Below, piece by piece: positions 1 through 64,000 of a stretch of 64,000 nt of DNA. Every line of letters begins with the position of its first letter. The first letter of the stretch is position 1. This DNA is from Fusobacterium perfoetens. Lineage in GTDB: Bacteria; Fusobacteriota; Fusobacteriia; Fusobacteriales; Fusobacteriaceae. The notes beneath the pieces are model-generated. The model was not told the origin of the DNA. It was given only the letters and a program-made list of their open reading frames with translations, and did not search any database. Made by a program: the position numbers and the translations under genes. The stretch spans positions 1 through 64,000 of the forward strand of contig NZ_JADYUD010000002.1 of the NCBI RefSeq assembly GCF_021531595.1. Direction: 5' to 3'.

Positions 1-2782
1 AATCATCAACAACAGACATATAAGTATCAGTTACATCTTTTGTTACAGCATAACCTGTTGTATAGAATGCTTCAGCAGTATTATTTGTTTTTTCAATCAT
101 TCCTACAAAAGTTTTTTCATCAGAATAGTTTACTGCATTTTTTAACTCTTCATTTCCTGATAATCCAGCAAGCATTGCATCATAAAGAGCATTATACCTG
201 TCAAGTTTTCCATTGTAATCACTTACATCTTTTACAGTAAGAGTTACTTTACCATCTTTTTCTTCAACTGCTCCATTTTCTCCAGTTCCTTTAAATATTA
301 CAGCTGCTGTAATATTAGCATCATCTTTAAAACTATAATTTTCTGCAACATTAAATTGTTTTTGAGAAACATTAAATTTATCTCCTACAATAAATTTAAC
401 AAGTCCTGTATCTTTTCCTGTTTTATCATCTTTTGAAGTAGAAATAGTTAATTTATTAGCTCCATTTTCTCCTGCAAGTTTATCAAGAGAAGTTGTAATA
501 TTTCCTTTTCCAAAATCATTGTTTAATTCAACATAAAGTCTTGTATTTTCTATTGAAAGTTGAGCATCACTATCCACATCAGAAAGAGATGCATTTTCTC
601 CTATATACCAACCGTTTCCATTTACTCCATTTCCTTTAAGAGTAAGTTTTTCAGTTCCAATAAGCTTGTAATTAAATGTTCCAAGTTCTTTATCTTCATC
701 TGCTTTTGTTGTACTTTGAGCAAATCCATTTACAGTGAAACTATCTGTTCCTTCTCCCATATCAATGACTTTATCATATTTTTCATATTTATTTATTATA
801 ATACTGTCATCAGAAGCACCAAGTTTTATATCTCCACCTATGTTGCTGATATTTGATATTTCAAGCTGTAAATCATTTTTTTCTGTTGTTTTTGAGCCAT
901 CAATACCATTTTTAATAGTAACATTTTCTCCAAGAACTATTTTATTTATTTCATTTTCAGCTGTCATTCCAAAATTAATTATAAAATCATCAGCATTTGT
1001 ATTTGTAAATTTAACATCTGTATAGTTGTCTTCTTTGGCAATTATTTTATTATCAATAAGATTTTGATTTGCATTGGAAATTATAATAGTTTTAACATCT
1101 CTATTATCTTCTGTTTTAGTGATTCTGTCTCCACTGTCATTTTTTCCACCATTACTTGCAGTCATTCCTATTCCTGCTTCAGCTCCCTCAATTTTTCCAA
1201 TAATCTCAGCTTTTCCTACTGTATTTAAAATAGCTCCATTTGAAAGTTTTACAGCTGTTACATCTTTTCCTGTAAGCCCACTATCTTTTATAGCTGTTAT
1301 TTTAGTGTCTCCTGCTATTGTAAATATTTCTCCTGCTTTAACATCTAAAAGAGTTCCTGCACTTTGGAAATATCCTGTAACAGTTGTATTAATAAGAGAA
1401 AAATCTTGATTATCTTTATTTTCGTAAGTAAATACAGCTTTATCTTTTGTAAATCCACTATCTTTTGTAATAACAGCATTTAGATTTTTATTTTCTAAAC
1501 TTTCTGCTATTGTAACACTTCCATTTTTAATATATCCACTTTTTTTTCCTGTTGCTGTATTTTCTACTGTGCTGTTTGTTATTGTTTGTCCATCTGCAAA
1601 TTCAATAACATCTTTATTTATTCCTTGTTTATCAATAACATCAAAAGAACTATTTAAAACTACTCCATTATTAGTAAAGTTGTCTGTGTTAGAGTCTCCA
1701 TTAATAACAAGCATACCATTATTTATAACATTTGCTTTATTATTTACATCATTTGAGAAAATTCCTGTTCCATTTGTATTAAAGATAATTCCTTCATTAT
1801 ATGCTTTTGCTCCCTCTTTAACTTCTATTAAGGAACTATTTTCCCCTTTTATAATTCCATAGTTATATGCAGTATTTGTTGCTCCTGTAACTGACTGAGC
1901 AAATTTATTTGCTTCAATAAGTCCATAGTTTATTATTTCAGAGTTTGTAACTTCTCCTCTTTCAAAATTTATTTCTTGGGCATTTCCATTTGTAGAATTA
2001 ATTATTCCATAGTTAAATGCTGTATTTTTATCCCCATTTGCTAATACTTGACCAGAACCTTTACTTTGAATATAGCCATAATTATAAATATTACTTTCTT
2101 TTGCTCCAGCGTTAATATATTGAGCTATTCCATTTTTATTTGTAGCTATTATTATTCCTGTATTTTCTATAAGATTATTTTTTTCTGATGAAATTTTTTG
2201 GGCACCATTATCTCCATGAGCACCAGAAATGATAATTCCATAATTATATAATTTACCTCCCCAATAATATTGCCCAAAATTATCTGTTATGATAATCCCT
2301 TCATTAATAAAAGTTCCTTTTACTCCTGATGAACTTTGTCCATTTTTACCTGTTAATATTTTTGTATTAGTTTTAGATGATTTATCTGTAACAACTAATT
2401 CTCCTGATAAAGCTCCATTTTCTAAAAGCTCTTTTGTAACTTTTGAAATCATTTTATTTTCAATTTCAGGTATAGTGTCTTCTTTTCCGTCTCCTGTTAT
2501 ATCAAATCCTTTAAAAGAAATATTTCCATTTTCAGTAACTGTTACTGTATATTTTCCTGTATTGTCTTTATATTCTCCTTGTTTTATTTTGCTTTTTCCA
2601 AGCAATTGTAAATAATGTTCAGCTTTTTCAAAATTATTCATCTCTTCTACAGGTTTTTCTGCTGTTTCTTCAGCAAAAGCAACTGCCCCTGTAATCATAA
2701 AAGTAACTACTAACCCTAATGTAATTTTTACTTTTCTTTTAAGAAATCTTTTAAGCGAACTCTCAATATAACTTTTTCCCAT
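1..2782 (-). CDS. Autotransporter adhesin, N-terminal part (partial)
   Basis: An open frame of about 927 codons runs from ATG at 2782 off the left edge, so the C-terminus is missing. The start has a strong AGGAGG site 7 nt upstream. Residues 1-37 form an extended signal peptide: an N-terminal stretch containing ESSLKRFLKRKVK, then a hydrophobic segment and likely cleavage after AFA (residue 37). This N-region is typical of Fusobacterium type V autotransporters. The rest is Asn/Gly/Thr-rich, with recurring short units such as NYGII, NNG and GxI, as expected of a parallel beta-helix passenger displayed on the cell surface. The beta-barrel translocator should lie beyond the window. Ligand unknown. 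A terminator-like hairpin lies in its leader (2941-2982). The many plus-strand ORFs here are shadows. Confidence 0.85.
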   Translation of the reverse strand, partial: MGKSYIESSLKRFLKRKVKITLGLVVTFMITGAVAFAEETAEKPVEEMNNFEKAEHYLQLLGKSKIKQGEYKDNTGKYTVTVTENGNISFKGFDITGDGKEDTIPEIENKMISKVTKELLENGALSGELVVTDKSSKTNTKILTGKNGQSSSGVKGTFINEGIIITDNFGQYYWGGKLYNYGIIISGAHGDNGAQKISSEKNNLIENTGIIIATNKNGIAQYINAGAKESNIYNYGYIQSKGSGQVLANGDKNTAFNYGIINSTNGNAQEINFERGEVTNSEIINYGLIEANKFAQSVTGATNTAYNYGIIKGENSSLIEVKEGAKAYNEGIIFNTNGTGIFSNDVNNKANVINNGMLVINGDSNTDNFTNNGVVLNSSFDVIDKQGINKDVIEFADGQTITNSTVENTATGKKSGYIKNGSVTIAESLENKNLNAVITKDSGFTKDKAVFTYENKDNQDFSLINTTVTGYFQSAGTLLDVKAGEIFTIAGDTKITAIKDSGLTGKDVTAVKLSNGAILNTVGKAEIIGKIEGAEAGIGMTASNGGKNDSGDRITKTEDNRDVKTIIISNANQNLIDNKIIAKEDNYTDVKFTNTNADDFIINFGMTAENEINKIVLGENVTIKNGIDGSKTTEKNDLQLEISNISNIGGDIKLGASDDSIIINKYEKYDKVIDMGEGTDSFTVNGFAQSTTKADEDKELGTFNYKLIGTEKLTLKGNGVNGNGWYIGENASLSDVDSDAQLSIENTRLYVELNNDFGKGNITTSLDKLAGENGANKLTISTSKDDKTGKDTGLVKFIVGDKFNVSQKQFNVAENYSFKDDANITAAVIFKGTGENGAVEEKDGKVTLTVKDVSDYNGKLDRYNALYDAMLAGLSGNEELKNAVNYSDEKTFVGMIEKTNNTAEAFYTTGYAVTKDVTDTYMSVVDD

Positions 2783-2837
2783 ATTAAATTTCCTCCTGTA
2801 AAATAAATACCATTTTTAAAAAATAATATTAAGTAAA

Positions 2838-2866
2838 TACAAAGTTTTCCTCCTCTAAACTCTGTA
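2838..2866 (-). promoter_or_regulatory. SD-like sequence in a hairpin loop, autotransporter leader
   Basis: On the minus strand TACAGAGTT and AACTTTGTA are imperfectly complementary and enclose AGAGGAGGA, a perfect ribosome-binding sequence about 60 nt upstream of the real start at 2782. A TTG follows and opens an 8-codon frame. It could be a leader-peptide site or a ribosome standby site, but this is inference only. Confidence 0.25.
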
Positions 2867-2940
2867 TAATTACTTTTAATTTATTAAACGAGGAAAAATC
2901 ACATAATTCGTGATAATATTTTATTAATAATTAAAAAAAA

Positions 2941-2982
2941 GTAATAAAAAAAACAGCTTATTTTATCTTTTTTAAGCTGTTT
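2941..2982 (-). terminator. Terminator-like hairpin in the autotransporter leader
   Basis: AAACAGCTTA (2951-2960) and TAAGCTGTTT (2973-2982) form a 10-bp perfect stem with a 12-nt loop. Read on the minus strand, the stem is followed directly by a run of eight T. No minus-strand gene ends here. The hairpin sits between the promoter at 3056-3028 and the adhesin start at 2782, so it would act as an attenuator or as the end of a small leader RNA. Confidence 0.6.
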
Positions 2983-3027
2983 AAATAGTTAAAATTTATT
3001 ATACACTTATCCCCATACCTTTTCTTA

Positions 3028-3056
3028 AGTATAGTCCTGATATTTTTAATTGTCAA
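3028..3056 (-). promoter_or_regulatory. Sigma70-type promoter for the autotransporter leader
   Basis: The minus strand carries TTGACA (3056-3051), a 17-nt spacer and TATACT (3033-3028). Transcription should start near 3021, about 240 nt before the adhesin start codon and about 40 nt before the terminator-like hairpin. Confidence 0.65.
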
Positions 3057-3237
3057 TACTCTTTTCTTAAAAAAGTTTTTTTAAAAATTTTTTAAAATTT
3101 TATGCACTTTTTTTGCTCATTTTACATATCTTTGCTTTTAACAATTTTTTCGTTATTTACAAGAATATTTTTTTAAAATTAACTGGCATTTTAGCTGCTT
3201 TTTTTCACTTTTGGTTGACTTTTAAAACTTTTTTCCT

Positions 3238-3266
3238 TTGACTTTTAAAAAATTATTTTATATAAT
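3238..3266 (+). promoter_or_regulatory. Promoter for the 3336 gene
   Basis: TTGACT (3238-3243), 17-nt spacer, TATAAT (3261-3266). The leader contains the palindrome AGAGAAATTTCTCT (3289-3302). The 2783-3335 gap otherwise holds only this promoter and the divergent autotransporter leader. Confidence 0.6.
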
Positions 3267-3335
3267 TCATTCGCATATGCTTCTTACGAGAGAAATTTCT
3301 CTTTCTTAATTTTTTTTGATAAGGAGATACAAAAT

Positions 3336-3803
3336 ATGAAAAATCCAAAAAAACAGCCAAAGAATGACGAAGAAGAAATTGAAGAAGACGACTGCGAACT
3401 CTTAAAACTAGATGGCAAAGGTTATCTTGAAAAACTAAATTATATTAAGCAGACAAACTACAAAAGCTTTTATAAAAGTGGAAAATCTGCTGAGCAGCTT
3501 GAAAAAGATATTGATAATTATTTTAACAGGTGCTCATTATACTTAAAAGATCCCTCATCACTCATTCCCAAACATACGAAGGATATATTTGAATACAGAT
3601 ATATCTCTAAAATTTTAAAAACTCTTGGCCCTCTTTCAGAACCATGTATTTTAGCTGATTTTTTAAATATTGATGTTGATATTATTTTAAACGGAATTGA
3701 AAATGGAAAAGTACCATGTTTTTTCTGTGAAGGTATATGTTCTGTTAAAATAAACAGTATTATATCTTTTCTGAAAGAAGTTAAGATAATTAAGGGTTTA
3801 TAA
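3336..3803 (+). CDS. Hypothetical protein, phage-packaging-like (155 aa)
   Basis: Not confidently recognised. The start has a good site (AAGGAGAT, 7 nt spacing) and a consensus promoter upstream, so it is probably expressed. The N-terminus is charged, with a Lys-rich head and an acidic run EEEIEEDD at about residues 12-19. Residues 50-70 (KSAEQLEKDIDNYFNRC) resemble the start of phage terminase small-subunit/gp3 proteins, which begin with a similar 'Y..pEEL..kIdeYFe.C' segment. Residues 95-130 (LSEPCILADFLNIDVDIIL) could be a helix-turn-helix. A phage-derived DNA-binding protein is my best guess. No other phage genes are nearby, and three iteron-like palindromes follow directly. Confidence 0.6.
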   Translation: MKNPKKQPKNDEEEIEEDDCELLKLDGKGYLEKLNYIKQTNYKSFYKSGKSAEQLEKDIDNYFNRCSLYLKDPSSLIPKHTKDIFEYRYISKILKTLGPLSEPCILADFLNIDVDIILNGIENGKVPCFFCEGICSVKINSIISFLKEVKIIKGL

Positions 3804-3810
3804 TTTTTAC

Positions 3811-3876
3811 CCCATGAAAAATTTTCAAGGTGACGATGAAAAAACTTCATGCCCCCCTATGAAAAATTTTCATACC
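3811..3876 (+). repeat. Three iteron-like near-palindromes
   Basis: ATGAAAAATTTTCA (3814), ATGAAAAAACTTCAT (3836) and ATGAAAAATTTTCAT (3859) are spaced 22-23 bp apart, about two helical turns, and are preceded by C-rich CCC or CCCC. Each is close to a perfect dyad. A 61-codon frame (3814-3999, MKNF repeated) crosses them but has no ribosome site and overlaps the end of the opposite gene, so I do not call it as a gene. The array could be a protein-binding array or a remnant of a phage or plasmid replication region. Confidence 0.45.
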
Positions 3877-3955
3877 AAAGATCATTCTAATAATAATCAT
3901 ACTAATAAAATCATAAATAAATATATAAAGGGCTCAAGTGAAAAAAGAAAAAATT

Positions 3956-4834
3956 TTATAAAGCTCTTAGTGAATCTTTTTTCATTCTGTTATTTTTAAC
4001 AGCATAGTTAATAGCCTCAATGATATTTTCTTTGTCATCAGGAAGAACACCTCTTAAAGGAACATAATTTGAAGCATGATTGCTTCTGAAAATACATTTT
4101 TCTATGACATTTGTATTTTCTATTATAAGCTTTATTTCCTCTAAGATTTCAACATTTGAAAGAGGTTTAAATTTTCCTTGATGATATTCATTATAAAGTT
4201 CTGTGCCCTCTTCAATCATAAGGCTCAGAATACCAAAATAATCAGGATTTATATGTGAAACAAAGTCAGCTGTAAGAAGGGCATGTTCATTAGAATTTTC
4301 CTTCCCGCCAAGTCCGGCAATAGCAGTAACAGATAAAGATATTCCAGCCTTTTTAATCTTCTTTCCAGCTTCAATAATCTCTCTTCTGTCAGCTCCCTTT
4401 TTTACATATGAAAGCACTTTATCACTTCCACTTTCCACTCCAAGATAAACTAATTTAAGTCCTAAATTATGAAGTTCTTTTAATTCTTCATCGCTTTTAA
4501 GAAGAATAGATTTTGGAGAGCCATATATTGAAATTCTTTCAGCTTCAGGAAATCTTTCATTAATATAAAGGAAGATTTCTTTTAATATTTTCATAGGAAT
4601 TATAAGGGCATCTCCGTCAGCAATGAAGATTCTTTGAACTTTTCTTATATGTTTTCTGAAAAAATCAATTTCTTCTTTTATTTGTTCAAGAGGTTTTATT
4701 GTAAACTTTTTACCTTTATACATACTGCAGAAAGTGCACTTATTTTGAGAGCAGCCAAGAGTGGCTTGGATTATAAGGCTATAGGCTTCAGAAGGTGGTC
4801 TGTATAAAGGATAGTTGTATTCATATTCTGTCAT
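3956..4834 (-). CDS. Radical SAM protein of unknown reaction (292 aa)
   Basis: The radical-SAM cluster site is C28-x4-C33-x2-C36 within TLGCSQNKCTFCSMYKG, one residue longer than the canonical Cx3Cx2C. The preceding YRPPSEAYSLIIQ and the following RxxEQIKEEI-like helix match a widespread uncharacterised radical-SAM/Elp3-type family of anaerobes. Later segments (GLKLVYLGVESGSDKVLSYVKKG; AGLGGKENSNEHA) correspond to SAM-binding and barrel strands. It is about full length for that family, with no accessory Fe-S cluster domain seen. The gene stands alone and is divergent from the DUF1846 gene. Substrate unknown. Confidence 0.85.
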   Translation of the reverse strand: MTEYEYNYPLYRPPSEAYSLIIQATLGCSQNKCTFCSMYKGKKFTIKPLEQIKEEIDFFRKHIRKVQRIFIADGDALIIPMKILKEIFLYINERFPEAERISIYGSPKSILLKSDEELKELHNLGLKLVYLGVESGSDKVLSYVKKGADRREIIEAGKKIKKAGISLSVTAIAGLGGKENSNEHALLTADFVSHINPDYFGILSLMIEEGTELYNEYHQGKFKPLSNVEILEEIKLIIENTNVIEKCIFRSNHASNYVPLRGVLPDDKENIIEAINYAVKNNRMKKDSLRAL

Positions 4835-4927
4835 AAAATCTGCCCTCCATATTTTTCTAAAGATTTTTATAAGGTATTTTAATTCTTTTTTATTTTCAGG
4901 TCAAGTATAGATTAATCTGCTTTATTT

Positions 4928-4955
4928 TTGACAATGAATTTAAAAATGGGATAAA
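4928..4955 (+). promoter_or_regulatory. Candidate promoter for the DUF1846 gene
   Basis: A perfect TTGACA (4928-4933) is followed, after 16 nt, by the weaker GATAAA (4950-4955), in the 241-bp divergent gap. The -10 assignment is uncertain. Confidence 0.4.
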
Positions 4956-5075
4956 AAAATATGTATATGGAAAAAAATATAAATTTCTAGGAAAAATATA
5001 TTATATGTGATAGAATATTCAGATGTAATGGATTAATTTTTATGTTGACCGCAGTTTTTAATATAAGGAGAAGAG

Positions 5076-6584
5076 ATGATGAAGATAGGATTTGACCACA
5101 GCAAATATCTTGAAGAACAATCAAAATATATTCTGGAAAGAGTAAATAACTTTGATAAACTTTACCTTGAATTTGGAGGAAAATTATTATATGACCTTCA
5201 TGCAAAAAGAGTATTGCCTGGTTTTGATGAAAATGCGAAAATTAAACTTCTTCAAAAATTAAAAGAAAATGTAGAAGTTGTTATCTGTGTTTATGCAGGA
5301 GACATTGAAAGAAACAAAATCAGAGGAGATTTTGGTATAACTTATGACATGGATGTATTCAGACTTATTGATGATCTAAGAAGTTATGAACTTGAAGTAA
5401 ACAGCGTTGTAATAACAAGATTTGATGATCAGCCAGCTACTACTGTTTTTATAAATAAACTTGAAAGAAGAGGAATCAAAGTATACAAGCACAGAGCTAC
5501 TAAAGGTTACCCTACAGATGTTGAAACAATAGTAAGCGAAGAAGGATACGGAAGAAATCCATATATAGAAACAAAAAAACCTATCGTTGTTGTCACTGCT
5601 CCAGGGCCTGGAAGTGGAAAACTTGCTACTTGTCTTAGCCAATTATACCATGAAGACAAGAGAGGAAAAGTTGCGGGATATTCAAAATTTGAAACTTTCC
5701 CTGTATGGAATGTACCTTTAAAACACCCTTTAAATATTGCTTATGAAGCTGCGACTGTAGACTTAAAAGATGTGAACATGATAGATCCTTTCCATCTTGA
5801 AGCATACGGAGAAACAGCAGTAAACTACAACAGAGATATTGAAGCATTCCCTGTATTAAAAAGAATAATTGAAAAAATTACAGGAAAAGAATCTATTTAT
5901 AAATCTCCAACAGATATGGGAGTAAACAGAGTAGGTTTTGGAATTGTTGATGATGAAGTTGTAAGAGAAGCATCAAGACAAGAGATAATAAGAAGAGCAT
6001 TAAACTCTGCAAGTGATTATAAAAAAGGATATGTTGATAAAGATACTTATCAAAGAGCAAGACTTATAATGGAAGAACTTCAGCTTAAAGAAACAGACAG
6101 AAAAGTTCTTGTTGCTGCAAGAGAGCGTCTTGAAAAATTAAAGGCTGAAGATCCTAATGAATTTTATTCAGCTGTAGCTATAGAACTTGAAGACGGAACT
6201 ATGATTACAGGAAAAGGTTCTGAAACTATGTGTGCTGCTGCTTCAGCAATACTTAATGCAATTAAACATCATGCAGGAATAGCTGATGAAGTTCATCTTA
6301 TAGCTCCAGAAATTGCTGAACCTATAATGAACCTTAAATCAAAGAACTTTGGAAGCAAAAATGTAACTCTTAACTGTGAAGAAGTGCTTATAGCTTTAAG
6401 CATATGTGCTGTTACAGATGAAAGAGCAAAAAAAGCAATAGACTGTCTTTCAAAATTAAGAGGGACTCAGGCTCACTCAACATCTATTTTAGGAAAAACA
6501 GATGACCAGCTAGTGAGAAAACTTGGAATGGAAATGACTTGTGATTCTATATTCCCTACTGAAAATCTTTATTATAATGATTAA
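5076..6584 (+). CDS. DUF1846 / UPF0371 family protein (502 aa)
   Basis: Clear member of the DUF1846 family (about 500 aa; full length here), common in anaerobic Firmicutes and Fusobacteria and of unknown function. Residues 172-184 ([13 protein letters not shown]) form a Gly-rich loop like a nucleotide-binding P-loop. The N-terminal [18 protein letters not shown] and the central [15 protein letters not shown] segments are family hallmarks. ATG at 5076 or the next codon 5079 may initiate; both are near AAGGAG. It is monocistronic, with a bidirectional terminator following. Cytosolic, as no signal or membrane segment is seen. Confidence 0.85.
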
Positions 6585-6586
6585 TA

Positions 6587-6622
6587 TAAAAAGCTGATGC
6601 AGTAAATGCATCAGCTTTTTTC
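6587..6622. terminator. Bidirectional terminator
   Basis: AAAAGCTGATGC (6589-6600) and GCATCAGCTTTT (6608-6619) form a 12-bp stem with a 7-nt loop and a T-run on either strand. It ends both the DUF1846 gene and the facing metal ATPase gene. Confidence 0.85.
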
Positions 6623-6630
6623 TTACTTAT

Positions 6631-9006
6631 TTAAAGTTTTTTAATTCTTAAAATTTTTGAAGCATTTAAAACAGCTATTGCAGACACACCTACATCAGCA
6701 AAGATTGCAAGCCACATATTTGCAATTCCCATAACTCCAAGAATCATAACAAGAATTTTAACTCCAAGAGAGAAATAAATATTTTGCATAACAACTTTTT
6801 TATTTTCAGCTGCTATTTTTAAAGTTTCAACAACTTTGTAAGGCTCATCATTTATAAAGACAATGTCAGCAGATTCAACAGCAATATCACTTCCTGCTCC
6901 TCCCATTGCAATTCCAATATCAGCAAGAGAAAGTACAGGAGCATCGTTAATTCCGTCTCCTACAAATATAACAGCTTTACTTTTCTTTTTAATGTCATTA
7001 AGGATTTTAACTTTATCTTGAGGAAGAAGCTGAGTGAAAACATTTTCTTTTTTAAATCCAAGTTTTTCTCCAACAAGTTCACCAGTTTTTTTATTATCAC
7101 CAGTAAGCATATATGAAACTATGTTCATTTTTTTTAGTTCTTCTATTGTTTTTGAAGAATCTGATTTAATTTCATCAGCAAGATAAAGAGCTCCTGCATA
7201 TTTTCCATCTTGTGCAGCGTATACTGCAGTGCTGCTTTCTTCCTTAGAAAAATCTATCTGAATATTAAAATCTTTCATAAGCTTTTTATTTCCAACAAGA
7301 ATATTTTTTCCTTTATATACAGCAGAAACACCTTTTCCAGAAATTTCTTTATAATCTTTAATATCTTGTTCAGATATTTTTATATCTTTATAATTAAGAG
7401 CGGCTTTTCCAATAGGGTGATTTGAATAAAATTCTCCTGCTTTACTTATTTCAATAAGTTCTTCCTTAGAAAATCCTTCAGCAGTTTCTATATTTTCTAT
7501 TTGAAACTTTCCTTTTGTAAGAGTTCCTGTTTTATCAAAAACAACTGCATTTACTTCTTTTAATTTTTCAAGGTAGTTTCCTCCTTTAATAAGAATACCT
7601 CTTTTTGAAGAAAGTCCTATACTGCTGAAAAATGTAAGAGGTACTGAAAGAACAAGAGCACAAGGGCATGAAATAACAAGGAAAATTAAAGCTCTTCCAA
7701 ACCAAAGTTTAAAGTCTCCAAAAATAACAGGAATACCAAGTCCTACTATAACAGCAGCAAGAACAACAACAGGAGTATAGTATCTTGCAAATTTAGTGAT
7801 AAATTTCTCTGCATCAGCTTTTTTATCACTTGCATTTTCAACCATTTCAATAATTTTACTTATAGCAGAATCTTTATATTCTTTTGTAACTCTTACTTCA
7901 ATCATACCATCTATATTAAGGCTTCCACTTAAAATTTCTGTTCCTTTTTCTACGAAAACAGGAAGAGATTCTCCAGTAAGAGCAGCTGTATTAAGAGAAG
8001 AAGTTCCTTTTTCAACTACACCATCAACAGCAACTTTTTCTCCTGGCTTTATAATAATTATATCATTAACAGAAAGAGTTTCAGGATCAACTTGTTTTAT
8101 AGTTCCGTCATGAAGTTTTAAGTTTGCATAATTTGCTTTTACTTCTAAAAGACTTTGTATAGATTTTCTTGAATTGTTAACTGCTCTTTCTTGAAAATAT
8201 TCTCCAACTTTATAGAAAATCATAACTCCTACAGCCTCTCTGTATTCTCTTAAGAAAAGAGCTCCTATAGTTGCAATGGACATAAGGAAGTTTTCATCAA
8301 GAAAGTTTCCATTTTTAATATTAAGAAGAGATCTGTATAAAATATCTCCTCCAGCAACGATGTATGCAATAAGAAGGAAGGCTGTTTTTATTTCAACATT
8401 TGGAATGAAGATTGAAATAATAAACAGGGCGATTCCTCCAAAAAGAGAAATTTTTTCATAATTTATTTTTTGATGTTCTTCATTTGAAGATTCTTTGCTT
8501 AATTTTAAGTCGTGAGTGTGTGAATGTCCGTGATGATGTGAATGTCCATGTTCATGGTTATGTACTTTTCCCTCTTCTTCGTGGGAGTGTCCACAACCAC
8601 AACCTTCTTCATCATCATGTGAATGTCCACAGTCACAACTTTCTTCTTCGTGATGATGATGACCTCTGCAGCCACATTCTCCATGATTATGAGCATGTTC
8701 ATGCCCATGATTATGTTCATGGTGATGATGTCCACATTCACAGCCTTTGTGTTCTTCAGAAACATTATTTTTTTCTGAACCAGACATTTCAAAAATTTTA
8801 GAACCTTTTTCAGTTTTATCAGCTATTTTATTAATGGTATTTAAAAATTCTTTTTCATCAACAGAATCTTTAATTTCCACAGTTATTTTTTTTGTATAGA
8901 AGTTAAGAATACAGCTTTCAACATCATGAAGCTTTTCTATCTGATCTTGTATTTTTGAGGCACAATGTCCACATTTTAGTCCCTCAACAGAATATACTTT
9001 TTTCAT
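6631..9006 (-). CDS. Zn/Cd/Pb-type heavy-metal P1B-ATPase, His/Cys-rich linker
   Basis: Exports a soft divalent metal cation across the inner membrane with ATP. An N-terminal HMA domain carries GLKCGHC (Cys12, Cys15). It is followed at about residues 86-166 by an unusual linker with about 29 His and 8 Cys, built from units such as CxCGHSH. Then come TM helices, TGES (344-347), the CPC transport motif (447-449) in ISCPCALVLS, the phosphorylated Asp491 in DKTGTLTKG, an HP motif (SNHPIG) and GDGINDAP. CPC plus a His-rich region fits the ZntA/CadA (P1B-2) class better than copper pumps, but the metal is inferred. Length 791 aa; the extra length is the linker. A metal-regulator-like dyad lies in its promoter region. 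Confidence 0.9.
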   Translation of the reverse strand: MKKVYSVEGLKCGHCASKIQDQIEKLHDVESCILNFYTKKITVEIKDSVDEKEFLNTINKIADKTEKGSKIFEMSGSEKNNVSEEHKGCECGHHHHEHNHGHEHAHNHGECGCRGHHHHEEESCDCGHSHDDEEGCGCGHSHEEEGKVHNHEHGHSHHHGHSHTHDLKLSKESSNEEHQKINYEKISLFGGIALFIISIFIPNVEIKTAFLLIAYIVAGGDILYRSLLNIKNGNFLDENFLMSIATIGALFLREYREAVGVMIFYKVGEYFQERAVNNSRKSIQSLLEVKANYANLKLHDGTIKQVDPETLSVNDIIIIKPGEKVAVDGVVEKGTSSLNTAALTGESLPVFVEKGTEILSGSLNIDGMIEVRVTKEYKDSAISKIIEMVENASDKKADAEKFITKFARYYTPVVVLAAVIVGLGIPVIFGDFKLWFGRALIFLVISCPCALVLSVPLTFFSSIGLSSKRGILIKGGNYLEKLKEVNAVVFDKTGTLTKGKFQIENIETAEGFSKEELIEISKAGEFYSNHPIGKAALNYKDIKISEQDIKDYKEISGKGVSAVYKGKNILVGNKKLMKDFNIQIDFSKEESSTAVYAAQDGKYAGALYLADEIKSDSSKTIEELKKMNIVSYMLTGDNKKTGELVGEKLGFKKENVFTQLLPQDKVKILNDIKKKSKAVIFVGDGINDAPVLSLADIGIAMGGAGSDIAVESADIVFINDEPYKVVETLKIAAENKKVVMQNIYFSLGVKILVMILGVMGIANMWLAIFADVGVSAIAVLNASKILRIKKL

Positions 9007-9038
9007 AAAAATTTTCTCCTTTGTATTTGTTAAGTATA

Positions 9039-9062
9039 ATAGGGTATACCCCTATACCCTAT
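9039..9062. promoter_or_regulatory. Candidate metalloregulator operator upstream of the ATPase
   Basis: ATAGGGTAT (9039-9047) and ATACCCTAT (9054-9062) are a perfect 9-bp inverted repeat around ACCCCT. This is an isolated G/C-tract dyad in AT-rich DNA, 33-56 bp upstream of the ATPase start, next to a TATACT/TATTAT -10-like sequence on the minus strand. GGG/CCC-tract dyads are typical of CsoR/RcnR-type operators, and MerR-type dyads also sit in this position. The regulator gene is not in the window. Confidence 0.5.
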
Positions 9063-9138
9063 ATTTTTATCTTAGCACGAGATTATAAAAAAGTAAAGAA
9101 TTATTTATTAAATTACTATGGAAATTATTTTTGTATGG

Positions 9139-9144
9139 TATAAT
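9139..9144 (+). promoter_or_regulatory. Extended -10 element of hydE promoter
   Basis: TGGTATAAT, an extended -10 with perfect TATAAT at 9139-9144. It lies 32 nt upstream of the ATG at 9176, which argues against the longer reading from TTG at 9131. Confidence 0.5.
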
Positions 9145-9175
9145 GGAATGTAAATATTTTACGGAGGATAACTAT

Positions 9176-10264
9176 ATGAATGTAAAAGATATTTTAAATA
9201 AAGAGGAGCTTACAAAAGAAGATCTTTTAACTCTTATGAAGATAGATAATAAAGAGGAGTTGCAGCTTCTTTTTGATAAGGCTTATGAAACAAAACTTAA
9301 ATATATAGGAAATAATGTATATTACAGAGGACTTGTGGAATTTAGTAATATATGTATAAAAAATTGTAAATATTGTGGAATAAGAAGAGAGAATAAAAAT
9401 GTTGAAAGATTTTTTATGACAAAGGAAGATATTTTAAAAAGTGCAGAATGGATATATGAAAATGGATATGGTTCTATGGCTCTTCAGTCTGGAGAAAGAA
9501 CAGATAAGGAATTCATAGATTTTGTAGAAGAAATTTTAAAAGATATTCAGAAAATGACAGATAATGGATTGGGAATAACTCTTTCGGTTGGGGAACAAAC
9601 TTATGAAACTTATAAAAAGTGGAGAGAAGCTGGGGCTTCAAGATATCTTTTAAGAATAGAAACTACAAATAAAAATCTTTTTGAGACAATTCACCCAAAA
9701 GATGAGCTTCATAGTTTTGAAAAGCGTCTTCAAGGTCTTAAAGATTTAAGAAAAGCAGGATATCAAGTAGGAACAGGGGTAATGATAGGACTTCCTGGAC
9801 AAACAGAAGAAGATCTTGTAAATGATGTGATATTTTTTAAAGAAAATGATATAGATATGATAGGAATGGGGCCTTATATTCTTCACAATGATACACCAAT
9901 GGGACAGGAATTTAAAGGTAAGATTCTTTCAGAAGAAAAAAGAGTTGAACTTGGTCTGAAAATGATAGCCATATGCAGAATTTATATGAAGGATATAAAT
10001 ATTGCTGCAACAACAGCTCTTCAGGGGCTTGATCCTATGGGAAGGGAAAAAGGAGTTCTTGCAGGAGCAAATATTATAATGCCAAGTGCTACTAAAACTT
10101 CTGAAAGAGTAAAGTATCAGCTTTATAATGGAAAACCTGGAATAAATGATGATGCAGAAAAGGGTAAAACTTCTCTTGAAAAAAGTCTTAAAGAGATAGG
10201 AGAAAATGTAATATATGGAAAAAGAGGAGATTCACCTCATTTCTTTTCAAGAAACAAAAAATAA
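9176..10264 (+). CDS. hydE: [FeFe]-hydrogenase maturase HydE
   Basis: Radical-SAM enzyme that helps build the diiron subcluster of the [FeFe]-hydrogenase H-cluster with HydF and HydG. The cluster motif is C60-x3-C64-x2-C67 in SNICIKNCKYCGIRR, after the YYRGLVEFSNIC strand typical of HydE. Later GVMIGLPGQTEEDL and MGPYILHNDTPM fit the HydE/BioB-like barrel. I choose ATG 9176 (362 aa) because of GGAGG 8 nt upstream and a -10 box inside the longer ORF. HydF, HydG and the hydrogenase are not in this window. Fermentative hydrogen production is implied. Confidence 0.88.
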   Translation: MNVKDILNKEELTKEDLLTLMKIDNKEELQLLFDKAYETKLKYIGNNVYYRGLVEFSNICIKNCKYCGIRRENKNVERFFMTKEDILKSAEWIYENGYGSMALQSGERTDKEFIDFVEEILKDIQKMTDNGLGITLSVGEQTYETYKKWREAGASRYLLRIETTNKNLFETIHPKDELHSFEKRLQGLKDLRKAGYQVGTGVMIGLPGQTEEDLVNDVIFFKENDIDMIGMGPYILHNDTPMGQEFKGKILSEEKRVELGLKMIAICRIYMKDINIAATTALQGLDPMGREKGVLAGANIIMPSATKTSERVKYQLYNGKPGINDDAEKGKTSLEKSLKEIGENVIYGKRGDSPHFFSRNKK

Positions 10265-10277
10265 ACTATGAAAAAGT

Positions 10278-10300
10278 TAAATATATAGTATATTTATTTT
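10278..10300 (+). terminator. Weak terminator after hydE
   Basis: TAAATATA and TATATTTA form an 8-bp AT-only stem with a 3-nt loop, followed by TTTT. It is thermodynamically weak. Confidence 0.35.
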
Positions 10301-10324
10301 AAATAATAAAGATTTAGAATTAAA

Positions 10325-10353
10325 TTGACAAGAAAAAATAAATAAGATATACT
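10325..10353 (+). promoter_or_regulatory. Strong promoter for the AGCS symporter
   Basis: TTGACA (10325-10330), 17-nt spacer, TATACT (10348-10353). Transcription should start near 10360, giving a leader of about 138 nt. Confidence 0.7.
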
Positions 10354-10367
10354 CATAAGATATAGAG

Positions 10368-10432
10368 AAAAAATATCGTATAAAAGCAGTACTAAACAGA
10401 TGTATAACGAACATAAAAAGATGATATTTTTT
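10368..10432 (+). promoter_or_regulatory. Inverted repeat in the AGCS symporter leader
   Basis: AAAAAATATC (10368-10377) and GATATTTTTT (10423-10432) are perfectly complementary over 10 bp and lie 45 nt apart at the predicted 5' end of the mRNA. This could close a structured leader or act as a weak terminator with its U-rich 3' arm. It matches no riboswitch class I recognise. Confidence 0.3.
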
Positions 10433-10497
10433 ATTAAAGTATTAAAACAAGCTGTATCATATAGTATGCAGAATTAATAATGGGAGGAGTATGGGCG

Positions 10498-11997
10498 ATG
10501 GTTAATAGTTTGTTAAACACGCTGAAAGTGTTAGTAGGTGCAATAAATGGATTGCTATGGGGAGATTTAATTATTTTAAATATTGGAGAAGTGCAGATAG
10601 GACTTAGTATTCTTGTTGTTCTTCTTATTCCAGCTGGATTATATTTTACAATAAGAACTAGGTTTATGCCTTTTAGATTATTTCCAGAGATGATAAGAAT
10701 AGCTTTAGAACCTAAAAAGTCAGAAGACAGAGATTCAATATCAGGTTTACAGGCTCTTTTAATAGCAACAGCATCAAGAGTTGGAATGGGTAACCTTGCA
10801 GGAGTTGTTGCAGCAATATCTTTTGGAGGTGCAGGAGCAATATTTTGGATGTGGATTGTAGCTCTTGTAGGTTCAGCTTCAGCATTTATAGAAGCTACTC
10901 TTGCTCAGTTATATAAAGAACATGATCCTTTATATGGAGGATATAGAGGAGGACCTGCATATTTCATGGAAAGAATGAGATTAATCACAGTTGCTGATGA
11001 TAAAGATTTCTATCCTGGAATGTATGGAGATGTAAAATATGTCTCTGTAGATAATAAAAAGAAATATGTAAGAGGGGCAAAATTTAGATTATTAGGTATT
11101 TTATTTGCATTATCAGGACTTCTTTGCTGGGGAGGAATAAGTCAGGTTGTTGCTAACTCAGTTACACAGTCTTTTTCAAATGCTTTTGGTATACCAGCAC
11201 TTTATACAACAGTGGCACTTGTAATTTTATCAGCTGTAATTCTTTTCAAAAAAGGAGGAACAGTTAAAGCTCTTGATAAAATAGTTCCTGTTATGGGAAT
11301 TTTATATATAGGTATAACTTTATTTATACTTGTAAAAAATATAGGATATATACCTGAAATGTTTGCTGAAATATTTGGACAGGCTCTTGGATTCAGACAA
11401 GCAGTTGCAGGAGGATTTGGGGCAGTTTTAATGAATGGAGTTAAAAGAGGACTTTTCTCTAACGAAGCTGGTTCAGGATCAGCTCCATGTGCAGCAGCTG
11501 CAGCAGATGTTGATCACCCTGCAAAACAAGGATTGATTCAAGCTTTAGGAGTATTTATTGATACTCTTGTAATATGTAGTTGTTCAGCATTTATAATGCT
11601 TCTTGCTCCTAAAGATGTTATAAGTGGACTTCAGGGAATGGATTTATTACAAGCTGCAATGAACTATCACATAGGAAGTGCAGGAGTTATATTTATAGCA
11701 GTAATATTATTCCTTTTCAGTTTCTCTACTTTCTTAGGAATTATGTTCTATGCAAGATCTAATGTATCTTATGTATTTGGAGATACAATGAAAGCTCAGA
11801 AAATTTATCAGATATTTGCTCTATGCATGCTTTTTGCAGGAGGACTTGCTCAATATACATTTGTATGGGAGCTTGGAGATCTTGGTGTAGGTCTTATGAC
11901 AGTATTTAATATGATGGCAATAATTCCTCTGTCAAGTCAGGCAGTTTATGCTTTAAAAGATTATGAATTAAACTGGATGAATAAAGAAAGAAAATAA
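10498..11997 (+). CDS. AGCS-family sodium:alanine/amino-acid symporter
   Basis: Inner-membrane importer coupling Na+ to uptake of a small amino acid (alanine, glycine or similar). Hydrophobic throughout with about 10-11 TM segments. Family landmarks are RxRFMPFRLFPEM near the N-terminus, SRVGMGNLAGVVAAI (the Na+/substrate region), GGPAYFMER, and the later GVKRGLFSNEAGSGSAP. The start is ATG 10498, because GGGAGG (10482-10487) overlaps the earlier ATG at 10480 and is correctly spaced for 10498 (499 aa). It is monocistronic with its own promoter and terminator, as expected for a peptide/amino-acid fermenter. Exact substrate not determinable. Confidence 0.92.
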   Translation: MVNSLLNTLKVLVGAINGLLWGDLIILNIGEVQIGLSILVVLLIPAGLYFTIRTRFMPFRLFPEMIRIALEPKKSEDRDSISGLQALLIATASRVGMGNLAGVVAAISFGGAGAIFWMWIVALVGSASAFIEATLAQLYKEHDPLYGGYRGGPAYFMERMRLITVADDKDFYPGMYGDVKYVSVDNKKKYVRGAKFRLLGILFALSGLLCWGGISQVVANSVTQSFSNAFGIPALYTTVALVILSAVILFKKGGTVKALDKIVPVMGILYIGITLFILVKNIGYIPEMFAEIFGQALGFRQAVAGGFGAVLMNGVKRGLFSNEAGSGSAPCAAAAADVDHPAKQGLIQALGVFIDTLVICSCSAFIMLLAPKDVISGLQGMDLLQAAMNYHIGSAGVIFIAVILFLFSFSTFLGIMFYARSNVSYVFGDTMKAQKIYQIFALCMLFAGGLAQYTFVWELGDLGVGLMTVFNMMAIIPLSSQAVYALKDYELNWMNKERK

Positions 11998-12012
11998 GAA
12001 TATAAAAAAGAT

Positions 12013-12038
12013 AAAGGGACTTTGAAAGTCCCTTTTTT
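12013..12038 (+). terminator. Terminator after the AGCS gene
   Basis: AAAGGGAC (12013-12020) and GTCCCTTT (12028-12035), with extra TTT/AAA pairs closing the loop, then a T-run. Confidence 0.85.
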
Positions 12039-12139
12039 ATTGTAAATAAAAAAGAGATGAATAGAAAAATGTCAAATTTTTTCCCATTCATCCCTTGAAT
12101 GTTTTTTCACAAAAATAAAAATTCACCTTAAGTGATTTA

Positions 12140-12439
12140 TTATTTTCTTCCTCTTTTTACAGGTTTGTTGATTCTGTCTTCTAAGTCTTTACCAACTTTG
12201 AATTTGATGTATTTTTTAGGAGTAATTTTTATAGCTTCTCCAGTTCTAGGGTTTCTTCCTTCTTTTCTCTTAGTTTCTCTTCTTTCAAAAGTTCCAAGTC
12301 CTCTGAAGATTAAAACTTCTTCCTGTGTAAGAGCTTCTTTCATAGTTTCAATGAAAAGCTCAACTTGTCTTTTAGCTTCTTCTTTACTTCTTAGGTTAGC
12401 TTTAACCATAAATAATTCTGCGAATTCTCTTTTTTTCAT
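12140..12439 (-). CDS. hup: HU-family DNA-binding protein
   Basis: Small basic nucleoid protein (99 aa) that bends and compacts DNA as a dimer. Residues 1-45 form the helical dimerisation part (KREFAELFMVKANLRS...). FRGLGTFERRETKRKEGRNP carries the beta-arm entry, and GRNPRTGEAIKI is the HU/IHF signature. The C-terminus is Lys/Arg-rich (KPVKRGRK). GGAG lies upstream of the ATG. It is monocistronic, preceded on its own strand by a long AT-rich gap. Whether it behaves like HU or IHF is not resolved. Confidence 0.92.
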   Translation of the reverse strand: MKKREFAELFMVKANLRSKEEAKRQVELFIETMKEALTQEEVLIFRGLGTFERRETKRKEGRNPRTGEAIKITPKKYIKFKVGKDLEDRINKPVKRGRK

Positions 12440-12883
12440 AAAATCCTCATTCTCCTTTTTTGTGATATATAACTAACACTTTACAGCGTTGCTATTTAAG
12501 TAGATATTTTTCCCTTACCTTATTTCTGTAAAACCTAAAATTTGTTGTTTGTAAAAATATAACTTTTTTATCCCTAACCCATATAGAAGATTTACCAACC
12601 ATCAAAACTATACTATTACTTATACCATATTTTCCCATAATATTGCTAGTATTAGAATAAATTTTTTTGTTATTTTTTTTGAAAATTAATATTATATCTT
12701 TTTTTCTCTTTTAAAAATAAAGAATTAAGTTGAAATTAAAAAAATAAAAAATTTTTAAAAATTACGAAAAACTTTTTATGTTTTTTAAATTTTTTGTACT
12801 TTATACCTATATGACTGTTATTCAAGGGTTTTAGTTTAAAAAAATAATAAAAATAAAAAAATATTTATAGAGTTAGAATGAGT
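12440..12883. other. 444-bp AT-rich intergenic region, no gene seen
   Basis: Lies between the hup start and the ruvC 3' end. It should contain the hup promoter, but I could not pick one convincing -35/-10 pair. No RNA gene, long inverted repeat or coding frame was recognised. Confidence 0.5.
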
Positions 12884-13456
12884 TTATTTTTTCATTAAAA
12901 GTTCTCTGAACTCAGCAGCAGTAAGTTTTGTTTTTGTAAGATTCTTTGTTGATATTCCTAAAGAGTTTCCCATATTATATTGAAGATTTGTAAGAGAATT
13001 TATGTGTGTTATAGCTATTGCAATAGCATCAGCAGCATCGTCAGGTTTTGGAATTTCTTCCATTTTAAGAAGAGTTTTTACCATAAGCTGAACTTGTTTT
13101 TTATCTGCTTTTCCATATCCTGTTATACCTATTTTTACTTGAAGAGGGGTATAACCTTGGATAGAAAGCCCATTTTTCTTTCCTGCAAGAAGGATAACTC
13201 CCCTTGCTTCTCCTACAGATATAACTGTTTTATTATTTTTAAAATAAAAAAGTTCTTCAATAGCCATATGCTCAGGAGAATACTTTTTTATAATATCTTC
13301 AATACCATTAAAAATTTGAAGAAGCCTCTCTTCCATAGGAAGATCTTTTGATGTATAAACACAACCATAGTCAAGAAGATTCATTTTTTTATTTTCATAT
13401 TCTATTATAGAAAAACCAACGATGGCTGTTCCTGGATCAATACCTAAGATTCTCAT
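12884..13456 (-). CDS. ruvC: Holliday-junction resolvase RuvC
   Basis: Cuts Holliday junctions after RuvAB branch migration. RNase-H-like fold with the four acidic catalytic residues visible: Asp7 in GIDPGT, Glu67 in AIEELFY, and Asp140 and Asp143 in KPDDAADAIAIA. GYGKADKKQVQ is also conserved. At 190 aa it is slightly longer than E. coli RuvC, with an extra 30-residue tail of no known role. It is transcribed divergently from uvrA-ruvA rather than in one ruvCAB operon; ruvB is not in the window. Confidence 0.95.
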   Translation of the reverse strand: MRILGIDPGTAIVGFSIIEYENKKMNLLDYGCVYTSKDLPMEERLLQIFNGIEDIIKKYSPEHMAIEELFYFKNNKTVISVGEARGVILLAGKKNGLSIQGYTPLQVKIGITGYGKADKKQVQLMVKTLLKMEEIPKPDDAADAIAIAITHINSLTNLQYNMGNSLGISTKNLTKTKLTAAEFRELLMKK

Positions 13457-13562
13457 TAATTATCTCCTGTCTTAAATTTTTGCTTACATTTTCATTATAA
13501 CCCTTCAAAAAATAAAAATCAATAATCTGTAATAAAAGGTATCTATTTTTATAGATAAAAAA

Positions 13563-13580
13563 ATTGTAATATGATACAAT
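13563..13580. promoter_or_regulatory. Dyad over the uvrA -10 region
   Basis: ATTGTA (13563-13568) and TACAAT (13575-13580) are a 6-6-6 inverted repeat whose right half is a TGA-TACAAT extended -10 facing uvrA. It could be an operator in this 171-bp divergent ruvC/uvrA gap, or simply a coincidence of an AT-rich promoter. Confidence 0.3.
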
Positions 13581-13627
13581 TTTAGTGGAAAATAAAGTTT
13601 TGTCAGAAAAGCAAGAGGTGATATGAA

Positions 13628-16450
13628 ATGCTTGATAAAATAGTAATAAAAGGTGCTAGAGAGCACAATCTTAAAAATATAGACATAGAAATTCCTAAAA
13701 ATAAATTTGTAGTTATAACAGGAGTAAGTGGAAGTGGAAAATCTTCTCTTGCTTTTGATACGATCTATTCAGAAGGGCAGAGAAGATATGTAGAAAGTCT
13801 TTCTGCTTATGCAAGACAATTTATAGGGCAGATGAAAAAACCAGAGGTAGATTCTATTGAAGGACTTTCTCCTGCAATTTCTATTGAACAGAAAACAACA
13901 AATAAAAATCCCCGTTCAACAGTAGGAACTGTAACAGAGATTTATGACTATATGAGGCTTCTTTTTGCACATATAGGAACAGCACATTGTCCTGTCTGTG
14001 GAACAGTTGTTGATAAAAAAAGTGTTGAAGAGATAGTAGAAAATATAATAGAAAAATTTGAAGAGAGAGAAAAAATGACAGTTCTTGCTCCTGTTGTAAG
14101 GGAGAAAAAAGGAACTCATAAAAATCTTTTTTTGAATCTTGTAAAAAAAGGATTTGTAAGAGCCAGAGTAAATGGAGAAATTCTGTATCTTGAAGATGAA
14201 ATAGAGCTTGATAAAAATAAAAAGCATAATATTGAAGTTGTAATAGATAGACTTGTTTTAAAGAAAAATGATGATGAATTTGTTTCAAGACTTACTCAGT
14301 CAATAGAAGCTGGAATGGAAGTTTCAAACGGAAAAATAATTATAAACATAGAAGGAACTGATTATAATTATAGTGAAAATTATGCTTGTCCAAACCATGA
14401 GGATATAAGTATACCTGAACTTACTCCAAGACTTTTTTCTTTTAATGCACCTTATGGAGCATGTCCTGAATGTAAAGGGATAGGTCAGAAACTTGAAGTT
14501 GATGAAAATAAACTTATAATTGATAAGACTCTTTCTATTGAAGACGGGGGGCTTTATGTTCCTGGAGCATCTTCAAGAAAAGGCTGGACATGGGAAATGT
14601 TTCTTTCTATGTGCAGGGAACTTGATATAGATTATACAATTCCTGTGGAAGATATTCCAAAAGAACAGATGGATATAATTCTTCATGGAACAGATAAAAA
14701 ATATAGATTTGATTTTGAATCAAAAGATTTTTCTTTTCATGGGATGAGAGAATTTAAAGGTATTGTAAAAAATATGGAAAGAAGATATTATGAAACTTTT
14801 TCAGAGTCTGCTAAAGAAGAAATTGAAAATAGATTTATGATAGAAAAAGAATGTAAGGTATGTCATGGAAAAAGACTGAAAGATGAAGTCCTTGCAGTAA
14901 CAATAAATGGGAAAAATATAATTGACATCTGTCTTATGAGTGTAAAAGATTCTCTTGAGTTTTTTAATAATCTTACTCTTACACCTAAGCAGGAAAAAAT
15001 TGCTAAGGAAATTTTAAAAGAGATAAGAGAAAGACTTACTTTTATGATAAATGTTGGACTTGATTATCTTTCACTTTTCCGTCCAACAAAAACTCTTTCA
15101 GGGGGAGAATCTCAGAGAATAAGACTTGCTACACAAATAGGATCAGGGCTTACAGGAGTATTATATGTTCTTGATGAACCAAGTATAGGACTTCATCAAA
15201 GGGATAATGATAAGCTTCTTTCAACTCTTAACAGATTAAGAGATTTAGGAAACACTCTTATTGTAGTTGAACATGATGAAGATACTATGAATCAAGCAGA
15301 CTATATATTTGATCTTGGGCCTGGAGCAGGAGAGTTTGGAGGAAATCTTGTAGCTTATGGAACACCTGCTCAGATTAAGAAAAATAAAAATTCTCTTACA
15401 GGAAAATATCTAAGAGGAGAAATAAAAATAGATGTTCCAGAAGTAAGAAGAACAAGTGATAAATTTATAGAGCTTACAGGAGCAAAAGGGAATAATCTAA
15501 AAAATATAACTGTAAAAATTCCAGTTGGAGTTCTTACAGTTGTAACAGGAGTAAGTGGAAGTGGAAAATCAACTCTTATAAATCAGACATTGTTTCCAGT
15601 TCTTTTTAATGAACTTAATAAGGGAAAACTTTATCCTTTGGAATATAAATCTATAAGTGGGCTTGAGCATATAGAAAAGGTTATTGATATAGATCAGACT
15701 CCTATTGGAAGAACTCCTCGTTCAAATCCAGCAACATATACAAAAATATTTGATGAGATAAGAGATATTTTTGCTCAGACAAAAGATGCAAAGCTTAAAG
15801 GTTTTTCAAAAGGAAGATTCTCCTTTAATGTAAAAGGTGGAAGATGTGAAGCATGTCAGGGAGCTGGAATTGTTAAGATTGAAATGAATTTCCTTCCAGA
15901 TGTTTATGTTGAATGTGATGTGTGCAGAGGGAAAAGATATAATAAAGAGACTTTGGAAGTATATTATAAAGGAAAAACAATTTCAGATGTTTTAAATATG
16001 AGTATTGATGAAGCATATGAATTTTTCTCTGCTGTTCCTTCTCTTGAGAAAAAAATAAAAGTTTTAAAAGATGTGGGGCTTGGATATATAAAACTTGGAC
16101 AACCTGCTACAACTCTTTCAGGGGGAGAGGCTCAGAGAATAAAACTTGCTTCAGAACTTTCAAAATCATCAAGAGGAAAAACAATATATATTCTTGATGA
16201 GCCTACAACAGGACTTCATTTTGAAGATGTAAAAAAATTAATGGAAGTTCTTCAAAGACTTGTAGACAAAGGAAATACAGTTGTAATAATAGAACATAAT
16301 CTTGATGTTATAAAAACAGCTGATTATATAATTGATATAGGCCCTGAAGGAGGAGACAAAGGGGGAACTATTGTTGCCTGTGGAACTCCTGAAGAGATAG
16401 CAAAAGTTAAGAAAAGTTATACAGGAAAATATTTAAAAAAATATTTATAA
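13628..16450 (+). CDS. uvrA: Excinuclease ABC subunit UvrA
   Basis: Damage-sensing ATPase of nucleotide excision repair. Two ABC ATPase halves: first Walker A GVSGSGKS (32-39), a second identical GVSGSGKS near residue 640, signature [12 protein letters not shown] and [12 protein letters not shown], and Walker B with [10 protein letters not shown] and [10 protein letters not shown]. The C-terminal zinc module is intact (CEAC about 739, CDVC about 762). The first module, near 253-280, reads CPNH...CPEC, with His in place of the second Cys. At 940 aa it is full length. GAGGTG precedes the ATG. ruvA follows after 18 nt. Confidence 0.97.
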
Positions 16451-16468
16451 AAGATGTAAGGAGAATAT

Positions 16469-17068
16469 ATGTTTGAATATTTAAAAGGTGAAGTAGCATA
16501 CAAAAAACCAGAGTATCTTGCTCTTGATGTAAATGGAGTGGGATATAAAGTATATATTTCACTTAAAACTTATGATATTGTATCAGAAGGAGAAATAAAA
16601 AAATTTTTTATATATAACTATATAAAAGAAGATGATTATAAGCTTGTAGGATTTCTTGAAGCAAAAGAGAGAAATCTTTTTGAAATGCTTTTAAGTGTAA
16701 AGGGAATTGGTGTTTCCCTTGCTCTTGCAATAATGTCAACTTTTGATGTAGAGATGATAAGAGGTCTTGTTCTTCAGGAAGATTTTATAACTTTGAAAAA
16801 AGTTCCAAAATTAGGAGAGAAAAAGGCTCAGCAGATTATCCTTGATCTTAAGGATAAACTTAAGAAGCTTGATATTATTTCAATGGAAAAAACAGATGAC
16901 ATTGTTTATACAAGTGTTGAAGATGAGCTTATCATGGCTCTTGAAGGACTTGGATACAATAAGAAAGATATTGATAAACTTATTGATAAAGAGGAAATTA
17001 AAAATTATAAAAATATTCAGGAAGCTATTAAAGGAACTCTTAAAAAAATTCAAAGTTCTAAAAATTAA
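16469..17068 (+). CDS. ruvA: Holliday-junction branch-migration protein RuvA
   Basis: Tetramer that holds the four-way junction for the RuvB motor. OB-fold N-terminus (MFEYLKGEVAYKKPEYLALDVNGVGY), two helix-hairpin-helix units (LLSVKGIGVSLALAIM; LKKVPKLGEKKAQQIILDL) and a C-terminal UBA-like RuvB-contact domain (ALEGLGYNKKDIDKLI). 199 aa, normal length. It is in an operon with uvrA (18-nt gap, AAGGAG site), a pairing of excision repair and recombination repair. Confidence 0.96.
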   Translation: MFEYLKGEVAYKKPEYLALDVNGVGYKVYISLKTYDIVSEGEIKKFFIYNYIKEDDYKLVGFLEAKERNLFEMLLSVKGIGVSLALAIMSTFDVEMIRGLVLQEDFITLKKVPKLGEKKAQQIILDLKDKLKKLDIISMEKTDDIVYTSVEDELIMALEGLGYNKKDIDKLIDKEEIKNYKNIQEAIKGTLKKIQSSKN

Positions 17069-17160
17069 AAAATTCTTTGTTATTCAGATAAAAAGGAAAA
17101 CCTGTTTTTATTTAGAATAATATAGTATCAGGAAAGCCGAATTAAAAAGAGGTGGAAAAT

Positions 17161-18465
17161 ATGAGAAAGATATTTATACTTGATACTAATGTGCTTATTC
17201 ACGATCCTTATTCTATTTATAATTTCAGAGGAAATGATATCTATCTTCCTATTGAGGTTATAGAGGAAATAGATAAGTTAAAACAGAAGCCAAACACAGC
17301 TATTCATGCAAGAATGGCATCCAGAGTTCTTGAAGAAATCAGAAAAAAAGGAAATCTTTCTGAGGGAATAGAACTTCCTGACGACATATTTTTTAAAGTT
17401 GAAAAAACAGCTGACCTTTCTCTTCTTCCTGAAGGGCTGAAAAAAGAAGTTATTGATAATCATATAATAGCAGTTGTAATGGGAGTAAAGAAAAGAGAGC
17501 CTGAAAGAAAAGTTATATTTGTAACAAAAGATATAAATTTAAGAATAAAAGCTGATGCTGTAGGTGTTGAAGTTGAAGATTATTCAACAGACAGAGTGGT
17601 TTATGATGATCTTGATAAAGGATATATGGAAATAGAAGTTTCAAAAGATATTTTTGATAAATTTAATAAGAGTGGAAAAGTTGATTTATCAGAATTGAAT
17701 TTAGAGTTTTCTCCTACTCCTAATTTCTTCTTTATTTTTAAATGTGGACAGGAAGAAACAGCTGGAAGAGTTATAGGAGAAAAAGTAAAAAAATTCCTTA
17801 ATGGAGATATAAGTGCTTGGGGAGCAAGAGCAAGAAATCAGGAACAAAGATTTGCTATGGAACTTTTAATGGACGACAATGTAAAAGCTGTATCTCTTGT
17901 TGGAAAAGCAGGAACAGGAAAGACTCTTCTTGCTATAGCAGCAGGACTTGAACAAGTTGTTGAAAGAAAAAAATATTCAAAACTTTACATAGCAAGACCT
18001 ATTATACCTATGGGGAAAGATTTAGGTTTCCTTCCTGGAAATGAAAAAGACAAGTTAAGACCTTGGATGCAGCCTATATTTGATAACATAGAATTTTTAA
18101 GTGATGTAAAAGGTGATAAGGCTGGTGAAAAAGTTATTACAGGACTTGAAAGTATGGGACTTTTAAAAGTTGAAGCCCTAACATATATAAGAGGAAGAAG
18201 TATGCCTAATGCTTTTATTGTAATTGATGAAGCTCAGAACCTTACTCCTCTTGAAATAAAAACTATAATAACAAGAGTTGGAGAAAATACAAAGATTGTA
18301 TTTACAGGAGATCCTTACCAAATAGACAGTGCTTATCTTGATGCCAATACAAATGGACTTACTTATATGGCAGATAAATTAAAAGATGAAAAAATAGCAG
18401 GACATATTACTCTTGTTAAAGGTGAGCGTTCACCTCTTGCTGAAATAGCAGCTAAACTTTTATAG
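17161..18465 (+). CDS. PIN-PhoH fusion ATPase/ribonuclease (YlaK-like)
   Basis: N-terminal PIN nuclease domain (residues 1 to about 130; ILDTNVLIHDP carries the first acidic residue, then IEEIDKLK and DNHIIAV) fused to a C-terminal PhoH ATPase/helicase (Walker A GKAGTGKT about 247-254, VIDEAQNLTP about 353, and FTGDPYQID). Such PhoH2-type proteins unwind and cleave RNA. I start at ATG 17161, because AGAGGTGG is well spaced for it; the upstream GTG (17152) lies within that site. 434 aa. Probably transcribed with ruvA or from its own weak promoter. Confidence 0.9.
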   Translation: MRKIFILDTNVLIHDPYSIYNFRGNDIYLPIEVIEEIDKLKQKPNTAIHARMASRVLEEIRKKGNLSEGIELPDDIFFKVEKTADLSLLPEGLKKEVIDNHIIAVVMGVKKREPERKVIFVTKDINLRIKADAVGVEVEDYSTDRVVYDDLDKGYMEIEVSKDIFDKFNKSGKVDLSELNLEFSPTPNFFFIFKCGQEETAGRVIGEKVKKFLNGDISAWGARARNQEQRFAMELLMDDNVKAVSLVGKAGTGKTLLAIAAGLEQVVERKKYSKLYIARPIIPMGKDLGFLPGNEKDKLRPWMQPIFDNIEFLSDVKGDKAGEKVITGLESMGLLKVEALTYIRGRSMPNAFIVIDEAQNLTPLEIKTIITRVGENTKIVFTGDPYQIDSAYLDANTNGLTYMADKLKDEKIAGHITLVKGERSPLAEIAAKLL

Positions 18466-18481
18466 TTTTAATAAGATAAAA

Positions 18482-18515
18482 AAATACCGATACTTTTTAG
18501 CATCGGTATTTATAT
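18482..18515. terminator. Bidirectional terminator between phoH-like and rpsA
   Basis: AAATACCGAT (18482-18491) and ATCGGTATTT (18502-18511) form a 10-bp stem with a 10-nt loop and flanking A/T runs. It serves the two convergent genes. Confidence 0.8.
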
Positions 18516-18527
18516 TTTAGAAATTAA

Positions 18528-20126
18528 TTATTCTTCAGTAGAAGATACTCCATACTTTTCAATTAATTCTTTTGTTTCTCTTTTTTCTTCGTCTAATTCA
18601 AGACCTTTAACAGAAATTTTTATTCTTTGTTTGTCTTTATCTATTTCAACAATTTTACCTCTTACAAGATCTCCAACTTGGAATTTATCTTTTAAGTTTT
18701 TGATGAAATCTTTAGAAGCAAGTTGTGTAGGAATAAATCCGTCAATTCCATCTTCAAGTTTAACGAACATTCCAAATTCTAATATGCTCTTAACAGGTTT
18801 TTCAACTATGTCTCCTACTTTGTATTCTTCCATAGCTTTTTCCCAAGGACTTTTCTCAAGAGCTTTTATGCTTCCTTTGATTTTCTTTTCGTCAAGGTCA
18901 AGTTCAATTACTTCAAATTCAACTGTATCTCCTTTTTCAAATTTTTTGCTTCCAACCCATGCAAAGTCAGATTGATGAATGAATACATCTATTCCTTCTT
19001 CAATTTCAGCAAATACTCCGTAAGGTTTTATTTCTGCAACTTTACCAGAAAGCTTAGTTCCAACTTTGTAGTTTTCTTCAGCTTTTTCCCAAGGATCAAC
19101 AGAAAGTTGTTTCATTCCAAGTTTTAATTTTCTGCTTTCAGGTTTGAATTCAAGAACTTTAACTTTTACAATATCTCCTACTTTAGCAAAGTCGTTTACA
19201 TTGATTTTCTTTCTGTTCCATGTGAAGTCAGAAATATGGATAAGTCCTTCAACTCCGTCCATGATTTCTACAAGGATTCCATATTGTAAAATTTTAGTAA
19301 CTTTACCTTCTGTAACAGAATCAACTGCTATAGTTTCAGCAGCTATATCCCAAGGATTTCTTACAAGAGCTTTTAAAGAAAGTTTTACATTTTTCTTTTC
19401 AGGTTCAAGTCCAATAACTTTAACTTGAAGTTTGTCTCCAAGATTGAATCCTTCAATTTTTTCAGCTTTTTTCCAAGAAATTTCAGAAATATGGATGAAT
19501 CCTCTAAGATTTCCGATTTCTACAACTATACCAAATGGAAGTATTTCAGTTACAACACCTTCTAAAACTTCTCCTTCTTTTAATTCAGAGAATTCTTTGT
19601 CAGCTTGCATCATTGTAATATCTTTTCTTGATACAGTAACTTTTTTACCTTTTTTATCTTCTTTTATTTCTTTAACTAAAACATTTACAGTTTTTCCAAC
19701 TATATCTTCACCTTTTTTAGTTTCAGAAAGAGATTTTGGAAGGAATACTTGATGAGAGAATACCTCAACAATATATCCTCCTTTTACTTCTTTAACAACT
19801 TTTCCAGTTATTTCAGCTTTGTTTTCAAAAGCTTCTTTAATTTTTTCCCAACCTTGTTCCATTTCAATTTTTCTTCTTGAACCGATAATGAACTCACCGT
19901 CTTGAGTTTCACCTACAAGCATAACTTCTATTTCATCGCCTATGTTGTAATCAGCAACTTCTTCGGCTCTTACTCTTACAGAAGTAATTTGTCCTGGAAC
20001 ATCAAGGTATGCGAAGTTTCTTTCCTTGCTTGCTACTGTTCCTACTACTTTGCTTCCTGTGTTTCCTTCTTCTGGAAGATAGTCGTTAAGTAGTGCTTCA
20101 AATTCGTTATAATCCATGTTTGTCAT
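18528..20126 (-). CDS. rpsA: 30S ribosomal protein S1 (six S1 domains)
   Basis: RNA-binding protein that brings mRNA to the 30S subunit. I count six S1/OB repeats, each ending in a K/R-x-K-x-S-x-K-x-L-like strand (first at about residues 22-90, last about 430-510). The later four carry the clear FG-hhVEh...GFIHxS core. The start is ATG 20126, with GGGGGA 8 nt upstream; this start lies inside the end of ispH (20-nt overlap, different frame), implying translational coupling. In Clostridia, IspH and S1 are often one fused protein; here they are separate. 532 aa. Confidence 0.93.
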   Translation of the reverse strand: MTNMDYNEFEALLNDYLPEEGNTGSKVVGTVASKERNFAYLDVPGQITSVRVRAEEVADYNIGDEIEVMLVGETQDGEFIIGSRRKIEMEQGWEKIKEAFENKAEITGKVVKEVKGGYIVEVFSHQVFLPKSLSETKKGEDIVGKTVNVLVKEIKEDKKGKKVTVSRKDITMMQADKEFSELKEGEVLEGVVTEILPFGIVVEIGNLRGFIHISEISWKKAEKIEGFNLGDKLQVKVIGLEPEKKNVKLSLKALVRNPWDIAAETIAVDSVTEGKVTKILQYGILVEIMDGVEGLIHISDFTWNRKKINVNDFAKVGDIVKVKVLEFKPESRKLKLGMKQLSVDPWEKAEENYKVGTKLSGKVAEIKPYGVFAEIEEGIDVFIHQSDFAWVGSKKFEKGDTVEFEVIELDLDEKKIKGSIKALEKSPWEKAMEEYKVGDIVEKPVKSILEFGMFVKLEDGIDGFIPTQLASKDFIKNLKDKFQVGDLVRGKIVEIDKDKQRIKISVKGLELDEEKRETKELIEKYGVSSTEE

Positions 20127-20991
20127 CAAAAGTCCCCCTTATTTCTTTTTCTATCTCTAAAATTATTTCTTCCGGTGTTGATGCTCCTGCAGTTATTCCT
20201 ACCTTCTTTATGCCGTTAAACCAAGAGCTGTTTAATTCGGTTTTGTCTTGTATAAGGTAGCTTTTTTCATTTACGCTTTTTGAAATTTCATAAAGTTTTT
20301 TAGTGTTTGAACTTTTATTATCCCCTACTATTAAAACCATCTCAACTTCTCCAGCAAGTTTTTCCACTGCTTTTTGTCTTTCGTATGTAGCTCCACATAT
20401 TTTGCTGAATATATCTATATTTTTATAGTTTTTTTCTGTATATTCTTTTATTTTGAAAAATAATTCTTTATTTAAAGTTGTCTGAGTTAAAAGACAATAT
20501 TCTTTTTCTTTATCAACAGAAAATTTTGTAAATTCTTCAAAAGAATTCACTATTGTTACATCATTTCCAAAAGAAACTATACCTTTTACTTCAGGGTGAT
20601 ATCTGTCTCCGATAAAAATTATTTTTTTTCCATTTTTTTCAGCTTCAATTAGTGCTTTTCTAATTCTTTCCACAAACACACAAGTGGCATCATAGATTTT
20701 TACTTTTTCTTTCTCTAGTATATCATAAATTTCTTTAGTTGTCCCGTGTGCTCTGATAATTACTGTATCTTTTTTATTAAGTTTTATTTTTTCTTCTTTC
20801 AAATCTTCTTCTGAAAGAGTCTTAAATCCTTTTTTTTCCATATCTGAGGTAACATTTTTATTGTGGACAAGCATTCCAAGAATAAATAAATTTCCTTGAA
20901 AATTTTTTTCTTCTGCTATTTTGTTGCACAGATTTATAGCCCCTGCTACTCCAAAACAGAATCCCATTTTTTCAGCTCTTTTAATTTCCAT
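20107..20991 (-). CDS. ispH: 4-hydroxy-3-methylbut-2-enyl diphosphate reductase IspH
   Basis: Last step of the non-mevalonate isoprenoid pathway, making IPP and DMAPP at a [4Fe-4S] cluster. Cluster ligands Cys12 (GFCFGV), Cys104 (DATC) and Cys199 (KICGAT) are present, as are the substrate residues His43, His82 (AHG) and His132/Glu134 (HPEV). At 294 aa it is full length without a fused S1 domain. The start codon follows the ptsH stop without a gap, and its last 20 nt overlap rpsA. It is therefore third in a ptsI-ptsH-ispH-rpsA operon. Confidence 0.95.
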   Translation of the reverse strand: MEIKRAEKMGFCFGVAGAINLCNKIAEEKNFQGNLFILGMLVHNKNVTSDMEKKGFKTLSEEDLKEEKIKLNKKDTVIIRAHGTTKEIYDILEKEKVKIYDATCVFVERIRKALIEAEKNGKKIIFIGDRYHPEVKGIVSFGNDVTIVNSFEEFTKFSVDKEKEYCLLTQTTLNKELFFKIKEYTEKNYKNIDIFSKICGATYERQKAVEKLAGEVEMVLIVGDNKSSNTKKLYEISKSVNEKSYLIQDKTELNSSWFNGIKKVGITAGASTPEEIILEIEKEIRGTFDDKHGL

Positions 20992-21261
20992 TTATTCTTC
21001 ACCAAATTTATCTTCTTCTACAAGAATTCTAAGTGCGTTAAGCATTTCATCTTCGTCAGGCCCATCTGCTTCAAGTTCAAGAGTTCTTCCTTGTTCAGCA
21101 GCAAGAAGCATAAGTCCCATTATGCTTTTACCATTTATTTCTTCTCCCTCAAATCTGACTTTTATATCAGAATCATAAGTAGAAGCCAATTGTACAAAAA
21201 GAGATGAAGGTCTTGCATGAAGTCCCGCTTTATTTTTTATCTGCACAGTTATTTTTTTCAT
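20992..21261 (-). CDS. ptsH: Phosphocarrier protein HPr
   Basis: Phosphoryl carrier of the sugar phosphotransferase system, 89 aa. His15 in GLHARPSS takes phosphate from enzyme I. Ser46 in GKSIMGLM is the regulatory site used by HPr kinase where that enzyme exists. The acidic C-terminus (VEEDKFGEE) is ordinary. It lies 15 nt downstream of ptsI and abuts ispH, so it belongs to the same transcript. Confidence 0.97.
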   Translation of the reverse strand: MKKITVQIKNKAGLHARPSSLFVQLASTYDSDIKVRFEGEEINGKSIMGLMLLAAEQGRTLELEADGPDEDEMLNALRILVEEDKFGEE

Positions 21262-21276
21262 AGATACATCTCCCTT

Positions 21277-23007
21277 TTATAATTTTTTTATATATTCTCT
21301 TGCTATATGTCTTACTTCATCTGAATTTTTGCAGTTTAAAACAGCTTTTTTAATTTCTGCAAGGTCAGACATCTTTATTTTTCTTACAAGATTTCTAGCT
21401 CTTGGTATAAAGACAGCAGACATACTAAGATTTTTTATTCCAAAACTTAAAAGTATAACTATTCCTACAAGTTCTCCTGCCATTTCACCGCAGACAGAGA
21501 TACCCTTGCCATTTTTTTTAGCTGCTTCAGCTACCATATTAACAGCTTTTAATACAGCAGGATCATAATAGTCATAAAGATTGTTTTCTTTCAGAGAAAA
21601 TCTGTCAGTTGCCAGAATGTACTGAGCAAGGTCATTACTTCCTATAGAGAAAAAGTCAATATACTCACACATTTTATCAGCCATAAGAACTGCTGAAGGA
21701 ACTTCAACCATAACTCCTGTTTCTATTTTGTCATTATATTCTATTCCTTCTGCTTTAAGTTCTTCTTTAACTTCTTTTGTAAGTTCAAGAACTTTTTCAA
21801 TTTCAGCTATGTTTGTAACCATAGGATGCATTATTTTAATGCTCTTATCTTTGCTGGCTCTTAAGATTGCTCTCAGCTGTGTTTTTAAAATATTTTTTTT
21901 ATGAAGCGTAAATCTTAATCCTCTTTCTCCAAGAGAAGGATTTTGTTCATGAGCCATTTTAAAATATGGAAGACTTTTATCAGCTCCTATATCAAGAGTA
22001 CGGATAATAAGAGGTTTCTCATCTCCTATTCTTTTGCTGACTTCTTCATAAAATTCAAGCTGTTCAAGTTCTTCAGGAAGTTTTGTCCCTTCCATGTATA
22101 TAAATTCTGTTCTTAGAAGTCCTATACCGTCAGCATTTACATTTTTAAGCATATTTTTATCAAGTTCCTGTCCAGCATTCACTTCAAGACTTATTTTTGT
22201 TCCATCAAGAGTTACAGAAGGAAGATTAAGAGTTTCTTTTATTTCCTCTTTTTCTTTTTCAAATTCCTCCTGAAGAATTTTGTATTCTCTTAAAGTTTCA
22301 ACAGAAGGATTAGTGACAACAACTGGATTGTCACTGTAGGTATCAAGAATTATATATTCTCCCCATTCTTCTTTAAGAATGTCAATTCCTCCCATGAAAG
22401 TAGGAATTTCAAGAGATTTTGCAAGGATAGCTGTATGTGATGTTTCACCTACATACTCCATTACAATTCCTTTTATATCAATTTTTTTGTTAAAAATATT
22501 TAAAAGTTCTGAAGGAAGAATATCATGTGCAATTAAAATTTTTCCATTTAATGCATCATAAACACTTTCATTATCTGCAAGAGCTTCTAAAAGTCTTTCT
22601 CCTATATCCTGAATATCAAGAGCTCTCTGTCTGTAAAGAGGATTTTTCATTTTCTTAAAAGCTTCTGAATATTTGCTTACAGTTCTTTTGATAACCTCTT
22701 CAACATTTATCTTGTCTTTTTTCAAAGAAACTTTAATTTCATCTTTGAACATAGGATCATCAAGCATCATAAAGTGAACTGAAAGAATCTGAAGATCTTT
22801 TTCAGCAACTTTCCCTTTTAAATCGTGCATAAGATGTGCTAGTTTATCTTTTGCTCTCTGAACTGCATGTTCATATCTTTCAATCTCTTTATCCAAATTT
22901 TCTTCAGAAACAGAAAAAGACTCTATTTCAAGGTTATTTTTACCTTTTAAATAGGGTTCTGCAATTACTATACCTTCATATATACTTTTTCCGTATATTC
23001 TCTCCAT
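21277..23007 (-). CDS. ptsI: PEP-protein phosphotransferase (enzyme I)
   Basis: Starts the PTS by moving phosphate from PEP to HPr. The N-terminal HPr-binding and swivelling domains carry active-site His191 in YVGETSHTAIL. The C-terminal PEP-binding barrel includes GLLRTEFIYM, IIRTLDIGADK, FFSIGSNDLAQY and the late Cys in ISVCGEMAGE. 576 aa, normal length. First gene of the minus-strand operon, with a consensus promoter 38-66 nt upstream. Confidence 0.97.
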   Translation of the reverse strand: MERIYGKSIYEGIVIAEPYLKGKNNLEIESFSVSEENLDKEIERYEHAVQRAKDKLAHLMHDLKGKVAEKDLQILSVHFMMLDDPMFKDEIKVSLKKDKINVEEVIKRTVSKYSEAFKKMKNPLYRQRALDIQDIGERLLEALADNESVYDALNGKILIAHDILPSELLNIFNKKIDIKGIVMEYVGETSHTAILAKSLEIPTFMGGIDILKEEWGEYIILDTYSDNPVVVTNPSVETLREYKILQEEFEKEKEEIKETLNLPSVTLDGTKISLEVNAGQELDKNMLKNVNADGIGLLRTEFIYMEGTKLPEELEQLEFYEEVSKRIGDEKPLIIRTLDIGADKSLPYFKMAHEQNPSLGERGLRFTLHKKNILKTQLRAILRASKDKSIKIMHPMVTNIAEIEKVLELTKEVKEELKAEGIEYNDKIETGVMVEVPSAVLMADKMCEYIDFFSIGSNDLAQYILATDRFSLKENNLYDYYDPAVLKAVNMVAEAAKKNGKGISVCGEMAGELVGIVILLSFGIKNLSMSAVFIPRARNLVRKIKMSDLAEIKKAVLNCKNSDEVRHIAREYIKKL

Positions 23008-23044
23008 TTTTAACCAAATCCTTTTTTTACCTTAGGCTCTTTAA

Positions 23045-23073
23045 ATTATATATTATTTGAGCGTTTTTTTCAA
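23045..23073 (-). promoter_or_regulatory. Promoter of the ptsI-ptsH-ispH-rpsA operon
   Basis: The minus strand carries TTGAAA (23073-23068), a 17-nt spacer and TATAAT (23050-23045). Transcription should start about 30 nt before the ptsI ATG. Confidence 0.65.
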
Positions 23074-23268
23074 TTTTTAGTTGAAATAATTTAAAATATT
23101 TTATTTTGACCTTTTGTTATGTCATATTTTTATTTTTCATTGTAATAGATAAGTTTTTATGGTAAAATTTTTCATAAATAAACTTATAATGTTAATTTAT
23201 ATTGTTGCAGTTACAATTTAATCTTGATTACAATTTTATTTTTTATATATATCAGGAGGTTTTTAATA

Positions 23269-25386
23269 ATGAATAACATGCTGGAAATCTTTGGAAAATT
23301 TCATTTCTCTGAACTTGAATTGAAAAGCAGAGTTCCAAACTCAATATTTAAGGAATTTAAAGCTGTTCAAAGAGGAGAAAAAGAACTTTCTATCTCTGTA
23401 GCTGAAGTAATTGCCAATGCTGCTAAAAACTGGGCAACAGAAAATGGAGCAACACACTTCACTCACTGGTTTCAGCCTCTTACAGATTTAACGGCTGAAA
23501 AACATGAATCTTTTATATCTATTTCTTCAGACGGAAATATTCTTTCTCAGTTTTCAGGAAAAGAATTAATAAAAGGTGAGTCAGATACTTCTTCTTTCCC
23601 TAATGGAGGACTTCGTTCAACATTTGAGGCAAGAGGTTATACAGCATGGGATTTATCATCTCCAATGTTTTTAAGAGGACCTGAAAAGGCTAAATCTCTT
23701 TATATACCTACAGCTTTTATAGGTTATAACGGGGAAGCTCTTGATAAAAAAGTTCCTCTTTTAAGATCTATAAATGCAGTAACTGCACAGGCTCTTAGAG
23801 TAAAAAGAGCTCTTGGAGATACTCAAACTTCTAAAATTGAAGTAACTCTTGGAGTAGAACAGGAATATTTCTTAATAGAGAAAGAATTTTGGGAAAAAAG
23901 ACAGGATTTAATGCTTTGTGGAAGAACTCTTTTTGGATCACTTCCTCCTAAAGGTCAGGAAATGAATGACCATTATTATGGAACTTTAAAAGAAAAAGTT
24001 GAAAGATTCATGGCAGAACTTGATTCTGAATTATGGCAGCTTGGAGTTATGGCAAAAACAAAGCATAATGAAGTTGCACCAAATCAGTTTGAACTTGCAA
24101 TAATGTTTGCAACTGCAAATGTAGCAGTTGATCAGAATCAGCTTTCAATGGATGTTATTAAAAAAGTAGCAGACAGACATGGACTGGCAGCCCTTCTTCA
24201 TGAAAAACCTTTCTCAAAAGTAAATGGTTCAGGAAAACATTGTAACTGGTCTTTATCAACAAATCTTGGTGAAAATCTTTTTGATCCAGGGGATATGTCT
24301 AAAGATAATCTTCAGTTTTTAGTATTCCTTACAGCAGTTATAGAAGCTGTTGACAGATATTCTCATATTTTAAGAGTTTCAACTGCAACACCTGGAAATG
24401 ATCACAGACTTGGAGGACATGAAGCACCTCCTGCAATAATATCTATTTTCTTAGGAGAACAGCTTCAGGATATACTTGAAAATATAGGAAAAATTAATAC
24501 TGCAACTCATGAGCAGACTATGATAGAACTAGGGGCATATAACTTCCCTAAAATACCTAAAGATGTTTCTGACAGAAACAGAACTTCTCCTTTTGCATTT
24601 ACAGGAAATAAATTTGAATACAGAATGCCTGGATCAAGTGCTTCTCCTTCAACACCAACATTTATTATAAATACTATTGTTGCAGATGTTCTTGGAGAAT
24701 ATGCTGATATTCTTGAAAATACAGAAGACAAAAATAAGATGAAACAAGAAATAATAAAGCTTGTAAAAGAAAGATACAACAAACATAAAAAAATAATATT
24801 CAATGGAAATGGATATGATGAATCATGGGTTGAAGCTGCTAAAGAAAGAGGACTTAAAAATCTTAGAAATACTGTAGAAGCTCTTCCTACTTACATTGAA
24901 GAAGAAACAATCGCTCTTTTTGAAAGAAACAGAGTTTTAAGCAGGGCAGAACTTAATTCAATCTTTGTTGTTTATACAGAAAGATATAATAAACAACTTA
25001 ATATTGAAACATCTACTGCAATAAGAATGGCAAGAAATGAAATTTATCCTGCTGTTATGAGATATATGAATAATATTGCGACTTCTATAAATAGTATAAG
25101 AGAAGCTATAGGAGTGGAAAACGAGGATATGATTGAAGGAGATAAGAGACATTTAAATAAAGTCCTTAATGCAAAAATTCATTTAAGAACATCACTTGCA
25201 GAACTTGAAAATGATTATGCAAAAGCAGTAAGTATCCATGATGAATATGAAAGAGCAAAATTCTATCATTTCCATGTTGTACCTAGATTAGAACATTTAA
25301 AAGAATGGGCAGATGTTCTTGAACTTTTATGTGAAAAAACTATATGGCCATTCCCTGTATATGAAGATTTATTATTTAAATTATAA
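23269..25386 (+). CDS. glnN: Glutamine synthetase type III
   Basis: Makes glutamine from glutamate, ammonia and ATP; main ammonia-assimilation enzyme. Large GSIII form (705 aa) found in anaerobes. Hallmarks are FTHWFQPLT near the N-terminus, GVEQEYFLI (metal ligands), KHNEVAPNQFELA, GKHCNWS, GNDHRLGGHEAPP and NRTSPFAFTGNKFEYR. The start is ATG 23269, with AGGAGG 8 nt upstream; the longer frame from 23224 has no ribosome site. It is divergent from the PTS operon, and a terminator follows. Confidence 0.96.
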   Translation: MNNMLEIFGKFHFSELELKSRVPNSIFKEFKAVQRGEKELSISVAEVIANAAKNWATENGATHFTHWFQPLTDLTAEKHESFISISSDGNILSQFSGKELIKGESDTSSFPNGGLRSTFEARGYTAWDLSSPMFLRGPEKAKSLYIPTAFIGYNGEALDKKVPLLRSINAVTAQALRVKRALGDTQTSKIEVTLGVEQEYFLIEKEFWEKRQDLMLCGRTLFGSLPPKGQEMNDHYYGTLKEKVERFMAELDSELWQLGVMAKTKHNEVAPNQFELAIMFATANVAVDQNQLSMDVIKKVADRHGLAALLHEKPFSKVNGSGKHCNWSLSTNLGENLFDPGDMSKDNLQFLVFLTAVIEAVDRYSHILRVSTATPGNDHRLGGHEAPPAIISIFLGEQLQDILENIGKINTATHEQTMIELGAYNFPKIPKDVSDRNRTSPFAFTGNKFEYRMPGSSASPSTPTFIINTIVADVLGEYADILENTEDKNKMKQEIIKLVKERYNKHKKIIFNGNGYDESWVEAAKERGLKNLRNTVEALPTYIEEETIALFERNRVLSRAELNSIFVVYTERYNKQLNIETSTAIRMARNEIYPAVMRYMNNIATSINSIREAIGVENEDMIEGDKRHLNKVLNAKIHLRTSLAELENDYAKAVSIHDEYERAKFYHFHVVPRLEHLKEWADVLELLCEKTIWPFPVYEDLLFKL

Positions 25387-25633
25387 TTTTTTATATAGAA
25401 AATTTTTTCAGCTGTATGGCTATGTTAAAACATAGATTATATAGAAAAATAAAAAATACAAAAAATAAATTTAAGAAATTTTTAAACTTTTAAGGAAAGG
25501 ATATCGTCAGAAGGGTATAATATCTTTAATACAGATATTTATCTCATAAACTTTCCCTTAATGTTTTATAGAGAGGAGGGGTGAAATTTTCATCCCTCTT
25601 CTCTATATTTTTTGTCTAAAAAAATAAAAATAA
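25387..25633 (+). terminator. 3' region of glnN with terminator hairpin
   Basis: ATAGAGAGGAGGG (25568-25580) and CCCTCTTCTCTAT (25594-25606) form a 13-bp stem with one mismatch, then ATTTTTTGT. The preceding 180 bp contain no gene that I can see. Confidence 0.75.
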
Positions 25634-25840
25634 AAAAGAGGCTATTGCAAATTTATAAAATAAAATTTTATCTTGTAAAAATATTTTTTATTTATATTGT
25701 TCGTTTCACTAAAAATGACAAACTCACTTCGTTCAGACAGTGTCATTTTTTAGCGTTCAACTCACTTCATAAATTACAAAAATATTTTTAATATTCTAAA
25801 ATTTTATTTTTATAAATTAGAAAATGCAATAACCTCTTTT
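25634..25840 (+). repeat. 207-bp palindromic dispersed element, copy A
   Basis: The whole segment is one imperfect palindrome. The ends are AAAAGAGGCTATTGCA and TGCAATAACCTCTTTT. The arms hold ATAAAATTTTAT and AATATTTTT tracts. The centre is ACTAAAAATGACA...TGTCATTTTTTAG. The same layout recurs at 41188-41394 (inverted, also 207 bp) and 38168-38330, and as ends only at 31911-31980. There is no coding capacity. It looks like a MITE-type or large REP-type element. It lies between convergent glnN and der and could also terminate both. Confidence 0.8.
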
Positions 25841-25848
25841 ATATATTA

Positions 25849-27171
25849 TTAATTTCTTTCTTGATTTTTCTTTTCAAAGATAATTTCAATAGGCGAACCT
25901 TCAAATCCAAAAGCTTCTCTAAGTTTATTTTCAATATATCTTGAATAAGAGAAGTGCATTAATTCTGGATAGTTACAGAATAATACAAATCTTGGAGGAG
26001 CTGTTGCAATCTGAGTAGCATAGTTAATTTTTGTAACTCTTCCTTTTCTTGTAGGAGGTGGATTCATAATAACAGCTTCATTGATTACAGTGTTAAGAAG
26101 TCCAGTAGAAATTCTTCTTGTATATTCCTCATAAATTTTATCAGCTATACCAAAAAGTCTTGTAGTTCTCTGACCAGTAAGAGCAGATATAAATTCAATA
26201 GGAGCATATGAAAGGAATGGAAGTTCTGCTAAAAGATATTCTTTCATTTCCTTCATTGTATTTTTTTCTTTTTCTATTAAGTCCCATTTATTAACTACAA
26301 TAACAATAGGTTTCTTTTCTTCGTGAGCGATTCCTGCAATTCTTTTATCTTGTTCAGAAAGTCCTTCTTTACCATCAAATAATAAGAAACATACATCAGC
26401 TCTTTTTATAGCTTTTAGAGCTTTTAAAACAGAATAATATTCAAGAGCTTCTTCAACTTTTGATTTTCTTCTGATTCCAGCAGTATCTATAAGAACATAT
26501 TTTTCTCCTTCAAATTCAATAGGAGTGTCTATAGCATCTCTTGTAGTTCCTGCAATATTACTTACAATAGCTCTTTCTTTTCCTGAAAGTTTATTAACAA
26601 GAGAAGATTTTCCTGCATTAGGTTTTCCTATTATCGCAATTTTTAATCCTTCTTCCTCTTCAGGCATTTCAACAGTATCAATAAGGTCAACAACAAGATC
26701 AAGCATATCTCCTAAGTTTGTTTTATGCTCTGCTGATATTCCTATAAGATTATCAAATCCTAAAGCCCAGAAGTCATATAAATCTTCTTGTTGGTTTTGA
26801 TAGTTATCAATTTTATTTACACAAAGAATAATAGGTTTATTTTTCTTTCTAAGATAGTATGCAATTTCTTCATCAAGAGGATTAAGTCCTGCTTTTCCAT
26901 CAACAACAAACAGAATAACATCAGCTTCATTCATAGCAACTTCTGCCTGTTCTTTTATTTTAGACATCATAAAGTCATTATTTCTTGGTTCAAGTCCTCC
27001 AGTATCAACAAGGACAAATTCTTTTCCACTCCATTCAGTGTCTCTGTAAAGTCTGTCTCTTGTAACACCTGGTTGGTCATCAACAATGGCAACCCTGTCT
27101 CCTACAAGTTTATTAAAAAGTGTAGATTTTCCTACATTAGGTCTACCTACTATGGCAACTATTGGTTTCAT
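25849..27171 (-). CDS. der: Ribosome-assembly GTPase Der (EngA)
   Basis: Double-GTPase needed for 50S maturation. Two G domains in tandem: GRPNVGKS (8-15) with DTGG and NKID, then GKPNAGKS with DTAG and NKWD. A C-terminal KH-like domain (PPTRKGRVTKINYATQ...PPRFVLFCNYPELMHFSY) follows. 440 aa, full length. It lies 45 nt downstream of the ygiQ-like gene on the same strand, so it is probably co-transcribed. Confidence 0.97.
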   Translation of the reverse strand: MKPIVAIVGRPNVGKSTLFNKLVGDRVAIVDDQPGVTRDRLYRDTEWSGKEFVLVDTGGLEPRNNDFMMSKIKEQAEVAMNEADVILFVVDGKAGLNPLDEEIAYYLRKKNKPIILCVNKIDNYQNQQEDLYDFWALGFDNLIGISAEHKTNLGDMLDLVVDLIDTVEMPEEEEGLKIAIIGKPNAGKSSLVNKLSGKERAIVSNIAGTTRDAIDTPIEFEGEKYVLIDTAGIRRKSKVEEALEYYSVLKALKAIKRADVCFLLFDGKEGLSEQDKRIAGIAHEEKKPIVIVVNKWDLIEKEKNTMKEMKEYLLAELPFLSYAPIEFISALTGQRTTRLFGIADKIYEEYTRRISTGLLNTVINEAVIMNPPPTRKGRVTKINYATQIATAPPRFVLFCNYPELMHFSYSRYIENKLREAFGFEGSPIEIIFEKKNQERN

Positions 27172-27216
27172 TTTACCTCCTTTATTAAATAAAAATACCT
27201 AAGGTAGTATGTATCT

Positions 27217-29013
27217 CTATTTAAAACTTTTTTTAAATTTTTTATTAGAACTTTTATTTTTTGTGCTGCCTGAATAAGATTTCTCCTGAGAGTTTCCTTT
27301 TCTTGAATTTTTGGAAGGAGCATAATCTTTTGGGATAATAATATTTTTTTGCTTTTCTTTTTTCCCATTATCCTTTTCCACAAAAAGTTTTTTTCCTGTG
27401 AAAGGATTTATTTCTGTATAGTACATAAGTGTTGAATAAGTAGATGGAGTAGGTGTGAAAATTTGAACTTGCTCAGGACTTATTCTAAGTTCTTCTGAGG
27501 CAAAAATTTTTAAATCCATCATATCTTTTTCATTACATCCAGGATGTGCAGCTATTAAATAATAAGTTAAAAACTGTTTTTTATCAAGTTTTTTGTTTAA
27601 TTTGTAGAAACGATTTTTAAATTCCTTTAAATAATCTTTTCCTTGTTTCCCCATAAGAGAAAGAACTTTATCTTCAGTATGCTCAGGAGCTATTTTCATT
27701 TGACCTGAGACATGGTGTGCAACAATTTCTTCAAGATATTTGTCTCCATAAAGAGGATCATCAAGAATAAGATCATATCTTATACCTGAAGCAATAAAAA
27801 TCTTTTTTATTCCCTGAACACTTCTTAATTTTTTAAGAAGGTCTATCTGTCTTTTATGATTTGGTTTAAGTGCAGGACATGTTTCAGGGTAAAGGCATCT
27901 TTTATCAGAGCAAGCACCATATTTTAACTTTTTAGTACATTCCATCTGATACATATTTGCTGTAGGGCCTCCTACATCTGAAATATTTCCTTTAAATTTT
28001 TTATCTTTTGTTATATTTGTAATTTCTTCTATAATAGAATCTTCACTTCTTGAAGTAACTGTTCTTCCTTGATGAATTGCTATAGCACAGAAATTACATT
28101 CACCATAGCATCCTCTGTGTGTAGTAAGAGAATATTTTATTGTATCAAGAGCTCTTACAACACCATCTTTTTTATAATAAGGATGAACATCTCTTTCAAA
28201 ATCCATTCCATATATTTCATCTAAAAGTTCTGATGAAAAGTTTTCTGAAGGAGGATTTTGTATAAGCCATCTGTCTCCATGTTTCTGATTAAGTCCTTTT
28301 GCAGTAACAGAATCACAGTTTTTATAGAAAATATTAAACATATCTATAAATTTAAATTTATCTTCACGGCATTCTTCAAAGGAAGGAATTGTTATATATT
28401 CCTTATTAGGCTCTTTGGCAATATATGCAAACCCTCTTATATTTTTCCAGTCTTTTCCATCACGGATATGTTCTGCAAGGGAAAGCATAGATTTTTCTCC
28501 CATTCCATATGAAAGAATATCAGCTTTTGCATCAAAAATAAGAGAACGCCTAAGCTGGTTAGACCAGTAGTCATAATGAACAATTCTTCTCAAACTTGCT
28601 TCTATTCCCCCAAGAACAATAGGAGTTTTACTGTTTTTAAAGAATCTTTTTATAAGGCCTGTATAGACAATAGAAGCTCTGTCAGGTCTTTTTGTATTTT
28701 CTCCTCCTGGAGTAAAATCATCTTTATGTCTTTTCTTTTTAGTGGCAGTATAATTTGCAACCATTGAATCAACACAACCTGCTGATACAGCCCAGAAAAG
28801 TTTTGGTTCTCCAAGCCTTGTAATATCATCAGGGGAATTTATATCTGGCTGTGCAATTATTCCCACTTTAAATCCATTTTTTAAAAGCCATTTTCCTATA
28901 AGGGCTGAACCATTATAAGATGAATCTATATATGTATCTCCTGATATAAGAATTACATCAAGAGAATCCCAACCTAATTTTTTTACTTCTTCTGAAGTTG
29001 TAGGCAAAAACAT
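27217..29013 (-). CDS. YgiQ-family radical SAM protein
   Basis: UPF0313/YgiQ family, 598 aa, reaction unknown. The N-terminal domain starts FLPTTSEEVKKLGWD and VILISGDTYID, as in E. coli YgiQ. The radical-SAM site near residue 300 reads HRGCYGECNFCAI (Cx3Cx2C). A second Cys group (CSDKRCLYPETC) is also family-typical. IAPEHTEDKVL and YYLIAAHPGC follow. The last 60 residues are Lys/Ser-rich and disordered. An AGGTGAGG site precedes the ATG. Confidence 0.93.
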   Translation of the reverse strand: MFLPTTSEEVKKLGWDSLDVILISGDTYIDSSYNGSALIGKWLLKNGFKVGIIAQPDINSPDDITRLGEPKLFWAVSAGCVDSMVANYTATKKKRHKDDFTPGGENTKRPDRASIVYTGLIKRFFKNSKTPIVLGGIEASLRRIVHYDYWSNQLRRSLIFDAKADILSYGMGEKSMLSLAEHIRDGKDWKNIRGFAYIAKEPNKEYITIPSFEECREDKFKFIDMFNIFYKNCDSVTAKGLNQKHGDRWLIQNPPSENFSSELLDEIYGMDFERDVHPYYKKDGVVRALDTIKYSLTTHRGCYGECNFCAIAIHQGRTVTSRSEDSIIEEITNITKDKKFKGNISDVGGPTANMYQMECTKKLKYGACSDKRCLYPETCPALKPNHKRQIDLLKKLRSVQGIKKIFIASGIRYDLILDDPLYGDKYLEEIVAHHVSGQMKIAPEHTEDKVLSLMGKQGKDYLKEFKNRFYKLNKKLDKKQFLTYYLIAAHPGCNEKDMMDLKIFASEELRISPEQVQIFTPTPSTYSTLMYYTEINPFTGKKLFVEKDNGKKEKQKNIIIPKDYAPSKNSRKGNSQEKSYSGSTKNKSSNKKFKKSFK

Positions 29014-29108
29014 TATTAAACCTCACCTGATTTTTTCAATTTATTATTATTTTATCACAAAATCCTGAAAATAGATAGTTTGTTTTGAAAATAGAATAGC
29101 AAAAAAAT

Positions 29109-29173
29109 ACTGCTGCAAAACTATAAATTTTTCTTTAGTTTGAGAAAATTTTATAATTTTTTTATGCAGCAGT
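29109..29173 (-). terminator. Terminator after the pyrophosphatase gene
   Basis: ACTGCTGCA (29109-29117) and TGCAGCAGT (29165-29173) are a perfect 9-bp stem around a long AT-rich loop, followed on the minus strand by ATTTTTTT. Confidence 0.6.
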
Positions 29174-29180
29174 TTTATAA

Positions 29181-30794
29181 TTATAAGCTTTGTGTTGCAG
29201 CCATAAGGAAAGGAAGTATTTGTTTCTTTCTTGAAACAACTCCTTTAAGAAGCATTTCATTTCCTGTAAGAGATTTATTAAATGCAAGCTCTACAAGATT
29301 TGTTTTTTCACCAAAAGCAAGAAGAGTAGAGTTTGAATTTATAATATCTGTTATAACAAAAAGGAATAAATCATATCCATTTGCTTTTATTTCAGCATTC
29401 ATAGCTGCTTCAAAGTCAGATTTCATTTTTAGAAGTCCTTCTACATCAACTGTATTTACTTGTGCAACAGCCATGCTTGTTCCTCCCATATTAAATTCCT
29501 TTTTATCAAGATTTAATATTTCAGGAGGTGTATTATTATCAAAAGATGTTCCTGCAATAAGCATTTCCATACCATATTTATAAATATCTTCTATTCCAGC
29601 AAGTTTTCCAAGTTCCTCTGCAGTCTTTTCATCTTTTTCAGTACAAGTAGGAGATCTGAAAAGAAGAGTATCAGAGATTATTGCACTTAGCATTATTCCT
29701 GCAATTTCTTTAGGGGGAACAACTCCTGCTTCTTTAAAAAGAGAATAAACTATTGTTGAAGAACATCCTACAGCTTCAGCTGTTATTTTTACAGGATCAT
29801 TTGTTTGGAAATTCGCAAATTTATGATGATCTATAACTTGTAAAATTTGAGCATCTCCAAGTCCTGCAACAGACTGTGAAAATTCATTATGATCAACAAG
29901 AATAACTTTTTTTCTTGTAAAATTAATAAGGTTTTTAGTTCTTATAGTTCCATAAACTTTTCCGTCATTATCTATAACAGGGAAGTTTGTTTGATTTGAA
30001 TCTTTCATTATATCTTTTATCTCATGAAGGAAATCATCTTTTTTAAAGCTGTAGAAATTTCTATTTTGAAGAATTGCTCCTACTGAAATTGACTGACTGA
30101 TAAGAGATATAGTTTTAAAAAGAGAGTGGTTTACAACCATAACAGCACATTCAGAAGTCATACGAGGACTTATAAAGTCATCTTCTTTGCAGCATACGAT
30201 TATAACCTTTGCTCCTGCTTTTATAAGTCTGTCTATACCATCAGCCATTGATGTAGTTATTACAACATCACCTTTTTCTATTGTATCAAGTTCCGAAATA
30301 GCTTTAAGATTTGTATTTATTTCTCCAGAAGGATAAACTCCACTTATTATTTTTCCATTAAGGACTTCTATAAGATTTTCATATGTTGTGCTGTATTTAG
30401 AAAAAAGATCAGAATAATCTATTTTTAAATATGTATTGGCTATATCAGAGATATGAATCATATTTTTTAAATGTCCCATTTCATCAACAACAGGAAAACT
30501 TGAAAAATTTTCTTTTGTCATAAGATCAAGAGCTTCCTGAATAGAATCATTTACATTTATAACTTCTTTTTTTACATGGGTAAGGTCAGAAATTTGAGCA
30601 CTTACTGTTTTAAGAAGTTCAGGTTCTTTTATTCCAAATTTTTGAAGAACAAAAGCTGTTTCTTTATTTATTTTTCCAAGTCTATATGGGACCGCTTCTG
30701 TCCCACAAGCGTTTTTTAAGTATGCAGTTGCGATAGTTGAACATATAGAATCTGTATCTGGATTTTTATGACCAAAAACTAGAACTGGTTCCAT
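29181..30794 (-). CDS. Mn-dependent inorganic pyrophosphatase with CBS-DRTGG insert
   Basis: Family II pyrophosphatase, 537 aa. The DHH domain is split: VFGHKNPDTDS (His9, Asp13, Asp15 as metal ligands) at the N-terminus, then two CBS domains flanking a DRTGG domain (about residues 70-300), then VDHNE, VIDHHKF and the DHHA2 tail. In characterised clostridial relatives the CBS-DRTGG insert binds adenine nucleotides (AMP, ADP, diadenosine polyphosphates) to tune activity. It removes PPi from biosynthesis. Monocistronic with a GGAGG site. Confidence 0.92.
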   Translation of the reverse strand: MEPVLVFGHKNPDTDSICSTIATAYLKNACGTEAVPYRLGKINKETAFVLQKFGIKEPELLKTVSAQISDLTHVKKEVINVNDSIQEALDLMTKENFSSFPVVDEMGHLKNMIHISDIANTYLKIDYSDLFSKYSTTYENLIEVLNGKIISGVYPSGEINTNLKAISELDTIEKGDVVITTSMADGIDRLIKAGAKVIIVCCKEDDFISPRMTSECAVMVVNHSLFKTISLISQSISVGAILQNRNFYSFKKDDFLHEIKDIMKDSNQTNFPVIDNDGKVYGTIRTKNLINFTRKKVILVDHNEFSQSVAGLGDAQILQVIDHHKFANFQTNDPVKITAEAVGCSSTIVYSLFKEAGVVPPKEIAGIMLSAIISDTLLFRSPTCTEKDEKTAEELGKLAGIEDIYKYGMEMLIAGTSFDNNTPPEILNLDKKEFNMGGTSMAVAQVNTVDVEGLLKMKSDFEAAMNAEIKANGYDLFLFVITDIINSNSTLLAFGEKTNLVELAFNKSLTGNEMLLKGVVSRKKQILPFLMAATQSL

Positions 30795-30931
30795 AAGTAA
30801 CCTCCTTAAAATAATCTTTTTCTATATTCTAACACTTTCTTTAAAGAAATTCCATAAAAGGTTTTTTTAAGGAAAGATGAAATTTAAAATCTTATTTATA
30901 AAAAAATCCAAGAGAACTTTATTTTATTGAT

Positions 30932-30961
30932 TTGAATATTTAAGTAAGACCATGATATAAT
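30932..30961 (+). promoter_or_regulatory. Promoter of the MORN-like lipoprotein gene
   Basis: TTGAAT (30932-30937), 18-nt spacer, extended -10 TGATATAAT ending at 30961. Confidence 0.55.
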
Positions 30962-30996
30962 AAGATACTGTTCAAGAAAAATTATTAGGAGACAAA

Positions 30997-31671
30997 ATGA
31001 TGAAAAATTTAAAAAAATTATTTGTAATGCTGTGCATAATTATAGGAGCAGGATGTACAAATCAACAGATTAAACCTGAAGAAGCTTTTAAATATGAAGA
31101 AGAAAAATTTATTCAGATAGAAGAAAAAGAGATAAAACCAGGGACAAGAGAAGTAAATATTGAAGAAAAAAGAATAAATAAAAATAAAAAAGCATATGTA
31201 AAAGGAGAAGAAGCTCTTTTTACAGGTATATTTTCAATAAGATATGCAGGACATCTTCTGTATTTTGAAGAGTATAAAAATGGAGTTCTTGATGGAGATA
31301 AAGTTTGGTTTGGAAACGATGGAACTGTAGGAATGAGAGAAAAATATTCTGAAGGGAAAAAAGATGGAGATCAGATAACTTATCATTTAAACGGAAAAGT
31401 AAGATCAATCACACCATATAAAAACGGAAGAATAGAAGGAATAGTTGAATGGTATGATAAAGATGGACTTCTTGTAGATCAGAATGAAATAAAAAATGGA
31501 ACAGGAAGATTTGTAACATACTGGGAAAATGGAAATATTCAGGAAGAAGGAAATTATAAAAATTATAAAAAAGTAGGAGATTGGACAGAATACAGCAGTG
31601 ATAAAAAAGTTGAAAAAGTAATTACTTATTCAAATAAAGGAACTGTTTCAAAGATAAGATGGTATAATTAA
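30997..31671 (+). CDS. Lipoprotein with MORN/YwqK-like repeats
   Basis: 224 aa. A type II signal peptide with lipobox IGAGC (Cys20) means it is anchored to a membrane as a lipoprotein. From about residue 70 onward come repeated units of the MORN_2/YwqK type: NGxLxGxxxxxxxxG, seen as KNGVLDGDKVWF, SEGKKDGDQITYH, KNGRIEGIVEWY and ENGNIQEEGNY. Proteins with this repeat are often labelled 'YwqK antitoxin-like', but no toxin gene adjoins here. Role unknown; envelope-associated. Confidence 0.8.
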   Translation: MMKNLKKLFVMLCIIIGAGCTNQQIKPEEAFKYEEEKFIQIEEKEIKPGTREVNIEEKRINKNKKAYVKGEEALFTGIFSIRYAGHLLYFEEYKNGVLDGDKVWFGNDGTVGMREKYSEGKKDGDQITYHLNGKVRSITPYKNGRIEGIVEWYDKDGLLVDQNEIKNGTGRFVTYWENGNIQEEGNYKNYKKVGDWTEYSSDKKVEKVITYSNKGTVSKIRWYN

Positions 31672-31698
31672 TTCTATATTTTTTAATTTTAAAAATTC

Positions 31699-31728
31699 TT
31701 GACGATAAACTTTTTTTAGTGATATACT
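31699..31728 (+). promoter_or_regulatory. Promoter of the 40-residue ORF
   Basis: TTGACG (31699-31704), 18-nt spacer, TATACT (31723-31728). The predicted start near 31735 gives a 30-nt leader to ATG 31765. Confidence 0.55.
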
Positions 31729-31764
31729 ATATCTATAAAAATAGTTAGGTGTCAGGGGGACAAA

Positions 31765-31887
31765 ATGAATATCAGCAGAAGAACTTCTATAGGTAGTTTT
31801 TCTTATTTAGAGATGAAAAATAGAAAAAGAATAAAACATATATTAAAAAATTTTTTAAAAGTGGTTTTTAGTATTTTTCAAAAATAA
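31765..31887 (+). CDS. Small cationic ORF (40 aa)
   Basis: ATG at 31765 to TAA at 31887. It has AGGGGGA 4 nt upstream and its own promoter 37-66 nt upstream, so it looks like a real small gene. The N-terminus is MNISRRTSIGSFSYLEM; the second half is Lys/Arg-rich and then hydrophobic (HILKNFLKVVFSIFQK), giving a short amphipathic helix. There is no recognised family, no cleavable signal peptide, and one ends-only palindromic element directly downstream. It could be a membrane-active small protein or a type I toxin; it could also be the non-functional start of a decayed gene. Confidence 0.45.
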   Translation: MNISRRTSIGSFSYLEMKNRKRIKHILKNFLKVVFSIFQK

Positions 31888-31910
31888 CAACTTACAAAAA
31901 ATTAATAAAA

Positions 31911-31980
31911 TTAAGGCTATTGCAAATTTATAAAGATAAAATTTTATTTTTATAAATTAGAAAATGCAATAGCCTCTTTT
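31911..31980 (+). repeat. Palindromic element, ends-only derivative (copy B)
   Basis: GGCTATTGCAAATTTATAA at the left and TTATAAATTAGAAAATGCAATAGCC at the right match the two ends of copy A. The roughly 140-bp centre is missing, leaving about 70 bp. This internal-deletion form supports a MITE-like history. Confidence 0.7.
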
Positions 31981-32102
31981 TTACGCTTAAATATATGAAA
32001 ATATTAAGTAATCATAGTTTTTTTATGAAAAATTTAGTATAATTTAGATAACTTGTTAGGGGAAAAAACTTTTAATTTGTTTTTATCAAAGAGGGGATAC
32101 AT

Positions 32103-32972
32103 ATGAAATTAGTTATCGTAACAGGGTTAAGTGGGGCTGGAAAAACAACAGCTCTGAAGGCACTGGAAGACTCAGGTTATTTTACAATGGACAATGTTCT
32201 TTGTCAAATAGCCGTTTTTCTGTTGCAGAACTTAGAAAAGGGAGAAAGTGAACTTAATATTGAAAAACTTGCTTTAGGAATAGATAACCGTGCTATTTCT
32301 TCTCAAAAAGAATTCACTCTTCTTCTTAATTGTATTGAAAGTTTAAAGGTTGACTATGAAATGGTATTTCTTGAATCTTCAGATGATGTTATCTTAAATA
32401 GATATAATCTTACAAGAAGAAGACATCCTTTTGCAGCTCCTACTCTTTTAGAAAGTATAAAAAGAGAAAGAGAAGCTATGAATATGGTTCTTGAAAGATC
32501 TACTGTTGTAATAGATACAAGTGAGTATACAAGTAAAATGCTTTCTAATAAGATAAAAGAGCTTGCTGTTTCTGAAAGAAAGGATGGAATAAATATTCAT
32601 GTTCAGTCTTTTGGATTTAAGTATGGAGTTCCTTTGGATCTTGATCTTATGTTTGATGTAAGAATTCTTCCTAATCCTTATTATATTGAAGAATTAAAAC
32701 TTAAAACAGGAAATGATAAGGAAGTTTATGACTATGTTATGAGTTTTCCTGAGTCGGAAGAACTTTATAGAAAATTTATTGACCTTATAAAATATATGGT
32801 TCCTCTATATAAAAAAGATGGAAAACAGCACCTTTCAATTGGAGTAGGCTGCAGCGGAGGACAACACAGATCAGTTGCTTTTGTAAATAGAATAGCAAAA
32901 GAACTTTCATATCTTGAAAGTGCAGATGTATATATAAGTCACAGAGAAGGAGAGCGACACCACTGGACATAA
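32103..32972 (+). CDS. rapZ: RNase adapter / nucleotide-binding protein RapZ
   Basis: 289 aa, YvcJ/RapZ family. An N-terminal P-loop (GLSGAGKT, residues 8-15) binds NTP; a C-terminal domain with GVGCSGGQHRSV and the end motif HREGERHHWT binds GlcN-6-P or RNA in enterobacterial RapZ. Here its target is not known. A TATAAT lies at 32038-32043. Its stop codon (32970-32972) lies within the likely true beginning of uvrC, so the two are translationally coupled. Confidence 0.95.
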   Translation: MKLVIVTGLSGAGKTTALKALEDSGYFTMDNVLCQIAVFLLQNLEKGESELNIEKLALGIDNRAISSQKEFTLLLNCIESLKVDYEMVFLESSDDVILNRYNLTRRRHPFAAPTLLESIKREREAMNMVLERSTVVIDTSEYTSKMLSNKIKELAVSERKDGINIHVQSFGFKYGVPLDLDLMFDVRILPNPYYIEELKLKTGNDKEVYDYVMSFPESEELYRKFIDLIKYMVPLYKKDGKQHLSIGVGCSGGQHRSVAFVNRIAKELSYLESADVYISHREGERHHWT

Positions 32973-34741
32973 AAAAATTTAATATTCCTGAACTGCCAGG
33001 AGTATATTTAATGAAAAAAAAGGACAAAGTTATTTATGTTGGAAAAGCTAAAAATCTAAAAAAGAGAGTATCATCATATTTTAACAGGGAACATGAAGAT
33101 GAAAAAACAATAAACCTTGTGAAAAATATAGAGGATATTGAAACTATTGTATGCAATAGCGAAATAGATGCTTTTGTTCTTGAAAATAATTTAATAAAAA
33201 AATATTCGCCAAAGTATAATATTGCTTTGAAAGACGAAAAAACATATCCCTATATAAAATTTTCAAAAGAAAAATTTCCTAAAATAAGTATAATTAGAAC
33301 AACAAGAGCTTTGGATCCTAAAAAGGGTGATTATTTTGGCCCTTATCCTCAGGGAGCATGGTTTCTTTTAAAGACTCTTATAAAGATTTTTAAAATAAGA
33401 GACTGCAATAAAGATATGGAAAAAATAGCCTTAAGACCATGCCTTAAATATCATATGGGACTTTGTCCTGCTCCATGTACCTTTAAAAACATAGAAGCTG
33501 AATATAAAGAAAATGTAGAAAATGCAATGAAAGTTTTAAAAGGACAGGGAAGTTCAATTATAAAAGAACTTAACAGAAAAATGATAGAAGCTTCTGAAAA
33601 TATGGAGTTTGAAAAGGCTATAACATATAGGGAACAAAAAAATGAAATAGAAAAAGCTGTAAATAATCAGGTTACAGAATATGGAAGAGATATTGATGAA
33701 GATGTATTTGCTTTTGCTTTAGAAGGAAATATGATTTTCATCTGTGTATTAAATATGAGAGAAGGAAAACTTTTAGGAAAAACTTCTTTTAATATTTCAA
33801 CAGAAGAAAAAATATATTCTGATATTTTTGAAAATATTGTAAGTGAATTTTATTCAAAGCATCCGATTCCAAGCAATATTATTTTTCAGCCTGAATATAC
33901 TGAAAGCAAGGAAATAGTAGAAGAATGGCTTAAGATAAAAAAAGGAAAAGCAGTCTCTCTTCACTTTCCAAAGATTGCAAGCAGAAGAGAAGAACTTCTT
34001 AATATGGCACTTTTAAATCTTAATAAGGATATAATTATCTATTATGATAAAAAATCTGTAATAGAATCAGGAATGGCCAAACTTTACAAAGTTTTGGAAC
34101 TGAAAAATTTTCCAAGAATTATAGAATGCTTTGATATTTCAAATATTCAGGGAAAAGATGCAGTTGCTTCAATGAGTGTTTCAATTGAAGGAAAGGCTTC
34201 TCCTAAAAATTATAGAAAATTTAAAATAAGATGTAAGGATACTCCTGATGATTTTCAGATGATGAGAGAAGTTATAACAAGAAGATATAGTAAACTTGAA
34301 CCAAAAGATTTTCCTGATGTTATTCTTATTGACGGAGGAATTGGGCAGATAAATGCTGCAGGAGAAGTTTTAAGAGGTTTGGGAAAAGACAATATTTCTG
34401 ATCTTTTAAGTCTTGCAGAAAAAGAAGAGCTTATTTATAAATATGGAAATAACGAGCCATTTGCTTTTTCTCATTCTGAAGAGGGGCTTAAGATACTTAT
34501 AAGAGTAAGAGATGAGGCTCATAGATTTGGTGTAACTTATCATAGAAAACTTAGAAGTAAAAGGGTTATAAGCAGTGAACTTGATAAAATTCAAGGAATA
34601 GGTCCTGCAAGAAGAGAAAAATTATTAAAGCAGTTTGGTTCTGTAAAAAACATAAAAGAAGCATCACTTGATGATTTAAAACTTATAATTCCAGAAAAAA
34701 CAGCAATTCTTCTTCTGGAAACATTAAATAAGGGGGAATAA
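32963..34741 (+). CDS. uvrC: Excinuclease ABC subunit UvrC (probable CTG start)
   Basis: Makes both incisions in nucleotide excision repair. GIY-YIG nuclease at the N-terminus (GVYLM...VIYVGKAKNLKKRV), UVR motif near 205 (MEFEKAITYREQKNEIE), RNase-H-like C-terminal nuclease (ECFDISNIQG, LIDGGIGQINAA) and a final HhH pair (IQGIGPARREKLLKQFG). The first ATG is 33011, but the conserved NIPELPGVYLM lies upstream of it in the same frame. No ATG, GTG or TTG is available there. CTG at 32963 has AAGGAG 10 nt upstream and gives MDIKKFNIPEL, a normal UvrC start. It overlaps rapZ by 10 nt. 592 aa. If CTG is not used, the start is unresolved. Confidence 0.85.
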   Translation: MDIKKFNIPELPGVYLMKKKDKVIYVGKAKNLKKRVSSYFNREHEDEKTINLVKNIEDIETIVCNSEIDAFVLENNLIKKYSPKYNIALKDEKTYPYIKFSKEKFPKISIIRTTRALDPKKGDYFGPYPQGAWFLLKTLIKIFKIRDCNKDMEKIALRPCLKYHMGLCPAPCTFKNIEAEYKENVENAMKVLKGQGSSIIKELNRKMIEASENMEFEKAITYREQKNEIEKAVNNQVTEYGRDIDEDVFAFALEGNMIFICVLNMREGKLLGKTSFNISTEEKIYSDIFENIVSEFYSKHPIPSNIIFQPEYTESKEIVEEWLKIKKGKAVSLHFPKIASRREELLNMALLNLNKDIIIYYDKKSVIESGMAKLYKVLELKNFPRIIECFDISNIQGKDAVASMSVSIEGKASPKNYRKFKIRCKDTPDDFQMMREVITRRYSKLEPKDFPDVILIDGGIGQINAAGEVLRGLGKDNISDLLSLAEKEELIYKYGNNEPFAFSHSEEGLKILIRVRDEAHRFGVTYHRKLRSKRVISSELDKIQGIGPARREKLLKQFGSVKNIKEASLDDLKLIIPEKTAILLLETLNKGE

Positions 34742-35685
34742 TGAAAAAAATATTTTATATTTTGTTTTGTCTTATTCTTTTTGCAGGGTGTGACAATGTT
34801 GTTTTAAGAAAAGATAAAAGTGAAAGAGTAACTTTTGAAAAAAATCTTCCTCAAGGTGAATATACATTATATATGTATGAAATAAAATATCCAGAAAAGC
34901 AGGAAGAAAAAATTATGTTTATGTCTAAATTTGAAAATTTTCTAAGAAATGGTGCAGAAGGACTTAGTCATGATGTTAATTTTATTCTTCCAAAATCTCT
35001 TTATGATGATGTTGAAAGCATTCTTAATGATGAAGGAATAGGAATAGAGAGAGCTTTTTTTAAGTCAGCATCTTTTATAGATGAAAATGATAAAAAAATA
35101 ATAGATAAAGAAACTTATTTTGTAAAAACTCCTTTAAATGGGGGAGAAATTCAAAAATATTTAAACAAACAATATTACTATATTCTTTCTCTTATTGGAA
35201 AAGAAAAAGAATATAAAGAAAATTTCTTCTATACAGAATATGATAAAAGAACTTTAACTGCTGAATATATAAAGGAAAGAGAAAGTTTAAAAGAAATTCT
35301 TTCAGAAAAGAAAAAAGATTTTCTTGTGGCAGTTGAAAATACAAATGATTTAGAAAACTATAAAGATGATATGGTATATTTAAAAAAATATAGTGAAAAA
35401 ATGGAAGAAAATGCAGTAAAACATGAAGGAGAAATTTTGCCTCCTGTTATTGTTTTAAAAAGTAATAAATATATAGGGTATACTGTAGATAAGGGTTCAG
35501 TTGTATTTTTTGACGGAGAAGGAAAAGAAGAGCTAAGTTATTTCAGAAGATATAAATTTAATGTAAAAATAAAAGAAATTGATAATTTTAACTATTCAAA
35601 CTTTGTCATAGATGATGAGCAGACAGAAATATCTGTTCTTCTTGGCAGAAAAAAATATGTTCCAAAGAGACCTTTAGGTGCATAA
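34741..35685 (+). CDS. Hypothetical lipoprotein (314 aa)
   Basis: Not recognised. The signal peptide ends in lipobox LFAGC (Cys17). The body is charged, rich in Glu/Lys, with a helical stretch at about residues 150-225 and no catalytic motif that I recognise. The ATG overlaps the uvrC stop (TAATG), so it is in the rapZ-uvrC operon, followed 23 nt later by the SpoIIE-type phosphatase. Likely an envelope protein. Confidence 0.75.
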   Translation: MKKIFYILFCLILFAGCDNVVLRKDKSERVTFEKNLPQGEYTLYMYEIKYPEKQEEKIMFMSKFENFLRNGAEGLSHDVNFILPKSLYDDVESILNDEGIGIERAFFKSASFIDENDKKIIDKETYFVKTPLNGGEIQKYLNKQYYYILSLIGKEKEYKENFFYTEYDKRTLTAEYIKERESLKEILSEKKKDFLVAVENTNDLENYKDDMVYLKKYSEKMEENAVKHEGEILPPVIVLKSNKYIGYTVDKGSVVFFDGEGKEELSYFRRYKFNVKIKEIDNFNYSNFVIDDEQTEISVLLGRKKYVPKRPLGA

Positions 35686-35708
35686 CAATTCTTAGCTGGA
35701 GGATATAA

Positions 35709-37220
35709 ATGACAATATATATAACTGTACTGATTTTAATAGGAATATTTTTTGTACTTCTTAGAAATCAGGAAAAAGAAAGCATACATACAATGGAGAA
35801 AATTTTAAAAAGTCTTAAGGAAAAAAAGCTTTACGATAAAATACCTCCTGAGCTGAAAGAACAATATATTGAAACTCTTCATAAAATAATAAAGCAGGAT
35901 TTGGAACTTGATAACTCAATAGATGGGCTTAGAGAGTACAGAAAAGAACTTGAAGTTACTTATAATGCTCTTGTTGATAAATCAAAAAAATTGGAATATA
36001 GTAATCAAGTTCTTGAAACAAGGGTAACAAATCTTTCAAATATTAACTCTCTTTCAAGAACAGTGCTTTCTATAGTAGAACTTGACCATATTATAAATAT
36101 TATCTTAGATGCTTATTTTGTTCTTACAGGAGCAAAAAAAGTTTCTCTTTATCTATGGGAAGAGGGTAAACTTATTAATAAGCAGACAAGAGGAAATGTA
36201 AATTTCAAAGGAGAGGTCTCATATCCTATTGAAATTCTTCAGAAATTTACATACCAAGATTACAAAAGAGTATATGAAGAACTGAAAAAAGGTTTTCAGA
36301 TTTCAGAAGATGAAGTTATAGTTGTTTCTCCTCTTCTTGTAAAAGGAAAAGAACTTGGAGTTATTTTTATAATAGAAGACAAAGCTAAATTTATAGGAAA
36401 TGATGAGGAAACAATATCAGCTCTTACTATTCAGGTTGCAATAGCAATAAATAATGCTAAAATATATGCTGACCTTAGAGTAAAAGAAAGAATTTCACAA
36501 GAACTTGAAGTTGCCTCAAGAATTCAAAAAACAATTCTTCCTAAAAATATTACAAATATTTATGGACTTCAAATTGCAAATTATTTTGAGCCTGCAAAAG
36601 AAGTTGGGGGAGATTATTATGACTATACAGTAAAAGATGATGAAAATGTATCAATTACTATAGCAGATGTAAGTGGAAAAGGAGTTCCAGCAGCGTTTCT
36701 TATGGCATTAGGTCGTTCTATTTTAAAAACTCTTGAAAGACAAGGACAGAGTCCTGCTGATAATCTTAGAAATCTTAATCAAATTATTTATCCTGATATT
36801 ACAGAGGATATGTTTATTACAATGCTTCATAGTAATTTTAATAATAAAACAAAAATTTTAACTTATTCAAATGCAGGTCATAATCCTCTTATTGTTTACA
36901 GAGCAAAAGAAGATAAAGTTGAACTTCATTCTGTAAAAGGTGTTGCAATAGGATTTATGCAGGGATATAATTATAAACAGGGAGAACTTAAACTTGAAAA
37001 AGGAGATATAGTTCTTTACTATACAGATGGAATTACTGAAGCTGAAAATCCAAATAAAGAGCTATTTGGATTTGAAAGACTTGAAAAGGTTATTTATGAT
37101 AACAGATATAATGATGTAGATACTATAAAAGAAAATATTTTAAATGAAATTAATATTTTCAGAAGAGATTATCCTCAGGTAGATGATTTGACATTTGTGA
37201 TAATAAAAAATATAGAGTGA
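35709..37220 (+). CDS. Membrane GAF-SpoIIE (PP2C) phosphatase
   Basis: 503 aa: one N-terminal TM helix (residues 3-18), coiled coil (about 25-105), GAF domain (about 110-250), then a SpoIIE/RsbU-type PP2C domain (about 265-500). PP2C metal and core motifs are visible: VGGDYYDY, ADVSGKGVPAAF, AGHNP, LYYTDGITEAEN and DDLTFV. Such enzymes dephosphorylate anti-anti-sigma factors or similar partners; none are present in the window. The start has GGAGGA. Confidence 0.9.
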   Translation: MTIYITVLILIGIFFVLLRNQEKESIHTMEKILKSLKEKKLYDKIPPELKEQYIETLHKIIKQDLELDNSIDGLREYRKELEVTYNALVDKSKKLEYSNQVLETRVTNLSNINSLSRTVLSIVELDHIINIILDAYFVLTGAKKVSLYLWEEGKLINKQTRGNVNFKGEVSYPIEILQKFTYQDYKRVYEELKKGFQISEDEVIVVSPLLVKGKELGVIFIIEDKAKFIGNDEETISALTIQVAIAINNAKIYADLRVKERISQELEVASRIQKTILPKNITNIYGLQIANYFEPAKEVGGDYYDYTVKDDENVSITIADVSGKGVPAAFLMALGRSILKTLERQGQSPADNLRNLNQIIYPDITEDMFITMLHSNFNNKTKILTYSNAGHNPLIVYRAKEDKVELHSVKGVAIGFMQGYNYKQGELKLEKGDIVLYYTDGITEAENPNKELFGFERLEKVIYDNRYNDVDTIKENILNEINIFRRDYPQVDDLTFVIIKNIE

Positions 37221-37236
37221 AAAAGTTAGGAGATAT

Positions 37237-38151
37237 ATGGAAAGAAAAAAATGTGCTAATGTAGGAGGACAGGCTGTTATTGAAGGTGTTATGATGAGAA
37301 ATGGCTCTCTTCTTGCAACGGCAGTGAGAAAACCAAATGGAGATATAGTTTATAAGAAAACTGTATTTTCTGATAAAAGGACAAAATTTACAAAGATACC
37401 TTTTATAAGAGGAGCTGTAGTTCTTTTTGATTCTCTTGTAATGGGAATAAAAGAACTTACTTTTTCTGCAAATCAAAGTGAAGAAAATGAAGAGGAACAG
37501 CTTTCAAATAAGGAGGCTGTAATGACAACAGTTGTTTCTCTTGCTCTAGGAATAGGACTTTTTATAGTTCTTCCATCTCTTATTGGAGGATTTATTTTTA
37601 AAGGAAACAGAATACATGCAAATCTTATGGAAGCAGTTTTAAGATTAGTATTCTTTTTGATTTATATATGGGGAATTTCATTTTCAAAAGATGTAAAAAG
37701 AGTTTTTGAGTATCATGGAGCAGAGCATAAAACAATTTATGCCTATGAAAATGGAGAGGATTTAACAGCAGACAATGCTGCAAAATATACCACTCTTCAC
37801 CCAAGATGTGGGACAAGTTTTCTTTTGATAGTAATGCTTACAGCAATTATTGTTTTCAGTATTCTTGATTTCATTATTCCTGTTCCTGTAACACATCTTG
37901 GAAGAGTAGGGCTTAAAATAGCTCTTCGTGTGGGAATGATGCCTCTTATAGCTGGAATTTCTTATGAACTTCAGAGATATTCAAGCAACCATTTAGATAA
38001 ATGGTGGGTAAAAATACTTGCAGCTCCAGGGCTTGCTCTTCAGAAGATTACAACAAAAGAGCCTGATAAAAGTCAGCTTGAAGTTGCTGTTGTTGCTATG
38101 AAAGCTGCTCTAGGAAGAGAGATAGATAATGCAACTGAGGTATATAAATAA
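37237..38151 (+). CDS. DUF1385 (YqhQ-like) membrane protein
   Basis: 304 aa. N-terminal GGQAVIEGVMMRNG is the DUF1385 signature, followed by FIRGxVxLxDSLVMG, several TM helices (about residues 100-120, 130-150, 200-220) and the conserved EYHGAEHKTIYAYE and HPRCGTSFLL. Function unknown; in Firmicutes the gene often lies near prfA/rpmE. It is 16 nt after the phosphatase gene, with palindromic element C immediately downstream acting as a possible operon end. Confidence 0.9.
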   Translation: MERKKCANVGGQAVIEGVMMRNGSLLATAVRKPNGDIVYKKTVFSDKRTKFTKIPFIRGAVVLFDSLVMGIKELTFSANQSEENEEEQLSNKEAVMTTVVSLALGIGLFIVLPSLIGGFIFKGNRIHANLMEAVLRLVFFLIYIWGISFSKDVKRVFEYHGAEHKTIYAYENGEDLTADNAAKYTTLHPRCGTSFLLIVMLTAIIVFSILDFIIPVPVTHLGRVGLKIALRVGMMPLIAGISYELQRYSSNHLDKWWVKILAAPGLALQKITTKEPDKSQLEVAVVAMKAALGREIDNATEVYK

Positions 38152-38167
38152 AATATTAAAAAAAATA

Positions 38168-38330
38168 AAATATTAAAATAAAATTTCTTATAAAAAATAT
38201 CTGCTATTTATATTGTTTGCTTCACTAAAAATGACAAACTCGCTTTGCTCAAACATGTCATTTTTTAGCGTTCAGCTCACAGTATAAATTACGCAGATAT
38301 TTTTAATATCATAAATTTTATTTAATATTT
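38168..38330 (+). repeat. Palindromic dispersed element, copy C
   Basis: Same orientation as copy A, with the core TTCACTAAAAATGACAAACT...TGTCATTTTTTAGCGTTCA and flanking AATATCTGC/GCAGATATT arms. The outer GAGGCTATTGCA ends are absent, so it is a shorter variant of 163 bp. Several changes in the two arms are matched, which preserves pairing (for example CTCGCTTTGCTC opposite GAGCTGAACGC-like sequence). It lies between the DUF1385 gene and sfsA. Confidence 0.7.
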
Positions 38331-38358
38331 AATTATCTAAATTAAGGAGAAAAAAGGA

Positions 38359-39087
38359 ATGGAAAAAGAAATTTATAAAATAGAGATAAATGAAACAGGA
38401 AAATTTTTAGAAAGACCAAATAGATTTATTTGTGAAGCAGAACTTTCTGATGGGAGAAAAGTTACAGCTCATGTTCATGATTCAGGAAGGATAAAAGAAC
38501 TTTTATATAAAGGAAATACTATCTCTTTAAGGAAAGCAAAAGATATTTCAAAGAGAAAAACAGAATGGGATTTAATTTCTGCAAAGGCAGAAGATGGAGA
38601 GGATATTCTTTTAAACTCATCATTTCATAGATATATATCAGAAAACATTTTAAGAGACGGAGAAATTTCTCCTCTTGGAAAGGCAGATAGTGTAAGAGCA
38701 GAAGTGAAATATGGACACAGTAGGCTTGATTATTTAGTTGAAAAAAATGGTGAAAAAATATGGATAGAAGTAAAAGGTGTTTCACTTTCAGAGAATAAGC
38801 ATGCAATTTTTCCTGATGCACCGAGCACAAGAGCTTGTAAGCATTTGGAAACACTTATGGAACTTAAGGAAAAAGGTGACAGAGCAGGAGTTCTCCTTCT
38901 TGTTTTCAGAGATTCAGATGATTTTTCTCCAAATAAAGAAACAGATCCAAAATTCTCAGAACTTTTTTATATGGCAATGGAAAAAGGAGTTGAAATTTAT
39001 CCTGTTCAGCTTAAACTTAAAGAGGGAAAAATATATTATACAGATAAAGAAATAAAATTACTTCCTAAAAAAACTGAAATTTTATAA
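38359..39087 (+). CDS. sfsA: SfsA family nuclease-like protein
   Basis: 242 aa. SfsA was named for 'sugar fermentation stimulation'; structures show an OB fold plus a PD-(D/E)XK nuclease fold, and its role is not established. Visible landmarks are RPNRFICEAEL, GRKVTAHVHDSGRIKELL, SRLDYLVE (D of the nuclease core), IWIEVKGVSL (E-x-K) and FPDAPSTRACKHLETL. Good AAGGAG site. Followed 60 nt later by the Mrr-like nuclease. Confidence 0.93.
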   Translation: MEKEIYKIEINETGKFLERPNRFICEAELSDGRKVTAHVHDSGRIKELLYKGNTISLRKAKDISKRKTEWDLISAKAEDGEDILLNSSFHRYISENILRDGEISPLGKADSVRAEVKYGHSRLDYLVEKNGEKIWIEVKGVSLSENKHAIFPDAPSTRACKHLETLMELKEKGDRAGVLLLVFRDSDDFSPNKETDPKFSELFYMAMEKGVEIYPVQLKLKEGKIYYTDKEIKLLPKKTEIL

Positions 39088-39146
39088 TTTGTGCGTTAAA
39101 GGAAATACTCAAGAATATAAAATTATAAAATTAGGAGGAGTTTTAA

Positions 39147-40181
39147 ATGGAAAAAAATTATTATATGTTAAGAATGTTAAATTATGAAAGAGAATTTTCA
39201 AACAAATTGTTTTATGATTATAATTATATTACAATAGGTTGGAGTTTTTTTAATGAGGCATATGATGGAGACTATTTAAATATTTATAAAAATAGTGAAG
39301 ATAAAGAAAAATTATTAAGAAAAACTTTAGAGAAAACAGGTTGTAGTCTTGATGGAAGAAAAATTGCATCGCATAGAACGCTTCATAAATTTTTAGAAAT
39401 GAAAATAGGAGATATAGTTATTATTCCAGATTATAAAACTTTTCATATTGCAGAGATTAAAAGCGAACCTGTTTTATTTAGTAGTATAAAAAGTGGTTGT
39501 GGCTTTAATCAAGAGGATAATCCTGACATAGGTTTTGTTCGTAAAATTGAAAAAATAAAAAACTCATCTGGAAAAAGTGCAATATCTCGTGAAAAATTTG
39601 CTGATGGAACATTGACTTCAAGATTAAAAGCAAGAAGTGGTTTTTTAATAATAAATGACTTAAAAGACTCAGTAGAGGAAAGCAAAAAGAATTTTTTAAA
39701 TAATGAAGTTTTAATATTAAGTGAAATTATAAAAGAAGGAAGTAGAAAGAACATAATAGAAGCTTTGAAAAAATGTTTATCCCCAGATAAATTTGAAAAA
39801 TTTTTAACAAACCTTATGATAAAATTAGGTGCAGATAAAGTTGATATTCCAAGTAAAAATAATAAAGAAAATGCTTTAGAAAACTATGCAGATGTGGATG
39901 TAATTGCAATATTTGAAAAACTAAAACATATTATCTATATTCAAGCAAAATTTCATGATGGAGAGACAAGTGATTGGGCAGTAAAACAACTTGATACTTA
40001 TGATGGTGAAAAAGATACAGAAAATGATTACACAACTGCTTACTGGGCAATAACAACAGGAGAATTTTCGGAACAAGCAAAGGAATATACTAAGAATTCA
40101 AATAAAAATATTCGCCTTATAGATCAATCAGAATTGGCAGATTTAATTTTAAGCATTGGAACAGAAAATTTAGACTTATAA
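39147..40181 (+). CDS. Mrr-like restriction endonuclease with N-terminal reader domain
   Basis: 344 aa, probable modification-dependent (type IV-like) restriction or antiphage enzyme. The C-terminal half has the Mrr_cat PD-(D/E)XK layout: KFEKFLTNLMIKLGADKV, Asp251 in ADVDVIAIF and Q266-x-K268 in IYIQAKFHDG, a QxK active site typical of Mrr. The N-terminal part (IGWSFF..., SHRTLHKFLEMKIGDIVIIPDYKTFHIAEI) matches the PUA/EVE-like reader arm found on such nucleases, which senses modified bases. It has its own GGAGG site. No methylase is beside it, which fits type IV. Likely acquired; it lies between palindromic elements C and D. Confidence 0.78.
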   Translation: MEKNYYMLRMLNYEREFSNKLFYDYNYITIGWSFFNEAYDGDYLNIYKNSEDKEKLLRKTLEKTGCSLDGRKIASHRTLHKFLEMKIGDIVIIPDYKTFHIAEIKSEPVLFSSIKSGCGFNQEDNPDIGFVRKIEKIKNSSGKSAISREKFADGTLTSRLKARSGFLIINDLKDSVEESKKNFLNNEVLILSEIIKEGSRKNIIEALKKCLSPDKFEKFLTNLMIKLGADKVDIPSKNNKENALENYADVDVIAIFEKLKHIIYIQAKFHDGETSDWAVKQLDTYDGEKDTENDYTTAYWAITTGEFSEQAKEYTKNSNKNIRLIDQSELADLILSIGTENLDL

Positions 40182-40193
40182 AAGTAATAAATA

Positions 40194-40236
40194 AAAAAGC
40201 TGATTATCTGAAAATATTCAGACAGTCAGCTTTAAA
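40194..40236. terminator. Bidirectional terminator between nuclease and mrp
   Basis: AAAGCTGA (40196-40203) and TCAGCTTT (40226-40233), extended inside by TCTGAA/TTCAGA, with A/T runs on both sides. Confidence 0.75.
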
Positions 40237-40239
40237 TTT

Positions 40240-41064
40240 TTATGCTTCGTATTTAGAAGTTTTTTCAATAAGTCTTGTGATGATTTTTTCCATTGCTTCA
40301 TGAGCAGCATTTTTCTCTCCTGAAGCTATGTAAGGATGTCCACTGTCTCCTGCTTCAACAATGTTTGGAGTCATAGGAACTTTTCCTAAAAATTCAATAT
40401 TTAAATCTTTAGCAGCTTTTTCTCCGCCACCAGTTTTAAATATATCAATTCTTTCTCCACAGTGAGGGCATACAAATCCACTCATATTTTCAATAATTCC
40501 AAGAACAGGCATTCCTATCATTTGAGAGAATTTAACAGATTTTCTTGAGTCAAGTATTGCAACATCTTGAGGAGTTGTAACAATAACACTTCCGTCAAGA
40601 TCTCCTAATGATTGTGCCATTGTAAGAGGTTCATCTCCTGTTCCAGGTGGAAGGTCTACAACAAGATAATCAAGTTCTCCCCATTTAATATCTCCTAAAA
40701 ACTGATGAATAGCTCCCATTTTTGCAGGTCCTCTCCAAATAACAGGATCATCTGATGTAGGAAGGAAGAAACTTAGAGAAACAACTTTAAGTTTTCCATC
40801 AAGAAGAGAAAGAGGTTCAAATGAAGGCATTTTATATCCTTCTTTTCCAAGCATTAAAGCTATGTTAGGTCCGTGGATATCAGCATCCACAATTCCTACT
40901 GTATATCCTTTCATTGCAAGTCCATAAGCGATATTTGTAGACATTGTAGATTTTCCTACTCCACCTTTACCACTCATGACTACTATTTTATGTTTAATTT
41001 TTTCCATGTTGCTTTTAACCCTTAAGTCAAGATCGCTCATAGGTTTAGTTCCATGATTAGTCAT
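40240..41064 (-). CDS. mrp: Mrp/NBP35-type Fe-S cluster carrier ATPase
   Basis: 274 aa. Deviant Walker A SGKGGVGKST (31-40), switch regions DADIHGPN and VVDLPPGTGDE, and the C-terminal CPHC pair (near 200) that holds a bridging [4Fe-4S] cluster between two subunits. It delivers Fe-S clusters to target proteins. No N-terminal DUF59 domain, as is usual for the short form. Monocistronic, with a GGAG site. Confidence 0.93.
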   Translation of the reverse strand: MTNHGTKPMSDLDLRVKSNMEKIKHKIVVMSGKGGVGKSTMSTNIAYGLAMKGYTVGIVDADIHGPNIALMLGKEGYKMPSFEPLSLLDGKLKVVSLSFFLPTSDDPVIWRGPAKMGAIHQFLGDIKWGELDYLVVDLPPGTGDEPLTMAQSLGDLDGSVIVTTPQDVAILDSRKSVKFSQMIGMPVLGIIENMSGFVCPHCGERIDIFKTGGGEKAAKDLNIEFLGKVPMTPNIVEAGDSGHPYIASGEKNAAHEAMEKIITRLIEKTSKYEA

Positions 41065-41187
41065 AATTTTTCATCTCCTCATTTAAATATATTATTTACA
41101 AAAATAATCAAATATCATGCTTTATAATTATACTCCTGAAAAGATTTTATGTCAATGTGATGAAGTCACTTTGTTTTGGAGAAAAAT

Positions 41188-41394
41188 AAAAGGGCTGTTA
41201 CATTTTCTGCTTTATAAAAATAAAATTTTAGAATATTGAAAATATTTTTGTAATTTATGCAGTGAGTTGAACGCTGAAAAATGACACTGTCTGAGTGAAA
41301 CGAGTTTGTCATTTTTAGTGAAACGAACAATATAAATAAAAAATATTTTCACAAGATAAAATTTTATTTTTATAAATTTGCAACAACCCTTTTT
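41188..41394 (-). repeat. 207-bp palindromic dispersed element, copy D
   Basis: Inverted relative to copy A but the same length. The ends are AAAAGGGCTGTTACA and CAACAACCCTTTT. The core contains GAGTTTGTCATTTTTAGTGAAACG, the reverse complement of the A core. End positions differ from A by matched changes (GAGGCTATTGCA versus GGGCTGTTACA). It lies between mrp and the gene ending at 41408, both on the minus strand. Confidence 0.8.
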
Positions 41395-41407
41395 ATTTTA
41401 ATAAAAA

Positions 41408-41821
41408 TTAACCAATAAATTCTTCAAGAGCAAATAAAAGTTCTTCTTTTTTTTCTTCAAAATTTCCAAGTTTTCTTAAATAAACTTCTTCACCAAAAAG
41501 TTTTATTTTGAAATCAAGTATTTCCTGAGCAAGATTCTTTTTATTTACTTTTCTTTTATCAAAAAGAAGAGCTCTTTTTTCAAGTTCTCCATCTATATCA
41601 ATAATAAGCATGTTTTTTTTAAATTCAACTATTTCAACTTCAGATACTCTGTCCATAAATTCTCTGTATTCAAGATTTGCTTTTCTATTTTCTGCATTTA
41701 TTCTTTTATTTTCAGTTCTTTGTTTTATAGCTTTTTCTTGTAAAATTCTTGTTTGTTTTCTTTTTGCTTTAATTTTTGAGTATGCTTTTCCTTTAGGTTT
41801 GTTTTTACTAATAACTTCCAT
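41408..41821 (-). CDS. Hypothetical basic coiled-coil protein (137 aa)
   Basis: Not recognised. I start at ATG 41821, which has AGGAGG 6 nt upstream; the longer frame from 41860 would place that site inside the gene. Residues 1-60 are very Lys/Arg-rich and helical (KGKAYSKIKAKRKQTRILQ...). Residues 60-137 are mixed, with a strand pair (VEIVEFKKNMLIIDIDGEL) and an acidic C-terminal helix. It could bind RNA or DNA. Divergent from trmFO. Confidence 0.65.
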   Translation of the reverse strand: MEVISKNKPKGKAYSKIKAKRKQTRILQEKAIKQRTENKRINAENRKANLEYREFMDRVSEVEIVEFKKNMLIIDIDGELEKRALLFDKRKVNKKNLAQEILDFKIKLFGEEVYLRKLGNFEEKKEELLFALEEFIG

Positions 41822-41930
41822 AATACCTCCTCTGAGAATCCTGAAATCATATTTTATCATAAGAAATGTTTTTTAACAAGAAGATAAAGAAATAAAAGTA
41901 TAAAAACTTCCTATAAAAATTAAAATATAG

Positions 41931-41936
41931 TATAAT
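41931..41936 (+). promoter_or_regulatory. -10 element of the trmFO operon
   Basis: TATAAT at 41931-41936 in the divergent gap; no good -35. Transcription should start near 41943. Confidence 0.35.
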
Positions 41937-42024
41937 AAAATGAATGAATATTGAAAATTTTTAGATAAAGAGGAGGAAAAAGAAGCTGAAGTTTTATAAC
42001 TATTTTCAGCTGTCTTTAATTTTA

Positions 42025-43326
42025 ATGAATAAAGAAGTAATAATAATCGGAGCTGGACTAGCTGGAAGTGAGGCAGCATATCAGCTGGCAGAGAGAGGAA
42101 TAAAAGTAAAACTTTATGAGATGAGACCTCTTAAAAGCACAGAAGCACATAAAACAGAAAATTTTGCAGAACTTGTATGCAGTAATTCTCTTGGTGGAGA
42201 TCATCTTGGAAATGCTTCAGGACTTATGAAAGAAGAGCTTAGAAGAATGGGTTCTCTTCTTGTAAAGGTTGCTGATGAATGCAGAGTTCCTGCAGGACAG
42301 GCTCTTGCAGTGGACAGAGAAGGATTTTCAGGAAAGATAACAGAGATTTTAAAAAATCATTCTAATATAGAAGTTATAAATGAAGAGATAACAGAAATCC
42401 CAGAAGATAAGATGATTCTTATTGCAAGTGGGCCTCTTACATCAGAAACTCTTTCAAAAAAAATTCAGGAGCTTACTCATGCAGATTATCTATATTTTTA
42501 TGATGCAGCTGCTCCTATTGTAACTCTTGAATCAATAGATATGGAAAAAGTATATTTTCAGTCTCGTTATGACAAAGGAGATGGAGAATATATAAACTGC
42601 CCTATGAATGAAGAGGAATATAAAAAATTTTATGAAAATCTTATAACAGCCGAAAGAGCTCCTCTTAAAAAATTTGAAGAGGAAAAACTCTTTGAAGGAT
42701 GTATGCCTGTTGAAAGAATAGCAGGAAGAGGAGAAAAAACTCTTCTTTTTGGACCTTTAAAACCTAAAGGGCTTACTAATCCAAGAACAGGAAAAAGAGA
42801 TTATGCAGTAGTTCAGTTAAGACAAGATGATAAAGAGGGAAGATTATATAATATAGTAGGATTTCAGACAAATCTTAAATTTGGAGAACAGAAAAGAGTT
42901 TTTTCTATGATACCAGGTCTTGAAAATGCAGAGTTTATAAGATATGGAGTTATGCATAGAAATACTTTTATAAATTCTACAAAACTTCTTACTCCTATGC
43001 TTAATATGAAAGAAAATGAAAATATTTTCTTTGCAGGACAAATAACAGGAGGAGAAGGTTATGTTGCTGCTATGGCAACAGGAATGATTGCAGGAATTAA
43101 TATGTATAATAAAATAATGGAACTTCCTCCTTTTATTTTAGATGACAGAAGTGCAGTAGGTTCTATGATTAAATATATAACTGAGGAAAAAGATGATTTT
43201 CAGCCTATGGGGCCAAACTTTGGAATGATAAGAGCTTTAGAAGGTCCTAAAATAAGAGATAAAAAAGAAAGATACAATAAAATTTCAAATATTGCTTTAG
43301 AATATCTTGAAGAAAAATTAAAATAA
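42025..43326 (+). CDS. trmFO: tRNA uracil-54 C5-methyltransferase TrmFO
   Basis: Folate- and FAD-dependent enzyme that makes ribothymidine-54 in tRNA. FAD-binding [10 protein letters not shown] (9-18), [25 protein letters not shown] (catalytic Cys near 51), GQALAVDRE, and a late [14 protein letters not shown]. 433 aa. The only good ribosome site (AGGAGG, 41971) lies 48 nt upstream of this ATG, with a small hairpin between; an in-frame CTG at 41986 is correctly spaced but would add an unusual 13-residue extension. First gene of a trmFO-xer-hslV-yqeH block, as in the Bacillus gid-codV-clpQ operon. Confidence 0.92.
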
Positions 43327-43338
43327 AAAGGAGAAATT

Positions 43339-44238
43339 ATGGACTTCACTTTATTTGAAAAATATATAAAAGAGTTTCTGTTCTACTCGGAATTTAGTGA
43401 AGAAAAGAGCAGAAATACCATAATATCCATAAAAAAAGATTTAGAACAGCTCCTTGAATATCTTGCAGAAGAAAAAGACTTAGAAGATATAACAAAGATT
43501 TCTCCTATAATGATAAGAGGATTTCTTGTAAAAATGCAGAAAGATAATATAGGGAAAAGATCTTTGAGCAGGAAGCTTTCATCTGTAAAAACTTTTTTCA
43601 GATATCTTAAAAAAAATGGAATAATAAAGATAGATCCTACACAGACAGTATCAGCTCCAAGCTTTCAGGTAGAAACACCTGATATTCTTTCTCTTGATGA
43701 AATTCAAAAATTAAGAGATATTATTGATACAAGAAAGTGCAGTGGATTAAGAGACAGACTTATAATAGAGCTTCTTTTTTCTTCAGGAATAACTTCTCAG
43801 GAACTTCTTTCTCTTGGGGAAAATGTTTTTAATCTTGAAGAAAGAGAGATGGTCGTAAGCAGTGGAAAAAACAGCAGAGTTGTTTTTTTCAGTGAAACAG
43901 CCAGAGAATATTTTAAAAGATATGTAGAAGCTAAAAAAGAAAAATTTAAAGAAAGATATAATCCCGATATTCTTTTTGTAAATAACTCAGCAGGGAGAAT
44001 AAGTGACCGTTCTTTAAGAAGGCTTATAGACAGATATGCAGCGGCAGCAGGTATAACAAGAGAGATAAGCCCTTATAGTTTCCGTCATACATTTGGAGCA
44101 TATATGCTTTCACATGGAATGGATATATTCTTTTTAAAAGAACTTTTAGGACATCTTAATATAGAAACAACGAAGATGTATCAAGAAATTATAAAAAAAC
44201 CAACGATATTAAAGAGTCTTAGAATGCTTGAAGACTAA
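43339..44238 (+). CDS. Xer-family tyrosine recombinase with altered active site
   Basis: 299 aa with a complete XerC/D fold: SAM-like N-terminal core-binding domain (1-105) and C-terminal catalytic domain. Lys177 (SGKNSR), Arg249 (RHTF), His272 (LLGH) and the Tyr281 nucleophile are kept. However, the first catalytic Arg, normally in GLRxSEL, is Thr152 here (GITSQEL). The His of the HxxR motif is Tyr246 (PYSFRH). Loss of Arg-I usually abolishes strand cleavage, so it may bind DNA without recombining, or another XerC/D pair may exist elsewhere. It occupies the codV/xerC place between trmFO and hslV. Confidence 0.85.
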   Translation: MDFTLFEKYIKEFLFYSEFSEEKSRNTIISIKKDLEQLLEYLAEEKDLEDITKISPIMIRGFLVKMQKDNIGKRSLSRKLSSVKTFFRYLKKNGIIKIDPTQTVSAPSFQVETPDILSLDEIQKLRDIIDTRKCSGLRDRLIIELLFSSGITSQELLSLGENVFNLEEREMVVSSGKNSRVVFFSETAREYFKRYVEAKKEKFKERYNPDILFVNNSAGRISDRSLRRLIDRYAAAAGITREISPYSFRHTFGAYMLSHGMDIFFLKELLGHLNIETTKMYQEIIKKPTILKSLRMLED

Positions 44239-44252
44239 AAATAGGAGAAAAA

Positions 44253-44786
44253 ATGGATAAGATAAAGGCGACAACTATTGTAGCTGTAAAAAGAGGAAAT
44301 GATGTAGCAATAGCTGGTGATGGTCAGGTTACTTTTGGAGATACAGTATTTAAATCAAAAGCAAAAAAAATAAGAAAGATAAAAGATTATAATGTTCTTA
44401 CAGGATTTGCAGGAGGAGCAGCTGATGCTTTTGCTCTTTTTGAAAAATTTGAAGATCATTTGGAAGCTTACAAAGGAAATTTAAAAAAAGCAGCAGTTGA
44501 ACTTGCAAAAGAATGGAGAAATGATAAGGCATTAAGAGTTCTTGATGCAATGCTTATTGTTGCAGATAAGGAAAATATTCTTGTACTTTCAGGAAATGGA
44601 GATATAATTGAACCTGATGAAGATGTAACTGCAATAGGAAGTGGAGGAAGTTATGCTTATGCAGCTGCTAAAGCACTTCTTCTTCATACAGAAATGAATG
44701 CTGAAAAAATAGCAGAAGAAGCAATGAAGATAGCATCATCAATATGTATATATACAAATTCTAATATATCTGTTGAAAAAATATAA
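44253..44786 (+). CDS. hslV: ATP-dependent protease subunit HslV (ClpQ)
   Basis: Proteasome-like peptidase, 177 aa. The N-terminal propeptide MDKIKA would be removed to expose the catalytic Thr7 (TTIVAV). GDGQVTFGDTV, GFAGGAADAFALFEKFE and GSGGSYAYAAAKAL are typical, and the C-terminus IYTNSNISVEKI is the region docking with HslU. The partner ATPase gene hslU, normally next, is absent here and replaced by a yqeH-type GTPase; it may be elsewhere. Confidence 0.94.
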   Translation: MDKIKATTIVAVKRGNDVAIAGDGQVTFGDTVFKSKAKKIRKIKDYNVLTGFAGGAADAFALFEKFEDHLEAYKGNLKKAAVELAKEWRNDKALRVLDAMLIVADKENILVLSGNGDIIEPDEDVTAIGSGGSYAYAAAKALLLHTEMNAEKIAEEAMKIASSICIYTNSNISVEKI

Positions 44787-44798
44787 ATGGAGGAATAA

Positions 44799-45914
44799 AT
44801 GGCAAAAAAATGTATAGGATGTGGTATTGAACTGCAGGGAGAAGATAAAAATAAAAAAGGTTACCTTCCTCAGTCAGTCCTTGATGGAGACAGTAATGAA
44901 CTTTATTGTCAAAGATGTTTTAAAATAAAAAATTATGGAGAATATATTCCTGTTGAAATGACAAGAGATGACTACAGACAGGAAGTAAAAAAATCACTTC
45001 CTGAAGCTGATGTAGCAATAGCTGTTTTTGATATTATAGATTTTGAAGGTTCTTTTGATGATGAAATTTTAGATGTTTTAAGAGAAATGGATTCAATAGT
45101 TGTTGTAAACAAAATAGATCTTATTCCAGATGAAAAACATCCTTCAGAAGTAGCAGACTGGGTAAAGGAAAGACTTGGAGAAGAAGGAATAGCTCCTCTT
45201 GATGTGGCTATAGTAAGCAGTAAAAAAGGATATGGTATAAGTGGAATTTTTAAAAAGATAAATTATTTCTATCCTAATGGAGCAAAAGCTATAGTTCTTG
45301 GTGTAACAAATGTTGGAAAATCAAGTATAATAAATAGACTTATGGGAAAAAGTGTTGCAACAGAATCAAAATACCCTGGAACAACTTTAAAAAGTTCAAA
45401 AAAATCTTTGACTAATGCAAATATTACTCTTATAGATACTCCAGGTCTTATTCCTCAAGGAAGATTTTCAGATTTGGTATGTGAAAAATGTAACCTTGAT
45501 ATTGTTCCTTCAGGAGAAATTTCAAGAAAAACATATAAAGAAGGAAAAGACAGAGTAATTTTTATTGGTGGAATGGTTAAAATGAAAGTTGTAAGCAATG
45601 GAGAACTTAAACCAATATTTTCTGTTTATGCTTCAAAAAATGTAACATATCATGATACAAATCCTGAGAAAGCTGCTGAAATGGAAAAAGAAGGAAGAAC
45701 AGATTTATTTTCTCCTCCTTGTGAAAAATGTGCAGATAAGTATAAAAAAGAAAAAATAGTAACAGAAAAATTTACTGTTGAGTCAGGAGAAGAACTTGTA
45801 TTTAAAGGTTTAGGATGGGTTTCTGTAAAAAGAGGACCTCTTGAACTTGAAATAACTTATCCTGAAAAAGGAGAAATAATAATAAGAGAAGCTTTTATAA
45901 AACCTAAAAGATAG
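44799..45914 (+). CDS. yqeH: Circularly permuted ribosome-biogenesis GTPase YqeH
   Basis: 371 aa. N-terminal zinc finger C5-x2-C8...C37-x2-C40, then a permuted G domain: NKID (104-107) precedes the P-loop GVTNVGKSS (168-176) and DTPGL. A second Cys quartet occurs later (CEKC near 225 and near 308). YqeH-type GTPases assist 30S assembly. 12 nt after hslV with GGAGG; same operon. Confidence 0.92.
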   Translation: MAKKCIGCGIELQGEDKNKKGYLPQSVLDGDSNELYCQRCFKIKNYGEYIPVEMTRDDYRQEVKKSLPEADVAIAVFDIIDFEGSFDDEILDVLREMDSIVVVNKIDLIPDEKHPSEVADWVKERLGEEGIAPLDVAIVSSKKGYGISGIFKKINYFYPNGAKAIVLGVTNVGKSSIINRLMGKSVATESKYPGTTLKSSKKSLTNANITLIDTPGLIPQGRFSDLVCEKCNLDIVPSGEISRKTYKEGKDRVIFIGGMVKMKVVSNGELKPIFSVYASKNVTYHDTNPEKAAEMEKEGRTDLFSPPCEKCADKYKKEKIVTEKFTVESGEELVFKGLGWVSVKRGPLELEITYPEKGEIIIREAFIKPKR

Positions 45915-45925
45915 GTGAAAACCAA

Positions 45926-46417
45926 ATGGAAAACAGAGAAAAAAATAAGGGAATAGCAATTATAACAGAACTTGTAATAATTATGGTGATTATTGCCCTT
46001 CTTGTTTTTTATGCAGTAATTCCAAATATAAGTGATTTAAAGTATCTTAAAAAAGCTGAGACAGTTCAGAAAGATTTAAAAGAACTGAGAATGGCCTTAG
46101 AGGAATATTATCAGCTAACAGGAAAATATCCTGAACTTAGCAGACCAGGAGCATGTGATAATTTAAGAATACTTGATTATGTTGATGAAAAAGGAAGAAA
46201 AATTTCTTTTGCAGATATATATAAAAAAAATAAAATAGCTCCTACACAGTCAGCAGAGGGAGTTTATTACAATAACAGAGTTTTTGACAATAATGATTTT
46301 AAAAAAATAAATGGACTTGCAGGCTGGAATTATGATTATACAGGACAAACAGGAGAGATTCATGCAAATCTTAAACCTAATACATATTTTCAGGGAGTTG
46401 ACTGGAGTGAACAGTAA
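45926..46417 (+). CDS. Type IV pilin-like / pseudopilin-like protein
   Basis: 163 aa. A short basic leader (MENREKNKG) is followed by a hydrophobic helix (ITELVIIMVIIALLVFYAVI), and then RMALEEYYQLTGKYPEL, which is typical of pseudopilin stems. The prepilin rule (Gly, then Glu at +5) is not met exactly: after Gly9 the Glu is at +6 (Glu15). It may not be cleaved normally. No pilus assembly genes are in the window. It follows yqeH by 11 nt in the operon. Confidence 0.65.
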   Translation: MENREKNKGIAIITELVIIMVIIALLVFYAVIPNISDLKYLKKAETVQKDLKELRMALEEYYQLTGKYPELSRPGACDNLRILDYVDEKGRKISFADIYKKNKIAPTQSAEGVYYNNRVFDNNDFKKINGLAGWNYDYTGQTGEIHANLKPNTYFQGVDWSEQ

Positions 46418-46451
46418 ACAAGTTTTTTGCAGAAGGTTGAAATAATAAAGT

Positions 46452-46480
46452 TTGTCAAAATGTATAATGTATGATAAAAT
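46452..46480 (+). promoter_or_regulatory. Promoter of the FAD-dependent protein gene
   Basis: TTGTCA (46452-46457), 17-nt spacer, TGATAAAAT extended -10 (TAAAAT 46475-46480). Confidence 0.5.
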
Positions 46481-46528
46481 ACTTTTTGGTGTTTAAAAAG
46501 ACAATCTAATTTAATTCGGAGGAAACTA

Positions 46529-47923
46529 ATGAAATATGACATAATTTTTCTTGGGGGAGGTCAGGCTGGAATATTTGGTGCTTATGAAGCAGCAGAAAAA
46601 AACAGTCAGCTTAAAATTCTTGTAATTGATAAGGGAAAAATGCTGAAAAATAGAGTATGCCCTAAAGAAACACTTGGAAAATGTGTAAATTGTCCTACAT
46701 GTGCTATTATTTATGGAGTGAGTGGAGCAGGAGCATTTTCAGATTCAAAATTTAATATGGATTATAAAGTTGGTGGAGATGTTCATACTGTAACAGGAAA
46801 AGAGATTGTAAATCAGACAATAAAAGATGTTGTTGATGTATACAGAAAATTTGGATTTAATGAAGAACCAAGTGGATTGAAATACAATTCAACAATGGAA
46901 GAAATAAAAAGAAGATGTATTGAACATGGAATACAGCTTGTAGATACTCCTACAATGCACCTTGGAACAGATGGATCAAGAAAACTTTATACAATGCTTG
47001 TAGATCATCTATTAGCTAAAGGTGTAGAATTTGCAGTTGAGAGAGAAGCTGAAGAACTTATTATAGAAGATGGAAAAATAAAAGGAGTAAAAGTTTCTTA
47101 TAAAGGTCAGATGGAAGAATATTATTCAGATAATGTTGTTCTTGGAATGGGAAGAAGCGGAGCTCATAAGGTTATGGATTTATGCCATAAATATGGAGTA
47201 AATTATCAGGACGGAGCTATTGATATTGGTGTAAGAGTAGAAATTCCTGATATCATAATGAAGGATATCAATAAAAACTTCTATGAAGCAAAAATGATTT
47301 ATTATACAAAAACATATAAAGACAAGATGAGAACTTTCTGCAGCAATCCAAGTGGATTCATAGCAGCAGAAAAACATGCAGATGATGTTATCCTTGCAAA
47401 TGGTCATGCATATAAAGATAAAAAATCTACAAATACAAATCTTGCTCTTCTATGTACAAAAACATTTACAAAACCTTTTGATAAGCCTTTTGAATATGCA
47501 ACAGCCATTGCAAATCTTTCATCAATGCTTACAGGAGGAAAACTTCTTCTTCAATCTTATGGAGATTTAAAAGAAGGAAAGCGTTCAACAGATGAAAAAC
47601 TAGAAAGATTAAATATAGTCCCAACAACAACAGATTATGTTGCAGGAGATATTTCTCTTGCTTGTCCTAAGAGAATTCTTGATAATATAATGGAATTTAT
47701 TGAGGCACATGATAAGATTACTCCTGGATTTGCTTCAGCAGATCTTCTTCTTTACTTTCCTGAAATAAAATTCAGAAGTACAAGAATGGAAATAGATAAA
47801 AATATGATGACAAATATAGAAGGACTTTATGCTGCAGGAGACAGTTCAGGTTATGGAAGCGGACTTAATATTGCTGCTGTAATGGGAATACTTGCAGTGA
47901 GACATATTCTTACTAAATATTAA
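46529..47923 (+). CDS. FAD-dependent dehydrogenase of unknown substrate
   Basis: 464 aa, COG2509-type flavoprotein. FAD-binding GGGQAG (9-14) and a second dinucleotide site VVLGMGRSGAHKV. A conserved Cys cluster C44-x7-C52-x2-C55-x2-C58 (VCPKETLGKCVNCPTC) is followed by GVSGAGAFSDSKF. The C-terminal GLYAAGDSSGYGSGLNIAAVMG closes the FAD site. The Cys group suggests a metal or Fe-S centre, but that is inference. Own promoter and terminator. Confidence 0.88.
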   Translation: MKYDIIFLGGGQAGIFGAYEAAEKNSQLKILVIDKGKMLKNRVCPKETLGKCVNCPTCAIIYGVSGAGAFSDSKFNMDYKVGGDVHTVTGKEIVNQTIKDVVDVYRKFGFNEEPSGLKYNSTMEEIKRRCIEHGIQLVDTPTMHLGTDGSRKLYTMLVDHLLAKGVEFAVEREAEELIIEDGKIKGVKVSYKGQMEEYYSDNVVLGMGRSGAHKVMDLCHKYGVNYQDGAIDIGVRVEIPDIIMKDINKNFYEAKMIYYTKTYKDKMRTFCSNPSGFIAAEKHADDVILANGHAYKDKKSTNTNLALLCTKTFTKPFDKPFEYATAIANLSSMLTGGKLLLQSYGDLKEGKRSTDEKLERLNIVPTTTDYVAGDISLACPKRILDNIMEFIEAHDKITPGFASADLLLYFPEIKFRSTRMEIDKNMMTNIEGLYAAGDSSGYGSGLNIAAVMGILAVRHILTKY

Positions 47924-47933
47924 AAAACTAAGG

Positions 47934-47966
47934 GTGCATTTATCTTAAATGCACTCTGTTTTTTTA
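47934..47966 (+). terminator. Terminator after the FAD-dependent protein gene
   Basis: GTGCATTTA (47934-47942) and TAAATGCAC (47946-47954), 3-nt loop, followed by TCTGTTTTTTT. Confidence 0.8.
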
Positions 47967-48011
47967 GAAATAATAAATAAAAAAAAGGTAGAAATAAAAA
48001 TAAAAAAGGTA

Positions 48012-48017
48012 TATAAT
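48012..48017 (+). promoter_or_regulatory. -10 element of tRNA-Leu
   Basis: Perfect TATAAT 15 nt before the mature tRNA 5' end. No clear -35. Confidence 0.5.
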
Positions 48018-48032
48018 CATTTTGTAAATCGT

Positions 48033-48118
48033 GCAGAAGTGGCGAAATGGTAGACGCGCTGTCTTCAGGCGGCAGTAGGAATTATCCTGTGAGAGTTCAA
48101 GTCTCTTCTTCTGCACCA
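48033..48118 (+). tRNA. tRNA-Leu (anticodon CAG)
   Basis: 86 nt including encoded CCA. Acceptor stem GCAGAAG/CTTCTGC; D-arm with TGGCGAAATGGTAGAC; anticodon stem CTGTC/GGCAG with loop TTCAGGC, giving anticodon CAG for the codon CUG; long variable arm AGGA-ATTA-TCCT as in class II tRNAs; T-loop TTCAAGT. All arms fold by hand. Single gene, followed by its own terminator. Confidence 0.95.
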
Positions 48119-48141
48119 TGATAAAAAAATAACTATTTAGG

Positions 48142-48178
48142 AAATTCAGATGTCAAAAGAGTATATCTGAATTTTTTT
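48142..48178 (+). terminator. Terminator after tRNA-Leu
   Basis: AAATTCAGAT (48142-48151) and ATCTGAATTT (48165-48174), then a T-run. Confidence 0.8.
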
Positions 48179-48214
48179 ATATTAATAAAATACAAAAAAA
48201 GTATTTAAAAATTC

Positions 48215-48243
48215 TTGACAATTTTTATAATAAATTATATAAT
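48215..48243 (+). promoter_or_regulatory. Consensus promoter of ahpC
   Basis: TTGACA (48215-48220), 17-nt spacer, TATAAT (48238-48243), the best promoter match in the window. It implies high expression of the peroxidase pair. Confidence 0.8.
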
Positions 48244-48315
48244 CAAAATATAAGAAAACCAAAATAAAAATGAATTCAAAATATATAAATTTGAATAAAA
48301 TAAGGAGGAAATAAT

Positions 48316-48876
48316 ATGTCATTAATTGGAAAAAAAGTAAATGAATTTAAAACTATGTCTTACCATAACGGTGAGTTTAAACAAATAACAAGTGAAGATT
48401 TAAAAGGAAAATGGAATGTATTTGTATTCTATCCAGCAGATTTTACATTTGTATGCCCTACAGAACTTGAAGATTTAGCAGAGCATTATGATAAATTTAA
48501 AGCAGAGGGATGTGAAGTGTATTCTGTTTCTACAGATACTCATTTTGTACACAAAGCATGGCATGATACTTCAGAAAGAATAAATAAAATTAAGTTCCCT
48601 ATGCTTGCAGATCCTACAGGAAAACTTTCAAGAGATTTTGAAGTTATGATTGAAGAAGAAGGATTAGCTTTAAGAGGAAGTTTTGTAATTAATCCAGAAG
48701 GTGTTATTGTTGCTTATGAAGTACATGATACTGGAATAGGAAGAGAAGCATCAGAACTTCTTAGAAAATTACAGGCTGCAAAATTTGTTGCAGAACACGG
48801 AGAAGTTTGTCCTGCTAAATGGAGACCAGGAAGCGAGACAATAAAACCTTCTATTGATTTAGTAGGTAAATTATAA
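48316..48876 (+). CDS. ahpC: Peroxiredoxin AhpC
   Basis: Typical 2-Cys peroxiredoxin (186 aa) that reduces H2O2, organic peroxides and peroxynitrite. Peroxidatic Cys47 in FTFVCPTE, resolving Cys165 in GEVCPAKW, and YSVSTDTHFVHKAWH and GIGREASELLR as in enteric AhpC. AGGAGG precedes the ATG. It is followed 26 nt later by its reductase gene; oxygen defence in an anaerobe. Confidence 0.96.
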   Translation: MSLIGKKVNEFKTMSYHNGEFKQITSEDLKGKWNVFVFYPADFTFVCPTELEDLAEHYDKFKAEGCEVYSVSTDTHFVHKAWHDTSERINKIKFPMLADPTGKLSRDFEVMIEEEGLALRGSFVINPEGVIVAYEVHDTGIGREASELLRKLQAAKFVAEHGEVCPAKWRPGSETIKPSIDLVGKL

Positions 48877-48902
48877 TTCTCTGTATATAAGGAGAGATTG
48901 CT

Positions 48903-50537
48903 ATGAATAAGAAAATATATGATTTAATAGTTATAGGTGGAGGACCTGCAGGACTTACTGCAGGTATCTACGCTGGAAGAGCTATGCTTGATGTTCTTGT
49001 TATAGAAAAGGACAGAGCAGGAGGACAGATAAATCTTACAAGTGAAGTTGTAAACTATCCAGGAATAATAGAAACAAGTGGAGAAAAATTTGGAGAAGAA
49101 TTAAAAAAACAAGCTTTAGGCTTTGGTGTTAATTTTCTTAATGATGAAGTTATTGATATGGATTTAACCAAAGAAATAAAAACTATAAAAACAAAGTCAA
49201 AAGAATATAGAGCTTTTTCAGTAGCAATAGCAACAGGAGCTTCTCCAAGAAAATTAGGATTTCCAGGAGAAGAAGAATTTACAGGAAGAGGTGTAGCTTA
49301 TTGTGCAACTTGTGATGGAGAATTTTTTACAGGACTTGATGTTTTTGTAATAGGAGCAGGTTTTGCTGCAGCAGAAGAAGCAATATTTTTAACAAAATAT
49401 GCAAAAAAAGTAATTGTAATAGCAAGAGAGCCTGAATTTACATGTGCAAAATCTATTGCAGAAAAAGTTCTAAAAAACCCTAAGATTGAAGTGAAATTTA
49501 ATACTGAAATTTTAGAAGCATCAGGAGATGTACAGCTTAGAAAAGCACTATTTAAAAATAATATTACTGGTGAAATTTCTGAATACAAAGCAGAAGAGGG
49601 ACAATCTTTTGGAATATTTGTTTTTATAGGATATGAACCTCAAAGTAAATTATTTAAAAATCATGTAGAACTTGATAGTTATGGATATATTCCTACAGAT
49701 GAAAACCTTATGACCAATGTCCCAGGAGTATATGCAGTGGGGGACATAAGACCTAAGAAATTAAAGCAGGTTGTAACTGCTGTTGCTGATGGTGCAGATG
49801 CTGCAATGAATATTGAAAAATATGTAATTGATTTAAGAGAAAAACTTAATATTAAAAAGGAAGAAAAAGAAATGTCTGAAAAAACTTCAAAAGCTCCTGA
49901 GAAGTCAGCTGAGTTTTTAAACAGCACTTTAAAGGAACAGCTGGCAGAGATAGCTTCAAAATTTGAAAATAATATTGAACTTGTTCTTTTAAAAGATTCT
50001 TCATTTGAAAAATCTTTTGAAATGGAAATTGCTATAAAAGATATAGCATCAGTATCTGAAAAAATAAAATTTTCATTATATGAAAAAGGAGAAAATCCTG
50101 AACTTGAAAAGGCTGTTAATGTAGAAAGATTCCCTACAATAGCAATTCTTGATAAAAATGGAGACTTTTCAGGAATAAAATATTCAACAGTTCCTGGAGG
50201 ACATGAACTGAACTCTTTTATTCTTGCAATGTACAATGTTGCAGGGCCTGGTCAGAAACTTTCTTCAGAGACTCTTGAAAAAATTTCAGCAATAAAAAGA
50301 CCTATAAATGTAAAAATTGGTGTTTCTTTAAGCTGTAGTAATTGTCCTGAGACTGTTCAGTCAGTGCAGAGAATAGCAGCAGAAAATAAAAATATACAAG
50401 TTGAAATAATAGATGTTTTAACATTCAGAGATTTTAAAGAAAAACATGAAATCATGAGTGTTCCAGCAATGGTTGTAAACGATAGAGGAATATTTTTCGG
50501 TCGTAAGAATATAGATGAAGCATTGCATTTCCTATAA
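48903..50537 (+). CDS. AhpF-type peroxiredoxin reductase with permuted domain order
   Basis: 544 aa. Residues 1-310 are a thioredoxin-reductase-like flavoprotein: FAD site GGGPAG (12-17), redox pair C134-ATC-137 in YCATCDGEF, NADH site VIGAGFAAAE, and a closing GVYAVGDIRP. A linker leads to residues 340-544, which match the AhpF N-terminal double-thioredoxin domain (ISAIKRPINVKIGVSLSC..., redox pair Cys478/Cys481 in SCSNCPE, then VMSVPAMVVN-like). In E. coli AhpF that domain comes first. Electrons should still pass NADH-FAD-CATC-CSNC-AhpC. Role supported by the ahpC neighbour. Confidence 0.88.
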   Translation: MNKKIYDLIVIGGGPAGLTAGIYAGRAMLDVLVIEKDRAGGQINLTSEVVNYPGIIETSGEKFGEELKKQALGFGVNFLNDEVIDMDLTKEIKTIKTKSKEYRAFSVAIATGASPRKLGFPGEEEFTGRGVAYCATCDGEFFTGLDVFVIGAGFAAAEEAIFLTKYAKKVIVIAREPEFTCAKSIAEKVLKNPKIEVKFNTEILEASGDVQLRKALFKNNITGEISEYKAEEGQSFGIFVFIGYEPQSKLFKNHVELDSYGYIPTDENLMTNVPGVYAVGDIRPKKLKQVVTAVADGADAAMNIEKYVIDLREKLNIKKEEKEMSEKTSKAPEKSAEFLNSTLKEQLAEIASKFENNIELVLLKDSSFEKSFEMEIAIKDIASVSEKIKFSLYEKGENPELEKAVNVERFPTIAILDKNGDFSGIKYSTVPGGHELNSFILAMYNVAGPGQKLSSETLEKISAIKRPINVKIGVSLSCSNCPETVQSVQRIAAENKNIQVEIIDVLTFRDFKEKHEIMSVPAMVVNDRGIFFGRKNIDEALHFL

Positions 50538-50552
50538 ATAAAAAATAATTAT

Positions 50553-50598
50553 AAAGGGACTGTTATAAATTTTAAAAATCAACAGTCCCTTTTTATAA
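50553..50598. terminator. Bidirectional terminator, ahpF-like / adhesin
   Basis: AAAGGGACTGTT (50553-50564) and AACAGTCCCTTT (50581-50592), 12 bp, T-rich on both sides. Confidence 0.85.
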
Positions 50599-50601
50599 TG
50601 C

Positions 50602-51795
50602 TTATCTAATTTTAAATCTTACAGATCCCCCAACACCTATAGATGAAGTTTTAACATCATCTGTAGAGACAGAATATTTAGCATTTAATTTAATATTTTC
50701 AGCAGGAGAAAAAGCTATTCCTAAGGCAACTCCCTGACTGTTTTCAAAATGTCCCACTCCAGCTCCTATACCTATTTCACCAGGTCTGACATCTTGAAAA
50801 TCAATAGCTGTCATAGCAGCCATTAATGACATTCCTCTGTTTACTTTATTATCAAGGTTAGAAACTCTTTCATCAAGGTCTTCTAGTTTTGCTCTGTTAT
50901 TCATTATTTCAGCTTCTTGAGCAGAAATTCTTTCTTCATGATCTGTAAGTGTTTGTGTGTGTACAGATGTTTGACTTTGAAGACTAGCTATATTTTTTAT
51001 ATTTTTTTCATTTTCTGTAATTTTCTTGCTGTTACTTGCAATAGCATCAGAATTATCAGAGATTTTTTTATTATTAGAAATATTTTTTTCACGAATTTCA
51101 TTAATAGCAGTAGAATTTTTAGTAATTTTATTACTATTTTCTTCAATGCTTTTAGTATTATTAGAAATACTTACAGTATTTGAAGATATTTTATTATTGA
51201 TAACACTTTCAGATTTTTGCCTGTCATCAATTTCTTTTTTTATATTTTCAGAATTTGTAGAAATAAATTTAGAGTTTTTTTCAATATTATTTTCATTTTC
51301 TTTTATGGCTTTAATGTCGTTAGAAATAAGATTAATTTTTTTTGTATTTTCTTGAATAGTGTTATTATTCTTTTGGATATTTTGAGAATTTGTAGAAATA
51401 TTTGAAGTATTTGAAATAATATTTTTTTGATTGCTTTCAATTTTTATATTAATATTTTCTAATTTAGAATTAATATTATTTATATTTTCAGTAGCAGTTT
51501 TTACATTTTTTTCATGTTCTGTTACTTTATTTTCAAGCTCTTGAGCTTTTGAATTTATATCAGTAAGAAATTCAGTATGTTTATCAATAAGATCAGAATG
51601 ACTGTTTACAACATTTTGAGTATTTGTAAGATCATTGGATAATAGTTTAGATGATGGAAAAAATATCCATTTACTTGGTTTATGTTGAGTAACTTTTGAA
51701 GATGGTCCAAGATTTTCTAATTCAGTACCTATTGATAATGTAGTTTCAGTAATAAAAATAAAGCTTAGTAATAAAAGTGAAAATTTCTTTTTCAT
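50602..51795 (-). CDS. Trimeric autotransporter adhesin (YadA-like)
   Basis: 397 aa, type Vc secreted surface protein. Signal peptide 1 to about 22. Residues 55-310 are a long coiled-coil stalk made of Asn/Ile/Ser/Lys-rich repeats (I..N...I..N...I) without a globular head, so binding may be by the stalk or by the short 22-54 tip. The C-terminal roughly 80 residues are the YadA anchor: LDNKVNRGMSLMAAMTAIDF, RPGEIGIGAGVGHF, GVALGIAFSP and a terminal Arg after an aromatic-rich strand (SVRFKIR). Its leader has unusual hairpins (51828-51966). Confidence 0.92.
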   Translation of the reverse strand: MKKKFSLLLLSFIFITETTLSIGTELENLGPSSKVTQHKPSKWIFFPSSKLLSNDLTNTQNVVNSHSDLIDKHTEFLTDINSKAQELENKVTEHEKNVKTATENINNINSKLENINIKIESNQKNIISNTSNISTNSQNIQKNNNTIQENTKKINLISNDIKAIKENENNIEKNSKFISTNSENIKKEIDDRQKSESVINNKISSNTVSISNNTKSIEENSNKITKNSTAINEIREKNISNNKKISDNSDAIASNSKKITENEKNIKNIASLQSQTSVHTQTLTDHEERISAQEAEIMNNRAKLEDLDERVSNLDNKVNRGMSLMAAMTAIDFQDVRPGEIGIGAGVGHFENSQGVALGIAFSPAENIKLNAKYSVSTDDVKTSSIGVGGSVRFKIR

Positions 51796-51827
51796 ATATT
51801 CCTCCTAAAAAAATTGTAAGTAAAAAA

Positions 51828-51846
51828 ATCAGATAAGTTATCTGAT
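51828..51846 (-). terminator. Terminator-like palindrome in the adhesin leader
   Basis: ATCAGATAA-G-TTATCTGAT is a perfect 9+1+9 dyad. Read on the minus strand it is followed at once by seven T, like an intrinsic terminator, yet it lies 33 nt upstream of the adhesin start and downstream of its promoter. Confidence 0.5.
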
Positions 51847-51932
51847 AAAATAAACTATGTAAGATTATGTAAGTAGAAAATATCAAAATATTTGGTAAAT
51901 TGTATAGAGTGTTTAAAAATGTTTTTTGACAG

Positions 51933-51966
51933 GTTTATTTTATTAAAAATTTTTAATAAAATAAAC
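51933..51966 (-). repeat. 34-bp perfect palindrome in the adhesin leader
   Basis: GTTTATTTTATTAAAAA (51933-51949) and TTTTTAATAAAATAAAC (51950-51966) are exact reverse complements. It falls about 25 nt after the predicted transcription start, so it would form a long AU hairpin at the mRNA 5' end or a protein-binding site. Confidence 0.6.
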
Positions 51967-51997
51967 ACACCAAAAAATATATTTTTCAAACAAGCTA

Positions 51998-52026
51998 AGT
52001 ATATCAATGTTTTTTGAAAGAGTCAA
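51998..52026 (-). promoter_or_regulatory. Promoter of the trimeric adhesin gene
   Basis: The minus strand carries TTGACT (52026-52021), a 17-nt spacer and TATACT (52003-51998). It predicts a leader of roughly 195 nt. Confidence 0.6.
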
Positions 52027-52107
52027 ATAAAAATTTAACTTAGTTAAAAAATATTAAAATCGTGGTTTTTTATGATCATTTTTTACTTTTTTCAAACAAA
52101 AAAATAG

Positions 52108-52154
52108 AAAGTCAAAAAATAAAACTTCAAATCTGAAAATTATTTTTTGACTTT
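52108..52154 (-). terminator. Terminator of the thi operon
   Basis: AAAGTCAAAAAATA (52108-52121) and TATTTTTTGACTTT (52141-52154), 14-bp perfect stem, then TTTTTTT on the minus strand. Confidence 0.7.
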
Positions 52155-52181
52155 GCTGTATTTTTTATTTTTATAAAATTT

Positions 52182-53000
52182 TTATGAAAGTTCTATATTT
52201 TCACTTTCCATAAATCTATCTGCTGTCATATTACAAATTGTATCAAGAATTTCAGTTCTTATAGTTCCGTTTCCACTTCCTACAGAATAATGTTCTTCAG
52301 CTTTTTCTCCTGCTATTCCCATCATAGCAACAGCAGCTGCAGCTGCTGTAAAATAATCTCTTACAGCTCCACAGGCACTTCCAACAAGAGAAGCAGTCAT
52401 ACATCCAGTTCCTGTAACTTTTGCAAGAATAGGAGTACCATTATTAATTTTTGCAACTCTGTGTCCATCACTTACAATGTCTTGCTTTCCAGTAACAGCA
52501 ATGACAGTATCATATCTTTTAGCAAGAGCTTTTGCTATTTCAGCTCCATTTTCTAAATCTTCAGCTGAATCTACACCTCTGTTTTCAGAGTTTTGAATTC
52601 CATATATAGATTTAATTTCAGCCATATTTCCTTTTATAACTGCAAAATGTACACCTGCAAGAAGTTTTTCAACAAGTTCTTTTCTTGCTTTTGTTGCTCC
52701 TGCTCCAACAGGATCAAGAATAACAGGTTTTCCAAGTTTATTTGCAATTTGTCCTGCTTTAACAACACTTTCTCTCATTTGTTTATCCATTGTTCCTATA
52801 TTAATAACAAGTGATGAAGCAAAAGAAAGAATATCTTCAAATTCCTCTTCACAAAAAGACATAAGAGGAGAAGCTCCTACTGCAAGGGTAATATTTGCAC
52901 AATCGTTTATTGTAACTGTATTTGTAATATGAAAAACAATAGGTTGTTTTTCTCTTATGCTTGTAATAACATTTCCAAGCTGTTCTCTTTCAAATTCCAT
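52182..53000 (-). CDS. thiM: Hydroxyethylthiazole kinase ThiM
   Basis: Salvages thiazole by phosphorylating it for thiamine synthesis. 272 aa, ribokinase-like. VFHITNTVTINDCANITLAVGASPLM at the start, GKPVILDPVGAGATK, IKGNMAEIK, VAVTGKQDIVSDG-like, and VTGTGCMTASLVGS with the catalytic Cys. Last gene of thiD-thiE-thiM, 14 nt after thiE. Confidence 0.96.
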   Translation of the reverse strand: MEFEREQLGNVITSIREKQPIVFHITNTVTINDCANITLAVGASPLMSFCEEEFEDILSFASSLVINIGTMDKQMRESVVKAGQIANKLGKPVILDPVGAGATKARKELVEKLLAGVHFAVIKGNMAEIKSIYGIQNSENRGVDSAEDLENGAEIAKALAKRYDTVIAVTGKQDIVSDGHRVAKINNGTPILAKVTGTGCMTASLVGSACGAVRDYFTAAAAAVAMMGIAGEKAEEHYSVGSGNGTIRTEILDTICNMTADRFMESENIELS

Positions 53001-53014
53001 TTTTGCCTCCTGTA

Positions 53015-53638
53015 TTATTTTATAAAAGAAAGTAAAGTTTTTGAAGCCTTTTCAATATCCTCTTTTCCAAGTATTTCAGATATTACAGCAACACCACAGA
53101 CTCCAGTTTTCATAACTTCTTTTATATTATCAAGATGTATTCCTCCTATGGCAACACTTGGAATTTTCACACTATGAGCTATAATTTCTAAATTTTTAAG
53201 TCCAAGAGGCTCATTTATATCTTTTTTACTTCCTGTATAAAAAACAGTTCCTATTCCAAGATAATCAGCTCCTCCTGCTTCAGCTTTAAGAGCTTCCTCA
53301 ACACTTCCTACAGAAACTCCTATTATTTTATCTTTTCCAAGTATTTTTCTTGCTTCTTCCAAAGATTCATCGCTTTGACCTATATGAACTCCCTCAGCAT
53401 CAATTTCTTTTGCAATTTTAACATTATCATTTATGATTAAGGGAATATTATATTTTTTAGTAACTTTTTGAAGTTCTTTTGCAATCTCAAGAAACTTTTC
53501 ATCATTTATAAATTTTTCTCTCAGCTGAATAACAGTTGCTCCTCCTTTTATACTGTCTTCAACAGCTTTATAAAGATTTCTGTTTCCAAGAATATCTCTG
53601 TCAGTAACAAGATAAAGAGAGTAATCTATCTTATTCAT
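53015..53638 (-). CDS. thiE: Thiamine-phosphate synthase ThiE
   Basis: Joins HMP-PP and thiazole phosphate to give thiamine phosphate. 207 aa TIM barrel: YLVTDRDI, GGATVIQLREK, LIINDNVKIAKEIDAEGVHIGQSD, IIGVSVGSVEEAL, ADYLGIGTVFYTGSKKD and VAIGGIHLDNI are the phosphate- and substrate-binding loops. Its start overlaps thiD by 8 nt. Confidence 0.96.
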   Translation of the reverse strand: MNKIDYSLYLVTDRDILGNRNLYKAVEDSIKGGATVIQLREKFINDEKFLEIAKELQKVTKKYNIPLIINDNVKIAKEIDAEGVHIGQSDESLEEARKILGKDKIIGVSVGSVEEALKAEAGGADYLGIGTVFYTGSKKDINEPLGLKNLEIIAHSVKIPSVAIGGIHLDNIKEVMKTGVCGVAVISEILGKEDIEKASKTLLSFIK

Positions 53639-54437
53639 ATTTGACTCCAGCTTTCTTATATAAGTCTACAAAATGTCCTACAGGACCTACTCCATGTCCT
53701 ATAGGGAAAGAATTTCTGATAGCTTCAGTGATATATTCTTTTCCTAATCTTACAGCTTCCTCAACAGAGTGTCCTTTTCCTATAAGAGAAGCAATAGTTG
53801 ATGAAAGTGTGCATCCTGTTCCATGTGTATTTTTAGTGTCAATTCTTACACCAGGGAATTTAACAACTTTTCCGTCAGCAAGAAGAAGAACATCAGTACA
53901 GTTATCAAGTCTGTGTCCACCTTTCATAAGAACATTTTTAGCTCCAAGTTTTTGAATTCTTTTTGAAGCTTCTATCATATCATCTTCATTTTTGATTTCC
54001 ATTCCTGCAAGAATTTCTCCTTCAGGTATATTTGGAGTTACAAGTTCTCCAAGAGAGATAAATTTTTTTAGTTCTTCAATAGCCTCATCTTTTAATAATT
54101 TATATTCACTTTTTGAAACCATTACAGGATCAATAACAATATTTTTAGCATTATATTTTTTAAGAGCCTCTCCAATAGTTCTTATTATTTCACTGCTTGA
54201 AAGCATCCCAATTTTAACACTGTCAACTTCTATATCTTCAAATATTACTTTTATTTGTTGTTCTATTATATCTTTTGAGATTTCCTGAACTCCGAAAACT
54301 CCCATAGTATTTTGAGCAGTTACAGCTGTAATAACACTCATACCGTATACTCCCATTGCACTCATTGCTTTTAAGTCTGCTTGTATTCCTGCTCCTCCAC
54401 AAGAATCAGAACCAGCTATAGTCAAAACTTTTTTCAT
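53631..54437 (-). CDS. thiD: HMP/HMP-P kinase ThiD
   Basis: Phosphorylates hydroxymethylpyrimidine twice for thiamine synthesis. 268 aa, ribokinase fold: [68 protein letters not shown] and [11 protein letters not shown] (active-site loop). First gene of the operon. With ThiE and ThiM this is a salvage set; thiC and thiG are not here, and no TPP riboswitch is seen upstream. Confidence 0.95.
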
Positions 54438-54470
54438 CTTATCCTCCTTGCAACAATAAATAGATTTTTC

Positions 54471-54494
54471 ATATCTTTAAAGATATTTTATCAT
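54471..54494 (-). promoter_or_regulatory. thi promoter -10 with overlapping palindrome
   Basis: The minus strand has an extended -10 TGATAAAAT (54494-54486). The predicted transcription start falls in the perfect 16-bp palindrome ATATCTTTAAAGATAT (54471-54486), a possible operator site. Confidence 0.35.
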
Positions 54495-54607
54495 GTTTTT
54501 GAAAAAAATATTAAATATTTGTAAAATAAAAGAATAAATCTTTAATAAATTTTTTTACTGTGATAATATATTTTAAAAGATATATTTTTAAAGAAGGGTG
54601 ATGTTAT

Positions 54608-55570
54608 ATGGTAAGATTTGGGATTATAGGTACAAATTGGATAAGTGGAGATTTTATAGAAGCAATAAAAATAACAGAAGGTGCTGAAGTAAAAGCAGTT
54701 TATTCAAGAAAAAGGGAGACAGCTGAAGAATTTGTAAAAAAGTATAATATAGAAAACTGTAGAATATTTACAGATCTGGAGAAAATGGCAGAATCAGAAG
54801 AGATAGATGCTGTTTATGTAGGATCACCTAATTCACTTCATAGCAGTCAGTCAATTTTATGTTTAAAAAATAAAAAACATGTTATTTGTGAAAAACCTAT
54901 AGCAACAAAAGTTGAAGATTTTGATAAGATGACAGCTATTGCAGAAGAAAATAATGTAACATTAATGGAGGCAATGAAAACAACTTTTCTTCCAAACATT
55001 CAAGCAGTGAGAGAAAATATAGGAAGAATTGGAGATATAAGAAATATAACTGCAAATTTCTGTCAATATTCTTCAAGATATGACCTTTTGAAAAAAGGAG
55101 AAGTGACAAATGTTTTTAATCCTGAGTTTGATGGGGGATCAGCTTTTGATATAGGAGTGTATCCACTTTATTTTGTTCTGTCACTTTTTGGAATTCCAAA
55201 ATCATATACAGGAAGTAATATTTTTTTAAGTTCTGGGGTTGATGGAGCAGGTAATATAATTTTAAATTATGGAGATAAAATAGCTTCAGTTATTTATTCA
55301 AAAATAACTGAAACTAATATTCCAAGTGAAATTTTAGGAGAAAAAGGAAGTATTGTTATAAATCACATTTCAACTGCTGATAAAGTTGAAATTATTCCGA
55401 GAAACGGAGAGAAAGAAGATATCTCATGTGTTCAGGAAAAAAATCAGATGATTTATGAGCTTAAAGAATTTATTTCTCTAATAAAAAAAGGAGAAATAGA
55501 ATCTAAAATAAATAGTTTTGAGCTTTCAAGAAAGTCAGTTGAAATTTTGTCTTATGTAAGAAAAATATAA
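54608..55570 (+). CDS. Gfo/Idh/MocA family oxidoreductase
   Basis: 320 aa NAD(P)-dependent dehydrogenase acting on a sugar or polyol; substrate unknown. Rossmann start RFGIIGTNWISGDF, VYVGSPNSLH, then HVICEKPIATKVEDF (the conserved EKP lysine) and a C-terminal alpha/beta domain with DGGSAFDIGVYPLYF carrying the expected D..H-type region as DIGVY. An AAGGGTGA site precedes the ATG. Stands alone between the thi and cob operons. Confidence 0.88.
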   Translation: MVRFGIIGTNWISGDFIEAIKITEGAEVKAVYSRKRETAEEFVKKYNIENCRIFTDLEKMAESEEIDAVYVGSPNSLHSSQSILCLKNKKHVICEKPIATKVEDFDKMTAIAEENNVTLMEAMKTTFLPNIQAVRENIGRIGDIRNITANFCQYSSRYDLLKKGEVTNVFNPEFDGGSAFDIGVYPLYFVLSLFGIPKSYTGSNIFLSSGVDGAGNIILNYGDKIASVIYSKITETNIPSEILGEKGSIVINHISTADKVEIIPRNGEKEDISCVQEKNQMIYELKEFISLIKKGEIESKINSFELSRKSVEILSYVRKI

Positions 55571-55614
55571 TTTGACTAGAGTATGAAAGTTTATGTATAC
55601 TAAAAATAGAATAG

Positions 55615-55782
55615 AAGTTTTTACGGTTCATGAAAATGATTAATAGGGAAGATGAGTGTAATTCTCACACGGTCCCGCCACTGTAAGAATGATGAAAGCA
55701 GCATATTACCACTAAAGATTTTTCTTTGGGAAGGGCTGTAAGTAAGATGAATTTAAGTCAGGAGACCTGCCGTATAAAACCT
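55615..55782 (+). ncRNA. Cobalamin riboswitch aptamer
   Basis: P1 pairs GTTTTTACGG (55616-55625) with CCGTATAAAAC (55770-55780). The core shows GGGAA, CACACGGTCCCGCCACTGTAA, and the B12 box AGTCAGGAGACCTGCC (55756-55771). It lies upstream of cobQ and so should lower expression of the cobalamin operon when adenosylcobalamin is plentiful. Confidence 0.93.
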
Positions 55783-55794
55783 TTTACAACCTGC

Positions 55795-55862
55795 GAGGAC
55801 GGGGAGTATTTATTATTCAGATTATAAAAGTCCTTCTTTTTGTATTGGAAGGATTTTTTTTA
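55795..55862 (+). terminator. Expression platform terminator of the cobalamin riboswitch
   Basis: TCCTTC (55831-55836) and GAAGGA (55848-55853), extended by AAAG/TTTT pairs, plus a T-run, form a terminator. The upstream GAGGAC (55795-55800) can pair instead with GTCCTT (55830-55835), which would disrupt the terminator stem, so it is a candidate antiterminator. Terminator clear; switch inferred. Confidence 0.7.
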
Positions 55863-55902
55863 TTATTGTTCATAATATATTAGCAGAAATGAGGAAATTT
55901 TT

Positions 55903-57384
55903 ATGAAAAAAAATAAAAATATAATGATACTTGGAACATCTTCAGGAGCTGGAAAAAGTATTACAGCAGCAGGACTTTGCAGAGTTTTTTATAAAAATGG
56001 CTGGAAGGTAACTCCTTTTAAAGCACAGAATATGGCTCTTAATTCATATGTTACAAAAGATGGATTGGAAATAGGGCGTTCTCAGGGAGTTCAGGCAGCT
56101 GCATGTAAAATTGAGCCTGAAGGATATATGAATCCTCTTCTGCTTAAACCTTGTGGAAATAATCAGATTCAGATAATTTTAAATGGAAAGCCTGTGGGAA
56201 ATATGAGTGGATATGATTTTTCAAAAGAAAAACCAAAGTATAAAGAGCATATTTTAAAAGCTTATAAAAAAACAGAAAAATTTGATATCTGTGTTCTTGA
56301 AGGAGCAGGAAGTCCTGTTGAAATAAATATTAAAGAAAATGATTTAGTGAATATGGGAATGGCTGAAATGGCAGATGCTCCTGTTATTCTTGTAGCCGAT
56401 ATAGACAGAGGGGGAGTTTTTGCTTCTGTTGTAGGAACGATGGTTCTTCTTGAGCCTCATGAAAGAGAGAGAGTAAAAGGAATTATTATAAATAAATTCA
56501 GAGGAAGAAAAGACATGCTTCTGTCAGGAATAAAAAAACTTGAGGAGATAATAAAAGTTCCTGTTCTTGGCATAATTCCTTATTTTGATGTTGATATTGA
56601 AGATGAAGACAGGGTTACAGAAAGATTAAGAAAAGAAAAAGGAAAAGCAATAAATGTTGCTGTTATAAACTTAAATCATCTTTCAAATTTTACAGATATA
56701 GATCCTTTAAAAAAACAAGAAGATGTGGGAGTATCATATACAGACAATCCTTATGAACTTGATGATGCAGATATAATAATTATTCCTGGTTCTAAAAATA
56801 CTATAAGTGATATGGAATTTATAAGAGAAAAGGGAATAGATAAAAAAATTAAAGAGCTTCATCAAAAAGGAAAAATAATAATAGGGATTTGTGGAGGATT
56901 TCAAATTCTTGGAAAAGAACTGTGTGATAAAGATGGAGTTGAAGGAAATCCAAGAACAGTAAAGGGAGTAGGTCTTTTTAATATGACTACAGTTTTTTCA
57001 GAAGGAAAAACAACAACTCAATATAGAGGAAAACTGAAAAATACAGAAGGAATTTTACAAGGAATGGATGGTTGTGAAATTTTTGGATATGAAATTCATC
57101 AGGGAATAAGTTTTTCTGAAACAGAAAACTCTCTTACAGATGATAAATTTATAAAAGCTATTGTAAAAGAAAATATATTTGGGACATATATACATGGAAT
57201 TTTTGAAAATAATTGCATTACAGAAAGAATTCTTAATATAGTGAGAGAGAAAAAAGGAATGTCTTATAAATTTTTAAAAGAAAGTTATGAAGAATACAGA
57301 GAAAAACAATTTGATAAACTTGAAAAAATAATGAGAGAAAATATTGATATTGAAAAAATTTATGAGATTATATTTAAAAAATAA
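55903..57384 (+). CDS. cobQ: Cobyric acid synthase CobQ/CbiP
   Basis: Amidates four side chains of the corrin ring (adenosylcobyrinic diamide to cobyric acid) with glutamine and ATP. 493 aa: N-terminal P-loop-like GTSSGAGKS (11-19), KAQNMALNSYVT, VLEGAGSPVEIN, ILVADIDRGGVFAS; C-terminal class I glutaminase-like domain with IIGICGGFQILG (catalytic Cys) and GYEIHQG (His). First gene after the riboswitch. Confidence 0.96.
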   Translation: MKKNKNIMILGTSSGAGKSITAAGLCRVFYKNGWKVTPFKAQNMALNSYVTKDGLEIGRSQGVQAAACKIEPEGYMNPLLLKPCGNNQIQIILNGKPVGNMSGYDFSKEKPKYKEHILKAYKKTEKFDICVLEGAGSPVEINIKENDLVNMGMAEMADAPVILVADIDRGGVFASVVGTMVLLEPHERERVKGIIINKFRGRKDMLLSGIKKLEEIIKVPVLGIIPYFDVDIEDEDRVTERLRKEKGKAINVAVINLNHLSNFTDIDPLKKQEDVGVSYTDNPYELDDADIIIIPGSKNTISDMEFIREKGIDKKIKELHQKGKIIIGICGGFQILGKELCDKDGVEGNPRTVKGVGLFNMTTVFSEGKTTTQYRGKLKNTEGILQGMDGCEIFGYEIHQGISFSETENSLTDDKFIKAIVKENIFGTYIHGIFENNCITERILNIVREKKGMSYKFLKESYEEYREKQFDKLEKIMRENIDIEKIYEIIFKK

Positions 57385-57422
57385 AGTAAGTAATATTAAA
57401 TTTAGTGAAAGAATGTGATTTT

Positions 57423-58370
57423 ATGGATTTTGTAATAAAGTATTTAATAGCTTATATTTTTGATTTAATTTTTGGGGATCCTGAATGGTTTCCTCATCCA
57501 GTTAGATTTATAGGGAAATTTATAAATTTTCTTGAAAAACATCTTTATAATTTAAAAAATAAAACTTTCTGGGGGGGAGTGACAGCTTTTTTAGTAATAT
57601 CAGTTTCTGTATTAATTTCATATTTTTTAGCTGGGATATCTAAGTATATTGAAATATTTTTCCTTTATACAACTCTTGCTGGGAAATGTCTTGCTGATGA
57701 AGGAATAAGAGTATATAAAATTTTAAAATCAGGGGATTTAGAAGATGCTAAGAAAAAGCTCTCTTATCTTGTAAGCCGTGATACAGAAAAAATGGATAAT
57801 AGACAGATAATAAGAAGTATTCTTGAAACATTCAGTGAAAACTCAGTTGATGGAATAATTTCTCCTATGTTTTTTGCTTTTGCAGGAAGTTTTTTTACAG
57901 TGAAAGGAGTTTCACTTGCTCTTCCTTTTGCTATGGGATATAAAGCGATAAATACTCTTGATTCTATGCTTGGTTATAAAAATGAAAGATACATAAATTT
58001 TGGAACTGTATCAGCAAAAATTGATGATATAGCAAATTTTATTCCTGCAAGAATAGCTGGTGCTTTTCTTATACCAACAGCAGCTTTTTTTACAGGATTT
58101 AACTGGAAAGAATCTTTTAAGATTTTTTTAAGAGATAGACATAATCATGCAAGTCCTAATTCAGCTCATGGAGAATCAGCTTTTGCAGGAGCTTTAGGAG
58201 TTCAGTTTGGAGGAAAAACAAAATATTTTGGAGTAGTTTATGATAAGCCAACAATAGGGGATAAGATAAAAGATTTTGAACTTAATGATATTTTAAGAGG
58301 AAGAAAACTTTTATATGGAACTTCTGCTATTGGAATAATATTTTTTTCATTATTAAGAATTGTTATATAA
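57423..58370 (+). CDS. cbiB: Adenosylcobinamide-phosphate synthase CbiB
   Basis: Membrane protein that attaches aminopropanol phosphate to cobyric acid. 315 aa with several TM helices. DFVIKYLIAYIFDLIFGDPEWFPHPVRFIGKFI at the start, SRDTEKMDNRQIIRS, SENSVDGIISPMFFAF, NTLDSMLGYKN, and RDRHNHASPNSAHGESAFAGAL are CbiB hallmarks. I prefer ATG 57423; the GTG at 57405 is possible. Ribosome site weak in either case. Confidence 0.94.
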   Translation: MDFVIKYLIAYIFDLIFGDPEWFPHPVRFIGKFINFLEKHLYNLKNKTFWGGVTAFLVISVSVLISYFLAGISKYIEIFFLYTTLAGKCLADEGIRVYKILKSGDLEDAKKKLSYLVSRDTEKMDNRQIIRSILETFSENSVDGIISPMFFAFAGSFFTVKGVSLALPFAMGYKAINTLDSMLGYKNERYINFGTVSAKIDDIANFIPARIAGAFLIPTAAFFTGFNWKESFKIFLRDRHNHASPNSAHGESAFAGALGVQFGGKTKYFGVVYDKPTIGDKIKDFELNDILRGRKLLYGTSAIGIIFFSLLRIVI

Positions 58371-58410
58371 AATATTTCAATAATCTTTGTTTAATAGATG
58401 GAGGAAAACT

Positions 58411-59478
58411 GTGGAAATTCATGGAGGAAATATATATAAATTGCAGAGAGAGGGAAGAAAAGATATACTTGATTACAGCTCAAATATTAATCCTCTCGGA
58501 GTTCCTGAAAGTTTAAAAAAGGCTGTTTTAGAAAATTTCTTACTTTTAGAAAGATATCCTGATATAGATTATACAGAATTAAGAGAAAAGATAGGAAAGT
58601 ATAATAATATACCTGCTGAAAATATTATTGTAGGAAATGGTGCAACAGAAGTCCTTTTTCTTTATATGAAAGCTTTAAAGCCTAAAAAAGTTTTAATTGC
58701 AGCTCCAACATTTGCAGAATATGAAAGAGCTTTAAAAAATATTGATTGTATAATTGATTTTTTTCAAATGAAAGAGGAAAATAATTTTGTTTTAGATAAA
58801 GAAAATTTTATGAAAAAAGCAGCTGAATATGATTTAGCTGTTATTTGTAATCCAAATAATCCAACAGGAAAATTTATTTTAAAAGAAAATATATTTGAAA
58901 TAAATGAATATCTTGAAAAATCAAATACAAAACTTTTTATAGATGAATGTTTTATAGAATTTATAAAAGGTTGGGAAGATAAAACAGCTGCAGGGTTTAA
59001 GTCTGAAAATATTTTTATACTGAGAGCTCTTACAAAATTTTTTGCTCTTCCTGGATTAAGACTAGGATACGGGATAGTTTTTAATAAAAAAATAAGAGAG
59101 GAAATAAATAATATAAGAGAACCATGGAGTGTAAATGCTTTTGCAGACCTAGCAGGAAAAGTTATTTTAAACGATGAAGAGTATATAAAAAATACTGAAA
59201 AATGGATTGCAGAAGAAAGAGAGTGGTTTACAAAAGAATTAAAAAAATTTGAAAATAATAAAATAATAAAAGTTTATGAGACAGAAACAAATTTTATTTT
59301 AATAAAGTTATATAATAAAACAGCAGAAGAATTTAAAAATATGATGACTGAAAAAAATATACTTGTCCGTAATGCTTCAAATTTTAAATTTCTTGATAAA
59401 AGTTTTGTAAGACTAGCAATAAAAGACAGAGATAAAAATGAAAAAGTAATAAAAGCTATGAAAGAGGTTTTAAAATGA
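58411..59478 (+). CDS. cobD: Threonine-phosphate decarboxylase CobD
   Basis: PLP enzyme making (R)-1-amino-2-propanol phosphate, the linker used by CbiB. 355 aa, related to histidinol-phosphate aminotransferase. IHGGNIYKLQREG (typical CobD start), DYSSNINPLGVP, VGNGATEVLF, CNPNNPTGKF, FIDECFIEF, and PLP Lys209 in RALTKFFALPGLRLGY. The start is GTG 58411, with GGAGG 5 nt upstream; the longer frame from TTG 58387 lacks a site. Neighbour cbiB supports CobD over HisC. Confidence 0.93.
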   Translation: MEIHGGNIYKLQREGRKDILDYSSNINPLGVPESLKKAVLENFLLLERYPDIDYTELREKIGKYNNIPAENIIVGNGATEVLFLYMKALKPKKVLIAAPTFAEYERALKNIDCIIDFFQMKEENNFVLDKENFMKKAAEYDLAVICNPNNPTGKFILKENIFEINEYLEKSNTKLFIDECFIEFIKGWEDKTAAGFKSENIFILRALTKFFALPGLRLGYGIVFNKKIREEINNIREPWSVNAFADLAGKVILNDEEYIKNTEKWIAEEREWFTKELKKFENNKIIKVYETETNFILIKLYNKTAEEFKNMMTEKNILVRNASNFKFLDKSFVRLAIKDRDKNEKVIKAMKEVLK

Positions 59479-60815
59479 GAGGATTTCTTATTGCAGGAAC
59501 AAATAGTGGAATAGGGAAAACAACAGTTTCAATGGGGCTTATGGCATGTTTTGAAAATGTTTCTCCTTTTAAAACAGGACCTGATTATATAGATGGAAAA
59601 TTTCATGAATATGTTACAGGAAATAAAAGTTATAATCTTGATTACTTTTTAATGGGAGAAGATGGAATAAGAGAAAGCTTTTTAAAACATACAGAAAATT
59701 TTGCTATAGTTGAGGGAGTGATGGGACTTTATGATGGAATGGATAACTCTCTTGATAATGGAAGTTCTGCTCATACAGCAAGAATATTAAATCTTCCTGT
59801 TATTCTTGTTGTAGATGGAAAAGGAAAAAGCACAAGTATTGCAGCCCAGGTTATGGGATATGTAAATTTTGACAGAAGAGTTAATGTAGCAGGAGTAATT
59901 ATAAACAGAATTTCAAGTGAGAAAACTTATAAAATTTTAAAGGAAGCTGTAGAAAGATATTGTAATACAAAATGTTTTGGTTATATTCCTGAGCTTAAAG
60001 AAGTCTCTGTTTCAAGCAGACACCTTGGGCTTATGCAAGCTCATGAAGTAAAAGATTTGAAAGAGAAGATAGAATTTTTAAAAAATGAAATAAAAAAGAC
60101 TGTTGATATTCAAGGGATTTATAAAGTTTCAGAATTTATTCCAAATTATTCTTTAAAAAATTTATTTTTTTATAATAAAAATAAATATAAAGGACTTAGA
60201 ATAGGAATTGCAAAAGACAGTGCTTTTTCATTTTATTATAATGATAATATAGAATTTCTTCAAAATACAGGAGCAGAAATAGTATATTTTTCTCCTTTAA
60301 TGGATAAAAAAATTCCTGAAAATATTAATATGCTCTATTTTGGAGGGGGCTATCCTGAAATTTATTCTGAAGAACTTTCAAAGAATATTTCAATGATAAA
60401 TTCAGTGAAGGATTTTTATAATAAAGGAGGAGTTATTTATGGCGAATGTGGAGGATTTATATATCTTTCAGATAAACTTATAACTTTTTTTGGAAAAGAA
60501 TATTCTTTTGTAGGTCTTACAGGAAATATAATTGAAATGAGAGAAAAACTAGATATAGCTAGATTTGGATATATAAATATAGAATATAAAGAGAATATAT
60601 ATGGAAGAGGGCATGAATTTCATTATTCAAAAATAAAAAAAGAGGGAGAGGAAAGAAAAGAATTTAAAATAGAAAAACCTAATGGAAGAAAATGGGAATG
60701 TGGTTTTTCTTCAAAAAATCTTTTGTGTGGTTATCCTCATATTCATTTTTTTAAAAGCAGTGGTATAATTTTTGACCTTATGGACAGAGCATTGAAAAAC
60801 AAGGAGAAGATGTAA
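59475..60815 (+). CDS. cbiA: Cobyrinate a,c-diamide synthase CbiA
   Basis: Amidates the a and c side chains of cobyrinate, using glutamine. 446 aa: P-loop GTNSGIGKT (8-16), KTGPDYID, VEGVMGLYDG, VVDGKGKSTSIAA, then the glutaminase-like half with YFGGGYPEIY, YGECGGFIYLS (Cys) and GHEFHYS (His). The ATG overlaps the cobD stop (ATGA). Confidence 0.96.
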   Translation: MRGFLIAGTNSGIGKTTVSMGLMACFENVSPFKTGPDYIDGKFHEYVTGNKSYNLDYFLMGEDGIRESFLKHTENFAIVEGVMGLYDGMDNSLDNGSSAHTARILNLPVILVVDGKGKSTSIAAQVMGYVNFDRRVNVAGVIINRISSEKTYKILKEAVERYCNTKCFGYIPELKEVSVSSRHLGLMQAHEVKDLKEKIEFLKNEIKKTVDIQGIYKVSEFIPNYSLKNLFFYNKNKYKGLRIGIAKDSAFSFYYNDNIEFLQNTGAEIVYFSPLMDKKIPENINMLYFGGGYPEIYSEELSKNISMINSVKDFYNKGGVIYGECGGFIYLSDKLITFFGKEYSFVGLTGNIIEMREKLDIARFGYINIEYKENIYGRGHEFHYSKIKKEGEERKEFKIEKPNGRKWECGFSSKNLLCGYPHIHFFKSSGIIFDLMDRALKNKEKM

Positions 60816-61462
60816 TGGGAGATTATATAAAAAAGCCTGAAGATATAGAAAAAAGAAGTTTTGAGATAATAACAGAGGAACTTGGAAAAAAATCAGAAAA
60901 ATTTACAAATCAGGAACTTCCAATAGTAAAAAGAGTTATTCATACAACAGCAGATTTTGAATATGCTGATCTTATTGAATTTATAAATAATCCTGTAAAA
61001 TTTGGTGCAGGAGCACTTTCAAAAGGGTGTAAAATTTACTGTGATACAAATATGATAGTAAATGGACTTAGTAAAATAATTTTAAAAAAATATAACTGTG
61101 TTCCTTATTCTCTTGTAAGTGATGAAAAAGTTGCAGAGGAAGCTAAAAAAAGAGGAATTACAAGATCAATAGTTGGAATGGAACATGCAGGAAAAGATAA
61201 GGAAACTAAAATCTTTCTTATAGGAAATGCTCCTACAGCTCTTTATAAATTAAAAGAAATGATTGAAAAAAAAGAAATAGAAAAACCCTCTCTTGTAGTA
61301 GGAGTTCCAGTAGGATTTGTAGGTGCTAAAGAGTCAAAAGAAGTATTTAAAAATACAGGAGTCCCTTATATTACAGTAAATGGCAGAAAGGGAGGAAGTA
61401 CAGTTGCAGTATCTATACTTCATGGGATTTTGTATCAGATTTATAAGAGAGAGGGATTTTAG
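60815..61462 (+). CDS. cbiC: Precorrin-8X / cobalt-precorrin-8 methylmutase CbiC
   Basis: Moves the C11 methyl to C12 to give hydrogenobyrinate or cobyrinate. 215 aa. Catalytic His43 in VKRVIHTTADFEYADL. GAGALSKGCKIYCDTNMIVNG, GNAPTALYKL, VVGVPVGFVGAKESKE and NGRKGGSTVAVSILHGIL are characteristic. Starts in the cbiA stop (TAATG). Confidence 0.96.
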   Translation: MGDYIKKPEDIEKRSFEIITEELGKKSEKFTNQELPIVKRVIHTTADFEYADLIEFINNPVKFGAGALSKGCKIYCDTNMIVNGLSKIILKKYNCVPYSLVSDEKVAEEAKKRGITRSIVGMEHAGKDKETKIFLIGNAPTALYKLKEMIEKKEIEKPSLVVGVPVGFVGAKESKEVFKNTGVPYITVNGRKGGSTVAVSILHGILYQIYKREGF

Positions 61463-62601
61463 TGAAAAAATTAAAATCAGGTTATACTACAGGAGCATGT
61501 GCTACTGCCTGTGTAAAAGCTGCTCTTTTGGCTGTCCTTGATAATAAAAATATAGAAACAGCAGAAATAGAAGCCTTAAATGGAGAAACTTTAAAGATTC
61601 CTATAAAAAAAGTAAAAAAAAGAAAAAATTCAGCTACTGCAGTTGTAGAGAAATATTCAGGTGATGATCCTGATGTTACAAATGGAATAGATATTTGTGT
61701 AAAAATTAAAATACTTGAAAAAAACAGAGAATTTCCTCAAATAAAAAAGGGATATTATTTTAACAATATTTTAATTTATGGAGGGTATGGAGTAGGAGTT
61801 GCCACAAAAAAAGGACTTCAGTGTCCTGTAGGAAAATCAGCTATAAATCCTGGTCCTCTTAAGATGATAGAAAATACTGCTGTAGAAATAATTCAGGAAA
61901 GAAATATTAGAGCAGAAATAATAATATATATCCCTTCAGGAAAAGAAAAAGCAAAAAAAACTTTTAATGAAAAATTAGGAGTTATAGGTGGACTTTCTGT
62001 TTTAGGTTCAACTGGAATATTAAACCCTATGAGTGAAGAAGCTCTTAAAAATTCTCTTTATACAGAACTTAAAGTTTTAAAGGAAAATAGAGGTGGAGAT
62101 TTTGTAATTTTTTCTTTTGGAAATCATGGAAAAAAATATTGTGAAGAACATGGACTTAATACAGAAAGAATAATTGTGATGAGCAATTATGTTGGTTTTA
62201 TGCTTGAGAGCGCAGCAGAATTGGGATTTAAAAAGATTTTTCTTGTCGGGCATATAGGAAAGGCAGTTAAAATTGCAGGAGGAATATATAATACTCACAG
62301 CAGAACAGCAGATTGCCGTATGGAAATTATGGGAGCAAATGCTTTTCTTATAGGAGAAAGTTATGAGAATATAATGAAAATTTTAAAATCAAATACAGTT
62401 GAAGAAGCTTGTGAATATGTAGAGAAAAAAGAGCTTTTTAATTTGATAGCAGATAAGGCAGCACAAAAATCAAAAGAATATGTAAGAGATGAAAAAATAG
62501 AGTGTGAAGTCATGCTTTTTGCTTTCAGTGGAAAAGAACTTGGACACAGTAAAGGATTTTATAGACTTTTAAATGAGGTGCAGAAAAGTGAAGAAGATTA
62601 A
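61462..62601 (+). CDS. cbiD: Cobalt-precorrin-5B C1-methyltransferase CbiD
   Basis: Methylates C1 in the anaerobic corrin pathway. 379 aa. KSGYTTGACATACVKA (5-20) at the N-terminus, GDDPDVTNGIDI, GYGVGVATKKGLQCPVGKSAINP, GSTGILNPMSEEAL, FGNHGKKYCEEHGL and LVGHIGKAVKIAGGIYNTHSR are clear. GTG start overlapping the cbiC stop (TAGTG). Its presence, with CbiC, CbiE, CbiT and CbiL, marks the early-cobalt (anaerobic) route. Confidence 0.95.
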   Translation: MKKLKSGYTTGACATACVKAALLAVLDNKNIETAEIEALNGETLKIPIKKVKKRKNSATAVVEKYSGDDPDVTNGIDICVKIKILEKNREFPQIKKGYYFNNILIYGGYGVGVATKKGLQCPVGKSAINPGPLKMIENTAVEIIQERNIRAEIIIYIPSGKEKAKKTFNEKLGVIGGLSVLGSTGILNPMSEEALKNSLYTELKVLKENRGGDFVIFSFGNHGKKYCEEHGLNTERIIVMSNYVGFMLESAAELGFKKIFLVGHIGKAVKIAGGIYNTHSRTADCRMEIMGANAFLIGESYENIMKILKSNTVEEACEYVEKKELFNLIADKAAQKSKEYVRDEKIECEVMLFAFSGKELGHSKGFYRLLNEVQKSEED

Positions 62602-63223
62602 TGTTGTAGGTCTTGGAACTGGGAATATAGATTATCTTACAGGAGCAGGAATAAAATGTATAAAGTCTGCTGATATAGTTATAGGAGGAGAGAGACAGCT
62701 TGAAGATATATCTTCACTTTTAAATTTATCACAAGAAAAATATATTTTAAAAAAACTTTCAGATACAGTGGAATATGTACAGGAAAAAATATCTGAAAAA
62801 GAAATAACTGTAGTAGTTTCAGGGGATACAGGGTTTTACAGTTTTTTGAATTATCTTAAAAAGACAGTCCATAACGGAGTTTTTAATGTAGTTCCAGGTA
62901 TATCATCTTTTCAGTATCTTTTTGCTAAATTGGGAGAGACTTGGGAACATTATAATTTATACAGTGTTCATGGAAGAGAGATTGATATTCCAGAAGCTTT
63001 AAAAAACAGTACTGCAGGTATTATTCTGCTTACAGATGATAAAAATTCTCCTTATTATATAGGAAGGATTTTGATAAAAAATAATTTTTCAAATATAAAA
63101 ATGATAGTTGGGGAAAGGCTTTCGTATCCTGATGAAAAAATAACAGAATTTTATGCAAGAGATATTGAAGAGCATAAAAGAGATTATAAAATGAATGTGC
63201 TTATTTTAAAAAAGGAGAAATAA
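62588..63223 (+). CDS. cbiE: Cobalt-precorrin-7 C5-methyltransferase CbiE
   Basis: SAM-dependent methylase, 211 aa. VVGLGTGNIDYLT is the N-terminal GxGxG loop; VVVSGDTGFYSFL, VPGISSFQYLFAKLG, YSVHGRE and LLTDDKNSP match the tetrapyrrole methylase fold. I use GTG 62588, since GAGGTG lies 7 nt upstream of it; an ATG at 62573 in the same frame would put the site inside the gene. Overlaps cbiD by 14 nt. Confidence 0.93.
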   Translation: MKKINVVGLGTGNIDYLTGAGIKCIKSADIVIGGERQLEDISSLLNLSQEKYILKKLSDTVEYVQEKISEKEITVVVSGDTGFYSFLNYLKKTVHNGVFNVVPGISSFQYLFAKLGETWEHYNLYSVHGREIDIPEALKNSTAGIILLTDDKNSPYYIGRILIKNNFSNIKMIVGERLSYPDEKITEFYARDIEEHKRDYKMNVLILKKEK

Positions 63224-63801
63224 TGGGGCATATAGCAGATAAAGAATTTATAAGAGGGGAAGTTCCCATGACAAAACAAGAAATAAGAGCTGTGTCTGTA
63301 GCAAAGTTAAGATTAGAAAAAGACTCAGTTCTTATTGATGTGGGAGCTGGAACAGGATCAGTTGGAATAGAGGCAGCTACATATATTTCTTTAGGAAAAG
63401 TCTATGCCATAGAGAAAAAATCTGAAGGAATAGAACTCATAAAAGAAAACATAAAGAAATTTAGTATAAAAAATTTGGAAGTAATACAAGGTACAGCTCC
63501 TGATGACTTGAGTATCAAAAAATTTAACAGAATGTTTGTGGGGGGTTCATCTGGAAGACTTGATTCAATAGTTGAATATTTTATAAAATATTCTGATGAA
63601 AAAAGTATTATTGTTATTAATGCTATAACTTTGGAAACTATTTCAGAAATAAAAAATATATTTGAAAAATATAAAATAACAAACAGTGAAATTATAAATA
63701 TGAGTGTAGCCAGAGGGAAAAAAATAGGAAATTATACAATGATGTATGGAGAGAATCCAATTTACATAGTAACAGGAGAAAAAGGAGATTTTAATGAGTA
63801 A
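63223..63801 (+). CDS. cbiT: Cobalt-precorrin-6B C15-methyltransferase/decarboxylase CbiT
   Basis: Methylates C15 and decarboxylates the acetate at C12, partner of CbiE (the two are fused as CobL in aerobes, separate here). 192 aa: IADKEFIRGEVPMTKQEIRAVSVAKL at the start, SAM motif IDVGAGTGSVGIE (38-50), YAIEKKSEGIELI, IQGTAPDDL and MFVGGSSGRLDSIVE. TAATG overlap with cbiE. Confidence 0.95.
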   Translation: MGHIADKEFIRGEVPMTKQEIRAVSVAKLRLEKDSVLIDVGAGTGSVGIEAATYISLGKVYAIEKKSEGIELIKENIKKFSIKNLEVIQGTAPDDLSIKKFNRMFVGGSSGRLDSIVEYFIKYSDEKSIIVINAITLETISEIKNIFEKYKITNSEIINMSVARGKKIGNYTMMYGENPIYIVTGEKGDFNE

Positions 63802-64000
63802 ATTTTATGGAATAGGAGTTGGAGTAGGAGATCCTGAAATGATAACTATAAAAGCAGTGAATGCTTTAAAAGAATTAGATATAGTAATAGTTCCTGATGC
63901 AGGAAGAGATTTTGAAAGTACAGCCTATTCAATAGCTAAAAATTATCTTAAAGAGAACTGCACAATTATTAATATGGAATTTTCAATGAATCCAGATATA
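63794..64000 (+). CDS. cbiL: Cobalt-precorrin-2 C20-methyltransferase CbiL (partial)
   Basis: Starts at ATG 63794, 8 nt inside cbiT, and is cut by the right edge after 69 codons. FYGIGVGVGDPEMITIKAVNAL is the SAM-binding start of CbiL/CobI. DIVIVPDAG and STAYSIAKNYL also fit CbiL rather than the other tetrapyrrole methylases. The cobalamin operon clearly continues to the right. Confidence 0.88.
   Translation, partial: MSKFYGIGVGVGDPEMITIKAVNALKELDIVIVPDAGRDFESTAYSIAKNYLKENCTIINMEFSMNPDI

What the first reader, a model, noticed from the sequence alone, without database searches (positions are those of the whole stretch)
51796..52030. Second adhesin leader with stacked hairpins, including a terminator-like one
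The trimeric autotransporter also has a consensus promoter (TTGACT-17-TATACT), then a 34-bp perfect palindrome near the mRNA 5' end, then a 9+1+9 palindrome followed by seven T, only 33 nt before the ATG. Two unrelated adhesin genes in one window share the unusual promoter-hairpin-T-run-start arrangement, which suggests a common mode of control, for example antitermination of surface proteins.
Basis: partly seen in the sequence, partly recalled or inferred. Interest (0 to 1): 0.55.

Follow-up and report, generated by a model that had tools for sequence, protein, structure and literature searches.

The report
Flippable terminators before adhesin genes
The hairpins in front of this trimeric adhesin are real but look like an ordinary one-off leader, whereas the other adhesin in the window belongs to a set of ten surface-related loci whose short leader segments, most of them carrying a transcription stop signal, appear to be flipped by DNA inversion to turn the genes on and off.

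Summary
The trimeric-adhesin leader is as described: promoter-like TTGACT-17-TATACT, a 34-bp perfect palindrome, and a 9+1+9 hairpin with a T-run 32 nt before the ATG. The palindrome is far beyond chance; the T-run hairpin is weak (-6.1 kcal/mol; 2.8% of shuffles). Testing whether the two adhesins share a control gave a split answer. The window's other adhesin and 7 of its 10 paralogues have the order promoter, 28-bp site, terminator, inverted 28-bp site, start. Under a strict pattern all 20 such sites in the genome form ten inverted pairs 115-117 bp apart; 60 other Fusobacteriaceae genomes stay near control level. The central six bases match within every pair but differ between loci. Two paralogues carry the terminator segment in opposite orientations, with the exchange inside those six bases. 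The other two pairs precede an MBOAT acyltransferase gene and a Wzz gene. These are most likely invertible, phase-variable leaders working like C. difficile cwpV; two solitary serine recombinases are candidate enzymes. The trimeric adhesin has no such site and does not belong. Antitermination by a NusG paralogue is unsupported (one NusG gene). Inversion in living cells is not shown.

The parts
50602..51795 (-). trimeric autotransporter adhesin gene, 397 aa
   Evidence: YadA_anchor PF03895; only match of that family in the genome at E <= 0.01
52021..52026 (-). predicted -35, TTGACT
   Evidence: consensus match
51998..52003 (-). predicted -10, TATACT, with TG before it
   Evidence: consensus match
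51910..51992 (-). predicted 5'-terminal stem-loop of the trimeric adhesin mRNA
   Evidence: -21.6 kcal/mol, z -4.7
51933..51966 (.). 34-bp perfect palindrome, core of that stem-loop
51828..51846 (-). terminator-like hairpin, 8 bp, -6.1 kcal/mol
51822..51827 (-). run of six T after the hairpin
52108..52154 (-). terminator of the upstream hydroxyethylthiazole kinase gene (ends 52182)
   Evidence: -15.8 kcal/mol; gene by PF02110
2..2782 (-). first adhesin, autotransporter-like gene, runs off the window
   Evidence: NF033175 N-terminal match below cut-off
3051..3056 (-). predicted -35, TTGACA, of the first adhesin
   Evidence: 11 of 12 with the -10
3028..3033 (-). predicted -10, TATACT, of the first adhesin
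2978..3005 (-). promoter-side 28-bp recombination-like site, centre TTTTAA
2951..2982 (-). terminator hairpin inside the segment, sense direction (OFF)
   Evidence: -9.0 kcal/mol
2946..2950 (-). T-run of that terminator
2863..2890 (+). gene-side 28-bp site, inverted copy, centre TTTTAA

Best explanation
Two different things lie in front of the two adhesins. (1) The first adhesin (2-2782) and seven paralogous autotransporter-like genes elsewhere in the genome: a strong promoter lies outside a segment of 143-145 bp that ends in two inverted copies of a 28-bp site. The segment carries a mainly one-directional intrinsic terminator beside one site. In one orientation the transcript stops in the leader (OFF); after inversion the terminator faces the other way and the gene is read (ON). 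The same site pair lies before an MBOAT acyltransferase gene and before a Wzz gene. One site-specific recombinase probably switches the ten loci independently. Shown by sequence: site pairs, fixed spacing, matched central bases, terminator orientation, and one inversion fixed between two paralogues. Inferred: that inversion still happens in cells, that the terminators work, and which enzyme does it (best candidates: two solitary ~260-aa serine recombinases). (2) The trimeric adhesin of this finding is not part of this set. Its leader most likely works as a plain 5' leader: a long 5'-terminal stem-loop that shields the mRNA from decay, and a weak hairpin that at most lowers read-through a little. 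Part 2's mechanism is inference only.
For: Strict site pattern: 20 places in the own genome, all in ten inverted pairs, against 0-2 strand hits in each of 60 other family genomes (reversed-pattern control 0-3). Distance between site starts 115-117 bp in 10 of 10; central six bases equal in 10 of 10 pairs while arms agree in 155 of 220 positions (p = 2e-8; with one locus per sequence group, 36 of 36 against 96 of 132, p = 6e-5). Held-out sites score 22.4-30.2; best of 94 background leaders 6.8. Paralogues L041 and L042: inner segment aligns at 182 inverted against 73 forward, outer arms stay and inner arms are swapped. Promoters 11-12 of 12 outside the segment in 8 of 8 autotransporter-like loci; sense terminator in seven, antisense in L042 and the MBOAT locus. 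One NusG gene. For part 2: no site, weak hairpin, stable 5' stem-loop.
Against: No reads or second isolate: both orientations of one locus were not seen. The inversion is between two genes, not within one. Taken alone, the inverted repeat exceeds all 40 shuffles only in L037 and L042; in L034 and L035 it is not the top one. L042 keeps a -10.1 kcal/mol sense hairpin with a poor tail, TTTAGTTT, so ON may be incomplete. The Wzz segment has no terminator at the threshold on either strand, and neither MBOAT nor Wzz has a promoter match above 8 of 12. Five single-site matches exist at 3 mismatches. Autotransporter labels rest on an N-terminal model below its cut-off, weakest for L041 and L042 (E 0.001-0.004). 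The enzyme is not identified.
Confidence: 0.7

Rival explanations
1. All these leader hairpins, including that of the trimeric adhesin, are terminators overcome by antitermination (RfaH/LoaP-type factor, leader-binding protein or sRNA), one mode of control for surface proteins.
For: Sense terminators lie between promoter and start in 7 of 11 autotransporter-like genes and a weak one in the trimeric adhesin. In F. nucleatum the sRNA FoxJ is proposed to act on intra-operonic terminators (PMC11005410, passages).
Against: Only one NusG-family gene; no Rfam family; does not explain inverted sites with matched centres or the inverted segment of L042; the trimeric leader shares no motif.
Confidence: 0.1
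2. The inverted 28-bp sites are the two strands of a long RNA stem in the leader, conserved as RNA structure, and the L041/L042 difference is an old accidental inversion.
For: Inverted sites would pair in the transcript, and matched centres look like compensatory pairing.
Against: Arms agree less (155 of 220) than the centre (60 of 60), whereas a stem needs all of it; exchange falls exactly inside the centre with inner arms swapped; spacing is fixed at 115-117 bp; a second locus (MBOAT) has the terminator on the other strand.
Confidence: 0.08
3. The trimeric adhesin hairpin is a real attenuator of its own kind, with the palindrome and repeats acting as an operator or competing structure.
For: Six T after a stem; its 47-nt surroundings fold better than all 200 shuffles. 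GTTTATTTTAT occurs three times in the window, all in this leader.
Against: Two G-C pairs and -6.1 kcal/mol. T-run hairpins of at most -5 kcal/mol occur in 28 of 50 co-directional gaps of the sample, this one included, 13 of them within 100 nt of the start. Pairing of the palindrome's second arm with the third repeat copy has probability 0 in the fold. No similar leader before 13 related trimeric adhesins.
Confidence: 0.25

Closest known systems
cwpV switch of Clostridioides difficile (PMC2784873; abstract and passages seen)
   Same: Promoter outside an invertible leader segment; imperfect inverted repeats (21 bp there); intrinsic terminator proposed in the OFF transcript at the junction of the promoter-side repeat; surface protein; recombinase gene not next to the switch.
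   Different: There one 195-bp segment before a cell-wall protein with recombinase RecV (a tyrosine enzyme, recalled); here ten segments of 143-145 bp with one 28-bp site family, and a serine enzyme is the better guess. Inversion was shown there, not here.
Multi-locus promoter inversion in Bacteroides fragilis by the invertase Mpi (recalled; one search found only one listing with the name)
   Same: One enzyme acting in trans on many surface loci through one site family.
   Different: There promoters are inverted, here terminators.
Hin/Gin-type serine inversion sites (Hin: abstract of PMC3798978 in the listing; site layout recalled)
   Same: Near-palindromic site of two half-sites around a central dinucleotide that must match; here only the central dinucleotide (TT, AT, AA) of the six central bases varies between loci.
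   Different: Half-sites of 13 bp against 12; no enhancer was looked for; the candidate enzymes also carry a PF07508 domain.

Membership tests
cwpV-type invertible-terminator switch (autotransporter-like leaders) | promoter outside the invertible segment | tested here: met
   11-12 of 12 promoter matches, -10 ending 22-46 nt before the site, in 8 of 8 loci; predicted only
cwpV-type invertible-terminator switch (autotransporter-like leaders) | inverted repeats bounding the segment | tested here: met
   ten pairs
cwpV-type invertible-terminator switch (autotransporter-like leaders) | intrinsic terminator in one orientation only | tested here: met
   clear in L032-L037 (none antisense); L041/L042 keep a weaker hairpin with a poor tail on the other strand
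cwpV-type invertible-terminator switch (autotransporter-like leaders) | DNA inversion in cells | not testable with these tools
   only a fixed inversion between paralogues L041 and L042
cwpV-type invertible-terminator switch (autotransporter-like leaders) | a recombinase acting on the sites | tested here: inconclusive
   six tyrosine and three serine recombinase genes present, none linked to the sites
same switch, trimeric adhesin leader | 28-bp site pair | tested here: not met
   best score 6.2 against 22.4-30.2; absent from genome-wide matches
NusG-paralogue (RfaH/LoaP) antitermination | a second NusG-family gene | tested here: not met
   one match in the genome at E <= 0.01
known cis-regulatory RNA (Rfam 15) | match to a family | tested here: not met
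   window: cobalamin riboswitch and a tRNA only; 18 loci up to E 5: six matches, all below gathering score, none a leader match of note
Hin/Gin-type serine inversion system | near-palindromic sites with matching central dinucleotide | tested here: met
   TT, AT or AA, matched in 10 of 10 pairs, flanked by TT and AA in all; a 6-bp tyrosine core fits too
Hin/Gin-type serine inversion system | serine invertase and enhancer | tested here: inconclusive
   L163 and L165 have PF00239 and PF07508; enhancer not looked for

The most novel reading that the evidence does not exclude
A Fusobacteriaceae species has a genome-wide, apparently species-specific switchboard in which one solitary serine recombinase (or two paralogues) flips ten leader segments of fixed length, nine of them carrying a terminator, so that eight autotransporter-like adhesins, a surface-polysaccharide acyltransferase gene and a Wzz gene are turned on and off independently by moving transcription terminators rather than promoters.
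Probability: 0.5. Interest if true: 0.75.

Novelty: new variant of a known kind. Interest (0 to 1): 0.6.

Why it matters
Phase variation of Fusobacterium adhesins has been suggested; the CbpF paper states that no study had shown it for trimeric autotransporters of F. nucleatum (PMC6346709, passages). The sites found here give a direct test: orientation PCR or long reads at ten named places. If true, a clonal population carries many combinations of exposed adhesins and polysaccharide decoration, which bears on adhesion studies and on reading autotransporter expression data, and moving a terminator can be a genome-wide strategy and not only a single-locus one. For the trimeric adhesin itself the result is that its leader is a separate and probably ordinary case.

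Tried and rejected
Antitermination by a NusG paralogue: one NusG gene only. Known RNA families: none. The trimeric leader as a member of the switch family: no site. Its GTTTATTTTAT repeats as arms of a 77-bp invertible segment: an 11/11 inverted match, but score 12.0 against shuffles 12.4 +- 1.1, and the T-run hairpin lies outside it. An alternative fold pairing the palindrome's second arm with the third copy: probability 0. Relatives of the leader DNA in the genus: outside the window itself at most 45.5 bits over about 50 AT-rich bases. Leaders of other trimeric adhesins: of 25 relatives printed, 13 with a usable start were scored (L024 and those without start or upstream DNA were left out); 6 of 13 have a T-run hairpin within 300 nt, with no common position or sequence; L004 has a strong one (-19.7) after a promoter-like site, but it may be the upstream gene's terminator.

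Recombinases. Tyrosine: L060 and L062 have counterparts in 6 of 6 congeners (about 60% and 77-79% identity), L065 in 4 of 6 (43-48%); L061 and L063 have distant full-length relatives (44-47%, L137) and sit beside small reading frames that look phage-like by eye; L064 lies beside a phage tail gene. Serine: L163 and L165 are about 30% identical or less over their length to the 6 of 7 congener serine recombinases compared (L159 was not, because the script picked its neighbour). No 28-bp site next to L163 or L165. Named relatives: two scans of genome contigs, with the adhesin and with the L163/L165 alignment, returned none; relatives of L163 in phages and plasmids are all below 60% identity. Solved relatives are resolvases and phage serine integrases.

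Print. Ten searches of the paper library ran. The ones aimed at invertible or phase-variable elements in Fusobacterium or invertible terminators in general (39, 62, 69, 70, 87, 95) listed no such report for Fusobacterium; I saw listings, not the papers, and the library lacks most subscription journals.

Limits of the enrichment test: genes were called by a simple reading-frame script in 324 kb (254 genes, 94 with a gap of at least 150 nt); the common-criterion count of 9 of 11 was made by hand, which used 360 nt, includes L038 (probably the upstream gene's terminator), L042 (poor tail) and L037 (stem reaches -301).

Full report
What the finding describes. The trimeric adhesin gene (50602-51795, - strand, YadA anchor) has a leader with a promoter-like TTGACT-17-TATACT, a 34-bp perfect palindrome at 51933-51966, and a 9+1+9 hairpin at 51828-51846 followed by T's. 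The palindrome is the longest perfect inverted repeat in the window and none of 3000 shuffles reached its arm length. Folded as RNA it is the core of an 83-nt stem-loop that begins within a nucleotide or two of the predicted transcript start (-21.6 kcal/mol, z -4.7). The T-run hairpin is 8 bp with two G-C pairs, -6.1 kcal/mol; a comparable stem plus T-run arises in 2.8% of shuffles. In a 324-kb sample of the genome, T-run hairpins of at most -5 kcal/mol occur in 28 of 50 gaps of at least 150 nt behind a co-directional gene, this leader included, and in 5 of 44 divergent gaps. The upstream hydroxyethylthiazole kinase gene has its own strong terminator before the adhesin promoter (52108-52154, -15.8), so the weak hairpin is not needed for that gene.

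What the first adhesin turned out to be. The other adhesin is an autotransporter-like gene (2-2782, - strand, running off the window) with an NF033175-like N-terminus. The genome has 11 such matches, all below the model's cut-off and two of them weak; beta-domains were not tested. Their leaders show strong promoters followed by terminator-like hairpins in seven. In the paralogues L041 and L042 the promoter and the distal leader align in the same direction, but the segment with the terminator is reversed: the 101-nt inner segment scores 182 inverted and 73 forward.

The sites. A search for inverted repeats around these segments showed one shared 28-bp motif in 8 of 11 leaders (L032-L037, L041, L042). 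Leader by leader the repeat beats all 40 shuffles only in L037 and L042, and in L034 and L035 it is not the top repeat; it is the recurrence of one motif that counts. Scored with models built without the gene's own group, true sites stand far above the window background, whose 99.99th percentile is 4.2; in a symmetric model held-out sites score 22.4-30.2 while the best of 94 background leaders scores 6.8. A strict whole-genome pattern found 20 places, all forming ten inverted pairs with none left over; the other 60 family genomes showed 0-2 strand hits each, the reversed-pattern control 0-3. A looser pattern gave the same ten pairs plus five single places, with the six congeners at 33 strand hits against 33 for the control. 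The distance between site starts is 115, 116 or 117 bp in 10 of 10. The six central bases are equal within each pair (60 of 60) while the arms agree in 155 of 220 positions; many loci are related, and with one locus per group the figures are 36 of 36 and 96 of 132, p = 6e-5. Between loci the centre is TTTTAA, TTATAA or TTAAAA, so only the middle dinucleotide changes. In L041 and L042 the outer arms stay and the inner arms are swapped, which puts the exchange inside those six bases. Together this is what a site-specific recombinase leaves behind.

Orientation. Seven autotransporter-like leaders carry the terminator in the sense direction (-9.0 to -13.8 kcal/mol), beginning in or a few bases after the promoter-side site. 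L042 carries the strong T-run on the other strand (antisense -13.8); its sense side keeps a -10.1 hairpin with a poor tail, TTTAGTTT, and L041 has that same weaker hairpin antisense. The MBOAT segment has a terminator on the antisense strand only (-10.8), the Wzz segment none. Read literally, the assembly shows seven loci OFF, two ON and one undecided.

The other two loci. Pair C5:105635/105750 lies directly before an MBOAT acyltransferase gene (PF03062), in a co-directional run of genes whose translations look like polysaccharide transferases by eye (not searched by family). Pair C5:164560/164676 lies before a Wzz gene (PF02706) at a contig end. Neither has a promoter match above 8 of 12 upstream; the first lies between genes and may not need one.

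Is the trimeric adhesin part of it? No. Its best site score is 6.2; one other background place, counted twice because it lies between two divergent genes, scores 6.8. No inverted repeat at 40-260 nt stands out from shuffles, and the locus is absent from the genome-wide matches. The shared look of the two leaders is superficial. What its leader does is inferred: a 5'-terminal stem-loop can protect mRNA from decay (general knowledge, not tested), and the weak hairpin may reduce read-through a little or do nothing.

Which enzyme? Six tyrosine and three serine recombinase genes are present. L060, L062 and L065 have congener counterparts (6, 6 and 4 of 6 genomes); L061 and L063 sit beside small phage-like reading frames. 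The serine genes L163 and L165 are 52% identical to each other, carry a Resolvase plus a Recombinase domain, and have only distant relatives among 6 of the 7 congener serine recombinases, which fits the species-specific sites. The variable middle dinucleotide also suits a serine enzyme. This remains a guess until tested.

Alternatives. A long RNA stem could explain inverted, matched sites but not the swapped arms. No Rfam family matches.

Relation to known systems. The arrangement works like the cwpV switch of C. difficile, where the promoter lies outside the inverted segment and an intrinsic terminator is proposed in the OFF transcript at the promoter-side repeat (PMC2784873, abstract and passages). 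The enzyme class is probably different, and here one site family covers ten loci. The library searches listed no such report for Fusobacterium (listings only).

Noticed in passing
L161, L162 (congeners G003, G001); L159, L164 (G004, G006): A small serine recombinase gene (198-203 aa) lies between two oppositely oriented outer-membrane-protein-like genes in L161 and L162, and beside one such gene in L159 and L164; it looks like an invertible gene pair with its own enzyme (no Pfam match for the flanking genes of L161).
   Followed up: partly
L034-L036, downstream of the gene-side site: A third site-like stretch follows the gene-side site and would form a hairpin with a GGGGG loop, complementary to the CCCC loop of the terminator; possible long-range pairing.
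   Followed up: no
L037, about 20-130 nt before the start: A tandem duplication carrying a ribosome-binding-site-like sequence and a short upstream reading frame beginning ATGGGAAGA, like the start of the real gene.
   Followed up: no
L057, L058 (congeners G001, G003): Autotransporter-like leaders there also have a hairpin with a long T-run about 40 nt before the start, seen by eye but not reported by the script.
   Followed up: no
L032:2825-2875 and L035:757-807: The same 51-nt inverted repeat near two autotransporter-like loci, noticed through a chance Rfam match far below threshold.
   Followed up: no
window 51845-51855, 51933-51943, 51956-51966: GTTTATTTTAT occurs three times in the window, all in the trimeric adhesin leader; possible operator repeats, unexplained.
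   Followed up: partly
window 55607-55788, + strand: A cobalamin riboswitch upstream of the gene run starting at 55903.
   Followed up: no
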